A stretch of 44,474 nt of DNA from a virus, in IMG/VR virus record IMGVR_UViG_3300011116_000889, positions 1-44,474 of that record; one strand, written 5' to 3'. The position numbers and the translations under genes were made by a program. Shown here piece after piece: positions 1-44,474 of this stretch; the first letter of the stretch is position 1, and every line of letters begins with the position of its first letter. A model generated the notes under the pieces. The model was not told the DNA's origin. It saw nothing but the letters and a program-made list of their open reading frames with translations, and ran no database searches.

Positions 1-127
1 CTACTCCGACGACCACGGCGTTTGGACCCGTGGCGAGGCTGAACTTGCTAAGATACACCACATTCTTAAAACCCGCCCTGACCTTCAACCCATCTACCAA
101 CTCTGGCTGAGTCGAATCTTTTCCAAG
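1..127. repeat. Terminal direct repeat, left copy
   Basis: Bases 1-127 are identical to bases 44348-44474. The repeat lies inside a protein-coding frame that reads correctly through the junction. An exact 127-base overlap is what a de Bruijn assembler run with k=127 leaves on a circular contig, so this is more likely an assembly mark of circularity or circular permutation than a biological terminal repeat. Confidence 0.95.
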
Positions 128-142
128 TCACGCGGGTTCTAA
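2..142 (+). CDS. Small hypothetical protein, 3' part of a gene split by the contig junction
   Basis: Codons run from base 2 to a TAA at 140-142. Joined to 44280-44347 across the 127-base overlap, this gives a 69-residue protein (GTG start at 44280) or a 64-residue protein (ATG at 44295). The sequence is rich in aromatic and charged residues, with no membrane segment or recognisable domain. It looks like a small phage orphan. The clean in-frame join is the best evidence that the genome is closed here. Confidence 0.7.
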   Translation, partial: YSDDHGVWTRGEAELAKIHHILKTRPDLQPIYQLWLSRIFSKSRGF

Positions 143-262
143 AACTTTACCGCCCGTGGGATTTCACCGGCGGCGGCCAGGTGCACCGCTCTTCGCACCC
201 GTCGTTGTTTAGCAGGACTATGATCGACGTTAACATCTAAAGTCCGCTGACCTGAGCAAGTC

Positions 263-724
263 ATGAAACTGCTCCCGTTTTTCGTCCCAACCACCAACAT
301 GAATAACCGTCTTGCTCAACAACTCCGGTGCGCGCAGTTCACTGCCCACGCCTATCACAACCGAATCTCTGGTCCATCCTTCTTTGGTGACCACTCCTAC
401 CTCGGCGAACTCTACTCAGCTTATGAGTCAGCCTACGACACACTCATCGAACTTTCCCTAGCCAACCAAGACCCGCTCAACCCATTCGAGATCACCCTTG
501 ACGCAGGTAGTGAGTCTACCGAATTCTCCTCACGTACCACCGCTACCGAAATGTTCGCGGCACTCCTCATCCTCGAACGTTCCATGTCAGCCACCATTGA
601 AGACCTACTAGACTCCGAGGACGAAACCTCCGCCGACCTAGGTGAAGGCATGGAGACCTTTCTCCAAGACCTCGCGCGTGACTCCCTCTCGCGTCAATAC
701 AAACTGCAACAACGCATCGTATAA
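263..724 (+). CDS. Dps/ferritin-like protein with a complete ferroxidase ligand set
   Basis: This is a 153-residue helical protein, close to the usual Dps length. The N-terminal half has the Dps-type pattern: H32, H44, D59 and E63, with the same spacing as the shared-interface iron ligands of Dps proteins (His, +12 His, +15 Asp, +4 Glu). Around them is a helix pattern like the Dps BC region (A-H-A-Y-H-N ... G-P-S-F-F-G-D-H). Dps proteins bind DNA or oxidise iron with peroxide and so limit oxidative damage. There is no Lys-rich DNA-binding tail. The gene is first in the rightward arm. I infer a ferritin-like fold from the motif only; a helical protein with chance histidines is the alternative. 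Confidence 0.62.
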   Translation: MKLLPFFVPTTNMNNRLAQQLRCAQFTAHAYHNRISGPSFFGDHSYLGELYSAYESAYDTLIELSLANQDPLNPFEITLDAGSESTEFSSRTTATEMFAALLILERSMSATIEDLLDSEDETSADLGEGMETFLQDLARDSLSRQYKLQQRIV

Positions 725-825
725 CTTTGTGCCCAGCACGGACCCGCTACCTACACAGGCTCCTACGCCTACGACGATGGGTTTAGTCCCACACACAGCC
801 TCCCTGCTGGGCCTTCATTTTGTCA

Positions 826-842
826 GTATCAATAACTGATAC
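826..842. promoter_or_regulatory. Palindromic motif site 1 (GTATCA-ATAAC-TGATAC)
   Basis: Perfect 6-base inverted repeat with a 5-base spacer. It ends 5 bases before the ATG at 848 and is followed by ACACC-ATG. It is one of nine related sites in the genome. It lies in the 123-base gap after the Dps-like gene, where nothing else is evident apart from weak GC-rich hairpins. Confidence 0.75.
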
Positions 843-847
843 ACACC

Positions 848-1459
848 ATGCTAACATCATATGTCCACCCACGGCTTGGGCTACCGAAGTTCCTAACCTT
901 CGAGCCTTTCTTTGTTACCGCACTTCGTGCGTTCGATCGGGGTGAGGATACAAGGTTCGATATCACGGGTGGCTTGTCGCCGTCCACCATAGCGGCCCGT
1001 ATGCGTGACTCGATTCAAGGGTACCGGCTTAACCACGCCACTTGGGTCGACCGAGTTGACCCAGAATTCATTACCTTGTTCACCAAGCACGACGGGAAAT
1101 TCGTAATCTCCGGCCCGAACGAGCAAGGGGAAGTTTGGTTCCGCACCAAACAAAAGCAAGGCGGTCACCTCATTCGACCCGGTACGCCGTCCTTTCACGA
1201 AGTCGAAGGTCAGATTAACAAATACGTCGCGACCAAATCGGTCATCTCCTCGCGTCCGACCACGCTGGCGCCACTTCGTGCCAAGGACTGCTTTCCGGAA
1301 ACCGTAGCACACTTCGCAGCACTCAAAGCCAACGGGCACCTAGAACTAGCAGTCATCTTTCCCGGTGCGATTGACACCGACACAACCGCCAAGCTACTTT
1401 CCGTGTTTGACATTGCTTTTCACTTTGACTCACAACGCAACGAAACAATCCTAGTATGA
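848..1459 (+). CDS. Hypothetical protein, 203 aa
   Basis: I do not recognise this protein. It is soluble-looking, of mixed charge and without membrane segments. The start ATG at 848 directly follows palindromic site 1 with an ACACC leader and no Shine-Dalgarno. Its stop overlaps the next start (ATGA at 1456-1459), so it is translationally coupled to the next gene. Its place upstream of the Cas4-like and Sak4-like genes suggests an early or replication-associated role, by context only. Confidence 0.75.
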   Translation: MLTSYVHPRLGLPKFLTFEPFFVTALRAFDRGEDTRFDITGGLSPSTIAARMRDSIQGYRLNHATWVDRVDPEFITLFTKHDGKFVISGPNEQGEVWFRTKQKQGGHLIRPGTPSFHEVEGQINKYVATKSVISSRPTTLAPLRAKDCFPETVAHFAALKANGHLELAVIFPGAIDTDTTAKLLSVFDIAFHFDSQRNETILV

Positions 1460-1779
1460 TAACCCTACCAGAAGACCCGTACTGCAAGCTAAAAGCCAAC
1501 GAGAAAGTAAAGCTTCAAGCTTATGTGCTTGAACAAGACAAAGCTTTACTCATGACCGTTATCCCGAACCGTAACCTTTACACCATCCTTCTCACCCACG
1601 CACTCAAGCGCGCAGCAGATTTTGTTCGCACACACAACCTCGAATTCGCCAATGACTCCGACCAAGCCAGACTCCTCGCATACATTATCACCGGCAACGA
1701 TCCAGTCGCCGGCGACGGACTTCGCAAACGTACCCCTACACGCGCTCCTCGGAAAGCCGATGCACGCGATGACAGTTGA
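1456..1779 (+). CDS. Hypothetical protein, 107 aa, basic C-terminus
   Basis: The protein has a helical N-terminal two-thirds and an Arg/Lys/Pro-rich tail from about residue 88. It starts in a 4-base ATGA overlap with the gene before it. Its 3' third is overlapped in another frame by the next gene, starting about 1652, so about 125 bases may code in two frames. No family is recognised. The basic tail could bind nucleic acid, but that is inference. Confidence 0.65.
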   Translation: MITLPEDPYCKLKANEKVKLQAYVLEQDKALLMTVIPNRNLYTILLTHALKRAADFVRTHNLEFANDSDQARLLAYIITGNDPVAGDGLRKRTPTRAPRKADARDDS

Positions 1780-1942
1780 CGAACAGCGGGCGTACGTCCA
1801 ACACCTACGTGCCCTACGTACCTCGCCACAATCATTTAACAAGTCATTAAACCTTGACGGCGGTAAGCCGGCCAAGTCCAAGTCCACCAAGTCAGCTCCC
1901 AAAATCAACGAAGACCTACTCGCTAACGAGTACGGCGTTTAA
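1652..1942 (+). CDS. Small protein ending in the shared LANEYGV C-terminal motif
   Basis: Starts are possible at ATG 1652 (96 aa), 1760 or 1769. I prefer 1652 because the stretch encoding V-P-L-H-A-L-L-G-K-P-M upstream of 1760 looks protein-like. It has one helical core (residues about 40-65), then a Lys/Ser-rich linker, then the terminal L-A-N-E-Y-G-V. The same terminal motif closes three other proteins here (39796-40227, 41444-42052, 42749-43390). The final coding stretch GAGTACGGCGTT-TAA is identical in base sequence to the end of the gene at 42749. Two bases separate it from the next gene. Function is unknown. Confidence 0.6.
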   Translation: MTPTKPDSSHTLSPATIQSPATDFANVPLHALLGKPMHAMTVDEQRAYVQHLRALRTSPQSFNKSLNLDGGKPAKSKSTKSAPKINEDLLANEYGV

Positions 1943-1944
1943 CC

Positions 1945-2934
1945 ATGTCATCACCTGTTCCATCAGGAGTCTGGCCGATTCCACTCACAGACAATTGTCT
2001 TTTCATCGACAACTCATCGCAAGAGCGTATCCAAACTTGCAAGCGCAGTGCCGGTTACTACCTTGGTCACAAGCGCGAACTTGACAAGGCCCGCACCGCG
2101 CTGACCTTCGGCAAGATCGTACACAAAATCCTCGAAGAACGCTACCGTAACCACGGCATGTATGTCGACGCCGAGTGCGTAAAAGCTATGGTCAAAGTCG
2201 CTGACCACGAATTCTCCGCTTGGCCGGGTGACGCGGACGACTTTCGCAACTACGGGTGCGCGATGGGTGTTATTAAAAAATACTCCGAGCAATACGCTGT
2301 CGAAGACTTTGACATCGTAAAACTCCCAGACGATTCCCTTTTCGTCGAGAAAGGTTTCGCCATCCCACTCGGTTCCATCTCGGTCGAGCGTACCATCTGG
2401 GTGCGCAACCCGGACAACACCATCGAGGAACGTTACATATCCGAAATCGTCGTGGTCCAAAAGGGTAAAATTGACCTAGCCTATCGTCGTGAGGGCGGGC
2501 TTTATGGTCTTGACCACAAAACCACCGCAATCATGGGACCGCAGTACTTCGCTGAGTTCGAACTAGCGTCCCAGTTCCACTGTTACTCCTGGGCTATCCG
2601 ACACATGTTAGGCGAACTGCCCCGCGGGTTCACGATCAACGGACTCGGTGTCCGCAAGCCGACCAAGTCGGGCAATGCGTTCGAATTCGTGCGTCAAACC
2701 ATCCCAATCTTCCCCGCACTCGTAGCCGAATGGGAAATCGACACGATGCAACTGGTCGCGGAGTACATCAACGGCTCGATCAACAACGCACTGCCCAAAG
2801 AAACCAAATGGTGTGTCGGCAAATACGGCCCATGCGAATTCAAACCAATCTGCGGACTCGAACCCAAATACCGCATGATGTCGCTTTTGTCCAACGAATA
2901 CCGTGACGTTACGTGGGACCCACTCAAAGAGTGA
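1945..2934 (+). CDS. Cas4/RecB-family PD-(D/E)XK nuclease with Fe-S cysteines
   Basis: This 329-residue protein is predicted to resect or trim DNA ends during recombination. The nuclease signature is visible as D177 in G-K-I-D-L and D190-x-K192 in G-L-D-H-K-T, followed by a Q-x3-Y motif in S-Q-F-H-C-Y-S. Four cysteines (C32, C290, C297, C303) sit one near the N-terminus and three near the C-terminus, as in Cas4 and AddB, where they hold a 4Fe-4S cluster. The start follows AACC-ATG. It is the first of a recombination set with the Sak4-like ATPase (3591) and the SSB candidate (4437). No CRISPR array is present, so an adaptation role is unlikely. Confidence 0.85.
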   Translation: MSSPVPSGVWPIPLTDNCLFIDNSSQERIQTCKRSAGYYLGHKRELDKARTALTFGKIVHKILEERYRNHGMYVDAECVKAMVKVADHEFSAWPGDADDFRNYGCAMGVIKKYSEQYAVEDFDIVKLPDDSLFVEKGFAIPLGSISVERTIWVRNPDNTIEERYISEIVVVQKGKIDLAYRREGGLYGLDHKTTAIMGPQYFAEFELASQFHCYSWAIRHMLGELPRGFTINGLGVRKPTKSGNAFEFVRQTIPIFPALVAEWEIDTMQLVAEYINGSINNALPKETKWCVGKYGPCEFKPICGLEPKYRMMSLLSNEYRDVTWDPLKE

Positions 2935-2950
2935 GAAACCCTCCCTCTCT

Positions 2951-2957
2951 TAGCAAG
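2951..2957 (+). promoter_or_regulatory. TAGCAAG leader motif A after a C/T tract
   Basis: The C/T tract CTCCCTCTCT precedes TAGCAAG. It is followed by a small hairpin (GGGCA 2964-2968, TGCCC 2972-2976). It lies 36 bases before the ATG at 2993. The same tract plus TAGCAAG occurs at 39834, 41031 and 42627, always ahead of a rightward gene. A promoter or leader-RNA element is inferred. Confidence 0.4.
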
Positions 2958-2992
2958 CTTTATGGGCACTTTGCCCGAAAACCAACAACACC

Positions 2993-3565
2993 ATGAAAAC
3001 AGAAACATACGCACTCGAAGACATCAAACTGGAAATCGCTGAGCACACCGACGAGGCTATCGCCTTGTGTGAACAGCTCGGCATGGAAGGCCAGCTCAAA
3101 CTGGTTGTAAAAAACGACTCCGGTGACGCGGTCGCCCGTTTCCCATACCGACTCATCACCGACGAAGAACGCTTCGTGTTCAAAATCCTGTGCCCCGAAG
3201 CCTCCTCACTCAAAGACTACCGCAACGAAGCCGTTCCGGTCGAGGTCTTGCGCGAGATCAAACGTGCTCGTGAAGCCGGCATCGAGACATTTGAAATCTG
3301 GTCCGCATCCTCACGTCTCGTCAAAGACCCCGTGGTCGTCGGCCGCAAGCAAGGTTCGTCCTCTTGGTCCACCGACCAATACCTCATCGCCCGCTGGGGT
3401 GACGAACTCCTGCCCCTCGCGGTTCTCCTACCTGACGCTATCAAAAAGTTCAACGACGAGCGTACCGGCAAGCTCAAGACCATGCTGGCACAACTCCAAG
3501 CCGCCATTGCCGCCGGTCCTATCGCACCATCCGGCTCGCCTTCCATGCCTTACATGTCCCTCTAA
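2993..3565 (+). CDS. Hypothetical protein, 190 aa, in the recombination cluster
   Basis: I do not recognise this protein. The N-terminal half is acidic (residues 1-60), the middle has a Ser/Trp-rich loop near G-S-S-S-W-S, and a predicted helix near 150-175 is followed by a Pro/Ser-rich tail. The start is preceded by AACACC-ATG. It sits between the Cas4-like nuclease and the Sak4-like ATPase with short gaps, so it is probably co-transcribed with them and may be a partner protein in recombination. Confidence 0.75.
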   Translation: MKTETYALEDIKLEIAEHTDEAIALCEQLGMEGQLKLVVKNDSGDAVARFPYRLITDEERFVFKILCPEASSLKDYRNEAVPVEVLREIKRAREAGIETFEIWSASSRLVKDPVVVGRKQGSSSWSTDQYLIARWGDELLPLAVLLPDAIKKFNDERTGKLKTMLAQLQAAIAAGPIAPSGSPSMPYMSL

Positions 3566-3590
3566 TGTGCTACCTCCACAACTCTTCCCG

Positions 3591-4340
3591 ATGAAGTCAT
3601 CTACCTCGTTCTCCACCGCACAATCCCAAGCGATTCTGCTCGTTGGCGAACCGAAATCCGGCAAATCCAACTGCGCCCTAGCCTTCCCAGACCCAGTCAT
3701 CATCGACTGGGACCTGAACCTCGGCTCGGCCGTCCGTCGCTTGTCCGGTAAATCCTTCGACTACACCCAACCCGGCATCAACGACACCACCGGTGCCCAG
3801 CGTCCATCCGAAGACCAATGGCGCTACGCGGTCGACGAAACCAAAACCATCCTAGCCAACCCGAAATACAAAACCCTAGTCATCGACGGCCTTGGTCTCA
3901 TGTGCAACGCTTTGTGCGAGCACATCATAAACGAAGGTAAGAAATCCGGCGCGAACAAAAGCGGCAAGATGGAGTTGCAAAACTACGGTGACCTCTCGCG
4001 CCTCCTGCGTGCCTACATCATGATGATCCGGTCATCCGGCAAATACCTAGTCGTAACCTCGCACCAAGTCGGTGACAAAGATGACGTAACCGGTATCATC
4101 CGTTACGTCCTCGCAATCCCCGGCCAGTCCAAGGACACCCTCGGCGGCTGCTTCACTGACGTCTGGGCCACCATGTGCCGACCAAAAGGCATCAACGAGG
4201 TCGTGTACGAAATCCGCACCAAACCAACCGGTCAACACATCGCCCTCGGTGCCTCGTTCCCGATCGAATCCTCAATCGACGTTACCAACAAGACACCCCA
4301 GCAAGTCTGGGCGATCTTGGAACCCAAGATGCGGGCCTAG
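3591..4340 (+). CDS. Sak4-like RecA-fold ATPase (single-strand annealing/recombination)
   Basis: The protein is 249 residues, typical of phage Sak4/AAA_24 proteins. Walker A is G19-E-P-K-S-G-K-S26. The Walker B strand is T-L-V-I-D with D99. A later strand contains L-V-V-T-S-H-Q (sensor-like). Members of this family assist annealing together with a cognate SSB, which fits the SSB candidate immediately downstream. I chose ATG 3591 because the frame upstream of it is an out-of-frame shadow of the 190-aa gene, full of Ser, Pro and Arg. The gap from the previous stop is 25 bases, with no Shine-Dalgarno. Confidence 0.82.
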   Translation: MKSSTSFSTAQSQAILLVGEPKSGKSNCALAFPDPVIIDWDLNLGSAVRRLSGKSFDYTQPGINDTTGAQRPSEDQWRYAVDETKTILANPKYKTLVIDGLGLMCNALCEHIINEGKKSGANKSGKMELQNYGDLSRLLRAYIMMIRSSGKYLVVTSHQVGDKDDVTGIIRYVLAIPGQSKDTLGGCFTDVWATMCRPKGINEVVYEIRTKPTGQHIALGASFPIESSIDVTNKTPQQVWAILEPKMRA

Positions 4341-4363
4341 TGTGTATCAATACCTGATACACA
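4341..4363. promoter_or_regulatory. Palindromic motif site 2 (TGTGTATCA-ATACC-TGATACACA)
   Basis: This is the longest perfect copy of the motif, with 9-base arms around a 5-base spacer. It starts right after the TAG of the Sak4-like gene. A second hairpin follows at 4375-4395 (GCCTTGGCA / TGCCTCGGC, two mismatched pairs). The next start is at 4437. The position fits an operator or promoter for the SSB-to-methyltransferase genes. Confidence 0.75.
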
Positions 4364-4436
4364 CCTCCCTTTATGCCTTGGCACGTTGCCTCGGCAGAAC
4401 ACAAAACAAAACCAGCAGCACAAACAAAACACCACC

Positions 4437-4916
4437 ATGTCTAATCCTAACGGCCTTGACATCCTGAACGATAACACGTCGGTCGACCTGACGACCGTCC
4501 GCACCGCGATGCCTATCTTGAAACCGGCAGTTTACACCGCCGCAATCAAGGAGGTCAAGCTGGACGCGAACAAGAAAGGCACGGGTTCCAACCTGAACCT
4601 TTCTTACTCGCTGTCCAACATCGCGGAGACTTCAGACGGCAAAACGGTTAACCCCGGTTTCGTCGTCTTCGACCTGATCTCGCTCGTACGTACCTTCAAG
4701 GACGACGGCTCGACCATTGCCTACGACCCTGTCGAAAAGCTGGTCGCGATCATCGAGTCTATCACTGGCGATAAGGTTGGTCAGATGACGCCGCGTGAAA
4801 TGGTTAACCTGATTCAATCCTCGGTCGGTCGCACCATCGCGTTCCGTACGAAGATCGAGTCCGATGCCCAGTACGGGGACAAGACCCGCATCGCCCGTTA
4901 CATCAAGGCCAGCTAA
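4437..4916 (+). CDS. Putative single-stranded DNA-binding protein
   Basis: This is a 159-residue, beta-rich soluble protein. The middle alternates hydrophobic and polar residues, as in OB-fold strands (for example S-N-L-N-L-S-Y-S-L and F-V-V-F-D-L-I-S-L). It follows a Sak4-like ATPase, and Sak4 genes are usually paired with an SSB. The C-terminus (R-Y-I-K-A-S) lacks the acidic tail of bacterial SSB. Start at 4437 with leader ACCACC-ATG. The SSB call rests on context and strand pattern, not on a motif, so another role is possible. Confidence 0.5.
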   Translation: MSNPNGLDILNDNTSVDLTTVRTAMPILKPAVYTAAIKEVKLDANKKGTGSNLNLSYSLSNIAETSDGKTVNPGFVVFDLISLVRTFKDDGSTIAYDPVEKLVAIIESITGDKVGQMTPREMVNLIQSSVGRTIAFRTKIESDAQYGDKTRIARYIKAS

Positions 4917-4927
4917 GTCCTACCACC

Positions 4928-5275
4928 ATGAGCCAAGACAACCCAGCAAACCCGTTCAGTGCCAACGAACCACAAGATGTTGTGGGCGAAGTAATACGTC
5001 AAGCACAGGAAGTTCGGCGTTTAACCAAACAGGAGATTCTCTCCTCAATGTCACCACGCGAGCTTGCCTTGCTAGTCGACCGTATCGGCAAGAACATGTG
5101 GGTTGTCTTGGACTCAACGGGGCGCACCGTCGCTTTCGACCCTGCGCTCCGTCAACCTTTTCATCATAACAACCGCAAATTCGCTGAACAGGTCGCCGAC
5201 GAGATCGGCGGCCACGCGATGCTATGGTCAGACGCCATCGCCGTCCTGACCAAGAACAATAAACCTACCGACTGA
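4928..5275 (+). CDS. Hypothetical protein, 115 aa
   Basis: I do not recognise this protein. A helical N-terminal half (residues 18-60, with E-V-I-R-Q-A-Q-E-V-R-R-L) is followed by a short beta stretch (W-V-V-L-D-S-T-G-R-T-V-A-F). The leader is TACCACC-ATG. It lies 11 bases after the SSB candidate and 2 bases before the DUF3820-like gene, so it is part of one operon. Confidence 0.75.
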   Translation: MSQDNPANPFSANEPQDVVGEVIRQAQEVRRLTKQEILSSMSPRELALLVDRIGKNMWVVLDSTGRTVAFDPALRQPFHHNNRKFAEQVADEIGGHAMLWSDAIAVLTKNNKPTD

Positions 5276-5277
5276 CC

Positions 5278-5745
5278 ATGACCGACATAGACCTAATGCC
5301 TTTTGGTAAACACAAAGGCGTCCCAATGGGTTCTGTACCAAAATCGTATCTCAAATGGCTACTGGATCAAGAAGGATTCGCTGACAAAAATCCCCCGATG
5401 GCCAAGTACATCCGGGGTGAACCCGACGCGGCAACACCCAAAGAACTCGACAACATCAAAGCGTCGACCGAGATACTCGCCAAGGCGCCACGATCCTTTG
5501 TCAACTGGTGGTCCATCGCCTACGGTGAGCGCCTTCGCAAAGAGGGCGAGCTGCACTACATCGGATACCTCCGTGTCGCCCTCGAAGCGTGGCTGCACTG
5601 CGAAGGTATCCACCTCGCCGCACCCCCGCCCCAGTCCGCCACCTTCCACACCCCGAAAGAGATTGACCTCCTTCGTGCAGTCCTCCCGCCCCGCAAAGGC
5701 ATCCCAGCCACCTCAATTTCCCCTGACGAAGAAGTCCAATTCTAA
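5278..5745 (+). CDS. DUF3820-like protein
   Basis: The N-terminus, M-P-F-G-K-H-K-G followed by P-x2-Y-L-x-W-L, matches the M-P-F-G-K-x-K-G signature of DUF3820 proteins (often annotated as quorum-sensing-regulated virulence-factor-like), which occur in exonuclease and phage contexts. The remainder (residues 60-155) is helical with a Pro-rich linker. Its TAA overlaps the ATG of the methyltransferase fusion (TAATG at 5743-5747). The molecular role is unknown; the operon suggests DNA metabolism. Confidence 0.65.
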   Translation: MTDIDLMPFGKHKGVPMGSVPKSYLKWLLDQEGFADKNPPMAKYIRGEPDAATPKELDNIKASTEILAKAPRSFVNWWSIAYGERLRKEGELHYIGYLRVALEAWLHCEGIHLAAPPPQSATFHTPKEIDLLRAVLPPRKGIPATSISPDEEVQF

Positions 5746-7199
5746 TGCGTACCACCGACATCACCAAGCGTATCCTTATCCCGACCTCGCAAATCATCGA
5801 AGGCGAGCGTGTCCGTTCCGACTACGGTGACCTAGACTCCCTTGCAGACTCCATTCGTAACGAAGGTCTCATCCATCCTGTGGTTATTGATCTTTCTTAC
5901 CGCCTCGTCGCTGGCGGTCGTCGCTTTCGTGCGATGCGTGACATACTTCACCTTACCGAAATCGAAATCAACTTCATCGAAGTCGCCGACGACGCTGTCC
6001 TGCGCCGTCTCGAAGCCGAAGAAAACGTCCGCCGTAAGGACATGACATGGCAGGAGCAAATTCGGTCCATCAAAATGGTCCACCAACACCAAGCGCTCCA
6101 ATCCGCGCTCAAAGGTCAAGGCTGGACTCAATCCATGACGGGCAAGCTGCTCGGTAAATCCCAAGCGAACGTATCCTATGCACTCCAAATCGCCTCACTC
6201 CTCGACGCCGGAGACAAAGACGTCGATGCCTGTTCCGGCCTCACCGACGCAATCAAGCTCCTCATTAAACGCGCTGAGGACACAGCTCTTGCACATCTTG
6301 CAACATCGTCCGTTTCAGGAGTTTCTACTAACCCAACTCAACCCACGGCGCAAGCCGTTGCGGACATTCTTGCTGCCGGAGACGCGGACATATTCTCCCC
6401 GGCAGTGGGCCTCGCTTCTCGACCAAATGATGTTGAACTGCCGACCGGCTCGGCGCCTGCACCGGAAATCGTAATCCCCCTGTCATCCATGTTGTTCAAA
6501 GGCTCTTGTCTTGACTGGATGAAAGGCCAGCCGGCCGACTCGATCGACCACGTCATCACCGACCCGCCATACGCTATCGAAATGACCAACCTTCAACAGG
6601 CCAACACCGGCATGGACGTATCCTCCACCGCCGCCGAGCACGACGTAGCGGACAACGAAACCTTACACTCCCACATGATCCCCGAATTCCACCGGATCAT
6701 GAAACCCGGTGGCTTCTGCATCCTCTGGGCTGACGCGATGCAATGGCAGCGTCAATACGACCTCCTCACCGCTGCCGGTTTCAAAGTCCAACGCTGGCCA
6801 CTCATCTGGGCCAAGACTCACCCCTGTCTCAACCAAGCCGCGCAATACAACTTCACAAAAACGTATGAAATTGCTCTCGTCGCACGAAAAGGAAACGCCA
6901 CTCTCATCACCCCTCAGTCCTCCTCCATTTGGCAAGGGTCAGGCGCAAGCGAAAAGGAACTGTTCGGTCACCCATTCGCCAAACCCACCAACCTCTGGAA
7001 ATGGCTGTTCGGTGCCGTCGCAATCCGTGGTCAACGCATCCTCGACCCATTTGCCGGTTCGGGATCGTCGACAGTATCAGCCATCCAAGTGGGCCTTGCG
7101 CCCATCGCCATTGAACTCAACGAAGCACACTACAACCGCCTAGTCCACAATGTCACCCAAGTCTACCGTGCCATGCACCCCAACGTCCGCTTCGTATGA
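5745..7199 (+). CDS. ParB-domain / DNA (adenine-N6 or cytosine-N4) methyltransferase fusion
   Basis: This 484-residue protein has two parts. Residues 1-150 resemble the ParB/Spo0J N-terminal domain: V-A-G-G-R-R-F-R-A near 54-62, then the ParB box E-A-E-E-N-V-R-R-K-D, then a helix-turn-helix-like stretch near 127-150. After a variable linker, residues 250-484 form an amino-methyltransferase with D273-P-P-Y276 (motif IV) ahead of F436-A-G-S-G440 (AdoMet motif I). That order is the beta class. ParB-type domains can act as CTP switches or nucleases; the arginine patch is present. Likely roles are self-modification against host restriction, or marking of specific sites. The target sequence is unknown. 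The stop overlaps the next start (ATGA). Confidence 0.88.
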   Translation: MRTTDITKRILIPTSQIIEGERVRSDYGDLDSLADSIRNEGLIHPVVIDLSYRLVAGGRRFRAMRDILHLTEIEINFIEVADDAVLRRLEAEENVRRKDMTWQEQIRSIKMVHQHQALQSALKGQGWTQSMTGKLLGKSQANVSYALQIASLLDAGDKDVDACSGLTDAIKLLIKRAEDTALAHLATSSVSGVSTNPTQPTAQAVADILAAGDADIFSPAVGLASRPNDVELPTGSAPAPEIVIPLSSMLFKGSCLDWMKGQPADSIDHVITDPPYAIEMTNLQQANTGMDVSSTAAEHDVADNETLHSHMIPEFHRIMKPGGFCILWADAMQWQRQYDLLTAAGFKVQRWPLIWAKTHPCLNQAAQYNFTKTYEIALVARKGNATLITPQSSSIWQGSGASEKELFGHPFAKPTNLWKWLFGAVAIRGQRILDPFAGSGSSTVSAIQVGLAPIAIELNEAHYNRLVHNVTQVYRAMHPNVRFV

Positions 7200-7390
7200 A
7201 ATCCCTGCGCTTCATCGAGGACGGCACCTTATACGTCATCATGCTAGACTCAACCACCTCCGGTCACGAACTCTCCTCATGCTGGCGGTTCTACCCTGGC
7301 CGCACGGTCGCGGACAAGATTGCACTGTCAGCTTTACCATGGTTCGCACGGCAGAAAATCTGCGAACTCCTCAACGACACAATGCCGTGA
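7196..7390 (+). CDS. Small hypothetical protein, 64 aa
   Basis: Begins in an ATGA overlap with the methyltransferase and ends in a GTGA overlap with the transglycosylase-like gene, so coupling on both sides supports it as real. The sequence has a short beta N-terminus and a helix with A-L-P-W-F-A-R-Q-K-I. No family is recognised. Confidence 0.6.
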   Translation: MKSLRFIEDGTLYVIMLDSTTSGHELSSCWRFYPGRTVADKIALSALPWFARQKICELLNDTMP

Positions 7391-7824
7391 AAAACCTCTG
7401 CTCGAACCACGAACCACACCCCGGTGACCCGCTTCGCGCTCTCGACACCGACCGTCTCCTTCACGCCATAGCCTCGGTCGAATCCGGTCTCAACGACGCA
7501 GCTGTCGGTCGTCGTGACGAACGTGGTCGTTACCAAATCCGACCCAGCACTTGGGCACACTACTCACGAGAACCATTCGCTATGGCACACCATCCCGGTC
7601 CAGCCCGCCAAACCGCCATAGCCTACCTCAACTGCCTGGCCCGCACTCTCCTCGACCACCATCGTATTCCAAACGTCCACGACCTAGCCGTCCTTTGGAA
7701 CACCGGTACCCTTCTCACCCAATCTAACGACTACGCCGTACGCGTAACCGCACTCTACAATGCCAGCGCACCTCAAACAACCTTCTCTCCCGCACCCATC
7801 CTGCCGTTTGGCAATCATCGGTGA
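7387..7824 (+). CDS. Lysozyme-like/lytic transglycosylase (SLT-type), probable lysis enzyme
   Basis: From GTG 7387 the protein has 145 residues. The catalytic region reads A-I-A-S-V-E32-S-G-L-N, then A-V-G-R-x2-E-R-G-R-Y-Q-I and a Trp two residues after P-S-T, the usual order of SLT/goose-lysozyme-type enzymes, with E32 as the acid. A later N-T-G-T and Y-A-x-R-V-x2-L-Y match the family's C-terminal part. There is no signal peptide. The GTG overlaps the previous stop in GTGA, which favours it over ATG 7339. This is the only clear cell-wall enzyme I found, and it sits inside the replication arm, not beside the holin-like gene. It overlaps the polymerase start by 65 bases. Confidence 0.72.
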   Translation: MKNLCSNHEPHPGDPLRALDTDRLLHAIASVESGLNDAAVGRRDERGRYQIRPSTWAHYSREPFAMAHHPGPARQTAIAYLNCLARTLLDHHRIPNVHDLAVLWNTGTLLTQSNDYAVRVTALYNASAPQTTFSPAPILPFGNHR

Positions 7825-10309
7825 AGCGCCGGGAACCGAAGAACTCCTAGTCAATGAACCCTTCGTCGGCTCGGCCGGTAAACTCCTGCAACAAATCCTC
7901 GGGCACTGCAACCTCTCAACAGACCAATGCCTCTTACTCAACATCATCCCAACGGAAGCGCCTTCCAACGAACTCTCCAACCTCCCGTGGGAAGGTGACA
8001 CCATCCAAGCCGGCATCGCCCAGTGCCGATCAGTTATTGATGCTTACCAGCCGAATTGCATTTTGTCCCTTGGACGGGCGCCCATGCGTATGCTCCGTCC
8101 CGATTTGTGTTACACCGATGGACGAAAGCTAACCATCCCGCTCGACCGTTGGCGAGGATCAATCGTCCAGTCTGACTGGGGTCACAAAACCGTCTTCGCT
8201 TTTCACCCAACCTATGTCCAACGAGCGTATTCCGATCTCCCGTACTTCCGATTCGACGTGGCCCGTGCGGTCGAGCAATCGCGCTTCCCCGAACTCCGAC
8301 TCCAGCGTCGCGACGGTATCATCGAACCCACGCTTGACCAAGTACTTCTATTCCTTGACCGTATTCGACGCGAGCACTTGCCTTGTTCGGCGGACATTGA
8401 AGGGTGGCCCGATGACGTCGGTGTCACTTGCATCTCTATCTGTCCCGACCCATTTACCGGTATCGTCATCCCGTTCTGGCACGCCGGTCGGCACTACTGG
8501 ACAGAGTCCGAAGAACTCCTAGTCTGGCAAGCCCTGTCCGCATGGCTGGCTGACCCAGCCTGTCCCAAGACCTTTCATAACGGATTTTACGAATACTTCG
8601 TTCTCGCATGGAAGCACCGCTGCGTCATCTGCGGCTGGACCGACGACACCATGATGAAGTTCTGGGAGCTATACCCCGAACTTGAAAAGAACCTCGGCGT
8701 GGTTAACTCCTTCTGTACCGAAGAACCCTACTACAAAGACGACCGCAAATCCTCCAATCACCGTGTCAAACTCGAATACAACTTCAAAGACTCCGCGGTC
8801 ACCGACCAAGCGAACCGGCAACTCGAAACCATCCTCGCGGCACACAAACCGTCGTATGATCATTACCGGTTCAACATCGCTATCACCCCAGCAATTACCT
8901 ACCTCAACCTACGGGGATGCCGACTCGATCGGGACAGACTCAATCATCACGCTGCGAAAGCACTTGACGATCTGTCCGTGTTGCAGAACACCATTGACTC
9001 TCAACTTGTCTCCTTGGCTCTAGCCGCTGACGTCCTGACCCGCAAGCGCAAATCCGACCCGTGGACATTCAATGTCAAATCCACCAAACAAAAGCAATGG
9101 CTGCTCTACACCCACCTCGGATACAAACCCTCTGGTCGTTGGGGTCCAGTCACCGACGAGGAAGCCATGCTGCGGTTCTATGTCAAAGACCGTAACCCCG
9201 CCTTGCGCACGGTCATCCAAGCGATCCGCAAACGCACCCGCCTTCAAGATTTGGCAAAACTCGTTTGCGACTCCGACGGACGCATCAGGACTTCTCTGGA
9301 CATTGTCGGCACGAACACAGGTCGATCTTCTTCACGGCAAGCCATGGCTATGCGACCGACTGGCGAGGACAATGGTTCATGGGAAAACACTGGCACAAAT
9401 CTCCAAAATGTCACCAAAGAGATTCGCGACTGTTTTGTACCAGATTCTGACCAATACGACTTCTGGCAGTTCGACTTACGAGGTGCCGACGCATGGACAG
9501 TTGCAACTGACTTGGCAGCATTGGGCTACTCGACCATGCTTGAGGATATGCTTGCGGGTATCAAACCTGCCAAAGTCCTAATGGCACTGCTGGCAGAATA
9601 CGAAGCCGGTCGAAACCCTGCAACAATTAACAACATGTCACGTGCAGAACTCAAAACCCACCTTGACAACATCCTCATCCCCGACTCGTCACAAAAAGAC
9701 TCTGCCGGCCGACCCGGTGATTGGAAGTACGACGTGTGTAAAAAAGTCCAGCACGGCACCAACTATGACGCCAAGCCCGACACCATCTCAGCACTCGTAT
9801 TCGGTGACTCCGATGGTCTCGTCGACCTCACAAAGCGTGAAGCCGAAATCTACCAGTTCCTCTACAAGCTCCGGTACAAACCCGAAAAGCGCAACGACTG
9901 GATACGGCAAACGCTGTCCGCGCAAGGCTACCTCCAAGCAGCGTGCGGTATCAAACGTAAATTCTTCGCAATCCGAAACCCACGTACCATCGAAGACGAC
10001 CTCGTCCGTGCCGCCGCTGCCTTCGAACCCCAAGCCAACACCACCTACTGTACAAATCGTGCCTTGCTCAACCTATGGAGCGATACAGAAAACCGTTCTT
10101 CACGCGGCTGGCTTCACTGTGACCCTCTCTTACAAATCCACGACGCCTTGGCCGGACAGAATCACAGTGCGGCACGCGAATGGGCTCACCGTAAACTACG
10201 TTCCTACTTCAGCACCCAGCTCGTCATTCACGGACTCCCCACCCACATCCCAGTCGACGGTGGCTGGGGTGCCAACTGGCTAGACACCAAACGTAAACTC
10301 ATCTCCTAA
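7760..10309 (+). CDS. Family-A DNA polymerase with N-terminal uracil-DNA-glycosylase-like domain
   Basis: 849 residues with three regions. (1) UDG superfamily, residues 14-185: G21-E-A-P-G25, P-F-V-G-S-A-G-K-L-L and H149-P-T-Y-V. The cysteine cluster of family-4 UDGs is not evident. (2) A 3'-5' exonuclease-like region from about 205, with D212-I-E214. (3) The polymerase, from about 400 on. Motif A is F-D572-L-R, motif B is K661-x3-H665-G-x2-Y669, and motif C is I-H794-D795-A. Motif B has His where E. coli Pol I has Phe762, and motif C has Ala after His-Asp. It is the replicative polymerase. A UDG-like N-terminal domain is also known from SPO1-type phage polymerases. The stop overlaps the next ATG (TAATG). 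Confidence 0.93.
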   Translation: MPAHLKQPSLPHPSCRLAIIGEAPGTEELLVNEPFVGSAGKLLQQILGHCNLSTDQCLLLNIIPTEAPSNELSNLPWEGDTIQAGIAQCRSVIDAYQPNCILSLGRAPMRMLRPDLCYTDGRKLTIPLDRWRGSIVQSDWGHKTVFAFHPTYVQRAYSDLPYFRFDVARAVEQSRFPELRLQRRDGIIEPTLDQVLLFLDRIRREHLPCSADIEGWPDDVGVTCISICPDPFTGIVIPFWHAGRHYWTESEELLVWQALSAWLADPACPKTFHNGFYEYFVLAWKHRCVICGWTDDTMMKFWELYPELEKNLGVVNSFCTEEPYYKDDRKSSNHRVKLEYNFKDSAVTDQANRQLETILAAHKPSYDHYRFNIAITPAITYLNLRGCRLDRDRLNHHAAKALDDLSVLQNTIDSQLVSLALAADVLTRKRKSDPWTFNVKSTKQKQWLLYTHLGYKPSGRWGPVTDEEAMLRFYVKDRNPALRTVIQAIRKRTRLQDLAKLVCDSDGRIRTSLDIVGTNTGRSSSRQAMAMRPTGEDNGSWENTGTNLQNVTKEIRDCFVPDSDQYDFWQFDLRGADAWTVATDLAALGYSTMLEDMLAGIKPAKVLMALLAEYEAGRNPATINNMSRAELKTHLDNILIPDSSQKDSAGRPGDWKYDVCKKVQHGTNYDAKPDTISALVFGDSDGLVDLTKREAEIYQFLYKLRYKPEKRNDWIRQTLSAQGYLQAACGIKRKFFAIRNPRTIEDDLVRAAAAFEPQANTTYCTNRALLNLWSDTENRSSRGWLHCDPLLQIHDALAGQNHSAAREWAHRKLRSYFSTQLVIHGLPTHIPVDGGWGANWLDTKRKLIS

Positions 10310-10542
10310 TGCCAATCGAGTGCGAAGCCTACGCAGGCCCTTTAGACGGTATTCGATTCCTTGTCGAATCACCTTATGTCGCGCTTTATATACGCGCAAG
10401 CTGCGTTGGTGACGCTGACGGTCAACTCGTTAACTGGGAATACTCTTACCGCCCCTTACCCAACAGTCATCGCTACTTCTTCCACCTAATCGACGACGCC
10501 GGTCGTCATATCTACAAACCACATCCAGTATGCACACACTAA
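10309..10542 (+). CDS. Small hypothetical protein, 77 aa
   Basis: Starts in a TAATG overlap with the polymerase stop and overlaps the next gene by 13 bases. It is rich in Tyr and His with beta-like segments (V-A-L-Y-I-R-A, H-R-Y-F-F-H-L). No family is recognised. The coupling suggests coexpression with the polymerase. Confidence 0.65.
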   Translation: MPIECEAYAGPLDGIRFLVESPYVALYIRASCVGDADGQLVNWEYSYRPLPNSHRYFFHLIDDAGRHIYKPHPVCTH

Positions 10543-11048
10543 ACTCCCATCGGGTCGAATCACTCATGGTCGCGAACGGAGAGATCGTTCGGCACCAGCC
10601 GGTAAACACCTTGCCAACGTACGAACTAGCCCGTCGTGTCGACCAGCTCATGAACACAATCAACCAACTCACAACATCCTTGGGGCTGACCGTTTATGGC
10701 AACACCCGTCTGCGCTACAATCTCGCAGACGCCCAATTCGACCGAGCCGAGGTGCTGACCCACCTAGCCCAACTGCAATTCGAGATTCTCTCACTCGAAC
10801 TCACCCTTGGTGTTGGCCGCGTTGCACCAGAAGCGTTCGACGAACTCTACCAATCCAAACTCACCGAACTGTGGCCGGACGGCAAACTACACCACACCGA
10901 ATCTGCCATCACCTACCCACCCACCCGCCGTCTTCCCGACATGCACCCCGTCCTAGCCACCGCTGACGCAGGTCGCGAAGCCGTCCAAGCCAAGCTCTTT
11001 GCCGAACCCGCCCCGACTGAAATCATCGAGGACGTCGACCAACCCTAA
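10530..11048 (+). CDS. Hypothetical protein, 172 aa, helical
   Basis: The protein is mostly helical, with likely coiled segments at about residues 28-55 and 75-100 and an acidic C-terminus (E-I-I-E-D-V-D). It overlaps the preceding gene by 13 bases and is 3 bases from the ATPase start. No domain is recognised. The operon position suggests an accessory replication protein. Confidence 0.7.
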   Translation: MHTLNSHRVESLMVANGEIVRHQPVNTLPTYELARRVDQLMNTINQLTTSLGLTVYGNTRLRYNLADAQFDRAEVLTHLAQLQFEILSLELTLGVGRVAPEAFDELYQSKLTELWPDGKLHHTESAITYPPTRRLPDMHPVLATADAGREAVQAKLFAEPAPTEIIEDVDQP

Positions 11049-11051
11049 CCC

Positions 11052-12269
11052 ATGCGTCCATTCCTAGACTCCTACCGTGTCTACTCCTCCGGCAACGAGG
11101 CACATCCGACCTACCACATCTTTAGTGGTCTGATCGCACTGTCCTCGATCATTGGCCGGCGAGTCTGGGTAGACATGGGACCATTTGTTTACGTCCCTAA
11201 CCTATACGTAATCCTCGTCGGGCCGTCCGGCAATCGCAAAACCACCGCGATGACTCCGGCTAAAAACCTCATTCGCGCACTCGGTCTTCCTTACTCGGCC
11301 GAGTGTGTCACCAAAGAAAAACTCGTCCTCGACGTCTTTGCGCAAGAGCGCGTTATCAAAGACATGCCCGAGGAGTACTCAAAATTCAAAACCTTCTCAC
11401 CGATGACCTGTGTCGTCACCGAGCTATCCGAATTTCTCGGTGCCGGCGGTCTCGGTATGATCAACTTCCTAGTCACTATTTATGACCAAGACTATTACGA
11501 TATCCGTACCAAAAATAAGGGGGATACTTCAATTACAGGTCCATACCTATGCCTTCTCGGGTGCACAACACCAGATTGGATTACTATTTACCTCAAGCAA
11601 GACATCATTTCAGGGGGCTTCTCGCGTCGCGCTATCTTCGTCTATGAGTCTACTAAAGGGGCGCCTATACCTATACCTATTGTTACGCCTGAAATGGCTA
11701 CCGCGTGGAATGACCTCCTAGCCTACGGCAAGCGCCTTATGGAAGTCAAAGGTCCAATGATCTGGGACGGTGAGGCGAAAAAATTCTACTGCGACTGGTA
11801 CATCCAACACTCAAAACGCAACGCGCCTCATCCTATGCTAGTTGGTTACTTTGAATCCAAGCACGCACAACTACTCAAAATCGCAACCCTGCTTTCCCTG
11901 TCAGACAACTTCGACCGTATCCTCAGCGTTCGGCATCTTCAATTCGCACTCGAAATCCTAGGACTCGCTGAACTCAACATGTCCAAAGTCTTCGCTGGCA
12001 TGGGTCGTAACGAACTCAACCCAGTCGCCAACAAAGTCGTCGAAGCCATCCGTTCCCAACCAGAAATCGAACAAAAAATCGGTGCCCTCACCCAACGCGT
12101 CCGTGTCATCCCCGAAAAGCAACTCCGTGCAATCTTCTTTCACGAAGCGTCATCCATGGAAATGGACCAAATCCTACGTCACCTCGAAGACACGGGCAAA
12201 ATCGAGAAGCTTGCGTCACGTTCAGAAAACGGCACAATCAACCGCGTCCTAATCCGCCTCGTCGAGTAA
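11052..12269 (+). CDS. DUF3987-like P-loop ATPase, putative replicative helicase
   Basis: The protein has 405 residues. Walker A is G57-P-S-G-N-R-K-T64. A Walker B-like strand is T-C-V-V-T-E-L-S-E-F-L, with the acidic residues that are usual in DUF3987 proteins. These proteins sit in phage and plasmid replication cassettes and are often annotated as primase/helicase-like. The C-terminal 90 residues resemble a winged helix (Q-I-L-R-H-L-E-D-T-G-K-I-E). It lies between polymerase and ligase, and no other helicase is evident in the genome. Leader AACCC-ATG. Confidence 0.72.
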   Translation: MRPFLDSYRVYSSGNEAHPTYHIFSGLIALSSIIGRRVWVDMGPFVYVPNLYVILVGPSGNRKTTAMTPAKNLIRALGLPYSAECVTKEKLVLDVFAQERVIKDMPEEYSKFKTFSPMTCVVTELSEFLGAGGLGMINFLVTIYDQDYYDIRTKNKGDTSITGPYLCLLGCTTPDWITIYLKQDIISGGFSRRAIFVYESTKGAPIPIPIVTPEMATAWNDLLAYGKRLMEVKGPMIWDGEAKKFYCDWYIQHSKRNAPHPMLVGYFESKHAQLLKIATLLSLSDNFDRILSVRHLQFALEILGLAELNMSKVFAGMGRNELNPVANKVVEAIRSQPEIEQKIGALTQRVRVIPEKQLRAIFFHEASSMEMDQILRHLEDTGKIEKLASRSENGTINRVLIRLVE

Positions 12270-12270
12270 G

Positions 12271-12285
12271 CATCAATTCCTGATA
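12271..12285. promoter_or_regulatory. Palindromic motif site 3 (CATCA-ATTCC-TGATA)
   Basis: Lies in the 15-base gap between the ATPase stop and the ligase start. The ligase ATG begins at the last base of the site. This placement, directly at a start codon, recurs at site 6. Confidence 0.65.
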
Positions 12286-13067
12286 TGAACCTTTTAGATC
12301 GCCAAAATTACAAAGATACCGATATCCAAGGTGCACGCTCTATGGGTTGCGACCTAGTGCAACTTAAATACGACGGCTGGTGGACTCGACTCGAAATCGC
12401 TTCCGGCTACATTCGGTTCTATTCTCGAACAGCCAGACTGTTCAAAGAATTGCCCATCGCTGACACATCCTTAACCTGCACCCTCATCGGTGAACACATG
12501 CAAGGCACCCAATGGGCGCAAGAACCCGGACGTATCGGCCGTACCTTTTTGTTTGACTGTTGGTCATGGGGTGACACGCGCCTCACGGACGTCCCGTATC
12601 GGGATCGCTACCGCGTACTGCGCCTTGCGCCTACCCACTTGCCGGCTACCTTTGGTGTTGTCGAGTGCCACCGCTTAGACGCGGCTCAGCACTTGTGGGA
12701 CACACACGTAAACCCTGAGAAATTCGAGGGCTTGGTCTTCCGACGCTCACACGATGACGTATCAGCCACAGTGTACCGCCAAAAAAAGATCATCCGTGAG
12801 ACCCTTATTTGTGACGGCTTTATCGAAGGTATGGGGAAATTCGCCGGCACCCTCGGGGCTGTACGTGCACACACTTCCAATTCAGTCATCATCGACGTGG
12901 GCGGCGGATTTACCGACACCCAACGACGTGAAATCTGGGACAACCAAGACCTCTACCTCGGTAAGCCGTTCGAGGTAGAGGCCCGTGCACGATTTGAATC
13001 AGGTTCCCTGCGGCACCCGAACTTCATTCACTGGAGGTCGGACCTTAATCCCCCAGCACTCGCATGA
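12285..13067 (+). CDS. ATP-dependent DNA ligase
   Basis: At 260 residues this is a compact phage-type ligase that seals nicks with ATP. Motif I is K28-Y-D-G31 (adenylated lysine), motif III has E70 in L-I-G-E-H, motif IV is F-E148-G-L-V, and motif V has K167/K168. A C-terminal OB-like segment follows, with I-I-D-V-G-G-G. All nucleotidyltransferase motifs are present and in order. The last 23 bases overlap the 3' end of the giant leftward gene, with no terminator between. Confidence 0.88.
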   Translation: MNLLDRQNYKDTDIQGARSMGCDLVQLKYDGWWTRLEIASGYIRFYSRTARLFKELPIADTSLTCTLIGEHMQGTQWAQEPGRIGRTFLFDCWSWGDTRLTDVPYRDRYRVLRLAPTHLPATFGVVECHRLDAAQHLWDTHVNPEKFEGLVFRRSHDDVSATVYRQKKIIRETLICDGFIEGMGKFAGTLGAVRAHTSNSVIIDVGGGFTDTQRREIWDNQDLYLGKPFEVEARARFESGSLRHPNFIHWRSDLNPPALA

Positions 13068-16000
13068 ACTGATGTGCCTGCGCAGGTGTCATGCCTTTTT
13101 TAACCATCAACGCTTCCATGATTTGCGCATTTTCCAACCGTCGTGCCGGATCACCTTGCACCCCGCCAACAGAACTCTCAGCACGAATCTTCTGTTTTTC
13201 CAAATCGAGCGGTTTGGTTGCCTGTATTACATGCGATGGGAACGTTTTCTGTATCGCCTGAGCTTGACCTGACGCCGCTAGTGGCACTGGTGCCAGCGGG
13301 TCAGCGATGTTCTTAAGTCGCACAGCTTTGTCAGTTATCCGTGTAACCGGATGCATCGGGTCGCCCAACGCAATCGTCGGGTCCGCAGCGAGTTGATCTT
13401 TCACCCACTGAATCGCCGGTTTATTATCCCCACGATTCATTTGATTGGCAACATCGGTTATCGTTCGTTCTTCTTTCTTCTTGTGCTCGTCAGTTGTCCG
13501 CTTGACCAACTCACGCACCTTGCGTGACTCGCTCGCACCCGCGGGCTCAAATCCCATGTTATACTTCACGAGGTCCATTGTGGTAGGATTGTACACTGGC
13601 TCGTTGGTATTGGGATTGCGGAACTGATAATCCCCAAACTGCGTCTTGTTCATAGCCATCGTTACCGACCGCCGCAAAGCGTTCGGCGCGAGGCTTGTCA
13701 CAGCTTTCTGTGGCTGACCAGAGATGAAGTATCCCAACCCGTCATACCAGTTCTTCATCAGACTAAACGACGCACTCGCGTCCGCGATGTTGAAGCCGTC
13801 GTACGAACTCACACCCAAGAAATCCGGGTTGCCCACGCGCGGTCCAATGTTCACGCCGAACACCTGATTCGGCACCCCATTCAAAGCAACCTCGGTTAGC
13901 GTCTGTCGTACACCCGTATCATCTGACACCTTGCCTGACAGTTCATACAACCCTAATCGGGCCTTGGACTCCAGATCGTGCTCGCCTTCCTTGTACGCCC
14001 ACGCCATGAAAGCCGCCACACCGGGCAGGCCACGCAAGCCGGCCAAAACCACGGTCGATATAAATAACGCAGACCAAGCTTTCCATGCCCGCTGACGGTC
14101 CTCGGGTCTAATGTTCGGGTCCATCTTGATAGCGTCACGCGTGGTGTTATACCACATACCCAAGATGCCAACAGAATACTGTCCCATCGAATGGAGCACT
14201 CGTCCAGCTGGTGCCAGTTGACCCATTTTACCAATATACCCGGGTGCGTTCGTACGTCCACCAGCGAACATTGATTGAGTGCGTACGATATCAGCATGTT
14301 GATACCCCTCATCGACGTTCATACCGGCATCATATGCTTGATCCATACCAGCAAACATAGCCACATGATTATTCAACTGATGGGCTAACCGCGGTAACAC
14401 CATCGCACCACGTAATAACCGATAAACCGGATCGAGTGCCCAGTCTGCCACAGACGCATCATACTTATTAGTACCCAGCATCCGTGCACTTGCTTGGCGC
14501 AAATCTTCAGACTCGGTAATATCGTGCATCAACCCTTTATCAATTACCTTCAGGCCGAGTCCCTTTTGGAAAATCATAGCCTTGTACTCCTGTCGCGTGG
14601 GGCTGACACCTTTGTCAGTTTTCAGACTCCCTGACAAAGCCAGCTTGTCTATCTCGGCAGCACTCATTGTGTGAAACGCCAATGCGTCTTTGTAACCAAT
14701 ACTAACATTGGCATACGCACTACTAATCCCCTGCTTGCCCTTACCGCTTCGGATCAACTGCACCGGCAGCGTCGTAATCGGGTCGGCCAAGTTGACGATC
14801 ATGCTGGACACGTTGGCCGCGATATAACTCGCGGACACAAACGTCTTAGCCGACTGCTCCAACCTGCCCGACGGCACAAGCATAGCTTGTAAATTTGTAC
14901 GAATATGCTGAGCCACAACTGGTTGTTCCGCCAAACGAGCATCGCTCAAAATCAACTCAATCTTATGCTGCAACGCCCGACGTGCTATTGTACTAGCCAA
15001 CGCGTTCTGGGACTCGAACATATTAGTAACATAATCCAACCCAATGGCGCTTGGTACACTCTTGCGCTTCATTAAAAACTTACCAGTCCCACGTTTCTCT
15101 AACGTCTCACGTACACCTTCGCCGGGTTTAGGTGCATACTGACGAATTATGGCCAGCGTTTGTGCATCGAGTCCCAACGGATTCTCAGACAACCACTTAT
15201 CCATGTGCGCAATCTCAAGTTGCTCATACTTCAACGCAATCGTTTCGGGTGAATCAAACTTACTAGCTTCTTCTTTCTCATCCCGAGTTGAATGAACCAC
15301 ATCCTTAAACCCTTTAGCTTGCAGTTCTTTAATCAGTTTATCGGCACCTGACTTCGTCTTTGTACTATCAAAATGCCTAACCCCACTGGCGTCAAATGAC
15401 GTTACAAAATGCTCACCACGACGCTGTTCGGTAGCAAAATACGGCGCCCGTTCAAGTATCAACTTGTTCAAATCCTTTACCTGCTGTACCATACCATCGT
15501 TCAAAAACGACAGCGCCAGTTGCGCACTCTCGTTCGGCAGCATGTTCAACCCTTGCTGGGCTAAAACCTGATTACCGACTACCATACCACGAACAATTCG
15601 TGTAGTAGCCTCGTACGCCACATTCCATGGGAGGTTGTTAGAATACGACTTCATTAACAACAACGAAGTCCGGTAACTCAGCGAATCAATACGCGAGTCA
15701 ACCAGCAACTGGCCACTCGTTTGGTTCGCCTCCATAGACCGCAACCACGTATCGGCCACGTCAGGATGTACATGCCCGTCAGGGTCACCAATACCCGACT
15801 GAATAACCTCCTCACGTAAAAACCACTGACCCTTGTCATTCTGCTGCAACGGACTCATCTCATTCCGTTGTGCCCAGTGAAACAGCTTATTCACCATCGT
15901 GGCATTTTGACGATCCTCCATCGTCTTAGCCTTACGCATTTGGAAAATTGGCAAACCCTTGTTCAATTTACCATTAGTATGACTAAACGGCGCACGCTGA

Positions 16001-19000
16001 TTCAACGCCATGCGATTTTCATCAGGTATCAACTGCATGATTGACGCAATCGCATCGTGCATTAACGGCACGCCTTGACGAGACAAATGATCCAAACTCT
16101 GCTGGAACAACCCAAGTGCTTTGTAAAACAATCCGGGTGACGTAGCCTTGCGTATCGACCGGGGTCCGGGAAACAAATCCATCTGACCTTCGGACTCCCT
16201 CATATCCAACACGGTAGCCTCTTGCACTTCGGCCAACGGATCACGATACTGCTTACCCGCCTCCTCTGGCGTCCCACCAAACAACTCGTCCTGTACCGCC
16301 TTGGACGCAGCGCGAATCTGCTTCTTGACTGCCATTAGCTCTGGACGGGATTCAAGTATCTGTTCAATCTGAGCCTGCGATATGTGAATCTCAATCGGGG
16401 GCAACGGTCCAGCACCTTGTTCAAGCCCGTTGACCAGATTCTTTAATTGCGCAATGCCCAACTGCGGCTGTGGGGAATGGAAAATCTGTTCATAGCTCCG
16501 AACCAGCTCAGGCAAATCCTTGTTTGAACCGCCTGCGGCCCACACCACACCCGCAATGTTTGGCAACGACGAAGCCTGTTGAATCGCGTCAAGGCTGTCA
16601 GCCAAATTACGAGTCAAACCTTTGGCAAACATCGCAACCTCCTCGGGGGCAAAGGTCAATAATTCGTCGACATTTAACTTTTGTCCCGTGCGACCCATCA
16701 TCATACCCGGCCCGAGTAATTGACCCAGAACTGCTACAAACTCCTCAGGCCGTTCAGCGCCATAAGCAATCAAAGCTGGTATGTCCCGGTTGCGCTGGCC
16801 GTCGATAACATGAAATTCATTGGGGACAATACGTTCAAAAAACCATTGAAGCACCGCGGCACGGTGATCGACCTTTGCGGTTTTGGCGTAGTTCAACACC
16901 CGCCACATAGCAGTAAGACTCTCGTCAGAAATACTTTTAACATTCGGCTTTGGCACCCCACCCCGCATTATTTCAACAAGATGGTGAACGTACTCATGAG
17001 TAAGATCACCAACAACTCGCCAAGCGTCATACGTACGCTGATCACCCGTACTAGCAGCACTGTATTGCGCCAGACCAATAGACGGACGGCCCTGTGCCTG
17101 ATCCATAGCTGAGTACAAACCACCGAACAGCCTGCTAACCTCCGGACTCAGCATCCCGACCGAGATGTCAGGCTGGGTACGAATAAAATAACCCATTATC
17201 GGCGCCACGCGAGACTTGATTTCATCCAAATCGTACCCGCGTTGAATAAACATATTGCGCAACGTGCGATAAATATCCATCACGCCACCACCCATCGTAA
17301 CCGGTTCCTCAGAAGTACGTGACACAGTCATCCCTTTACCACCCATTTGAGGCAAGGTCGGTTTCATGACTTCAACCGTCGGCACCTCGACATTGGCGTG
17401 TTTAACCAACTGTCTAATAAGCTGATGTGTGAAATCTCCAATCGTTTTGCCGGACCAAGAAATCGTTTCACGCACCTGCCGCAACACCTGATTAACCGGT
17501 AAGACACGACTATCGGACTTCGCACCCCACGCAGCAAGAATCCGTCTAGCCGCTGGGGACTCGGGGTTATTAACGCCTGTTTTCGTAATCCCAGCTCCGA
17601 ACAGCACATCAACAAAATCCTTAATAACCGGTTTATACCTTTCCTCGGTCTTGCCGTGGACCCTCAATTTGCCAGTCTGCATAAACGCAGGCGACAAAAC
17701 GTCCCAAAGTTTATCCGCAGGTGTGTCGAGTACAAACTGACGAACCCGCTCAGCGCCCTGACCCCAATCGACCTTAGCCAACGGAGTGGTACCTCGAACA
17801 TCCTCGGTCGAGATTTGCTCAATCGGTACAGCAGTTTCAGGATCAAGCCGTTCCATGGTATTCTCTTGACCGGACGCACTTTCGGTGACACCCTGACCAA
17901 CTCGACGAGAATCGCCCAAGCCGGTCTCGCTCAACAGCACCTCATTCTGACTCCGATTGCCGCGACCATAGATTTTAACCTTATACTTACCTTCAAAATT
18001 CTTATCGTGCAGCCGGCCTAGCGACATAGGATCAAACGTCATAACCCGTTCTTCCTTCGCACCTCCGGTTTTAGCCAGCCGGCGCTCACGTGACACCGGG
18101 GCTTCGACGTTGGCCCAGTCCAAACCAGCCAACTCCTCAGGCGTTTTACCCAAGGTCAAGTTATCAATCAACTCGGTCATCATCTCGGCATACTTAATCG
18201 TCTCACCAGTACCATACAAATTGTCATTCTTTTCATGATGGTCAAGGCGGTCATAAATCTGTTCATGCAACGACTGACGACTGATTTCCTTGGTAACCGG
18301 ATCGCGAGTTTCCGACAAGCCAAACGTCTCCGGCACCTTACCCAGCGCTTCCATAAACGCGGCCATGGTGTTATTGTCTTTAATAACCTTCTCGGATGTT
18401 TGCGGTCCGGCAATCGACTGTTGCGTAAGCTGTTCGCCCCGCGCTTGCTTAGCAAGTTCACTGGCAATCACCATTTCGCCAGCCAGACGGTTAACCATCT
18501 GCTGATACGCAGCGGAGTAGCTATTATCAAGACTGCGCTCAAGCCCTTCGCCGATGGTATTCTGCAACCACTCATAGTCAAACTTCGGCAAATGGCCCTG
18601 CGCTTGTAACTGAGCAACCGCCGCAGCGCTAGTTCCAGTTTCACCAACTTTCTCATCTACCAGCCGCAGCGCATCTGACACCAGAATACTCCCACGGCGC
18701 ATGTAATTAGCTAGATCAGACATAGTCTGCGGGGGCGCAGCATACAGCATCATGGCCGTCCGCTCACCAGCATCGGCAATCGCACCCAAGTCATGTGACT
18801 CGCCCCAGAACTTGGCAACCCGAGCGGCTTCGACCTTACGGGCGATCGGATCCGTGATGTCACGTATATCCCTGATATTCTGCGCAAACGTTTCCTTCCG
18901 CCACTGCTCCGGGTTCTTATCAGGAATTGATGCAGACTCCTCGATGAGCCGCTGGAACTCGGCGGCTTGACGGGCTTCGGCTTGAGTGCCGTAGGTCTGT

Positions 19001-20058
19001 TGGCCCATCTTGCGTGCGGCGCTGGCAGCTTCGGCCGCTTGACCCGCGTCACGGGCTTCGCGTTCGAACTGAGCTTCGCGCTGCCACTCGGACAGCACCT
19101 CACTGGCACGACGGTTCAAGCCGTTGCGGTTCTTAACCGCGCTGATGGCCTCGGGTCCGGCAAACACAGCGGCGTTGACCAACGTGTTAGCAATGGCTTC
19201 GGGACTCGTGGGATCGACACCTTCTATCACCTGCCCGCCCACGCTACCAGCCATCGCACCCGTAGCGGTGCCGACCGCCTGGGCGACCTTCGGGATCGGG
19301 CTGGTCATGGCTTGACGTGCGATTTCGGCACTGATAGCGGCCTCACCTGGTCGGATCGCGTTGGCCGCTTGGCGGTTGATGAACTTCTCTGTGGCACCGC
19401 CAGTCAATGACCCGACACCCTTGGCGAGTCCAAAGGTACCGAGATTGGTTCCAGCAGCGATCAAGGCCTTTACTGGATCTTCGGTCTCGGCAAATGTACG
19501 AGCCGCAATGTCACCCGTCATAGCTGGGATACCGACACCGGGAATAAAACCCACAGCACTACGGGGTGTCTCTTGACCGAACTTGCCCAACACCTGTTCC
19601 ATCATGTCACTGTTCGCACCCAAGCTAATGTCAATACCAGCACCGACAGTTCTACCGATGGCTTTACCAATTTGGGGCAACCGGGTAGCCTCCAACCCTT
19701 GAGTCACAGCCTGATTATACGCCTTGGCGTTCTGCAACGCTTCGTCTTTGGGCATGGTCACCATACCACCGGGCATGTCACTGGTCAGTGCCAGCTGATC
19801 TACACTCGCCGGCCGATACCCCATTTCCGCCAGCCGTGCGTCAGCCATGCGAGCTTTACCAGCAGTCTCGAGAGTGCGGGCCTCTTGGTCCCACACTTCA
19901 AACGGCACGTGTCCAACCTGCGGGTGGGCCTGCACAAAATCAGCGTACTCCTGTTGGCGCGTTTTGGGCGCGGAGAACGTGGGCACCCCCTCGGGCTGAG
20001 CGGGTGCCTGCGGTTGAACCAAGCCCTCAAAGGGCAGAGCGTCGAAAGGAGTAGGCAT
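13045..20058 (-). CDS. Giant internal virion protein (2337 aa) with HExxH metalloprotease motif
   Basis: Probably ejected with the DNA, by analogy with the large internal proteins of podoviruses and large polyvalent phage proteins. A Gly/Ala-rich N-terminus (residues 100-300) could insert in membrane. Residues 300-560 are charged coiled coil. A zinc-protease motif H1021-E-Y-V-H-H1026 is followed by E1105/E1106 in R-P-E-E-F, a plausible third ligand. The C-terminal quarter has hydrophobic stretches (S-A-S-Y-I-A-A-N-V-S-S-M-I-V-N-L and a pair near 1990-2020). It is the last gene of the late arm. The family assignment is inferred from size, position and neighbours; the protease motif is seen directly. 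Confidence 0.8.
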   Translation of the reverse strand: MPTPFDALPFEGLVQPQAPAQPEGVPTFSAPKTRQQEYADFVQAHPQVGHVPFEVWDQEARTLETAGKARMADARLAEMGYRPASVDQLALTSDMPGGMVTMPKDEALQNAKAYNQAVTQGLEATRLPQIGKAIGRTVGAGIDISLGANSDMMEQVLGKFGQETPRSAVGFIPGVGIPAMTGDIAARTFAETEDPVKALIAAGTNLGTFGLAKGVGSLTGGATEKFINRQAANAIRPGEAAISAEIARQAMTSPIPKVAQAVGTATGAMAGSVGGQVIEGVDPTSPEAIANTLVNAAVFAGPEAISAVKNRNGLNRRASEVLSEWQREAQFEREARDAGQAAEAASAARKMGQQTYGTQAEARQAAEFQRLIEESASIPDKNPEQWRKETFAQNIRDIRDITDPIARKVEAARVAKFWGESHDLGAIADAGERTAMMLYAAPPQTMSDLANYMRRGSILVSDALRLVDEKVGETGTSAAAVAQLQAQGHLPKFDYEWLQNTIGEGLERSLDNSYSAAYQQMVNRLAGEMVIASELAKQARGEQLTQQSIAGPQTSEKVIKDNNTMAAFMEALGKVPETFGLSETRDPVTKEISRQSLHEQIYDRLDHHEKNDNLYGTGETIKYAEMMTELIDNLTLGKTPEELAGLDWANVEAPVSRERRLAKTGGAKEERVMTFDPMSLGRLHDKNFEGKYKVKIYGRGNRSQNEVLLSETGLGDSRRVGQGVTESASGQENTMERLDPETAVPIEQISTEDVRGTTPLAKVDWGQGAERVRQFVLDTPADKLWDVLSPAFMQTGKLRVHGKTEERYKPVIKDFVDVLFGAGITKTGVNNPESPAARRILAAWGAKSDSRVLPVNQVLRQVRETISWSGKTIGDFTHQLIRQLVKHANVEVPTVEVMKPTLPQMGGKGMTVSRTSEEPVTMGGGVMDIYRTLRNMFIQRGYDLDEIKSRVAPIMGYFIRTQPDISVGMLSPEVSRLFGGLYSAMDQAQGRPSIGLAQYSAASTGDQRTYDAWRVVGDLTHEYVHHLVEIMRGGVPKPNVKSISDESLTAMWRVLNYAKTAKVDHRAAVLQWFFERIVPNEFHVIDGQRNRDIPALIAYGAERPEEFVAVLGQLLGPGMMMGRTGQKLNVDELLTFAPEEVAMFAKGLTRNLADSLDAIQQASSLPNIAGVVWAAGGSNKDLPELVRSYEQIFHSPQPQLGIAQLKNLVNGLEQGAGPLPPIEIHISQAQIEQILESRPELMAVKKQIRAASKAVQDELFGGTPEEAGKQYRDPLAEVQEATVLDMRESEGQMDLFPGPRSIRKATSPGLFYKALGLFQQSLDHLSRQGVPLMHDAIASIMQLIPDENRMALNQRAPFSHTNGKLNKGLPIFQMRKAKTMEDRQNATMVNKLFHWAQRNEMSPLQQNDKGQWFLREEVIQSGIGDPDGHVHPDVADTWLRSMEANQTSGQLLVDSRIDSLSYRTSLLLMKSYSNNLPWNVAYEATTRIVRGMVVGNQVLAQQGLNMLPNESAQLALSFLNDGMVQQVKDLNKLILERAPYFATEQRRGEHFVTSFDASGVRHFDSTKTKSGADKLIKELQAKGFKDVVHSTRDEKEEASKFDSPETIALKYEQLEIAHMDKWLSENPLGLDAQTLAIIRQYAPKPGEGVRETLEKRGTGKFLMKRKSVPSAIGLDYVTNMFESQNALASTIARRALQHKIELILSDARLAEQPVVAQHIRTNLQAMLVPSGRLEQSAKTFVSASYIAANVSSMIVNLADPITTLPVQLIRSGKGKQGISSAYANVSIGYKDALAFHTMSAAEIDKLALSGSLKTDKGVSPTRQEYKAMIFQKGLGLKVIDKGLMHDITESEDLRQASARMLGTNKYDASVADWALDPVYRLLRGAMVLPRLAHQLNNHVAMFAGMDQAYDAGMNVDEGYQHADIVRTQSMFAGGRTNAPGYIGKMGQLAPAGRVLHSMGQYSVGILGMWYNTTRDAIKMDPNIRPEDRQRAWKAWSALFISTVVLAGLRGLPGVAAFMAWAYKEGEHDLESKARLGLYELSGKVSDDTGVRQTLTEVALNGVPNQVFGVNIGPRVGNPDFLGVSSYDGFNIADASASFSLMKNWYDGLGYFISGQPQKAVTSLAPNALRRSVTMAMNKTQFGDYQFRNPNTNEPVYNPTTMDLVKYNMGFEPAGASESRKVRELVKRTTDEHKKKEERTITDVANQMNRGDNKPAIQWVKDQLAADPTIALGDPMHPVTRITDKAVRLKNIADPLAPVPLAASGQAQAIQKTFPSHVIQATKPLDLEKQKIRAESSVGGVQGDPARRLENAQIMEALMVKKGMTPAQAHQFMRVLGD

Positions 20059-20070
20059 GACTTGTGATTA

Positions 20071-21321
20071 TTAGCCGTAACCAAGGGGAAGACCACCGGA
20101 ACCGCCGGTCATCGGGGTACCACCCATACCGGGAGCGGTGCCGAACTTGCGTGCCAGAATCTGGGCGAGACGGTACGTGTCCGTATTCGTCGGCGCGGGG
20201 TTCGGGTTGTTGACCGGCGACGACGGCTGAATCGCCGTGGGCGAGTTGGGTGTTTGAGGAGGACCAACGAGACTCATCAGGTCCGCACCTACGTGCTGGA
20301 TCAACGGTTGTTCCTGCGTAATCGCCTGCGGTTCACCGAAGTCCTGTACCGGCGGAGGAGTCGCAGCCATGTCAGCCATTTGGCCGAACTGACCAGAAGC
20401 GCCCGCACTCGGGTTGGGACCTGCGCCACCCGTAACACTCTGGGTCACATCGGGCTGCGGGTATGCAGTGGTCTTGATCCCCTTACCGGGCAGGTACTCC
20501 TGCGGGACACCACGCACGGGCGAGCTACCCGGAGTCGTCGGCTTGCCAGTTCCACGCGGGTTGTACGTATCGGAGTTGTTGGTCGGCGCAGCACCACCCT
20601 GAGTCGGGAACAGGAGCCCCATGACGGCTTCTCTACCAACGTTGCGTTCGCGCACAGCGCCAACGGCACCCGCAGCGGCGAGCTCTTTACGAAACTCAGG
20701 ATCGAGAAGCATCTCGGCCAGACGAGCCTCGGCAGTAATCTTACGCTGCTGGGCTTGGGCCAACGGGTCAGAGCGCTTGGCGTCAGCCTCACGGCCCTTC
20801 TCCAACATCGCTTCCCAACGGTCCTGCACTCGATTAGACTCCTGCGAACTACGAAACGCGGCGGTATCCTTACGTTCAGACTCACGACTACCCTGCTCGG
20901 CCTGACGAATCGCCAAGTCCTTCTCACGATAATTCTGTAACGCGGTTGCCTCCTCACGCGACAAACCCAACTGCTGCGCCCAACGAGACCGTTCAGCCTC
21001 AAGTTTCGCATCGTCCTTACTCGACTTCACACCTTCTTGAAACCGGGTCTTATCCCACTCGGGTCCGTGTAAAATCTTAGACCAAAAACTCTGTGTCCCT
21101 GTATCAGGGCTGGTGGCACCCGGCAAACCTTCGGCGCTTGCGGCTTTGGCGTAATCAGTCGCAAAGGCGTTACCAACGCCCTCCTTCGCGATGCCACCAG
21201 CTGTGTTAGTAAGAAAAGCCGTCAACGCTTGTTTCCAAGGCGGCGTGACAATTTGAACAGGCGAATGAGTCGCCAAGTTCATAGAGGGCAGTTGCCCGAG
21301 TTGTGCGGTAGGTAAAGCCAT
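20071..21321 (-). CDS. Putative internal virion protein, 416 aa
   Basis: The N-terminal 70 residues contain a Gly/Ala-rich amphipathic stretch. Residues 95-225 are a strongly charged coiled coil, and residues 225-416 are Pro/Gly/Ser/Thr-rich and probably disordered. It lies directly upstream of the giant protein and downstream of two other low-complexity virion candidates, as in the ejection-protein cluster of podoviruses. No sequence family is recognised. Confidence 0.7.
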   Translation of the reverse strand: MALPTAQLGQLPSMNLATHSPVQIVTPPWKQALTAFLTNTAGGIAKEGVGNAFATDYAKAASAEGLPGATSPDTGTQSFWSKILHGPEWDKTRFQEGVKSSKDDAKLEAERSRWAQQLGLSREEATALQNYREKDLAIRQAEQGSRESERKDTAAFRSSQESNRVQDRWEAMLEKGREADAKRSDPLAQAQQRKITAEARLAEMLLDPEFRKELAAAGAVGAVRERNVGREAVMGLLFPTQGGAAPTNNSDTYNPRGTGKPTTPGSSPVRGVPQEYLPGKGIKTTAYPQPDVTQSVTGGAGPNPSAGASGQFGQMADMAATPPPVQDFGEPQAITQEQPLIQHVGADLMSLVGPPQTPNSPTAIQPSSPVNNPNPAPTNTDTYRLAQILARKFGTAPGMGGTPMTGGSGGLPLGYG

Positions 21322-21322
21322 G

Positions 21323-21916
21323 TTAAGCGAAACCGAGTTTACGGAGTTGTTCTTCGTTAGAAGCTATGCGCATACCTTGTTGAGGCATACCTTGCATCGT
21401 TTGAGGTGTTTGAAAGTTCAAAGCACCGTATTGAGTCATTTTCTGTTGTGGGGTTACAGCTCGTGCCCCCATGGAACCAGCAGCACCACCGGCGGCTTTC
21501 TGACCAAGTCCGCTGAAAAACGAACCAACCGCGCTAGAAGGTGCCGTTCCCGCAGCACCTGCCGCTTCGACAGCATCGCCGGACGCCATGATAGCAGCCG
21601 CTTCGGGTGAGAGGCCGGCGCCTGCAGCACCGGTTCCCGCGGCCCCTGCTTCGGCACCAAAGCCGGCGCTAGACAACGCACCAGCTGCGTCACCTGCGCT
21701 CATACCAGCGGTCGCCAAATCAGCGGCAGCGGTACCGCCAGCGGCAGCAGCTCCCTCACCAGCAGCGGCAGCCCCTGCACCCGCAGCACCCGCAGCACCC
21801 GCGGCCTCACCACCCAGCATACTCGCCAGCGGTCCAATACCAGCTGCGCCAAGTCCCGTAGCACCAAGAGCTAAAACTCCCAATGCCGCCAACCATTTCT
21901 TTTCATTATCGCCCAT
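21323..21916 (-). CDS. Ala/Gly-rich internal or membrane-interacting virion protein, 197 aa
   Basis: Residues 8-35 are hydrophobic, followed by about 90 residues of almost pure Ala and Gly and then a polar tail with M-R-I-A-S-N-E-E-Q-L-R-K-L-G-F-A. The size and composition resemble the smallest ejection proteins of T7-like phages, which go into the host envelope. The leader is ACTACA-ATG. It sits one base before the 416-aa gene. Confidence 0.65.
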   Translation of the reverse strand: MGDNEKKWLAALGVLALGATGLGAAGIGPLASMLGGEAAGAAGAAGAGAAAAGEGAAAAGGTAAADLATAGMSAGDAAGALSSAGFGAEAGAAGTGAAGAGLSPEAAAIMASGDAVEAAGAAGTAPSSAVGSFFSGLGQKAAGGAAGSMGARAVTPQQKMTQYGALNFQTPQTMQGMPQQGMRIASNEEQLRKLGFA

Positions 21917-21934
21917 TGTAGTAAATGTTAAAGG

Positions 21935-23491
21935 TTAAACAATCTCACCGTTTGACCGAGTAAAGGGCGTCGGCGTAGCAAACCGACCAAACACCCGCAA
22001 CCAGCCTTTGGCCACGATCCGTAGGAACGGATTGGCCCGCTTGCCCGTAGTCATCTCGCGTCCAAGTGCAACTTCCGGCTTGACCATCGTGTAATACGCG
22101 GCATACCGGAGCACCAGACTCTTCTGAACTGTCGGGGCGAAGCGTTCTGAAAAGACGTAATACCCACGGCGCTGCGTTGGGCTGCAACCATAATCGCGCA
22201 CATGCCGTACGAGATTGATCTCGTCCCACAGGCGACCAGCGTCCGCCCCAAGTTCAGCAACAACCTGCCCACGCGCATCGGGGAAGTTCTTAGCGTGCTG
22301 CATGACCTCAAACGCTTTGGCCTCGGTTATCTGGGAGTCTAAATAAATGGAGGACATAAGGCCGACAACCATACAACATCCTCCACCGGAGGAAGTAGAA
22401 GTCTTTGGCGAGACACCAGAGCCAGTGGTAACACCAGTACTAGCCGAAGTGCCAGATTGATTCTCATTCGAGGTGGTGTTGCTCGAGTTAACTATGTCAG
22501 AAAGATTCAAAGTTTGACTGGCGTTGGCGGTATCTTGTGTACCAGTTTGAGTGCCAGTATTTGTGCTTTGTTGATTGGTATTCCCAGTCGTAGCCTGATT
22601 GGTGTTTTGGGTGTTGGTCCCAGAAGTAGCTTGCGTACCGGTGTTGGCACTCGTGTTAGTCTGACCAAGATAAGGATTGCCAGCGTTAGCCAAGGTGGTA
22701 ACAGCCGTGGGTCCAGACATTTGACCAGTAGCCTGCAACTGAGCGTTCAAAGCCTGATTGCCTACTTGAGCCGCAGCCATACCAGCCGCACGACTCTTAG
22801 CCGCATCGCCGGTGCCAAACATGCCCGGACCAGACAGAGCGTTGTTAACCGCTTGAGAAGTCAACGCTTGCTGTTGAGCTGGCCCGTTGCTGACCAAGTC
22901 TTCAAGGAACCCGCCGGAAACTTTGTCAGCTTGCTGGGCACTAGCGGCTTGGCCTTTAACCAGTCCACCTAACCCAAGAGTGTCTACTACGTTGGTCGTA
23001 CCAGTAGTCTGGCCTTGGGTGTTGGTCACCCCAGTATTAGCACCAGTTGTCGCACCGGTCATTGTACCAGCGGTGGTCCCGACGGTTTTACCGGTACTAT
23101 CAGTTTGGCCAGTATTCGTAGTCTTACCAACATTAACCGTCTGCCCCTGCTGAGTGCCTTGTTGGTTCTGCGTGCCAGACGTAGTTGTCTGACCCTGTGA
23201 AGCTGACGCGCCTACTTGACTTCCGCCCATTAACTGAGCCGAATTGGCACCCGAACCGGTCGCCATGTTAGCCGCGGCTTGTAGTTGGTTACCAACATCA
23301 CCACCGCCAAAAATGTTTGCTGCGGTGTTACCAGCTGCACTATTATTGGTTAAACTATTCGGCACCGCCGCTGATTCAAAACCGCCGGCACCAAAGGTCT
23401 GGCTGGACCAATTGTTAAACGCATTATTAGCACCCGGATCAACGCCCGGATTCTGCTGTTGGAATAGGGAAATGGCTTGATCGTATGTCAT
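21935..23491 (-). CDS. Low-complexity Thr/Gln/Asn-rich virion protein with Cys-motif C-terminal domain
   Basis: 518 residues. About residues 85-370 are Thr/Gly/Gln/Asn repeats (many T-N-T-G-T-Q-like units), broken by an Ala/Gln-rich helix near 180-260. A conserved-looking C-terminal domain starts with G-G-G-C372-C373 and contains R-H-V-R-D-Y-G-C and E-R-F-A-P-T-V. This resembles the G-G-G-C-F-I-T-T-type domain found at the end of many phage and bacterial surface proteins. It starts in an ATGA overlap with the GNAT-like gene. Possibly an internal or tail-tip protein. Confidence 0.65.
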   Translation of the reverse strand: MTYDQAISLFQQQNPGVDPGANNAFNNWSSQTFGAGGFESAAVPNSLTNNSAAGNTAANIFGGGDVGNQLQAAANMATGSGANSAQLMGGSQVGASASQGQTTTSGTQNQQGTQQGQTVNVGKTTNTGQTDSTGKTVGTTAGTMTGATTGANTGVTNTQGQTTGTTNVVDTLGLGGLVKGQAASAQQADKVSGGFLEDLVSNGPAQQQALTSQAVNNALSGPGMFGTGDAAKSRAAGMAAAQVGNQALNAQLQATGQMSGPTAVTTLANAGNPYLGQTNTSANTGTQATSGTNTQNTNQATTGNTNQQSTNTGTQTGTQDTANASQTLNLSDIVNSSNTTSNENQSGTSASTGVTTGSGVSPKTSTSSGGGCCMVVGLMSSIYLDSQITEAKAFEVMQHAKNFPDARGQVVAELGADAGRLWDEINLVRHVRDYGCSPTQRRGYYVFSERFAPTVQKSLVLRYAAYYTMVKPEVALGREMTTGKRANPFLRIVAKGWLRVFGRFATPTPFTRSNGEIV

Positions 23492-23946
23492 TTGAGTTCT
23501 TTTTCAAAGGTTAGGAACGCTTTCTTAAACCCATAACGGGCACTTGAGAAACACTTAATCGCTTCGCCGGCGGAACGGCGGGTTGTTACGGCATAGTAAG
23601 AAATGCCACTTTTCTTAGCCCAGTCTTCAAAAGCTTGCATAAGAGTCACCGTGGCTTCAAACTTGCCGGGCGTGTGGTAAAACCACCGCACAACAAAAAA
23701 GCGGTCTTTAGAAAACAGCGGAGTGCACTCTTGAGCACAGCCAAACGCCGTTGGCACACCCATGTCATCAATCGCTATACCCACCCAAGCCTGATTATGC
23801 TCGACCACGAGGTTGACCAACGTCTTGCGCACGAAGTCTTCATCAAAAGGCTCGCGGACTTTATCACTAATTGATGCCAACGAAATGGCAAGAAAATCCC
23901 AGTAATGGATAACATGGGCAACAGCGGTAAGGCGGATGATTTTCAC
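23488..23946 (-). CDS. GNAT-like acetyltransferase-fold protein
   Basis: 152 residues, GTG start at 23946 in a GTGA overlap with the upstream fibre gene. The order of elements fits a GNAT fold: an N-terminal helix pair, A-W-V-G-I-A-I-D strand, a turn, F-F-V-V-R-W-F-Y strand, an amphipathic helix (M-Q-A-F-E-D-W-A-K-K), then Y-Y-A-V-T-T-R-R and Y-G-F-K-K. The acetyl-CoA loop is not canonical. GNAT-like proteins are often found between tail and internal protein genes in podoviruses, and their role is unclear. The stop overlaps the next gene. Confidence 0.5.
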   Translation of the reverse strand: MKIIRLTAVAHVIHYWDFLAISLASISDKVREPFDEDFVRKTLVNLVVEHNQAWVGIAIDDMGVPTAFGCAQECTPLFSKDRFFVVRWFYHTPGKFEATVTLMQAFEDWAKKSGISYYAVTTRRSAGEAIKCFSSARYGFKKAFLTFEKELK

Positions 23947-24989
23947 GGAGCGCAGAGGAGTTTGTAGGTGGTGCCGCTATTATCTTGTACAGTAACATAC
24001 CCAGTCGCAGCGGGTGCGCCGCCGACAAAAGCATTAGCCAGTTTCAACGGTTGGACACAAACAATTGCGGCGGATCGGACAACAAGAACGTCAGCGCCGT
24101 TGCAAACGCCACGCATGTCACCAGATGAGTTCCAGCGCCAACCGGTGTCGGTATCAGAACTAAACGAATAGGCTGGGCGAGCCAAGGAACCGTCACTGGC
24201 TTGAATGGTATCACCTAAAATTGAAGTAGCCTTAGCTGAGGTTGAACTTTGGACAGTGATGTTGGTGTAAAAACCACCGAAATCCGGGCCGTATACGTTT
24301 ATTGAGGTTACACCAAAAACATTAGTGGCATAATACTGATTAGCACCAAAACCAGCGTTACCGGACATCCCATGATAAAAAACACCATTAGATCCAGCGG
24401 TGTTAACATACATCGAAACCGAACCTCCGATGTTGTTTGTCATATCAAGAGCGGGATAATTCCCACCCGCTAAGTACAACCCCATTAGTGAAACATTAGC
24501 AGCGTTGAAGAAATTCAGCGACGCAGGATTGCCAGCGTAGGTGCCCACAGCGACACGCTTAGCACCAGCAGCGCCGACTGTAAAACCTGCCGAGTCAATA
24601 ATGACGTTATTTGGTGCTGACCCGCCCAGCATGTACAATCCTGAACCGTCCCACGTAATCTTATTGCCGGTCGATTTGCCAACAAAGAATTTGTACCCGG
24701 GGGTGCCCGTAATGTCGTACCCTAGAAAAAACCCAGTGCCGGCGTTATATCCCGTAGCCCCACCTTTGATATAATTGGTTGACCCCATGTCAATGTTGCC
24801 GACACGTATGCCACCCACCGTACCGTCTGCGGTGGTTTTTGGTTTAATCAGCGTAAACGCGGACGAGATTTGCTGAAACTGCACATTCAGGTTAGCCAAC
24901 GCCTGAGTGGTCGACGCGGACAGGCTCGAAAGACTCGAAGCACTCGAGATCGAAACCGCAGGTAGATTAAGGACTGTTCCAGAACTCAT
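23943..24989 (-). CDS. Tail fibre-like protein, 348 aa
   Basis: Ser/Gly/Asn/Thr-rich and beta-repetitive, typical of trimeric fibres. An N-terminal short coiled coil (residues 20-50) is followed by repeated turn-rich units. Near residue 270 it has P-A-Y-S-F-S-S-D-T-D-T-G-W, a fibre motif also present in the 389-aa protein at 35627-36796. It starts in an ATGA overlap with the nozzle-like gene, so it is likely a tail-attached fibre used in host recognition. Confidence 0.68.
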   Translation of the reverse strand: MSSGTVLNLPAVSISSASSLSSLSASTTQALANLNVQFQQISSAFTLIKPKTTADGTVGGIRVGNIDMGSTNYIKGGATGYNAGTGFFLGYDITGTPGYKFFVGKSTGNKITWDGSGLYMLGGSAPNNVIIDSAGFTVGAAGAKRVAVGTYAGNPASLNFFNAANVSLMGLYLAGGNYPALDMTNNIGGSVSMYVNTAGSNGVFYHGMSGNAGFGANQYYATNVFGVTSINVYGPDFGGFYTNITVQSSTSAKATSILGDTIQASDGSLARPAYSFSSDTDTGWRWNSSGDMRGVCNGADVLVVRSAAIVCVQPLKLANAFVGGAPAATGYVTVQDNSGTTYKLLCAP

Positions 24990-26920
24990 TTTTCGACGTG
25001 TAGTTGTGGTCCGAGGATGAATTCCTGATAAAGGTTAAAAATCCCGTAATACAACGGCGAACCTTGGAATTCGAATTTGTACGACACGGACCTATAAGGT
25101 GTCCGCGGTAAAGATAGACGCATGTCGGTGAGTGTGCGGGTCCAGGTTTGACCCAACGCGGTGTAACTTGGCGAACCGGCACCGATCAACTCGCGCGCTG
25201 CGATGGACAAGATAAGACCATCATTGTTGTAATCATGCGCGTCGATGTACATTGTCTCAGCCTGCTTGATATGGAAAAAGTCACCGTAGTTCAAAAACGG
25301 TGTGATGAAATAGGGCTTAGTATACGCAGTAGCGATCAAATCGGTGTTGTATGTGTCTTTCTTAGGACTAGTAGCACCGGGGCTTTGATCTAGGTCAACA
25401 AAAAGATGCCCATCGTACCCATAAACAACCTTGCCGGGTGCGTGATACATCGGGCACGAGCAGTAGCCTTCGGTTTCACCAGAATAGGTGCAAGGCATAT
25501 TGCGAAAATGCCAGTCGTCGGTTTGCTCGTTGTACACCACCTGACGAGCTTGATAATCACTCGTGCCAGAGATAGGTGACCAGTACGTCCACACAACCTC
25601 CTTAGCCTCAGGGTTGTAGATACCAAAGGTTCGCTGGAATTGTTCAGTATCCTCAGCGGCGATTTCAGAAAAGAACTTGTTACGGACCTTAAGACCCATC
25701 GGGGTCGGTTCGAATTCGTCAATTTTGTAAAAATCGTTTTGCCCGATGAAGTAAATCGCCTGAGGGGTGCGCACAACGCCTGACATAAAGACTGACCCGA
25801 TGCCGCTGTTGAGTTGTGAACCTTGAAAAACGTTCGGCAACCCGACGTATTGAAAGGTCCAAATCGACGTAGGCAGAAACACGAACAACAACGACCGCCA
25901 AGGGGCCAAGCCTGTGATACCTTGCCACGAATTGTCGGCAAACTGTTGTTGAACCAAAGGTTTAGAATCAGCCTCGTTAATCAACGTGCTGAAGAACTGA
26001 TCCGGGTTGTTGAGATGCGACCAACCCAAGGTGAAGGGCATGATGCGTTTGGTCTCGTCAGATTGTAAGCTGTCCTCGACCACGCCATTGACCGTGGCGT
26101 ACGAGAACTGCGAGACAAACAAATGCCCATAAAACACCGCGACATGCCGCCCGAAGGTGGGGCAGTAACCAACGCTGGTTACGAAATTGTCACGTACCCG
26201 ATAAACCTCACGGCCACCGCCAGCGAAGTAAATGTCATTCCCGTATACGTCAGATGAGTAATTACGTGTGGAAACATATAAATTCTTAGCTGTAAACGAG
26301 GGTTGCCGCATGTAGTCATACTGCCAAACCCACGAATTACCTACGGTATACCCTGTGAAATCCGTCGTCGAACCTTGACCTTGAAACGAGACACGCAACC
26401 CATTTGCACCAATCGCGGTGTCTTGTTGGATTGGAAGACTAGCCGACCAAGCACCGCCATTCCGACGCCAGCGAAAAGTTGTCGCGGCGTCAATGTTGAC
26501 CTCAATCGTGTCAGTGTATGCGGCAAAGTCAGTCGAGTTGATACCGTACAACAGGCACTGACCAGTTAAGGTCGTATTATTCGGACGAGTGACCATGCGC
26601 ACAACCGGCAAGCTGCTTTGAGTCGCCGGAGTCGTCACATCGACATATTTGGCAATAGAGTCCGTAACCACCAAATACTTCGGATCAAACGCTTTATTGG
26701 GGACTTGGCGCAATAGGTGGGTGGTGTCGCCATAGGCAGGGGCGCCAACGTGGGTTACCGCCACGTACTCCCCTAACCACGGCGTCTGTTCCAAACGACC
26801 GTTCACCGAGCGGAGATTTAGTAAATCCCAGCAAGTCGAAGGATCAGTCAAATGCCGTTGTTTCGATTGGTCGAAACCTTGCGACACCACCCGAACAAGA
26901 GTTTGTTTAGTAGAGGACAT
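24986..26920 (-). CDS. Tail tube/nozzle-like protein (T7 gp12 / P22 gp10 type)
   Basis: This is a 644-residue, beta-rich protein with many aromatic residues and no repeats or membrane segments. Position and size fit the nozzle or tail tubular protein B of short-tailed phages, which forms the distal tail channel. The N-terminal region R-H-L-T-D-P-S-T-C-W-D-L-L-N-L-R resembles the start of such proteins, where a similar stretch describes the domain docking on the adaptor. Starts in a TAATG overlap with the adaptor-like gene. The assignment is by synteny and composition. Confidence 0.65.
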   Translation of the reverse strand: MSSTKQTLVRVVSQGFDQSKQRHLTDPSTCWDLLNLRSVNGRLEQTPWLGEYVAVTHVGAPAYGDTTHLLRQVPNKAFDPKYLVVTDSIAKYVDVTTPATQSSLPVVRMVTRPNNTTLTGQCLLYGINSTDFAAYTDTIEVNIDAATTFRWRRNGGAWSASLPIQQDTAIGANGLRVSFQGQGSTTDFTGYTVGNSWVWQYDYMRQPSFTAKNLYVSTRNYSSDVYGNDIYFAGGGREVYRVRDNFVTSVGYCPTFGRHVAVFYGHLFVSQFSYATVNGVVEDSLQSDETKRIMPFTLGWSHLNNPDQFFSTLINEADSKPLVQQQFADNSWQGITGLAPWRSLLFVFLPTSIWTFQYVGLPNVFQGSQLNSGIGSVFMSGVVRTPQAIYFIGQNDFYKIDEFEPTPMGLKVRNKFFSEIAAEDTEQFQRTFGIYNPEAKEVVWTYWSPISGTSDYQARQVVYNEQTDDWHFRNMPCTYSGETEGYCSCPMYHAPGKVVYGYDGHLFVDLDQSPGATSPKKDTYNTDLIATAYTKPYFITPFLNYGDFFHIKQAETMYIDAHDYNNDGLILSIAARELIGAGSPSYTALGQTWTRTLTDMRLSLPRTPYRSVSYKFEFQGSPLYYGIFNLYQEFILGPQLHVEK

Positions 26921-27684
26921 TAGTCAAGTGCGGTCCAATCATCACCTTGATACCCTTTACGAGCATCGTCGAAAGTCATTTTGTCCCAAGCGCTGTTTAC
27001 CAAAGCGGCACTCAACGCAACCCGACTGTCCTCTTTGATGTAGACGTTTAGGTTCTGTACACTAGCAAGCAGGACCCAGTATTGATAGTTGTCAATAAAG
27101 AAGTCCGAAGTCTCAGACCCGGTTAAATCCGCCAAGTCCTGCTGGCCGAAGAACATAAACCATGACGCAGCGTTGCACGTATTGATAAACAAATTAGTAC
27201 CAACAATGTAACCAAACATCTGCTGCGTTGGTATGGTATTGTAATAATACGGCGGGTAAGCAGGATAGCCTGACGTAAACGGCCAACCCATATTAGCCGG
27301 CAGCAACTGGCGAAACCACCTAGGATTGTCCAACGAAATCTTATTCGTCGGCTGCATGTTACCAGTGGAATCTTTGGTATAATTAAACAGCATATCAATC
27401 GTTTTGATACGCAGGGCGCCGGTTGTGCCAGTGCCAGCATCGGAAGTATACGGCCCGTAATTTGACGACGGGTAAGACCATGGCGCACCGCTCGACCCGT
27501 TTAGTCGAATGGCACCCATAACCTTCAACCCTTCCCACGAGTTAGCTTGTAACGCCTGTCGACGGGAATCATTGATCGCCGCTAGGACGTTGTCAACAGA
27601 CCCCGGTTGGAAAGTCGCGGCAGCCCGACCCGTGTAATTCAACACGCGATCGACCATCGCCTGAATGTAGGAGGAGTAAGCCAT
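26920..27684 (-). CDS. Head-tail adaptor-like protein (tail tubular protein A type)
   Basis: 254 residues. The N-terminal helices contain I-N-D-S-R-R-Q-A-L-Q-A-N-S-W-E-G, which fits the helical bundle of podoviral adaptors; the rest is Tyr/Pro-rich beta. It precedes the nozzle-like gene with a TAATG overlap, the usual A-then-B order. The likely role is to bridge portal and nozzle. Palindromic site 4 lies 22 bases upstream of its start. Confidence 0.68.
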   Translation of the reverse strand: MAYSSYIQAMVDRVLNYTGRAAATFQPGSVDNVLAAINDSRRQALQANSWEGLKVMGAIRLNGSSGAPWSYPSSNYGPYTSDAGTGTTGALRIKTIDMLFNYTKDSTGNMQPTNKISLDNPRWFRQLLPANMGWPFTSGYPAYPPYYYNTIPTQQMFGYIVGTNLFINTCNAASWFMFFGQQDLADLTGSETSDFFIDNYQYWVLLASVQNLNVYIKEDSRVALSAALVNSAWDKMTFDDARKGYQGDDWTALD

Positions 27685-27701
27685 AAGTTTAATGAAGCCT
27701 T

Positions 27702-27727
27702 GGTGCGTATCAATATCTGATACACAC
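27702..27727. promoter_or_regulatory. Palindromic motif site 4 (GTATCA-ATATC-TGATAC)
   Basis: The core is 27707-27723. The arms extend outward (GGTGC... and ...ACACC) with one mismatch. It is in the 65-base gap between the 63-aa gene and the adaptor-like gene, 22 bases ahead of the leftward start at 27684. Confidence 0.75.
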
Positions 27728-27749
27728 CAAAGCTCGATGAACCTACAGG

Positions 27750-27941
27750 TTAGCTACCAGAGCCGAGGTTCGGCTCGCCACCCATTTTACCCGGCGCGGC
27801 ATCGCCAGAGGTGGTGTATTGCTTCAGAACATTGGTGCCGGACAAGGAATCCTTGGCCTCACCTTTGAGCATGTCGGTGTCGCACACATGCTTGCCGGAC
27901 TTAGACGTCCACTCTTGGTTGCGGAGATCAGGAACTTTCAT
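27750..27941 (-). CDS. Small hypothetical virion-region protein, 63 aa
   Basis: Polar, charged, no membrane segment. Contains one Cys (H-V-C-D-T-D). The start is preceded by ACCCAACC-ATG, the typical context here. Located between the decoration-like protein and the adaptor. Function is unknown; it could be a minor head protein. Confidence 0.6.
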   Translation of the reverse strand: MKVPDLRNQEWTSKSGKHVCDTDMLKGEAKDSLSGTNVLKQYTTSGDAAPGKMGGEPNLGSGS

Positions 27942-27953
27942 GGTTGGGTGTGA

Positions 27954-28292
27954 TTAAACGGAGTCGCCTTCGACCTGAATGTAGAGAGTACCGGACACGT
28001 CAGCGGGGGCAGTAGTGCCGTCAACTGAGGTGAGGGTGTAGATACTGGAGCCGTTGGTGGTAACATTGACGTTAGCCTCAGCGGGACCAGCTTTGATGAA
28101 ACGGTAAGCAAAAACCGACAAGATGCGACCGGACGCGAATCCGAGCAAAGAGTCAGAAATGTCACCGGCGGTAGCGCCCTGTGTAGACAGGACGATAGAG
28201 AAGCGACGCTTGGTAGCGATGACCTTACCGGATGCAGAACCGATAAGGTCATTCGAGATCAGCGTCACATTTGAAGCTGTGACAGCGGCCAT
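27954..28292 (-). CDS. Putative head decoration or minor capsid protein, 112 aa
   Basis: A small beta-rich protein with alternating strands (S-I-V-L-S-T, I-L-S-V-F-A-Y-R-F-I) and a Gly/Ser/Thr-rich end. It starts 3 bases after the major capsid stop. Small beta proteins directly after the capsid gene are often decoration or stabilising proteins. Assigned by position only. Confidence 0.55.
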   Translation of the reverse strand: MAAVTASNVTLISNDLIGSASGKVIATKRRFSIVLSTQGATAGDISDSLLGFASGRILSVFAYRFIKAGPAEANVNVTTNGSSIYTLTSVDGTTAPADVSGTLYIQVEGDSV

Positions 28293-28295
28293 AGG

Positions 28296-29681
28296 TTAAC
28301 GATAGTCGAGGACGTTTTGGAGGTACATGTTGGACTCCGGGAACTCGAGTTCGAGACCGGACTCCGTCAGCCACTCGTCTTCACGGTAATCAGCGTTGTT
28401 CGGCTGGCGCTGGGTGAGCAGCTCCGTATCGCGACCGTTCATGTAACGGTAACGCAGGTTCAGAACATCGAGGAACAGCGCGTTGTAGCGCAGGATCGGG
28501 TTCTGGCTGAACAGCGGGTGGCTCTTGTAGTAAATCTTACCAAACGGGGTCTGGTGAGCTACGACATTCATACCGTACGTGTCCGTTATCGGCAGGTCAC
28601 TCATCAGCACCGCACGGCTCTTGTAGAGCTGATTGATGACGTTGAGGAAACCGGAACCACAAAGGACCAGCTTTTCGTTGGCCTTGTTGTTCGTCACGCG
28701 GAAGACACGCTCCAGATAACCATCATAGAGTTTCTCCGTGATGTAGTTATTGGTGTTCGAGATGATACGGCAATCGTCATCCGTGTCAGCGGTTACCGCC
28801 GCAGGACCGACCGATACGCCGTCACCACCACGGTACTGCGAGTAAGCGGCCTGCCACTGCTGGAGGAACCAAATGACGCCACCCGTGTAGCGCGTGATGG
28901 TACCACCGTTGTTGGACAGAAGCGATTGACCGAAGATGAAACCCTTTTCTATCTCGATCATGTGGTTGACCGAAGCTTCTTTAGCTTGGTCCTTGTACGG
29001 GCCAGTCTCGTCGTATTTCGCACTGGTCTTCAGCGCCGTGCCAGTGATCTGGAACGCGGTACGGAAGATTTGCGAATAGTTCGAGATTTCGATTGGCATG
29101 TTGTACGTGTTGTACGACGAGCCAACGGTGCCTTCGGCGAACGCCGAGCCGACAATCAGGACTTCAACCGACACGCCAGAGGCGGAGTTGTAGGTGACTG
29201 CGTTAGCGGAAGTCTGTACCGCGATGAAAGCCAAGCGATTGTTCGCGGCATCAACATAGGTAACACGACCGATAAGCGAAACTAGGCCGAGGGTGGAGTC
29301 TACGGCGTAGTATTTGATAACGTGGCCAACACGGAAGTTGGACGTACCGCCGTTAACATTCGCGTTGACCTTGACACCGTATTGGGTGCCAGCGGTTGGC
29401 GTGAAGTTAGCGCCAGCGGCGGTCCAGGTGCCGAAGTCGGCAGAAACAGCCGAGTAGAACACAACATTGCCGGAGATCGCGGCGGTGGTCGTGCGCTGGG
29501 GCTGGAGACGCTTTTCGTACCAGTGGAACTCAGAATCGTTCGTAACCTCTTCCTTCATCAGAGAGAGGAGACCCATGAGGGGAGCAGCACCGTTCGGGTA
29601 AAAATAAAATACCGACCGGCGCACGTTCTTGAACCGTTGTGTAGAGAACGATTCGGAGCTAATAAGACCGAGGATAGCCAT
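28296..29681 (-). CDS. Major capsid protein
   Basis: 461 residues, N-terminal helix-rich arm (S-T-Q-R-F-K-N-V-R-R), a beta insertion at about 70-190, then the conserved-looking block I-S-N-Y-S-Q-I-F-R-T-A-F-Q-I-T-G-T-A followed by I-E-I-E-K-G-F-I-F-G. These blocks match the DUF5309/SU10-type HK97-fold capsid pattern as I remember it. Its place after portal and scaffold supports the call. The leader is CACTACA-ATG. Confidence 0.82.
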   Translation of the reverse strand: MAILGLISSESFSTQRFKNVRRSVFYFYPNGAAPLMGLLSLMKEEVTNDSEFHWYEKRLQPQRTTTAAISGNVVFYSAVSADFGTWTAAGANFTPTAGTQYGVKVNANVNGGTSNFRVGHVIKYYAVDSTLGLVSLIGRVTYVDAANNRLAFIAVQTSANAVTYNSASGVSVEVLIVGSAFAEGTVGSSYNTYNMPIEISNYSQIFRTAFQITGTALKTSAKYDETGPYKDQAKEASVNHMIEIEKGFIFGQSLLSNNGGTITRYTGGVIWFLQQWQAAYSQYRGGDGVSVGPAAVTADTDDDCRIISNTNNYITEKLYDGYLERVFRVTNNKANEKLVLCGSGFLNVINQLYKSRAVLMSDLPITDTYGMNVVAHQTPFGKIYYKSHPLFSQNPILRYNALFLDVLNLRYRYMNGRDTELLTQRQPNNADYREDEWLTESGLELEFPESNMYLQNVLDYR

Positions 29682-29710
29682 TGTAGTGCGTAGTTAACTT
29701 GCAGCGTTGG

Positions 29711-30622
29711 TCATGAGGTTGGTGTGAACAACCGTTCGGCTGTGGTTTGCGTGGGTGCAGCACCACCCGATGAACCACTTCGCCCTCCCATTGATGTGGT
29801 GGACATTGGCCGAGTACCAGACTGCTGCGAGGTGGTCTGGTTTGGAGTGCCCCCGGCTTGAGCGACAGCGAGTTTGAAGTCGTTGACGTTCTTACCGAGG
29901 AGTTTAGCTGCCTGTGCTGCGACAAAGTTTTTAGCCTCACCGACGTTGTTGAAGCTCATACCACGAGCTTTAGCTGCGTCAGTGATTTCTTTAAGAAGCG
30001 GGCCGTAGTCTTTTAGACCGGGGTATTCACCCACGAAGTCACTAAAATGCTGTTGGGCACGCTGTTCTTGAAAGGTCTGTTGGACTGGTTGGATTTGCTG
30101 GCGAAGCTCAGAGACCTTTTGGTCCATGAGGTAGCGGTTGATGGTAACCGCTTGACGCGCGATAGCCTGCAAGTGGTCGTTGTAGGCGGCGAGTTGGTTT
30201 GGAGTCGGCTTGACTCCAAAGGTGTTCTCGAAGGTTTGTTCAGTCGCCGTGTAAATGTTGAACTGAGAACGAAATTCGTCATCAGACATTTGCGGCTGAC
30301 CCTGGGACTGCGCAGCGGCTGGCTGATTGCGCGCAGCGAGTATGGACTGAAGCTGCTGCTCTGACATAACCACCTGAGGCGGCGCTGACGGGGACGGGGT
30401 CAAAGTCGGCGCTTGGGTCGGAGTGACTGGTACCTGCCGACCCGCCGGCGCACTCGTACCCTCAGACGGTGCTGTCACCTCTGGAGACGATGCCGGAGCG
30501 ATTGGTGCCTGCTGGCTCGGCTCGGAAGCCGGAGTGTTAGAAGGGGCGAACGGATTCGCACCTTGACCTCCGCCGGAAATGCCCTCGGCGTCTGGGCTTC
30601 TAAGAATAGATTTAATGTGCAT
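29711..30622 (-). CDS. Scaffolding protein
   Basis: 303 residues with the typical scaffold layout. The N-terminal 90 residues are Pro/Ser/Ala-rich and disordered, the middle (115-210) is helical and Gln-rich with coiled-coil character, and the C-terminus is Ser/Gly/Thr-rich. It lies between portal and capsid, the standard place. It contains no visible protease motif, so it is likely a plain scaffold that leaves the prohead or is cut by another enzyme. Confidence 0.8.
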   Translation of the reverse strand: MHIKSILRSPDAEGISGGGQGANPFAPSNTPASEPSQQAPIAPASSPEVTAPSEGTSAPAGRQVPVTPTQAPTLTPSPSAPPQVVMSEQQLQSILAARNQPAAAQSQGQPQMSDDEFRSQFNIYTATEQTFENTFGVKPTPNQLAAYNDHLQAIARQAVTINRYLMDQKVSELRQQIQPVQQTFQEQRAQQHFSDFVGEYPGLKDYGPLLKEITDAAKARGMSFNNVGEAKNFVAAQAAKLLGKNVNDFKLAVAQAGGTPNQTTSQQSGTRPMSTTSMGGRSGSSGGAAPTQTTAERLFTPTS

Positions 30623-30628
30623 GAGAAA

Positions 30629-30964
30629 TTAACCTTCTAACTTGTCTTCACTGTTGAGTACCGCGGTCGGTTCCAGGTGCCGGATTTCCTCCTCCAGTTC
30701 CTCCTTGCGGATTGCTGTTGCCAGACGCAGTCGACGTAGGCCCCGTATTTCCCCGATGGACTGCTCCCGCAGAACCTCCTGCTCCCTGCTGGCCGGGACT
30801 CGGTCCAACACCAACTGGTTGAGGGACGCCGCCAACGCTTCCAGGTCCGCTAACCATTGCTGGGTTAAACTGTCCTGCAGCCATGAGCATAAGTTCCTGT
30901 GCTCGTTGTGGGGAGAGGTCGAAGCGTTCGGCGTTTCTGACGCCCCGTAGATCGAGGATTTCAT
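30629..30964 (-). CDS. Candidate overlapping ORF within the portal 3' end, coiled-coil
   Basis: This frame is +1 relative to the portal and stays open for 111 codons, stopping 19 bases after the portal stop and 6 bases before the scaffold start. Its last 80 residues look like a real helical protein: W-L-A-D-L-E-A-L-A-A-S-L then K-E-E-L-E-E-E-I-R-H-L-E. The upstream part (about residues 1-33) looks like a shadow, so the true start may be internal and non-ATG, or the product may be a frameshifted portal tail. The portal frame here is Gly/Pro/Ser-rich. Confidence 0.4.
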   Translation of the reverse strand: MKSSIYGASETPNASTSPHNEHRNLCSWLQDSLTQQWLADLEALAASLNQLVLDRVPASREQEVLREQSIGEIRGLRRLRLATAIRKEELEEEIRHLEPTAVLNSEDKLEG

Positions 30965-32726
30965 TGAGGATTAGTGTCGGGTCTTTCTTGAACACGAGGA
31001 CTAGTTTAGGGTCCTTAGCCATGGCGACCAAGAGTTCTTGGAGCGTCATAGCCAGTGCATTGCGTTCAGACGGCAGAGTGCCATCGAATACAAGGAAATC
31101 GTAATTGCCGATCAGGTCGGATTTGGTGACGTTAAGGAAAGCGGTGGCGCCGGACATTACGCCCGGTACTGTTGCGAGGCGATGACCACCGATGACTTTA
31201 ACCATCGTCGGAACGTCAAGCCCTTGACGAAGGTTCGAGATGAGTTTCTGACCGAGGGGGAGAAGTGCGGAATCCCAGATACCGTGAGCTGTAAGGAGCA
31301 GACGACCAGCCGCAGCTGGAGCCACGTTACGAGCTTCTGCCGCAGAGCGTCGCCCACCTGCGAATTGACCAAGCAGAGTATCTGTGATTCCGGTAGCCTC
31401 TTGACCGTATTTTGTGAGAAACGTACAGTCGTTGAGGTGAGATTGGGTGACGTCTTGAACTTTGAGCTGCTGGACGTAGCGGTCGACACCGGACCCGGCC
31501 ATGGTTTTCTTAAGTCGGATGATGGGGTTACGATCCTGTAAATCTTTAACTTCGATCCCCGACGGGTCGACGACGAGGCGGTTTGAGATAACTTTACGAA
31601 CGGAGGTGATACGAGCGTTGATGAACCAGGTGATGGTATCTTGGAGCGGTCCAAGAATCTCCGCAAGTCCGAAGTTGATAAAACGGATTTGGTCATTGGC
31701 AAACTGGGCAACGTTGTAACCAAATTCGTCATGAGCATTACCCATTTCTTCAAGACGAATGATGCGCGAATCGTTCGCCATCCAGACTAGGCATTTAACC
31801 TCACGGTCGATTGCGGGGTTGAGGAATTTACCGGGAGCGTATTCGAACTTCGCCGGGTTCATGCGGATTTGCAACTCGGACACGAGAACAAATCTCGGCA
31901 CGTTGTTGTACATCAACATCGGGTCTTTACCAATCCAGATGAGTCGACGGCCGTCAAGGTCTTCTTGGCGGAAAGCTGGGATGAACTGGACGCCAGCACA
32001 TTCTTTGGATTGTTCGAGAATCTCCAAATCGCCACGGCCGTATTCAATCTCGTCACCGCAGAACTCACCTTCGCGCCAGCGGGTGATTGGCAGCCGTGGG
32101 TCAGGAAAGAAACGGTACGGGTTAACGGGGATGATCTTGTTACCTAAGAACTTAGTCGCGTCGGTGACTTGGGTTATCATCGGTGGCACAACCGCAGGCA
32201 TAGCCGGGTTGGGCACGAATTTAGGATCGGGCACTTGGGAGACAACGGGCAGCTTTTCGTGCACCCACGATTCTTTCAACACCCCGATACCGTAACGACC
32301 AATGTCAGTAAGGAACTGGGTTAGTTTCTCAGACTTGAAGCGGTTATAATTCAGGTCGCGCTCAAGCAGAGCCATACCGATTTTAGCGGCATCTTCATTA
32401 CTACCCTGAGAACCTGACATCTCGTAGAAGTAGTCACGCTGGTTAAACACACCGTAGCAAAACGACACAAACGTCTGCACCTGCTGATACGTCAGCGGCA
32501 CGATCATTTTCATCGGCTCTTTGCGTTCACGGGCTTTCACATCCTCAACATCGGCTTCGCGTTCGCCCCGGTATACTTGGTCATGCCGATCCCAGTCGGG
32601 GTAGTGACGCACCATTTCAACGCGTGACAACTTCAGGTAGTCCTTGCACCGCTGGAGTAGTCCGGCGATTTGAGCGTTATGCGTGGTCTGTGCCAGCACT
32701 TCATAGACTTCAGGAAGCATTGCCAT
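30648..32726 (-). CDS. Portal protein
   Basis: 692 residues, within the range of large podoviral portals. The N-terminus is helical with W-D-R-H-D-Q-V-Y-R-G. A central block includes F-C-Y-G-V-F-N-Q-R-D-Y-F-Y-E, where a helix meets strands, and a long helical C-terminal part carries A-G-G-R-R-S-A-A-E-A-R. The last 75 residues are Gly/Ser/Pro-rich and low in complexity. It forms the dodecameric channel for packaging. Palindromic site 5 is 14 bases upstream. The C-terminal region is overlapped by another frame (30629-30964). Confidence 0.82.
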   Translation of the reverse strand: MAMLPEVYEVLAQTTHNAQIAGLLQRCKDYLKLSRVEMVRHYPDWDRHDQVYRGEREADVEDVKARERKEPMKMIVPLTYQQVQTFVSFCYGVFNQRDYFYEMSGSQGSNEDAAKIGMALLERDLNYNRFKSEKLTQFLTDIGRYGIGVLKESWVHEKLPVVSQVPDPKFVPNPAMPAVVPPMITQVTDATKFLGNKIIPVNPYRFFPDPRLPITRWREGEFCGDEIEYGRGDLEILEQSKECAGVQFIPAFRQEDLDGRRLIWIGKDPMLMYNNVPRFVLVSELQIRMNPAKFEYAPGKFLNPAIDREVKCLVWMANDSRIIRLEEMGNAHDEFGYNVAQFANDQIRFINFGLAEILGPLQDTITWFINARITSVRKVISNRLVVDPSGIEVKDLQDRNPIIRLKKTMAGSGVDRYVQQLKVQDVTQSHLNDCTFLTKYGQEATGITDTLLGQFAGGRRSAAEARNVAPAAAGRLLLTAHGIWDSALLPLGQKLISNLRQGLDVPTMVKVIGGHRLATVPGVMSGATAFLNVTKSDLIGNYDFLVFDGTLPSERNALAMTLQELLVAMAKDPKLVLVFKKDPTLILNEILDLRGVRNAERFDLSPQRAQELMLMAAGQFNPAMVSGPGSVGGVPQPVGVGPSPGQQGAGGSAGAVHRGNTGPTSTASGNSNPQGGTGGGNPAPGTDRGTQQ

Positions 32727-32739
32727 GGGAAGGAGTGGT

Positions 32740-32754
32740 TATCAGGAATTGATA
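32740..32754. promoter_or_regulatory. Palindromic motif site 5 (TATCA-GGAAT-TGATA)
   Basis: Lies in the 32-base gap between the coiled-coil membrane gene and the portal start, about 14 bases from the leftward ATG at 32726. On the minus strand it reads TATCA-ATTCC-TGATA, the same spacer as site 3. Site 8 has the same core and flank (TGATAGGGAC on the plus strand). Confidence 0.7.
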
Positions 32755-32758
32755 GGGA

Positions 32759-32992
32759 CTATTTGAAAAATTTGAGAATGACACCACCGAAGGCCAAAGT
32801 CGCCGCGATGACTCCGCGTTGCTTCCAGCGTTCGTGTTCGAGTTCGGTAACTCGGCCGTTGGTCTTTTGGGTCTGAGCAAGGATCGCGTCCAGCTTGGAG
32901 TCCATGTTCTCAAAACGAGTATGCAAGCGTGCAAATACTGCGTCGGTAGAATTAGGATGGTAGCTGTTACTGGAAAACTCGTGGTCGCTCAT
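32759..32992 (-). CDS. Coiled-coil membrane-anchored small protein, 77 aa (XhlA-like)
   Basis: The start at 32992 lies in an ATGA overlap with the holin-like gene. A short coiled coil (residues 20-57, including T-N-G-R-V-T-E-L-E) is followed by one C-terminal membrane segment (A-A-T-L-A-F-G-G-V-I-L-K-F-F). The arrangement fits XhlA-type or spanin-like lysis accessory proteins. It sits next to the holin candidate. Confidence 0.6.
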   Translation of the reverse strand: MSDHEFSSNSYHPNSTDAVFARLHTRFENMDSKLDAILAQTQKTNGRVTELEHERWKQRGVIAATLAFGGVILKFFK

Positions 32993-33405
32993 TTGTTTTT
33001 GACGTAGCGAGCCCCGAACCACCAGAAGATTGCAGTAAAAGACCCGAAGACTATCTCGGATGATAGAGCAGCGCGGTCGGTCGGGGAGGCGTTGAGGTAG
33101 ACTGTCACAATCACGGCAACACTTGCCCAGGTGAGAACCGGTCGGGTAAGCTGTTTGAAGCCGTCGATACTTATGTAGAAATTAGCCACCCACGGGTGAA
33201 TCGTGGGTGGTAAGGACGGCAGTTCGCCGGCACCGGTTTGGCTTGCGGCGAACGCTTTCCACGCTTCGGTTTTTTCTGCTGCGTTAACGGTAGCCTCCAT
33301 CAGTTTAATCTTGTTTTTGGTGTCGAAGTAATCCGTCACACAATGCAAGACTGACCCGAGGATTCCGCCAGACGCGGCGTTTAAGAAAAAACCGGCGATG
33401 TCCAT
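32989..33405 (-). CDS. Holin-like protein (3TM/GTA-type)
   Basis: 138 residues. An N-terminal hydrophobic helix (F-F-L-N-A-A-S-G-G-I-L-G) and two later membrane helices (V-L-T-W-A-S-V-A-V-I-V-T-V-Y-L and V-F-G-S-F-T-A-I-F-W-W-F-G). The middle W-V-A-N-F-Y-I-S-I-D-G-F-K-Q-L-T-R-P matches the pattern of holins of the GTA 3TM family. It probably forms the lesion that triggers lysis. It is about 25 kb away from the transglycosylase-like gene. Confidence 0.68.
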   Translation of the reverse strand: MDIAGFFLNAASGGILGSVLHCVTDYFDTKNKIKLMEATVNAAEKTEAWKAFAASQTGAGELPSLPPTIHPWVANFYISIDGFKQLTRPVLTWASVAVIVTVYLNASPTDRAALSSEIVFGSFTAIFWWFGARYVKNK

Positions 33406-33406
33406 G

Positions 33407-33787
33407 TTATTCGGAAAGTTTGAACGCCAGCAGAAGCTGAGCGCCGTGGAGGTTGGCTGGAACTTTCTTCTCGTCTGAGTAATGACGCAGGCAGGACATA
33501 CAGGTTTGGAACTGTAGGTCTGTCATGTCAACAGGGTTGTCCTTGCGTTCCCAAGCGCGAACCTCTGCCCGGAATTTGACAAAGGAGTTTTGATCGGTCG
33601 GAGAACCGTTGGAAACTTCGCCTTGGTAGACAGGACGGTTGGCTACGAAGAACTCGAGTTCGTCAGCTAGGAGGCCGGCGGAGACGATTTCACGACGCTT
33701 GGTAGTCCAGCCCGCTGAGGTGATAGCGGACAGGAGGAGTTCGATAGAACCGTTGGATAGGATGATGATGTTGGTTTGATCAGGCAT
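33407..33787 (-). CDS. Hypothetical protein, 126 aa
   Basis: I chose the ATG at 33787, because codons upstream of it belong to the terminator and the previous gene. The N-terminus is hydrophobic with I-I-I-L then S-I-E-L-L-L-S-A, and the rest is a charged helical protein with two Cys (C-M-S-C). It is immediately upstream of the holin-like gene and may belong to the lysis group. No family is recognised. Confidence 0.6.
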   Translation of the reverse strand: MPDQTNIIILSNGSIELLLSAITSAGWTTKRREIVSAGLLADELEFFVANRPVYQGEVSNGSPTDQNSFVKFRAEVRAWERKDNPVDMTDLQFQTCMSCLRHYSDEKKVPANLHGAQLLLAFKLSE

Positions 33788-33790
33788 GTT

Positions 33791-33826
33791 AAAATGGGGC
33801 CCACGACACCATGCCGTCAGGCCCCA
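33791..33826 (-). terminator. Rho-independent-like terminator, leftward
   Basis: On the minus strand a stem TGGGGCC ... GGCCCCA (33820-33826 and 33795-33801) is followed by TTTTAA. It lies between the stop of the decoration-like gene (33832) and the start of the 126-aa gene (33787). Readthrough or a fresh start may set lysis-gene expression apart. Confidence 0.6.
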
Positions 33827-33831
33827 AAGTG

Positions 33832-34374
33832 TTACGAAGTGGCGAACGGAGTAGCAACGATACCGGAACCGAGGACAACTCCATTGACGTGCCATTGGGT
33901 CGTAGAGACGCAGACAAAGTCAATATACGTACCAATAAGAGCACCGGTCGTGGTGCCGTTCATGGAGACTGCGATGTGCGTGGTACCGTTAGCAGCGAAG
34001 GTCTTAGGACCGTCGTTAGCAGCCGGGGTAGCGTTAGCGGTGTTGGCGAGAACGTTACCGATGATTAGCGTGGTACCAGCGTCGGTGATGATCTTCGCAG
34101 CGTTCGAGGTGATAGCGGTCGTCACGAGGAAACGGAACTGCAAGCCAACCTGCGGGACAGGAAGGGTGTAGACGATGCCAGCCGCCCGGTCAAAGAGAAG
34201 GTCGGAACCGGATTGCTGCGCCGTAAGAGTTACGGTCGAGCCGGAACCGGCAACGACGTTGTGTTTTTCGAGAGCGATTTGAGGTTGGTCACCAAGCTGA
34301 ATGTCAGCAACATTGGAGAAACCAAGATACTGCCGCATGAGACGTGGACCGTCGATTGTGCCTGAATAAGCCAT
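33832..34374 (-). CDS. Structural beta-rich protein, 180 aa
   Basis: The N-terminal 45 residues are polar and charged (M-R-Q-Y-L-G-F-S-N), then Thr/Ala/Gly-rich beta strands (V-T-L-T-A-Q-Q, I-V-Y-T-L-P-V-P-Q-V-G-L-Q-F-R-F) and a hydrophobic last third. The pattern is of a virion surface or decoration protein. The leader is TACTACA-ATG. A terminator follows. Confidence 0.55.
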   Translation of the reverse strand: MAYSGTIDGPRLMRQYLGFSNVADIQLGDQPQIALEKHNVVAGSGSTVTLTAQQSGSDLLFDRAAGIVYTLPVPQVGLQFRFLVTTAITSNAAKIITDAGTTLIIGNVLANTANATPAANDGPKTFAANGTTHIAVSMNGTTTGALIGTYIDFVCVSTTQWHVNGVVLGSGIVATPFATS

Positions 34375-34419
34375 TGTAGTAAGATATGAGGGTTGCTAAA
34401 GGCCGACCTTTGCCGTTCC

Positions 34420-35007
34420 TTAAACTTGTGTCACCGTCACGATTATGGACGGTGCGTTGGGTACTGGCGGAGTGCCAGTGTAATATTGTAGTTTGACACC
34501 AGTGTCATCAGCTGACCAAAAGAGTTCGAGGTAGTCAGTAGCGGCCAAAGCCATAACTAGGTTCATGGCCAGAATTACGTGACCATCAGTTGATCCGTGC
34601 TTTGCGAGGATACCTACGACACTGTTGGAGTCAGCGATGGGTTGGCCGTTTTTCTTGAACCAAATACTAGCGTCTTTGTCAAGGCTGCTGTTGTTGGAAA
34701 GCTGGATTGAGTATTGGGTGTTGTAAACCCCGGTGGCGGCGACGGTCAGTTTGGTACCGCCGACAAGGGTGACGCCATTGGATTCGCCAGTGGTGTTAAT
34801 GGTTATGACCTTTATCTCGTCAGCTATGGAGACAGACTGGGTTGTTGTGTCGTAAAAGGTACCGTAGTATTTAGTACCGGAGTATAGGATTTGGTTCGAA
34901 ACTGTCAAGCCGACTAGTGATTGAACCGTTGCTAGGGGACCAAGACCGAGTTGGTCACGAGCGGCTGGCAAATCACCGAATTTGGAAAGTGTGCCAGGTG
35001 TGGACAT
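34420..35007 (-). CDS. C1q/TNF-like jelly-roll virion protein, 195 aa
   Basis: The C-terminal 130 residues are beta-rich with segments resembling C1q/TNF-like trimeric heads: T-G-V-Y-N-T-Q-Y-S-I-Q-L, then A-S-I-W-F-K-K-N-G, then L-E-L-F-W-S-A-D-D-T. The N-terminus is a short linker (L-P-A-A-R-D-Q-L-G-L) such as found at the base of fibre proteins. It probably binds receptor or decorates the virion. Starts in a TAATG overlap with the protease-like gene. Confidence 0.5.
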   Translation of the reverse strand: MSTPGTLSKFGDLPAARDQLGLGPLATVQSLVGLTVSNQILYSGTKYYGTFYDTTTQSVSIADEIKVITINTTGESNGVTLVGGTKLTVAATGVYNTQYSIQLSNNSSLDKDASIWFKKNGQPIADSNSVVGILAKHGSTDGHVILAMNLVMALAATDYLELFWSADDTGVKLQYYTGTPPVPNAPSIIVTVTQV

Positions 35008-35468
35008 TAGCGATTCCAGGTGTAGAGAGTATCGACTATGGAATGAAAGTCTTTTTCGGTAACACGATAGAAAGCCTCACTGCGTGGGTTGTTGAGGCCT
35101 GACATGATCCAACCGCCTGAGTCGCGCTGCGCTGCTTGGTGGATGACAAAACCAACGGCCCAGGTTGGGTGGTAGATAACTAGGTTGCCTTGTTGAATAG
35201 ATGAGTAAGGTAGGTTACCGTACTTTGCGTAGGCTACGATTGTGGTAAGCGGGTCTTCACCGGGACCGGCGGCCGAGATATACGGGGCCATGGAACCCGT
35301 ACCAAGGATTGACATGTAGTTCAAACCGGCGCGTTGTCGAGCTTCGGTTTGGTTGGCGCAAATGACCTTAGGCGGTAAGCCTGAGATCATTGCGTTTTGG
35401 TAGCAGTGTGTTAAGAAAAGAAGAGCACCAACACCTAGAAGGGAGAAAACGAGTAACAGTGGTTTCAA
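35007..35468 (-). CDS. Membrane-anchored signal-peptidase-like (S26/SipW-type) protease
   Basis: 153 residues. One N-terminal membrane helix (residues 4-20) is followed by a soluble domain. Motifs line up with type I signal peptidases: G56-T-G-S59-M-A-P62 around a nucleophile Ser, Q-G-N-L-V-I-Y near 93-99 (usual G-D-x-V), V-I-H110 where archaeal/ER-type enzymes use His, and G-L-N126-N127-P-R-S-E131 where G-D-N-N...D is usual. TTG start at 35468, with the typical AACACC leader. It sits among virion surface genes, so it may process a structural protein or alter secretion. Partial matches make the fold likely and the activity uncertain. Confidence 0.62.
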   Translation of the reverse strand: MKPLLLVFSLLGVGALLFLTHCYQNAMISGLPPKVICANQTEARQRAGLNYMSILGTGSMAPYISAAGPGEDPLTTIVAYAKYGNLPYSSIQQGNLVIYHPTWAVGFVIHQAAQRDSGGWIMSGLNNPRSEAFYRVTEKDFHSIVDTLYTWNR

Positions 35469-35483
35469 GGTGTTGGTTGCGGG

Positions 35484-35612
35484 TTAGACCGAGGTGATGG
35501 TTTCCCAAGCGGTAGCACCACCGACGCGGAGCTTGTTGAGCATGGTGTCAAAGTAGATGGCTCCCTTGACGTAGGTGGGCGCGGAAGCGGTGGCGGCTTG
35601 CTTGGGACACAT
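35484..35612 (-). CDS. Small fibre-associated peptide, 42 aa
   Basis: Starts at 35612 with leader AACTACC-ATG and ends at 35484. The sequence K-G-A-I-Y-F-D-T-M-L-N-K-L-R-V, then T-A-W-E-T-I, matches a small module (x-I-Y-Y-D-T-x2-N-K-L-R-V...A-W) often found at the end of phage head-fibre or tail-fibre proteins. It is placed directly after the fibre-like gene, so it may be a separated C-terminal fibre module. It is shorter than usual ORF cutoffs. Confidence 0.65.
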   Translation of the reverse strand: MCPKQAATASAPTYVKGAIYFDTMLNKLRVGGATAWETITSV

Positions 35613-35626
35613 GGTAGTTGGTTATG

Positions 35627-36796
35627 TTAAAGGAGGAGCCAAGCCGCACCAGTGGAATAGACCGCACGCTTAACCGCGCCACCGCCGGTCGGAGCGGTGC
35701 CAATGCCGGTGCCCGCCGCGTTGGTTGCGTCCGACACGAAAACGATGCCGTAGGTGTTGCCGGCAGCGGCGGCGGGGAGGGTGGCCACCGTGTAGGACTT
35801 GTGAATTATGATGCCCGCAAACGTCGTGTTCTGCGAACTATCTATTGAAACCGCAGTTGTAGGAGAACTTCCGGTTTTTAGATACAGCGTTCCAGTTCCG
35901 CCAGTTTGAAGTGTTGAATCTTCATTACTGCCACCGCCGCCACCTATTACCAGGTTGACGCCAAACTGGGCCGAAATTTGCTGCAAATTTACTATTTTCC
36001 CAGCGAGGGTTCGAAATGTTAACTGCGAATATGTGCCATTGTTACTAAATGTATGGGATAATCCACCATTTGTATAAATGGAAATCTCATTTGCAGCCGA
36101 GCGGTAAAGTGCAACATCCGTCCCAAACCCAATCCCGCCCGCCGAGGTGGTGTGCGTGGCGAGTTGGATTTTACCGTTTGCTGAGTCGGTGGTCGTGCCG
36201 AAGAGGAGGTTGCCAGATGAATTCCAATTCGCCATTCCGACGTTGTTCACAGCAAACGTAAAAAGGCCACCTGTGGGGACATTGAACGCTATGCCGCCCA
36301 AAGAGCCGGTACTACCGATCCATGTTTCCGAACCTGAGCCTATATTCGTTGATGCAAACTTGATGTATCCGGTGAAAGGAGATGCGCCCGTGCCAGAGAC
36401 GGTCAGGTTACTGGCAATCGTCACCGCACCCGTCCCGCTCGGCGTCAGCGTGATGTTTTGGTTCGTGCCGCCTGCTGTCAGCGCAACTGCCCCTGTGCTT
36501 GGCAGCGAAAGGAAGTTTGTCCCCGTTCCATTAAGTTTGATACCTGAACCAAGGCCGGTGATTGAACCGTAGTTAGTACCGGCGAGGGCTATCGAAATGC
36601 TGTTGGCACCGCTAATGTAAAACCCTGTTGCCGGGTCACTCGCAAACGAAATGCTCGGAGCCGCCGCCGTGCCGTTGGCAAAGAGCGCGGTGCCGGTGAC
36701 GGTGAGATTAGTAAACGACGGACTTGAGCCTTTCCCATAACCGACGAGGAAAAGTCCGGAATCCCGATCGAGTTCGATTTTGAGTAGGCCGTCCAT
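35627..36796 (-). CDS. Fibre-like virion protein, 389 aa
   Basis: Gly/Thr/Ser-rich beta-repeat protein with the fibre motif P-S-I-S-F-A-S-D-P-A-T-G-F-Y near residue 50, related to the motif in the fibre at 23943-24989. Repeated G-T-G and N-L-T/S-V-T/S-G-T units look like a triple beta-helix shaft. The C-terminal 45 residues are A/G-rich with V-K-R-A-V-Y-S-T-G-A-A-W, a typical terminal cap. Likely a head or tail fibre. Leader AACC-ATG. Confidence 0.68.
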   Translation of the reverse strand: MDGLLKIELDRDSGLFLVGYGKGSSPSFTNLTVTGTALFANGTAAAPSISFASDPATGFYISGANSISIALAGTNYGSITGLGSGIKLNGTGTNFLSLPSTGAVALTAGGTNQNITLTPSGTGAVTIASNLTVSGTGASPFTGYIKFASTNIGSGSETWIGSTGSLGGIAFNVPTGGLFTFAVNNVGMANWNSSGNLLFGTTTDSANGKIQLATHTTSAGGIGFGTDVALYRSAANEISIYTNGGLSHTFSNNGTYSQLTFRTLAGKIVNLQQISAQFGVNLVIGGGGGSNEDSTLQTGGTGTLYLKTGSSPTTAVSIDSSQNTTFAGIIIHKSYTVATLPAAAAGNTYGIVFVSDATNAAGTGIGTAPTGGGAVKRAVYSTGAAWLLL

Positions 36797-36798
36797 GG

Positions 36799-37203
36799 TT
36801 AGGGAAGTTCGACCGACGTTAGGGTGATAGTCGGAAGGCCGACACCAGATTGAGCCAAAGCGGGCGAGTTGAACCAGGTGTAGAGATACCCACCATTGTT
36901 AGCGATGACCCCGGTGGTGTCATAGGCTTCGCCAGCACCAAGCTGGTTCTGTTTGATACGCAGGATGCCCGCTTGCGGGTGCAGTTTGGGGATCAGCGTG
37001 GCGTCAGCCGTGAGGTTAAACGGTGAGACGGCATAAAAAAGCTCAACCTCTTGAGATTGGTTTTGGTTATCGCCGGAGACGATCTTGACATTCAGCATCA
37101 AAGCGGTGGTGCCGGTTTGGAGAATTGTCTGGGTAGGAGTGTTGCCACGCAGGGTGGTGGTAGTTCCTAGCGCGACTGCGTTGTAAATAGTTGTATTGGT
37201 CAT
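36799..37203 (-). CDS. Hypothetical structural protein, 134 aa
   Basis: Thr/Asn/Gln-rich beta protein with no membrane segment. The ATG at 37203 touches palindromic site 6 and is in the reading TGATC-ATG. It follows TerL by 23 bases and precedes the fibre. Possibly a minor virion protein. Confidence 0.6.
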   Translation of the reverse strand: MTNTTIYNAVALGTTTTLRGNTPTQTILQTGTTALMLNVKIVSGDNQNQSQEVELFYAVSPFNLTADATLIPKLHPQAGILRIKQNQLGAGEAYDTTGVIANNGGYLYTWFNSPALAQSGVGLPTITLTSVELP

Positions 37204-37219
37204 GATCAGTTATTGATAC
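37204..37219. promoter_or_regulatory. Palindromic motif site 6 (GATCA-GTTAT-TGATAC)
   Basis: Fills the 23-base gap between the TerL stop and the leftward start at 37203. On the minus strand it reads GTATCA-ATAAC-TGATC directly followed by the start codon. Confidence 0.7.
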
Positions 37220-37226
37220 GCACTGA

Positions 37227-38771
37227 TTAATCCAAGTTCATATCGCCGTCGACTTCGTCGCGGGGAGAGATAGTGACTTGGTCGAAAGTTTCGTCACCGA
37301 TTGGGCCGGGATAGTCTTCAGCAGATTGCCAGGTTGGGTTGTTGATCATTAGACGGTAAAGATTCTCCATCATGTGGTCGTCTTTGTCGACCGGGAGATT
37401 CGTCTTGGTGTCAAAACAGTAACGCTGGATTTCCCAGAGGGTACGGTGTAGGGTGGGTACGAATTTGATACCTAAAGGGTTACGCTGGTTTAGGATACCT
37501 TTTAAGTGGAGGATGCCGTGGGTTTTCCCTTTAGATGCTTTGTGAACAGGAAGTCCCCCTTCTGCGAAGCTTTGTGCGAGGCTTCTTCCTGTTTCTGGGT
37601 CTTCGATCCAGGCAGCGGGCTCGCACTTGGGTGGTGCATATTGTCGTTGCGAAAGCTTTGCAAGGATGAGCCGACCGAGTTCCGTCCCTGAGGTGTGAAT
37701 GAAGAGTTCATCGTATACGATTGGTAAACCTGACGGGCCGACCGCGATAAAGAGGACGGCGTGTGGTGTTTTAGGATGGGTGTCGATTGCGACGTAGATC
37801 ATGTAGTCTTTCGGCGGGTTTGAGAACCCGGACCAACCATGAGGGACGTCGGAAAAAACGTGAATGTCTTTCTTGAATTCTTTGTAAACGAGACCTGAGA
37901 GTTCGAGGGGCAGACCGTGGAGACGGCATTGACGCTCGTCTTCGGTGATTAGGGACTCGAATTCTTTGATACCAGCTGCGGTGAGGAACGGGTTATCGAA
38001 GGTGGAACCGGACTCTGCCCAAGCGGATTGAAGTTTGTCCTTGGGCTCCGAAGGGAAGAACATGTCGTTGATCCATAGTTCGGTGAGGGGCGTGAGAGTG
38101 AACCAGTCTGAGCCGCCTCGGTCAATAAGACCGCGGGCGTTAGCAACGTACATGTCACGAGGACAAGGCTCATCGACGTGAATGAAGTCCCAGTCGGATG
38201 ATTCGGAACCGTATGGGGAGCGTTTGTAAGATTCAACAGTGTCGAACCGGAGGACTGAGCCGTTAGAACAGACGATGGTGTCGATGGCACCGGCGTGGTT
38301 TTTGACGGCTGATTTGACGAAACCGTCTGGTAGGTATTTCCAGATTTTGCCGGTTTCGTGTGAGGTCCAAATTTCGTCGACCTTGTCCCAGTCGTTGGTG
38401 ATAACCAAACCCTTGTTGGGGTGCTGAGGGATACCGGCAAGGCGAGCTGGGTCCGATGGCGGATAGAACGGACGGTAGCCAAGAAGCCACGAGCAGTCCT
38501 CGGCAGCTCCCATGGTTGATTTACCAGAACGGTTGCCCGCCCGGTACATGCGGTGTTTGAAGTTGCCTGCACGGTGGAAGGCGTCTTGTTTGGGGTAAGG
38601 GGCGTAGTAAAGGAGACCAAAGCGCTTGGCCAAGTCAAGACGACGCCGTTCGAGTTCGAGCTTACGCTGAAGAAGCTGCTGAAGCTCGAAGTCATCGGCG
38701 TCGAGTTGAACCTGAGCCTCAGTTAGCACGCGGGGTTGCAGATTGAACACCCAGCCGGCGGAGTTCGGCAT
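37227..38771 (-). CDS. Terminase large subunit (TerL)
   Basis: Start chosen at ATG 38771 (514 aa) because the frame upstream is Ser/Pro/Arg-rich shadow of TerS; GTG 38729 is an alternative. The ATPase has Walker A G79-N-R-S-G-K-S85 and Walker B F-I-H-V-D200-E201. The nuclease half begins with Y-V-A-I-D-T-H and has a later Y-D-E-L. It pumps DNA into the prohead and cuts it. It overlaps TerS by 53 bases. Confidence 0.9.
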   Translation of the reverse strand: MPNSAGWVFNLQPRVLTEAQVQLDADDFELQQLLQRKLELERRRLDLAKRFGLLYYAPYPKQDAFHRAGNFKHRMYRAGNRSGKSTMGAAEDCSWLLGYRPFYPPSDPARLAGIPQHPNKGLVITNDWDKVDEIWTSHETGKIWKYLPDGFVKSAVKNHAGAIDTIVCSNGSVLRFDTVESYKRSPYGSESSDWDFIHVDEPCPRDMYVANARGLIDRGGSDWFTLTPLTELWINDMFFPSEPKDKLQSAWAESGSTFDNPFLTAAGIKEFESLITEDERQCRLHGLPLELSGLVYKEFKKDIHVFSDVPHGWSGFSNPPKDYMIYVAIDTHPKTPHAVLFIAVGPSGLPIVYDELFIHTSGTELGRLILAKLSQRQYAPPKCEPAAWIEDPETGRSLAQSFAEGGLPVHKASKGKTHGILHLKGILNQRNPLGIKFVPTLHRTLWEIQRYCFDTKTNLPVDKDDHMMENLYRLMINNPTWQSAEDYPGPIGDETFDQVTISPRDEVDGDMNLD

Positions 38772-39294
38772 CAACCTTTTCCAGTTCGGACTGTACTTGG
38801 TCTTTGGCGTCCGCGGCTGAGTGAATGTTAAGGGTGGTCTTGGATTCGACGTGAGCGACCGGTTTGCCCATGAAGCGGTCGAGGATCGAGTTGGCGGCGA
38901 CGACTCGGGTCGCGCCTTTCTCGTCGTCGTTGTCGCGAATGGTGCGGAGGACTTCAAGGGATGGCAGGACTTCACCTTCGAGGAAGGCTTTGACCATGTC
39001 GTTGCCATTAGCCTCGGTGATTTCTTTGAGGCGCTTTTTGAACCAAGGTTGTTTAACCACCTCGCCAATAACGGGAGTGGACATGCCGACCGCGGTGGAG
39101 ATTTCTGCACGCGTGCGACCCGAGGCCAGGAGGTAAGCGATGGTGGTGTGCACCGGCTTTTCTTCAAGGATGACGTGGTGCGGGAGGCGTTCGTTTTGAA
39201 CGGAACACAGGTCCGCCACGATGCGGGATTTGTTAGCCTCGTTCATGGAACGGTTCGAGGTATCCTGCGAAGGGTGGGGAACGGCGGTGATCAT
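38719..39294 (-). CDS. Terminase small subunit-like protein (TerS)
   Basis: 191 residues. A helix-turn-helix-like stretch (T-R-A-E-I-S-T-A-V-G-M-S-T-P-V-I, residues about 57-72) is followed by a helical middle (K-A-F-L-E-G-E-V-L-P-S-L) and a charged C-terminal coiled coil (Q-S-E-L-E-K-V-D-A-E-L-R-R-L). The position right upstream of TerL supports TerS, which recognises the packaging site. An internal ATG (residue 17) is an alternative start. It is linked by ATGA to a small upstream ORF. Confidence 0.72.
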   Translation of the reverse strand: MITAVPHPSQDTSNRSMNEANKSRIVADLCSVQNERLPHHVILEEKPVHTTIAYLLASGRTRAEISTAVGMSTPVIGEVVKQPWFKKRLKEITEANGNDMVKAFLEGEVLPSLEVLRTIRDNDDEKGATRVVAANSILDRFMGKPVAHVESKTTLNIHSAADAKDQVQSELEKVDAELRRLGVQSATPRAN

Positions 39295-39449
39295 CGGGTG
39301 GGGATGAGTGTGCGGTTGACGATCGCTTGAGCTGACGGGGTCAGGGAACCCGAGAAACCGATGGTTACGGACAGACCGGTGAGTTCAAAAATCCGGAGCT
39401 GCGGAAGCTCTGGCTTCGACGTTTCGGTGGCGGCGGGATTCAATGGCAC
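39291..39449 (-). CDS. Small ORF of 52 aa upstream of TerS, GTG start
   Basis: From GTG 39449 the frame runs 52 codons to a TGA whose last three bases overlap the TerS ATG (ATGA at 39291-39294). The sequence has a Pro-rich start and a hydrophobic middle (E-L-T-G-L-S-V-T-I-G-F-S-G-S-L). The 4-base overlap, the usual gene spacing in this genome, is the main support; no family is recognised. Confidence 0.5.
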   Translation of the reverse strand: MPLNPAATETSKPELPQLRIFELTGLSVTIGFSGSLTPSAQAIVNRTLIPTR

Positions 39450-39795
39450 GACCCCAGATTGGCGCAGGCGGGACCGGAGGTGGAGGGTGGATTTGGAATC
39501 TTGGGATTTTCGAAGCGGCGGTGCGGATCAGTTATTGATATGAACCGCGGGTCGGGTCGGGTCGGGTCGCACGCCGGCCGCCGACCTGTCGTCCTGTCAT
39601 CCTCGCTTCCCCCGCGCGCCGTCCTGTTGTCGCCTTTCTTTGTGGTGTGGCTCGAATTCTTAAAATTGAAAACCGCAGGTAGTGGTGATAAGAGTGAGAC
39701 GAAGCCCCTAGGCTGGCAAAGGAACCCCTACGAATGGGTAGGGGGGTATACCCTAGGCAGTATTTCCACAAAAGGTCGGGAGACTGGGTGTAGGG
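39450..39795. other. Non-coding divergent control region, left part
   Basis: Between the leftward late arm and the rightward 39796 gene. It holds palindromic site 7 (39526-39540), four tandem GGGTC units (39549-39568), CCTAGG twice (39707-39712, 39752-39757), a hairpin CCCCTAC/GTAGGGG (39725-39731, 39738-39744) and an adjoining GGTATACC palindrome (39745-39752). It likely carries the late promoter. I see no RNA gene. Confidence 0.6.
39526..39540. promoter_or_regulatory. Palindromic motif site 7 (GATCA-GTTAT-TGATA)
   Basis: Lies 77 bases ahead of the 52-aa ORF start and 232 bases ahead of TerS on the minus strand. Its outer flanks GGTGCG and TGAACC resemble those of sites 3, 4 and 9. The position suits control of the late leftward transcript. 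Confidence 0.7.
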
Positions 39796-40227
39796 TTGGG
39801 TGAGGCAGCGCCGGAATTTAACCCGCTCTCTGATAGCAAGGGGTACGGGGCGGCGGAAGCCAAATCCGGCAAAGATGCCGACCCGATGAAACATATGAAC
39901 GAGGCCCAAATGCAGGTCATTGCAGCGCGTGCGGCGGTTGTTGCTAAGCAGATCGTGCAGAAGCAGATAGACAACGGCAGCAGCAAGCAAGGGATGACGA
40001 AGGCGCGACACATTGCGGTCGTGGCCGATACACTGGTGGCGGTGCTGATTGAGAACGAGGCAGCGCCTGAAGGGGTGGATCGGCTGAAGTGGGATCGGAT
40101 GGTGTTGCGGGCTGCGCTGGGTGGCAGCTTGCTGAACAGCAGTCAACTCCGGCAGGACATGGAGAAGGCTGGGGTGTTGGAGAAAGAGGTGAAGATGCTG
40201 GGTGGTGAATATGGGATTGACGATTGA
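39796..40227 (+). CDS. Hypothetical protein ending in the shared EYGI motif
   Basis: A TTG start at 39796 gives 143 residues; ATG 39886 gives 113. TAGCAAG motif C falls inside the longer version, which favours 39886. The protein is helical with a conserved-looking middle (A-R-A-A-V-V-A-K-Q-I-V-Q-K-Q) and ends L-G-G-E-Y-G-I-D-D, the terminal motif shared with three other proteins here. A strong terminator follows at once, so it is a single-gene unit. Confidence 0.65.
   Translation: MGEAAPEFNPLSDSKGYGAAEAKSGKDADPMKHMNEAQMQVIAARAAVVAKQIVQKQIDNGSSKQGMTKARHIAVVADTLVAVLIENEAAPEGVDRLKWDRMVLRAALGGSLLNSSQLRQDMEKAGVLEKEVKMLGGEYGIDD
39834..39840 (+). promoter_or_regulatory. TAGCAAG leader motif C
   Basis: ACCCGCTCTCTGA followed by TAGCAAG. 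It is 45 bases before the ATG at 39886. Related to motifs at 2951, 41031 and 42627. Confidence 0.35.
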
Positions 40228-40232
40228 GGCAC

Positions 40233-40266
40233 GGGGTGGTGGCCGAAAGGCTGCCACCCCTTTTTT
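40233..40266 (+). terminator. Rho-independent terminator
   Basis: A 12-pair stem (40233-40244 with 40249-40260, two G-U pairs) closes a GAAA tetraloop and is followed by six T residues. It ends the rightward gene at 40227. Confidence 0.9.
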
Positions 40267-40593
40267 GTCGGGTTTTTTTTAAGGGTGGTCTTAAACGCCC
40301 GAGCCTGCGAGCCAGGTGCGGGTGAGAGTGACAGGCGCTGGGGAGGTGGAAGGTGGCCGGCGCTGGAAGGCCGATTGCGAGCTTGGTAAATGGGGTAGGA
40401 TCGACTCGGCGCGGCAGGCTGATAGCTAGGGCGTACGATGCGAGGATTTAACGGGTGGGTGGCGCACGAACGATTACATTTTGCGCGATGAGAAAGTACA
40501 TGGGGAAATCATAGGCCGAGCCTGCGAGCGAGCGAACGAGCCTGCGAGAGGCGCGATAGACCAGTGAGAAACTAATATGTATACTACCTACCT

Positions 40594-40620
40594 TTAACAA
40601 ATTTTTTTTTTTAATATAAT
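40594..40620 (+). promoter_or_regulatory. Candidate sigma70-type promoter
   Basis: TTAACA (40594-40599) and TATAAT (40615-40620) with a 15-base spacer that is mostly T. It points rightward to the 41108 cluster. The spacer is short, so it may instead be only an A/T-rich unwinding element. Confidence 0.35.
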
Positions 40621-40901
40621 GGTCTAGCCGGAAAGCCGCCGGGACGGTTGGGGAGGGAGGCAGCTAGGCACGGTGCGTATCTGAGAATCCGCCAAAAGGC
40701 AGGTAGTGACCCCTCTCTGAAATGGGAGGCATGAAATCGTGCGTGGGCCACCCATCCATGCCATGAGGCAGGCGGGGCGGTGGGGGACGGGAAGGCGACC
40801 GGCCGATTGGCGCGAACTGGAATCGAGCCGCAGGCACCAATTGAAGCGTAGCGTAGCGTAGCGTAGCCACCGGTCGAAGCGGAGCCAGCCTGATTAGGTG
40901 G

Positions 40902-40917
40902 GTATCAGGAATTGATA
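40902..40917. promoter_or_regulatory. Palindromic motif site 8 (GTATCA-GGAAT-TGATA)
   Basis: Core and right flank (TGATAGGGAC) match site 5. It is 191 bases ahead of the start at 41108 in the large non-coding region. Confidence 0.7.
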
Positions 40918-41030
40918 GGGACCGAGGCGGGGCGCGGGGCGGTAGCCGGAGCCGAGCACGGTAGCGAGCACGGTGGCACGGCGAAGAGAGAGTGGTTAGC
41001 TGGGTGGCATGTGAAGCACCCGCTCCTTGA

Positions 41031-41037
41031 TAGCAAG
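41031..41037 (+). promoter_or_regulatory. TAGCAAG leader motif D
   Basis: CACCCGCTCCTTGA precedes TAGCAAG. CCTTG (41025-41029) and CAAGG (41034-41038) form a small hairpin. It is 71 bases before the GTG at 41108. Confidence 0.4.
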
Positions 41038-41107
41038 GGAAGGAAGGCAAGATGCCAGCCAAGCGAAGCGCGGCTTACGCGTTGATTCATGAAAAACGAA
41101 AGACCCT

Positions 41108-41383
41108 GTGAAACAATTAGCTGAAATGGACCGGCAAGAATTGAACGAACTGATAGCGATGTATATTGTTGCGGTTGGAGAACACGGATGCCCGAACTCG
41201 CATGTTTGGACGGCGGTTGATCCGCAGATGACGAGTTGCGATCAACATATGTTGATTGTGGGTGCGTTGAAGGGGTCCGGCACGCTGCGGGAGAGTAATG
41301 ATTTTCTGACCCTGACCGCTAAAGGATTGGAGAAACTCGCCAAGTTGGAGCAGGTGTTTAATGTGCTGGTAAAGAGGAACTAA
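41108..41383 (+). CDS. Small winged-helix-like hypothetical protein, 91 aa
   Basis: GTG start at 41108; ATG 41126 would give 85 residues. The C-terminal stretch D-F-L-T-L-T-A-K-G-L-E-K-L matches the strand-turn-helix that closes many winged-helix transcription regulators (x-L-T-x-K-G-x3-L). The N-terminal helices are compatible. A phage regulator is possible, and it is first in the cluster after the control region. Short length limits confidence. Confidence 0.55.
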   Translation: MKQLAEMDRQELNELIAMYIVAVGEHGCPNSHVWTAVDPQMTSCDQHMLIVGALKGSGTLRESNDFLTLTAKGLEKLAKLEQVFNVLVKRN

Positions 41384-41393
41384 TCGGATTCGA

Positions 41394-41420
41394 CCCGCTC
41401 GGGCGCGATGCTCGGGCGGG
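41394..41420 (+). terminator. Strong hairpin after the 91-aa gene
   Basis: A 10-pair stem (41394-41403 with 41411-41420, two G-U pairs) with a 7-base loop, followed by TTGG and not by a T run. It may attenuate transcription or protect RNA. An upstream ATG (41408) of the next frame falls in the loop, so I start that gene at 41444. Confidence 0.45.
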
Positions 41421-41443
41421 TTGGCCACAACAATTATACGTTT

Positions 41444-42052
41444 ATGAGTAAATATACCGAAATGGAGTTTGCGCATGTGGGTTATCTCATTGCGCAGTTG
41501 GGGCAGTATAGTGTACCAACCAAACACGCGAGTGAGTGGTTGGAGCGGCAACTGGATAAGGCACGGCAGGGACCGAGTGAGGCCGATTTGCGGTGGCTGG
41601 TCGAGCCTGCGGATACGGTGACCGACCATCTTGCGGTGAACGCCACGGTCGATGCGCGTCCAGCGTTGAGTTGTAAGCTCGTGGTCGGGCGGCAGTATTC
41701 GCTCACACCGTCCCAGAGGGATGTGGTACGCGATTGGTATGATATGACGCCCGCACCGACCGTGATGGTTGCGTCGATTGCGTTGCATGAGGGGACACAG
41801 GCGGTTAAGTCGGTGCTGGTGGTGTCGTGCGAACACGTCGACCCGTGGCGGAAAGCAATGTTGACACAGTTCAGCATTACTAAATGGGGCACGTTTTGTG
41901 ATAAAGTGCGCCAACGTGAGCACGAGCGTGCGGGGGAAGCGGTTCAAGCGGTGGAAGACGGGTTGAAAGCACCCAAGAAAGACAAAGCGCCAGCGAAACC
42001 GAAGAAAGCGCCATTGCTAAGTGAACTGATGAACGAATACGGAGTTGACTAA
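41444..42052 (+). CDS. Hypothetical protein with Lys/Pro linker and LMNEYGVD C-terminal motif
   Basis: 202 residues from ATG 41444. The N-terminal helix region and a beta region (T-V-M-V-A-S-I-A-L, V-L-V-V-S-C) are followed from about residue 170 by a Lys/Pro/Ala-rich linker and the terminal L-M-N-E-Y-G-V-D. The linker-plus-tag layout repeats in the protein at 1652-1942. No family is recognised. Two bases separate it from the next gene. Confidence 0.7.
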   Translation: MSKYTEMEFAHVGYLIAQLGQYSVPTKHASEWLERQLDKARQGPSEADLRWLVEPADTVTDHLAVNATVDARPALSCKLVVGRQYSLTPSQRDVVRDWYDMTPAPTVMVASIALHEGTQAVKSVLVVSCEHVDPWRKAMLTQFSITKWGTFCDKVRQREHERAGEAVQAVEDGLKAPKKDKAPAKPKKAPLLSELMNEYGVD

Positions 42053-42053
42053 C

Positions 42054-42599
42054 ATGCAAACGTTTTTACCTTATAGTGACTTTAACCGCTCGGCGCTCGC
42101 GTTGGACCGACAAAGGCTCGGCAAGCAGCGCGTGGAGTGTAAACAGATAGTCCTCGCGTTGGGCAATCCGACGTACGGGTGGCAGAACCATCCAGCGGTG
42201 CGCATGTGGCGTGGGCACGCGAGGGTGTTGTGTGAGTATGGCTTCATCATCTGCACCGAGTGGGTGAAACGAGGGTATGTTGACTCGTTGAAAGACTTTT
42301 TCGAGTACGAAGATAATCTAATGTACCTTCGCGGGGTGCCACGTGTTGAACCTTTGTGGCTCGGCCTGCCCGAGTTTCATCGGTCACACCAGTCGAACCT
42401 GATTCGTAAAAACCCGAGTCATTACCAGCACCAGTTTCCCGATGTGCCAGCAGACTTACCGTACATCTGGCCGCTTGAGCGGTGTGTATCAGTTATTGAT
42501 CCGCACCCGCCGAGCACGACAAACGCTTCCGTGGTCCCGTTGTATTCGGGTGTCGCGTGGGCTAGCAAGATTCGCGATCAACAGGCCAATGGGGATTGA
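42054..42599 (+). CDS. Pyrimidine-dimer DNA glycosylase-like protein (MSMEG_6728/T4 endonuclease V family)
   Basis: 181 residues from ATG 42054. The opening M-Q-T-F-L-P-Y-S-D-F and L-D-R-Q-R-L-G-K-Q-R-V-E, then G-W-Q-N-H-P-A-V-R-M-W, F-H-R-S-H-Q-S-N-L-I and K-N-P-S-H-Y match the MSMEG_6728 branch of this family. These proteins are annotated as pyrimidine-dimer glycosylases that nick beside UV lesions. Palindromic site 9 lies inside the coding sequence near its end. The TTG at 42045 is a weaker start. Confidence 0.82.
   Translation: MQTFLPYSDFNRSALALDRQRLGKQRVECKQIVLALGNPTYGWQNHPAVRMWRGHARVLCEYGFIICTEWVKRGYVDSLKDFFEYEDNLMYLRGVPRVEPLWLGLPEFHRSHQSNLIRKNPSHYQHQFPDVPADLPYIWPLERCVSVIDPHPPSTTNASVVPLYSGVAWASKIRDQQANGD
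42482..42507. promoter_or_regulatory. Palindromic motif site 9, inside a coding sequence
   Basis: Core GTATCA-GTTAT-TGATC at 42486-42501 with outer flanks GGTGT and CGCACC that are also paired. It is within the glycosylase gene, 242 bases from the start at 42749. Codons there (V-S-V-I-D-P) do not look constrained by repeat structure. Confidence 0.65.
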
Positions 42600-42626
42600 G
42601 TGCCACGCATTGCACCCTCTCTTGCC

Positions 42627-42633
42627 TAGCAAG
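42627..42633 (+). promoter_or_regulatory. TAGCAAG leader motif B
   Basis: ACCCTCTCTTGCC precedes TAGCAAG. CTTGC (42621-42625) and GCAAG (42629-42633) pair. It is 116 bases before the ATG at 42749. Confidence 0.4.
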
Positions 42634-42642
42634 CTTTGGGAA

Positions 42643-42698
42643 GGGATGCCCCTATTTTGCATCCCAAGTGGGTGGGGTCGGCCACATTTTCCGACCCC
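42643..42698 (+). other. Two tandem hairpins in the leader of the 213-aa gene
   Basis: Stem 1 is GGGATGC/GCATCCC (42643-42649, 42659-42665) and stem 2 is GGGGTCGG/CCGACCCC (42674-42681, 42691-42698), both perfect. Neither has a T run. They occupy the 149-base gap after the glycosylase gene and may form a structured 5' leader. Confidence 0.55.
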
Positions 42699-42748
42699 GA
42701 ACGAGCTAAAGCGATAGGTTCGCAAGGTTATCGCAAACACACAAAGTC

Positions 42749-43390
42749 ATGGTTACCAAACAGGTTAGCACACTCGGATTCGATCTCAATGTCAATGTAC
42801 CCTCGACCATCGGGGAGTATGACCAGCTTGCCAAGAAAGACGGCGCGGCACTGGAGAGTGCGGTACTGAATGTACTCTATCGGTCCGTGTTCGCCAAGTT
42901 CCGGTCGCAGTTTGCCGAGGCGGTCGAGAATAACACCAGCATTGCTCGGGCCACCGAGCCGACTGGTAAGAAGGTGAAGGACGAGGCCGGCAATGAGACC
43001 ACGGAGGATGCCGTCCGTTTTAGCGAAACGGAGAAGGTGTACTTCGATCGCGTATGCGCTGAGCTGACCAAGTCTGGTCAGTTCTCGTCCGTCGAAGCCG
43101 CGGCAGCGTCGTTTGCTGCGTTGGCACAAACCACCATCGAGACCATCACGTTCGACCCCTCGGAGTCCGAAAAGGCTCCGTCCGGTCCCAAGAAGGTCGC
43201 GAAGGCGTACGTCGTCCTCGCGGAGAAGGCGCAGGCGAACGGCAAGTTGGACGCCCTCGCGTCCCAGCTATCGAGCAAGTTGGTCAACTGGAAGGTCGAG
43301 GCGAATGTCGATTCCGTCGCCAAGGCCATCGCGGAAGACCAACGCCGCAAGCGCGAGGCGCAGAAGTTGGATGCCGAGTACGGCGTTTAA
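42749..43390 (+). CDS. Hypothetical protein ending in LDAEYGV
   Basis: 213 residues, with an alternating helical, Lys/Ala-rich sequence in the second half. The N-terminus T-K-Q-V-S-T-L-G-F-D-L-N-V-N-V begins with beta strands. It ends with R-R-K-R-E-A-Q-K-L-D-A-E-Y-G-V, a basic linker plus the shared tag. The isolated unit, with a structured leader and a terminator, suggests a highly expressed or separately controlled gene. No family is recognised. Confidence 0.75.
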   Translation: MVTKQVSTLGFDLNVNVPSTIGEYDQLAKKDGAALESAVLNVLYRSVFAKFRSQFAEAVENNTSIARATEPTGKKVKDEAGNETTEDAVRFSETEKVYFDRVCAELTKSGQFSSVEAAAASFAALAQTTIETITFDPSESEKAPSGPKKVAKAYVVLAEKAQANGKLDALASQLSSKLVNWKVEANVDSVAKAIAEDQRRKREAQKLDAEYGV

Positions 43391-43399
43391 TGCCTCATC

Positions 43400-43433
43400 G
43401 AGCCCACGGGTCATCCCACCTGTGGGCTCTTTT
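43400..43433 (+). terminator. Rho-independent terminator
   Basis: An 8-pair stem GAGCCCAC/GTGGGCTC (43400-43407, 43422-43429) with a 14-base loop, followed by TTTT. It starts 10 bases after the stop at 43390. Confidence 0.75.
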
Positions 43434-43461
43434 GAGTTATTAACCCTGAAAATATACCACC

Positions 43462-43566
43462 ATGCATGAAGTGACTATTGCGGAAATGGTCTTGCACTTT
43501 TTCCTTGCGGTTTCGATTGGGTTTGTGATTGGACTTGTAACGGCACTTAAGTTTCCACGCAAATGA
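43462..43566 (+). CDS. Small membrane protein, 34 aa
   Basis: One hydrophobic segment of about 20 residues (F-F-L-A-V-S-I-G-F-V-I-G-L-V-T-A-L) and a basic C-terminus. The leader is ATACCACC-ATG. It overlaps the next ORF in an ATGA. A small membrane protein is likely; its role is unknown. Confidence 0.6.
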   Translation: MHEVTIAEMVLHFFLAVSIGFVIGLVTALKFPRK

Positions 43567-43634
43567 GCGATGAGCAGTACTGCGATTTATTGGCCAACGC
43601 CATCCAATCCGCGAAGGAGACGCTTTCAAAATGA
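43563..43634 (+). CDS. Very small ORF, 23 aa
   Basis: Begins in an ATGA overlap with the membrane gene and ends in another ATGA overlap with the 77-aa gene. Only the chain of exact 4-base overlaps supports it. The sequence is acidic and helical (D-E-Q-Y-C-D-L-L-A-N-A-I). Confidence 0.45.
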   Translation: MSDEQYCDLLANAIQSAKETLSK

Positions 43635-43864
43635 ACACCGACACACCGAGAACGGATCACGTTCTAAGGACTACCTTTGGATCAGAGTTCAACGAATACG
43701 CTCAGGCGTTTTTACCTTTATGCCGCCAGCTAGAGCGCGACCTTGCCGCCGCGCAGGACGAAATAGCTCAACTGGGCCGCGAACAGTACGCGGCAGAGCG
43801 CGAACTCGATGCCGCACGGCTCGAATTAGGCTTCCTACGGCAACAGGGCACCAAGTGGTGGTAA
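43631..43864 (+). CDS. Small coiled-coil protein, 77 aa
   Basis: A Leu/Glu/Arg/Ala-rich coiled coil spans residues 30-70 (C-R-Q-L-E-R-D-L-A-A-A). The N-terminus M-N-T-D-T-P-R-T-D is typical of a widespread group of small phage proteins of unknown function. Coupled to the 23-aa ORF by ATGA. Confidence 0.65.
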   Translation: MNTDTPRTDHVLRTTFGSEFNEYAQAFLPLCRQLERDLAAAQDEIAQLGREQYAAERELDAARLELGFLRQQGTKWW

Positions 43865-43875
43865 ATAGCGACCAA

Positions 43876-44283
43876 ATGAAAACACAAAATACAGGAACAC
43901 TATCAACGGAAGTCGAAGCCTTAAGCAAGGGCGTTGGCTGTCACGCTTTGTTAGCCGAGGTTTCTTACGTCGCAGAAAACCTGCGAGAATGGGCGAGGGA
44001 GGAGTTTCAGCCGAACTGCCATCCGGTAACGCTTACGCTACATCGAGCTGCGACCGTTCTGGAGAAAATCGCGCATCGTCTGTTGGCGGAAAAGCTGGCC
44101 GAGAAAAACTTTGGGTGCCTCGTGACGGCCATCGGTGAGTATCGCGCTGCGCTAGATGATATAGCTGAACTTTCAGAATCTGGCGACGCAAGTAGGCTAC
44201 GAGACTTTGGTGACATCGCCAGAAAGTCGTTGGAAGTTGGCGCATGTATTCAGGCAGCCGCACGCAAGGAGGCAGCACCGTGA
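43876..44283 (+). CDS. Hypothetical helical protein, 135 aa
   Basis: Start chosen at ATG 43876; longer in-frame versions run through the previous genes and look like shadow sequence. The protein is all helical, with L-A-E-K-L-A-E-K-N-F-G and A-L-D-D-I-A-E-L. Its TGA overlaps the GTG at 44280 (GTGA). No family is recognised. Confidence 0.65.
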   Translation: MKTQNTGTLSTEVEALSKGVGCHALLAEVSYVAENLREWAREEFQPNCHPVTLTLHRAATVLEKIAHRLLAEKLAEKNFGCLVTAIGEYRAALDDIAELSESGDASRLRDFGDIARKSLEVGACIQAAARKEAAP

Positions 44284-44474
44284 CCCCGCCCACCATGACC
44301 CCCGAAGAATTCGACACCCTCCTGTCCCGTCACGACTGGCATTACGCCTACTCCGACGACCACGGCGTTTGGACCCGTGGCGAGGCTGAACTTGCTAAGA
44401 TACACCACATTCTTAAAACCCGCCCTGACCTTCAACCCATCTACCAACTCTGGCTGAGTCGAATCTTTTCCAAG
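44280..44474 (+). CDS. Small hypothetical protein, 5' part of a gene split by the contig junction
   Basis: GTG 44280 is in a GTGA overlap with the gene before it; ATG 44295 is an alternative. The frame continues into base 2 of this window and stops at 142, giving 69 or 64 residues in total. It shows that the genome closes at the repeat. Confidence 0.65.
   Translation, partial: MTPPTMTPEEFDTLLSRHDWHYAYSDDHGVWTRGEAELAKIHHILKTRPDLQPIYQLWLSRIFSK
44348..44474. repeat. Terminal direct repeat, right copy
   Basis: Exact copy of bases 1-127. Removing one copy gives 44,347 unique bases. The sequence upstream (44280-44347) supplies the missing 5' end of the frame that is cut at base 1. Confidence 0.95.

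Follow-up and report, generated by a model that had tools for sequence, protein, structure and literature searches.

A predicted S26B-like membrane-anchored serine protease of uncultivated phages, recurrent beside holin-like and spanin-like genes

The window analysed here is the whole 44,474-nucleotide stretch of the IMG/VR virus record IMGVR_UViG_3300011116_000889. Among late genes on its minus strand lies an open reading frame predicted to encode a membrane-anchored serine protease, for which the following genes and features are relevant.

32759..33022 (-): coiled-coil protein with a C-terminal hydrophobic stretch, adjoining the holin-like gene (from sequence; weak phrog_5225 match)
32989..33405 (-): 138-aa holin-like gene of group C2a (GTA_holin_3TM and phrog_6637 matches, both weak)
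34420..35007 (-): C1q/BclA_C-like tail protein gene (weak BclA_C match; weak match to phrog_30509, collagen-like minor tail)
35007..35468 (-): predicted S26B-like membrane-anchored serine protease gene, 153 aa, TTG start
35076..35078 (-): E131 codon, presumed triad acid (GxxN-box spacing the same as for SEC11A D122)
35094..35096 (-): L125 codon, where S26B enzymes have their first (GDN) Asp, lost here (pairs with SEC11A D116)
35139..35141 (-): H110 codon, presumed general base (His in 56/56; pairs with SEC11A H96)
35292..35294 (-): S59 codon, presumed nucleophile in the GTGSMAP box (Ser in 53/53; pairs with SEC11A S56)
35382..35465 (-): predicted N-terminal membrane helix, residues 2-29 (AlphaFold2 model and hydrophobic sequence)
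35484..35612 (-): 42-aa ORF between the fibre and protease genes (read from sequence)
35627..36796 (-): upstream fibre-like virion protein gene, cluster C1 (weak match to phrog_692, virion structural protein)

An earlier, sequence-only reading had placed a signal-peptidase-like membrane protease at 35007-35468 on the minus strand, and a frame of 153 codons with a TTG start was indeed found there. The N-terminal anchor it described is seen both as a hydrophobic stretch and as a predicted helix of residues 2-29. The motifs GTGSMAP (S59), VIH (H110) and GLNN at 124-127 could be read directly from the sequence, the last being the G-x-N-N region that it had named (G124-L125-N-N). Its two departures from the usual residues, N95 and L125, hold for the window protein; across the family position 95 is not conserved (N, D, A, T or S).

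Relatives of the protease were detected in 40 viral contigs by a single-sequence scan, and profile scans of viral contigs raised the number to 54 loci and, with eight new ones, to 62, giving about 62 other contigs from uncultivated phages and several different phage backbones. With this many contigs holding relatives, and a median dN/dS of about 0.25 (pairs with dS 0.2-1.2), as in proteins under selection, the ORF cannot be put down to chance. No relatives were found in bacterial and archaeal genomes by two scans with two profiles, nor did single-sequence searches of Pfam, PHROGs, PDB sequences and a phage collection return a match. Plasmid matches from Streptomyces (E 0.7) were dropped.

Conservation was tallied over 56 family rows, in which one row is counted twice because L016 and L127 are one gene on one contig. 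Residue 59 is Ser, and residue 62 Pro, in all 53 rows holding these columns, and residue 110 is His in 56 of 56. Residue 131 is Glu in 53 rows and Asp in two; Asp is the residue found in the distant relatives L161, L163, L198, L200 and L203. At residue 125, Leu occupies 55 rows and Tyr one, with Ile in the most distant relatives and Asp in none. The invariance of Ser and His and the acid at 131 hold down to approximately 35% identity, and there is no Lys among the columns conserved at 95% between residues 50 and 153.

A model of the window protein was built with AlphaFold2 using 20 relatives (pLDDT 92.9, pTM 0.83) and consists of a helix, residues 2-29, followed by a beta domain. The top five Foldseek matches to the PDB were signal peptidase chains, SEC11C being first (E 0.013). 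VIA Z scores were 8.4 for Streptococcus pyogenes SipA, 8.0 for LepB, 7.9 for LexA and 7.5 for SEC11C; UmuD and CI also appear in this list, with unrelated Tudor-type entries from about 5.7 downwards. For the distant member L040, a second model (pLDDT 89.0) gave almost exclusively LexA, CI, UmuD and signal peptidases as its top matches. Since each match is modest when taken alone, with no Foldseek E below 0.001, the evidence for the fold lies in the agreement across the two models. The S24/S26 catalytic fold was recognised in both, so that structure prediction, proposed earlier as a check, did reveal the expected core. A repressor-type S24 autopeptidase of the LexA/UmuD kind was considered and rejected, as residue 110 is always His, a Lys base is missing and the protein carries an anchor.

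For comparison with characterized enzymes, a reference profile was assembled from 14 S26B sequences, comprising SEC11A and SEC11C and twelve S26B-type proteins (eleven from plasmids and one from a phage record); the SEC11A sequence agrees with a check against PDB 7p2p. The phage-family profile matched this reference with P 2.4e-5, and the alignment paired S59 with S56 of SEC11A, H110 with H96, L125 with D116 and E131 with D122, which bears out the earlier assignment of G-S59-M-A-P and V-I-H110 to the S26B Ser/His pair. The family thus has the Ser of the GxSMxP box, a His rather than a Lys at the base position and, by spacing and profile alignment, the second acid; the first conserved Asp (GDN) is missing throughout. 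The curated NCBIfam model TIGR02228 (sigpep_I_arch) matches 13 of 20 members, the best at 1e-7 (L040), with 13.1 bits for the window protein and 32 bits for the best relative, none reaching the curated threshold of 51.85 bits. The proposal of an S26-like Ser/His membrane protease of the ER/archaeal type therefore stands as far as fold, profile alignment and a sub-threshold TIGR02228 signal go, and falls short at the cut-off and the GDN Asp. On these two grounds the phage protein is classed as a side branch that is S26B-like but outside the curated signal peptidase family.

The acids needed for catalysis differ among S26B enzymes: yeast signal peptidase requires both Asp residues, whereas archaeal enzymes require only one (PMC2913515). 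In M. voltae, the crucial residues are given as Ser52, His122 and Asp148, in a table row that is seemingly shifted by one entry (PMC4343526); from the spacing, Asp148 would be the second Asp. SEC11A has been described with a Ser-His-Asp triad (PMC13385932). Because archaeal enzymes need one of the two Asp residues, the replacement of Asp by L125 is by itself no argument against activity, and the invariant Ser and His together with the constant acid at 131 argue for an active protease.

The N-terminus also bears on the side of the membrane. In three distant relatives (L198, L200 and L203) the membrane helix is replaced by a lipoprotein signal with an LAGC lipobox, from which it follows that their catalytic domain should be exported. 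The anchor of the window protein fits an N-in, C-out topology, and a periplasmic catalytic domain is supported by these lipobox relatives.

Within the window, the stop of the protease gene overlaps the start of the C1q/BclA_C-like tail gene (TAATG), and fibre-like genes flank it on both sides, as the sequence-only reading had it; for the family that description is incomplete, lysis-type genes lying downstream. The holin-like gene of the window is situated about 1.6 kb from the protease gene, with tail genes in between, and scored 15.1 bits against GTA_holin_3TM (PF11351; cut-off 24.8). In other phages, its group C2a relatives immediately follow the protease gene. The adjoining coiled-coil protein (32759..33022) is a possible lysis accessory. 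Elsewhere in the window, far from the late genes, an ORF at 7150-7824 (+) contains an SLT (lytic transglycosylase) domain at 7453-7656, above the Pfam cut-off, making it a candidate endolysin; it is present too in G015, the record of L027. The approximately 5 kb past the terminase gene (39361-44474) hold only short or low-evidence ORFs, and no tRNA genes were found in the window.

Across the 56 family rows, a fibre-like gene of cluster C1 is often the upstream neighbour (35 loci). Downstream, 39 of 56 loci have a holin-like gene no more than 1.2 kb away. These holin-like genes fall into three sequence groups, are often accompanied by small transmembrane proteins (C4, C16 and C10) and include one group that exceeds the GTA_holin_3TM cut-off in G003, G004, G007 and G008, where it closely follows the protease gene. 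In 11 further loci (L122, L123, L124, L128, L132, L134, L135, L161, L163, L178 and L200, of which L123, L134 and L178 were judged by eye) the next downstream gene encodes a lipoprotein with one or more C-terminal transmembrane segments, roughly 200-360 aa long in L161, L163, L200, L122, L123, L124, L128 and L178. The lipoproteins scanned gave no convincing Pfam match; a lipoprotein with a C-terminal transmembrane segment is the architecture of unimolecular spanins (PMC6139136), and by this arrangement they may be called u-spanin-like. Both arrangements recur on several phage backbones. Five loci (L001, L002, L003, L005 and L040) showed no recognisable holin-like or lipoprotein gene beside the protease gene. 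No endolysin was named among 80 neighbouring proteins by Pfam or by PHROGs (best 25 of 98 families); a search for M15_3 was empty, as was one for GH108, the control for which was also without any match.

Two other gene types were noted upstream of the protease. Between the fibre and protease genes of L006, L011, L013 and L035 lies a 234-aa protein (cluster C24) that by eye resembles a GIY-YIG homing endonuclease (GIHCLANGKWYVGESKNVKRR). In one phage group, a protein of about 2370 aa (cluster C27; L126 2853-9983 and L016/L127) is encoded directly upstream of the protease gene, and an LPD38 polyvalent-protein domain was found in the L126 copy.

The presence of the protease was also compared among terminase relatives of the window. 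L042 (83% identity) and L043 (80%) have neither the protease gene nor a holin-like gene, and L045 has a holin-like gene and no protease gene. As its nearest terminase relatives do without it, the protease gene is not essential for this phage type.

Taken together, these results make it fairly probable that the protein is a periplasmic S26B-like processing protease of a late envelope/lysis module, cutting envelope proteins, most likely lysis proteins of the phage itself. A single N-terminal helix would tether it to the inner membrane of the host, and its beta catalytic domain would lie in the periplasm, where Ser59, His110 and the acid Glu131 would carry out catalysis. As part of the late envelope/lysis module it would remove a signal or anchor peptide from at least one envelope protein, most likely a phage lysis protein of the same cassette, which would thereby be released or activated at the right time. 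What the analysis shows directly is the family, its fold, the conservation of the catalytic residues, the membrane helix or lipobox in the sequences and the gene context; the role in lysis, the catalytic activity and the periplasmic side are what we infer. That signal-peptidase processing can matter in lysis is indicated by the T4 antiholin RI, a lysis protein with a cleavable signal peptide (PMC8385771).

The sequence-only reading had left the function open between maturation of a virion protein, maturation of a lysis protein and an action on host secretion. A role in assembly, with the protease cutting the fibre or tail product of a neighbouring gene, is suggested by the fibre-like C1 genes upstream in many loci and, in the window, by the overlap with the C1q-like tail gene. 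Phage tails, however, assemble in the cytoplasm, while the N-terminal anchor, and the lipobox of the distant relatives, point to an exported domain, and in most loci the downstream genes are of envelope type. The relatives' gene neighbourhoods thus favour, without proving, a lysis module over virion maturation, which we regard as improbable.

Absence from close terminase relatives and occurrence on several phage backbones are what accessory genes display, and the protease might act on host envelope proteins, for instance in secretome processing or superinfection exclusion, merely travelling with the lysis genes. That it keeps turning up next to holin-like or spanin-like genes on different backbones suggests instead a tie to them, and we consider such a host-directed role unlikely, if less so than virion maturation. 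The fold could also be catalytically dead, serving as a scaffold or regulator in the manner of Streptococcus pyogenes SipA, which is among the best structural matches and is without the catalytic Ser and base (PMC12984324); the loss of the GDN Asp would agree with this. Invariant Ser and His and an acid at every 131, kept down to about 35% identity, speak against it, and an inactive protein seems improbable.

Holin, endolysin and spanin make up the usual account of phage lysis. To this, a conserved protease of the signal-peptidase-like type next to holin-like or spanin-like genes would add a protein-processing step carried by the phage and, as the lysis-like neighbours hint, phage release may include a protein-cutting step that has been overlooked. 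More tentatively, a dedicated periplasmic S26-type Ser-His-Glu protease may be a regular member of the lysis cassette in many environmental phages, providing a proteolytic maturation or trigger step in holin/spanin lysis; if true, this step would lie outside the standard holin/spanin model. Searches of the open-licence literature turned up no account of a signal peptidase that is encoded by a phage and takes part in lysis. A family that no longer has the GDN Asp, and in which the remaining acid is mostly Glu, also offers a natural experiment on the requirements of the Ser-His mechanism.

Among known systems, the ER/archaeal-type signal peptidase I (MEROPS S26B; SEC11A/C, archaeal Sec11 and SipW; TIGR02228) shares its fold and the (here predicted) N-terminal anchor with the phage family, along with the GxSMxP Ser, the His base and the second acid at equal spacing. 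The phage proteins differ in having Leu, Ile or Tyr for the first Asp of GDN and mostly Glu for the second Asp, in extra residues after the Ser box, in a TIGR02228 score below the cut-off and in lysis-type gene neighbours. Two phage proteins in BFVD annotated as Sigpep_I_arch or Peptidase S26, A0A6J5PXA0 and A0A8S5LXF4, have a similar predicted fold (E 1.5e-3 and 2.6e-2, respectively), but are only 15% identical. The self-cleaving S24 domains of LexA, UmuD and CI have the superfamily fold in common with the phage family; they use a Lys base and are cytoplasmic, whereas in the phage proteins the His never varies and the N-terminus carries a predicted membrane anchor or a lipobox. SipA, the signal-peptidase homologue with the top VIA Z (8.4) for the window model, differs in its active site, for the phage family retains both Ser and His.
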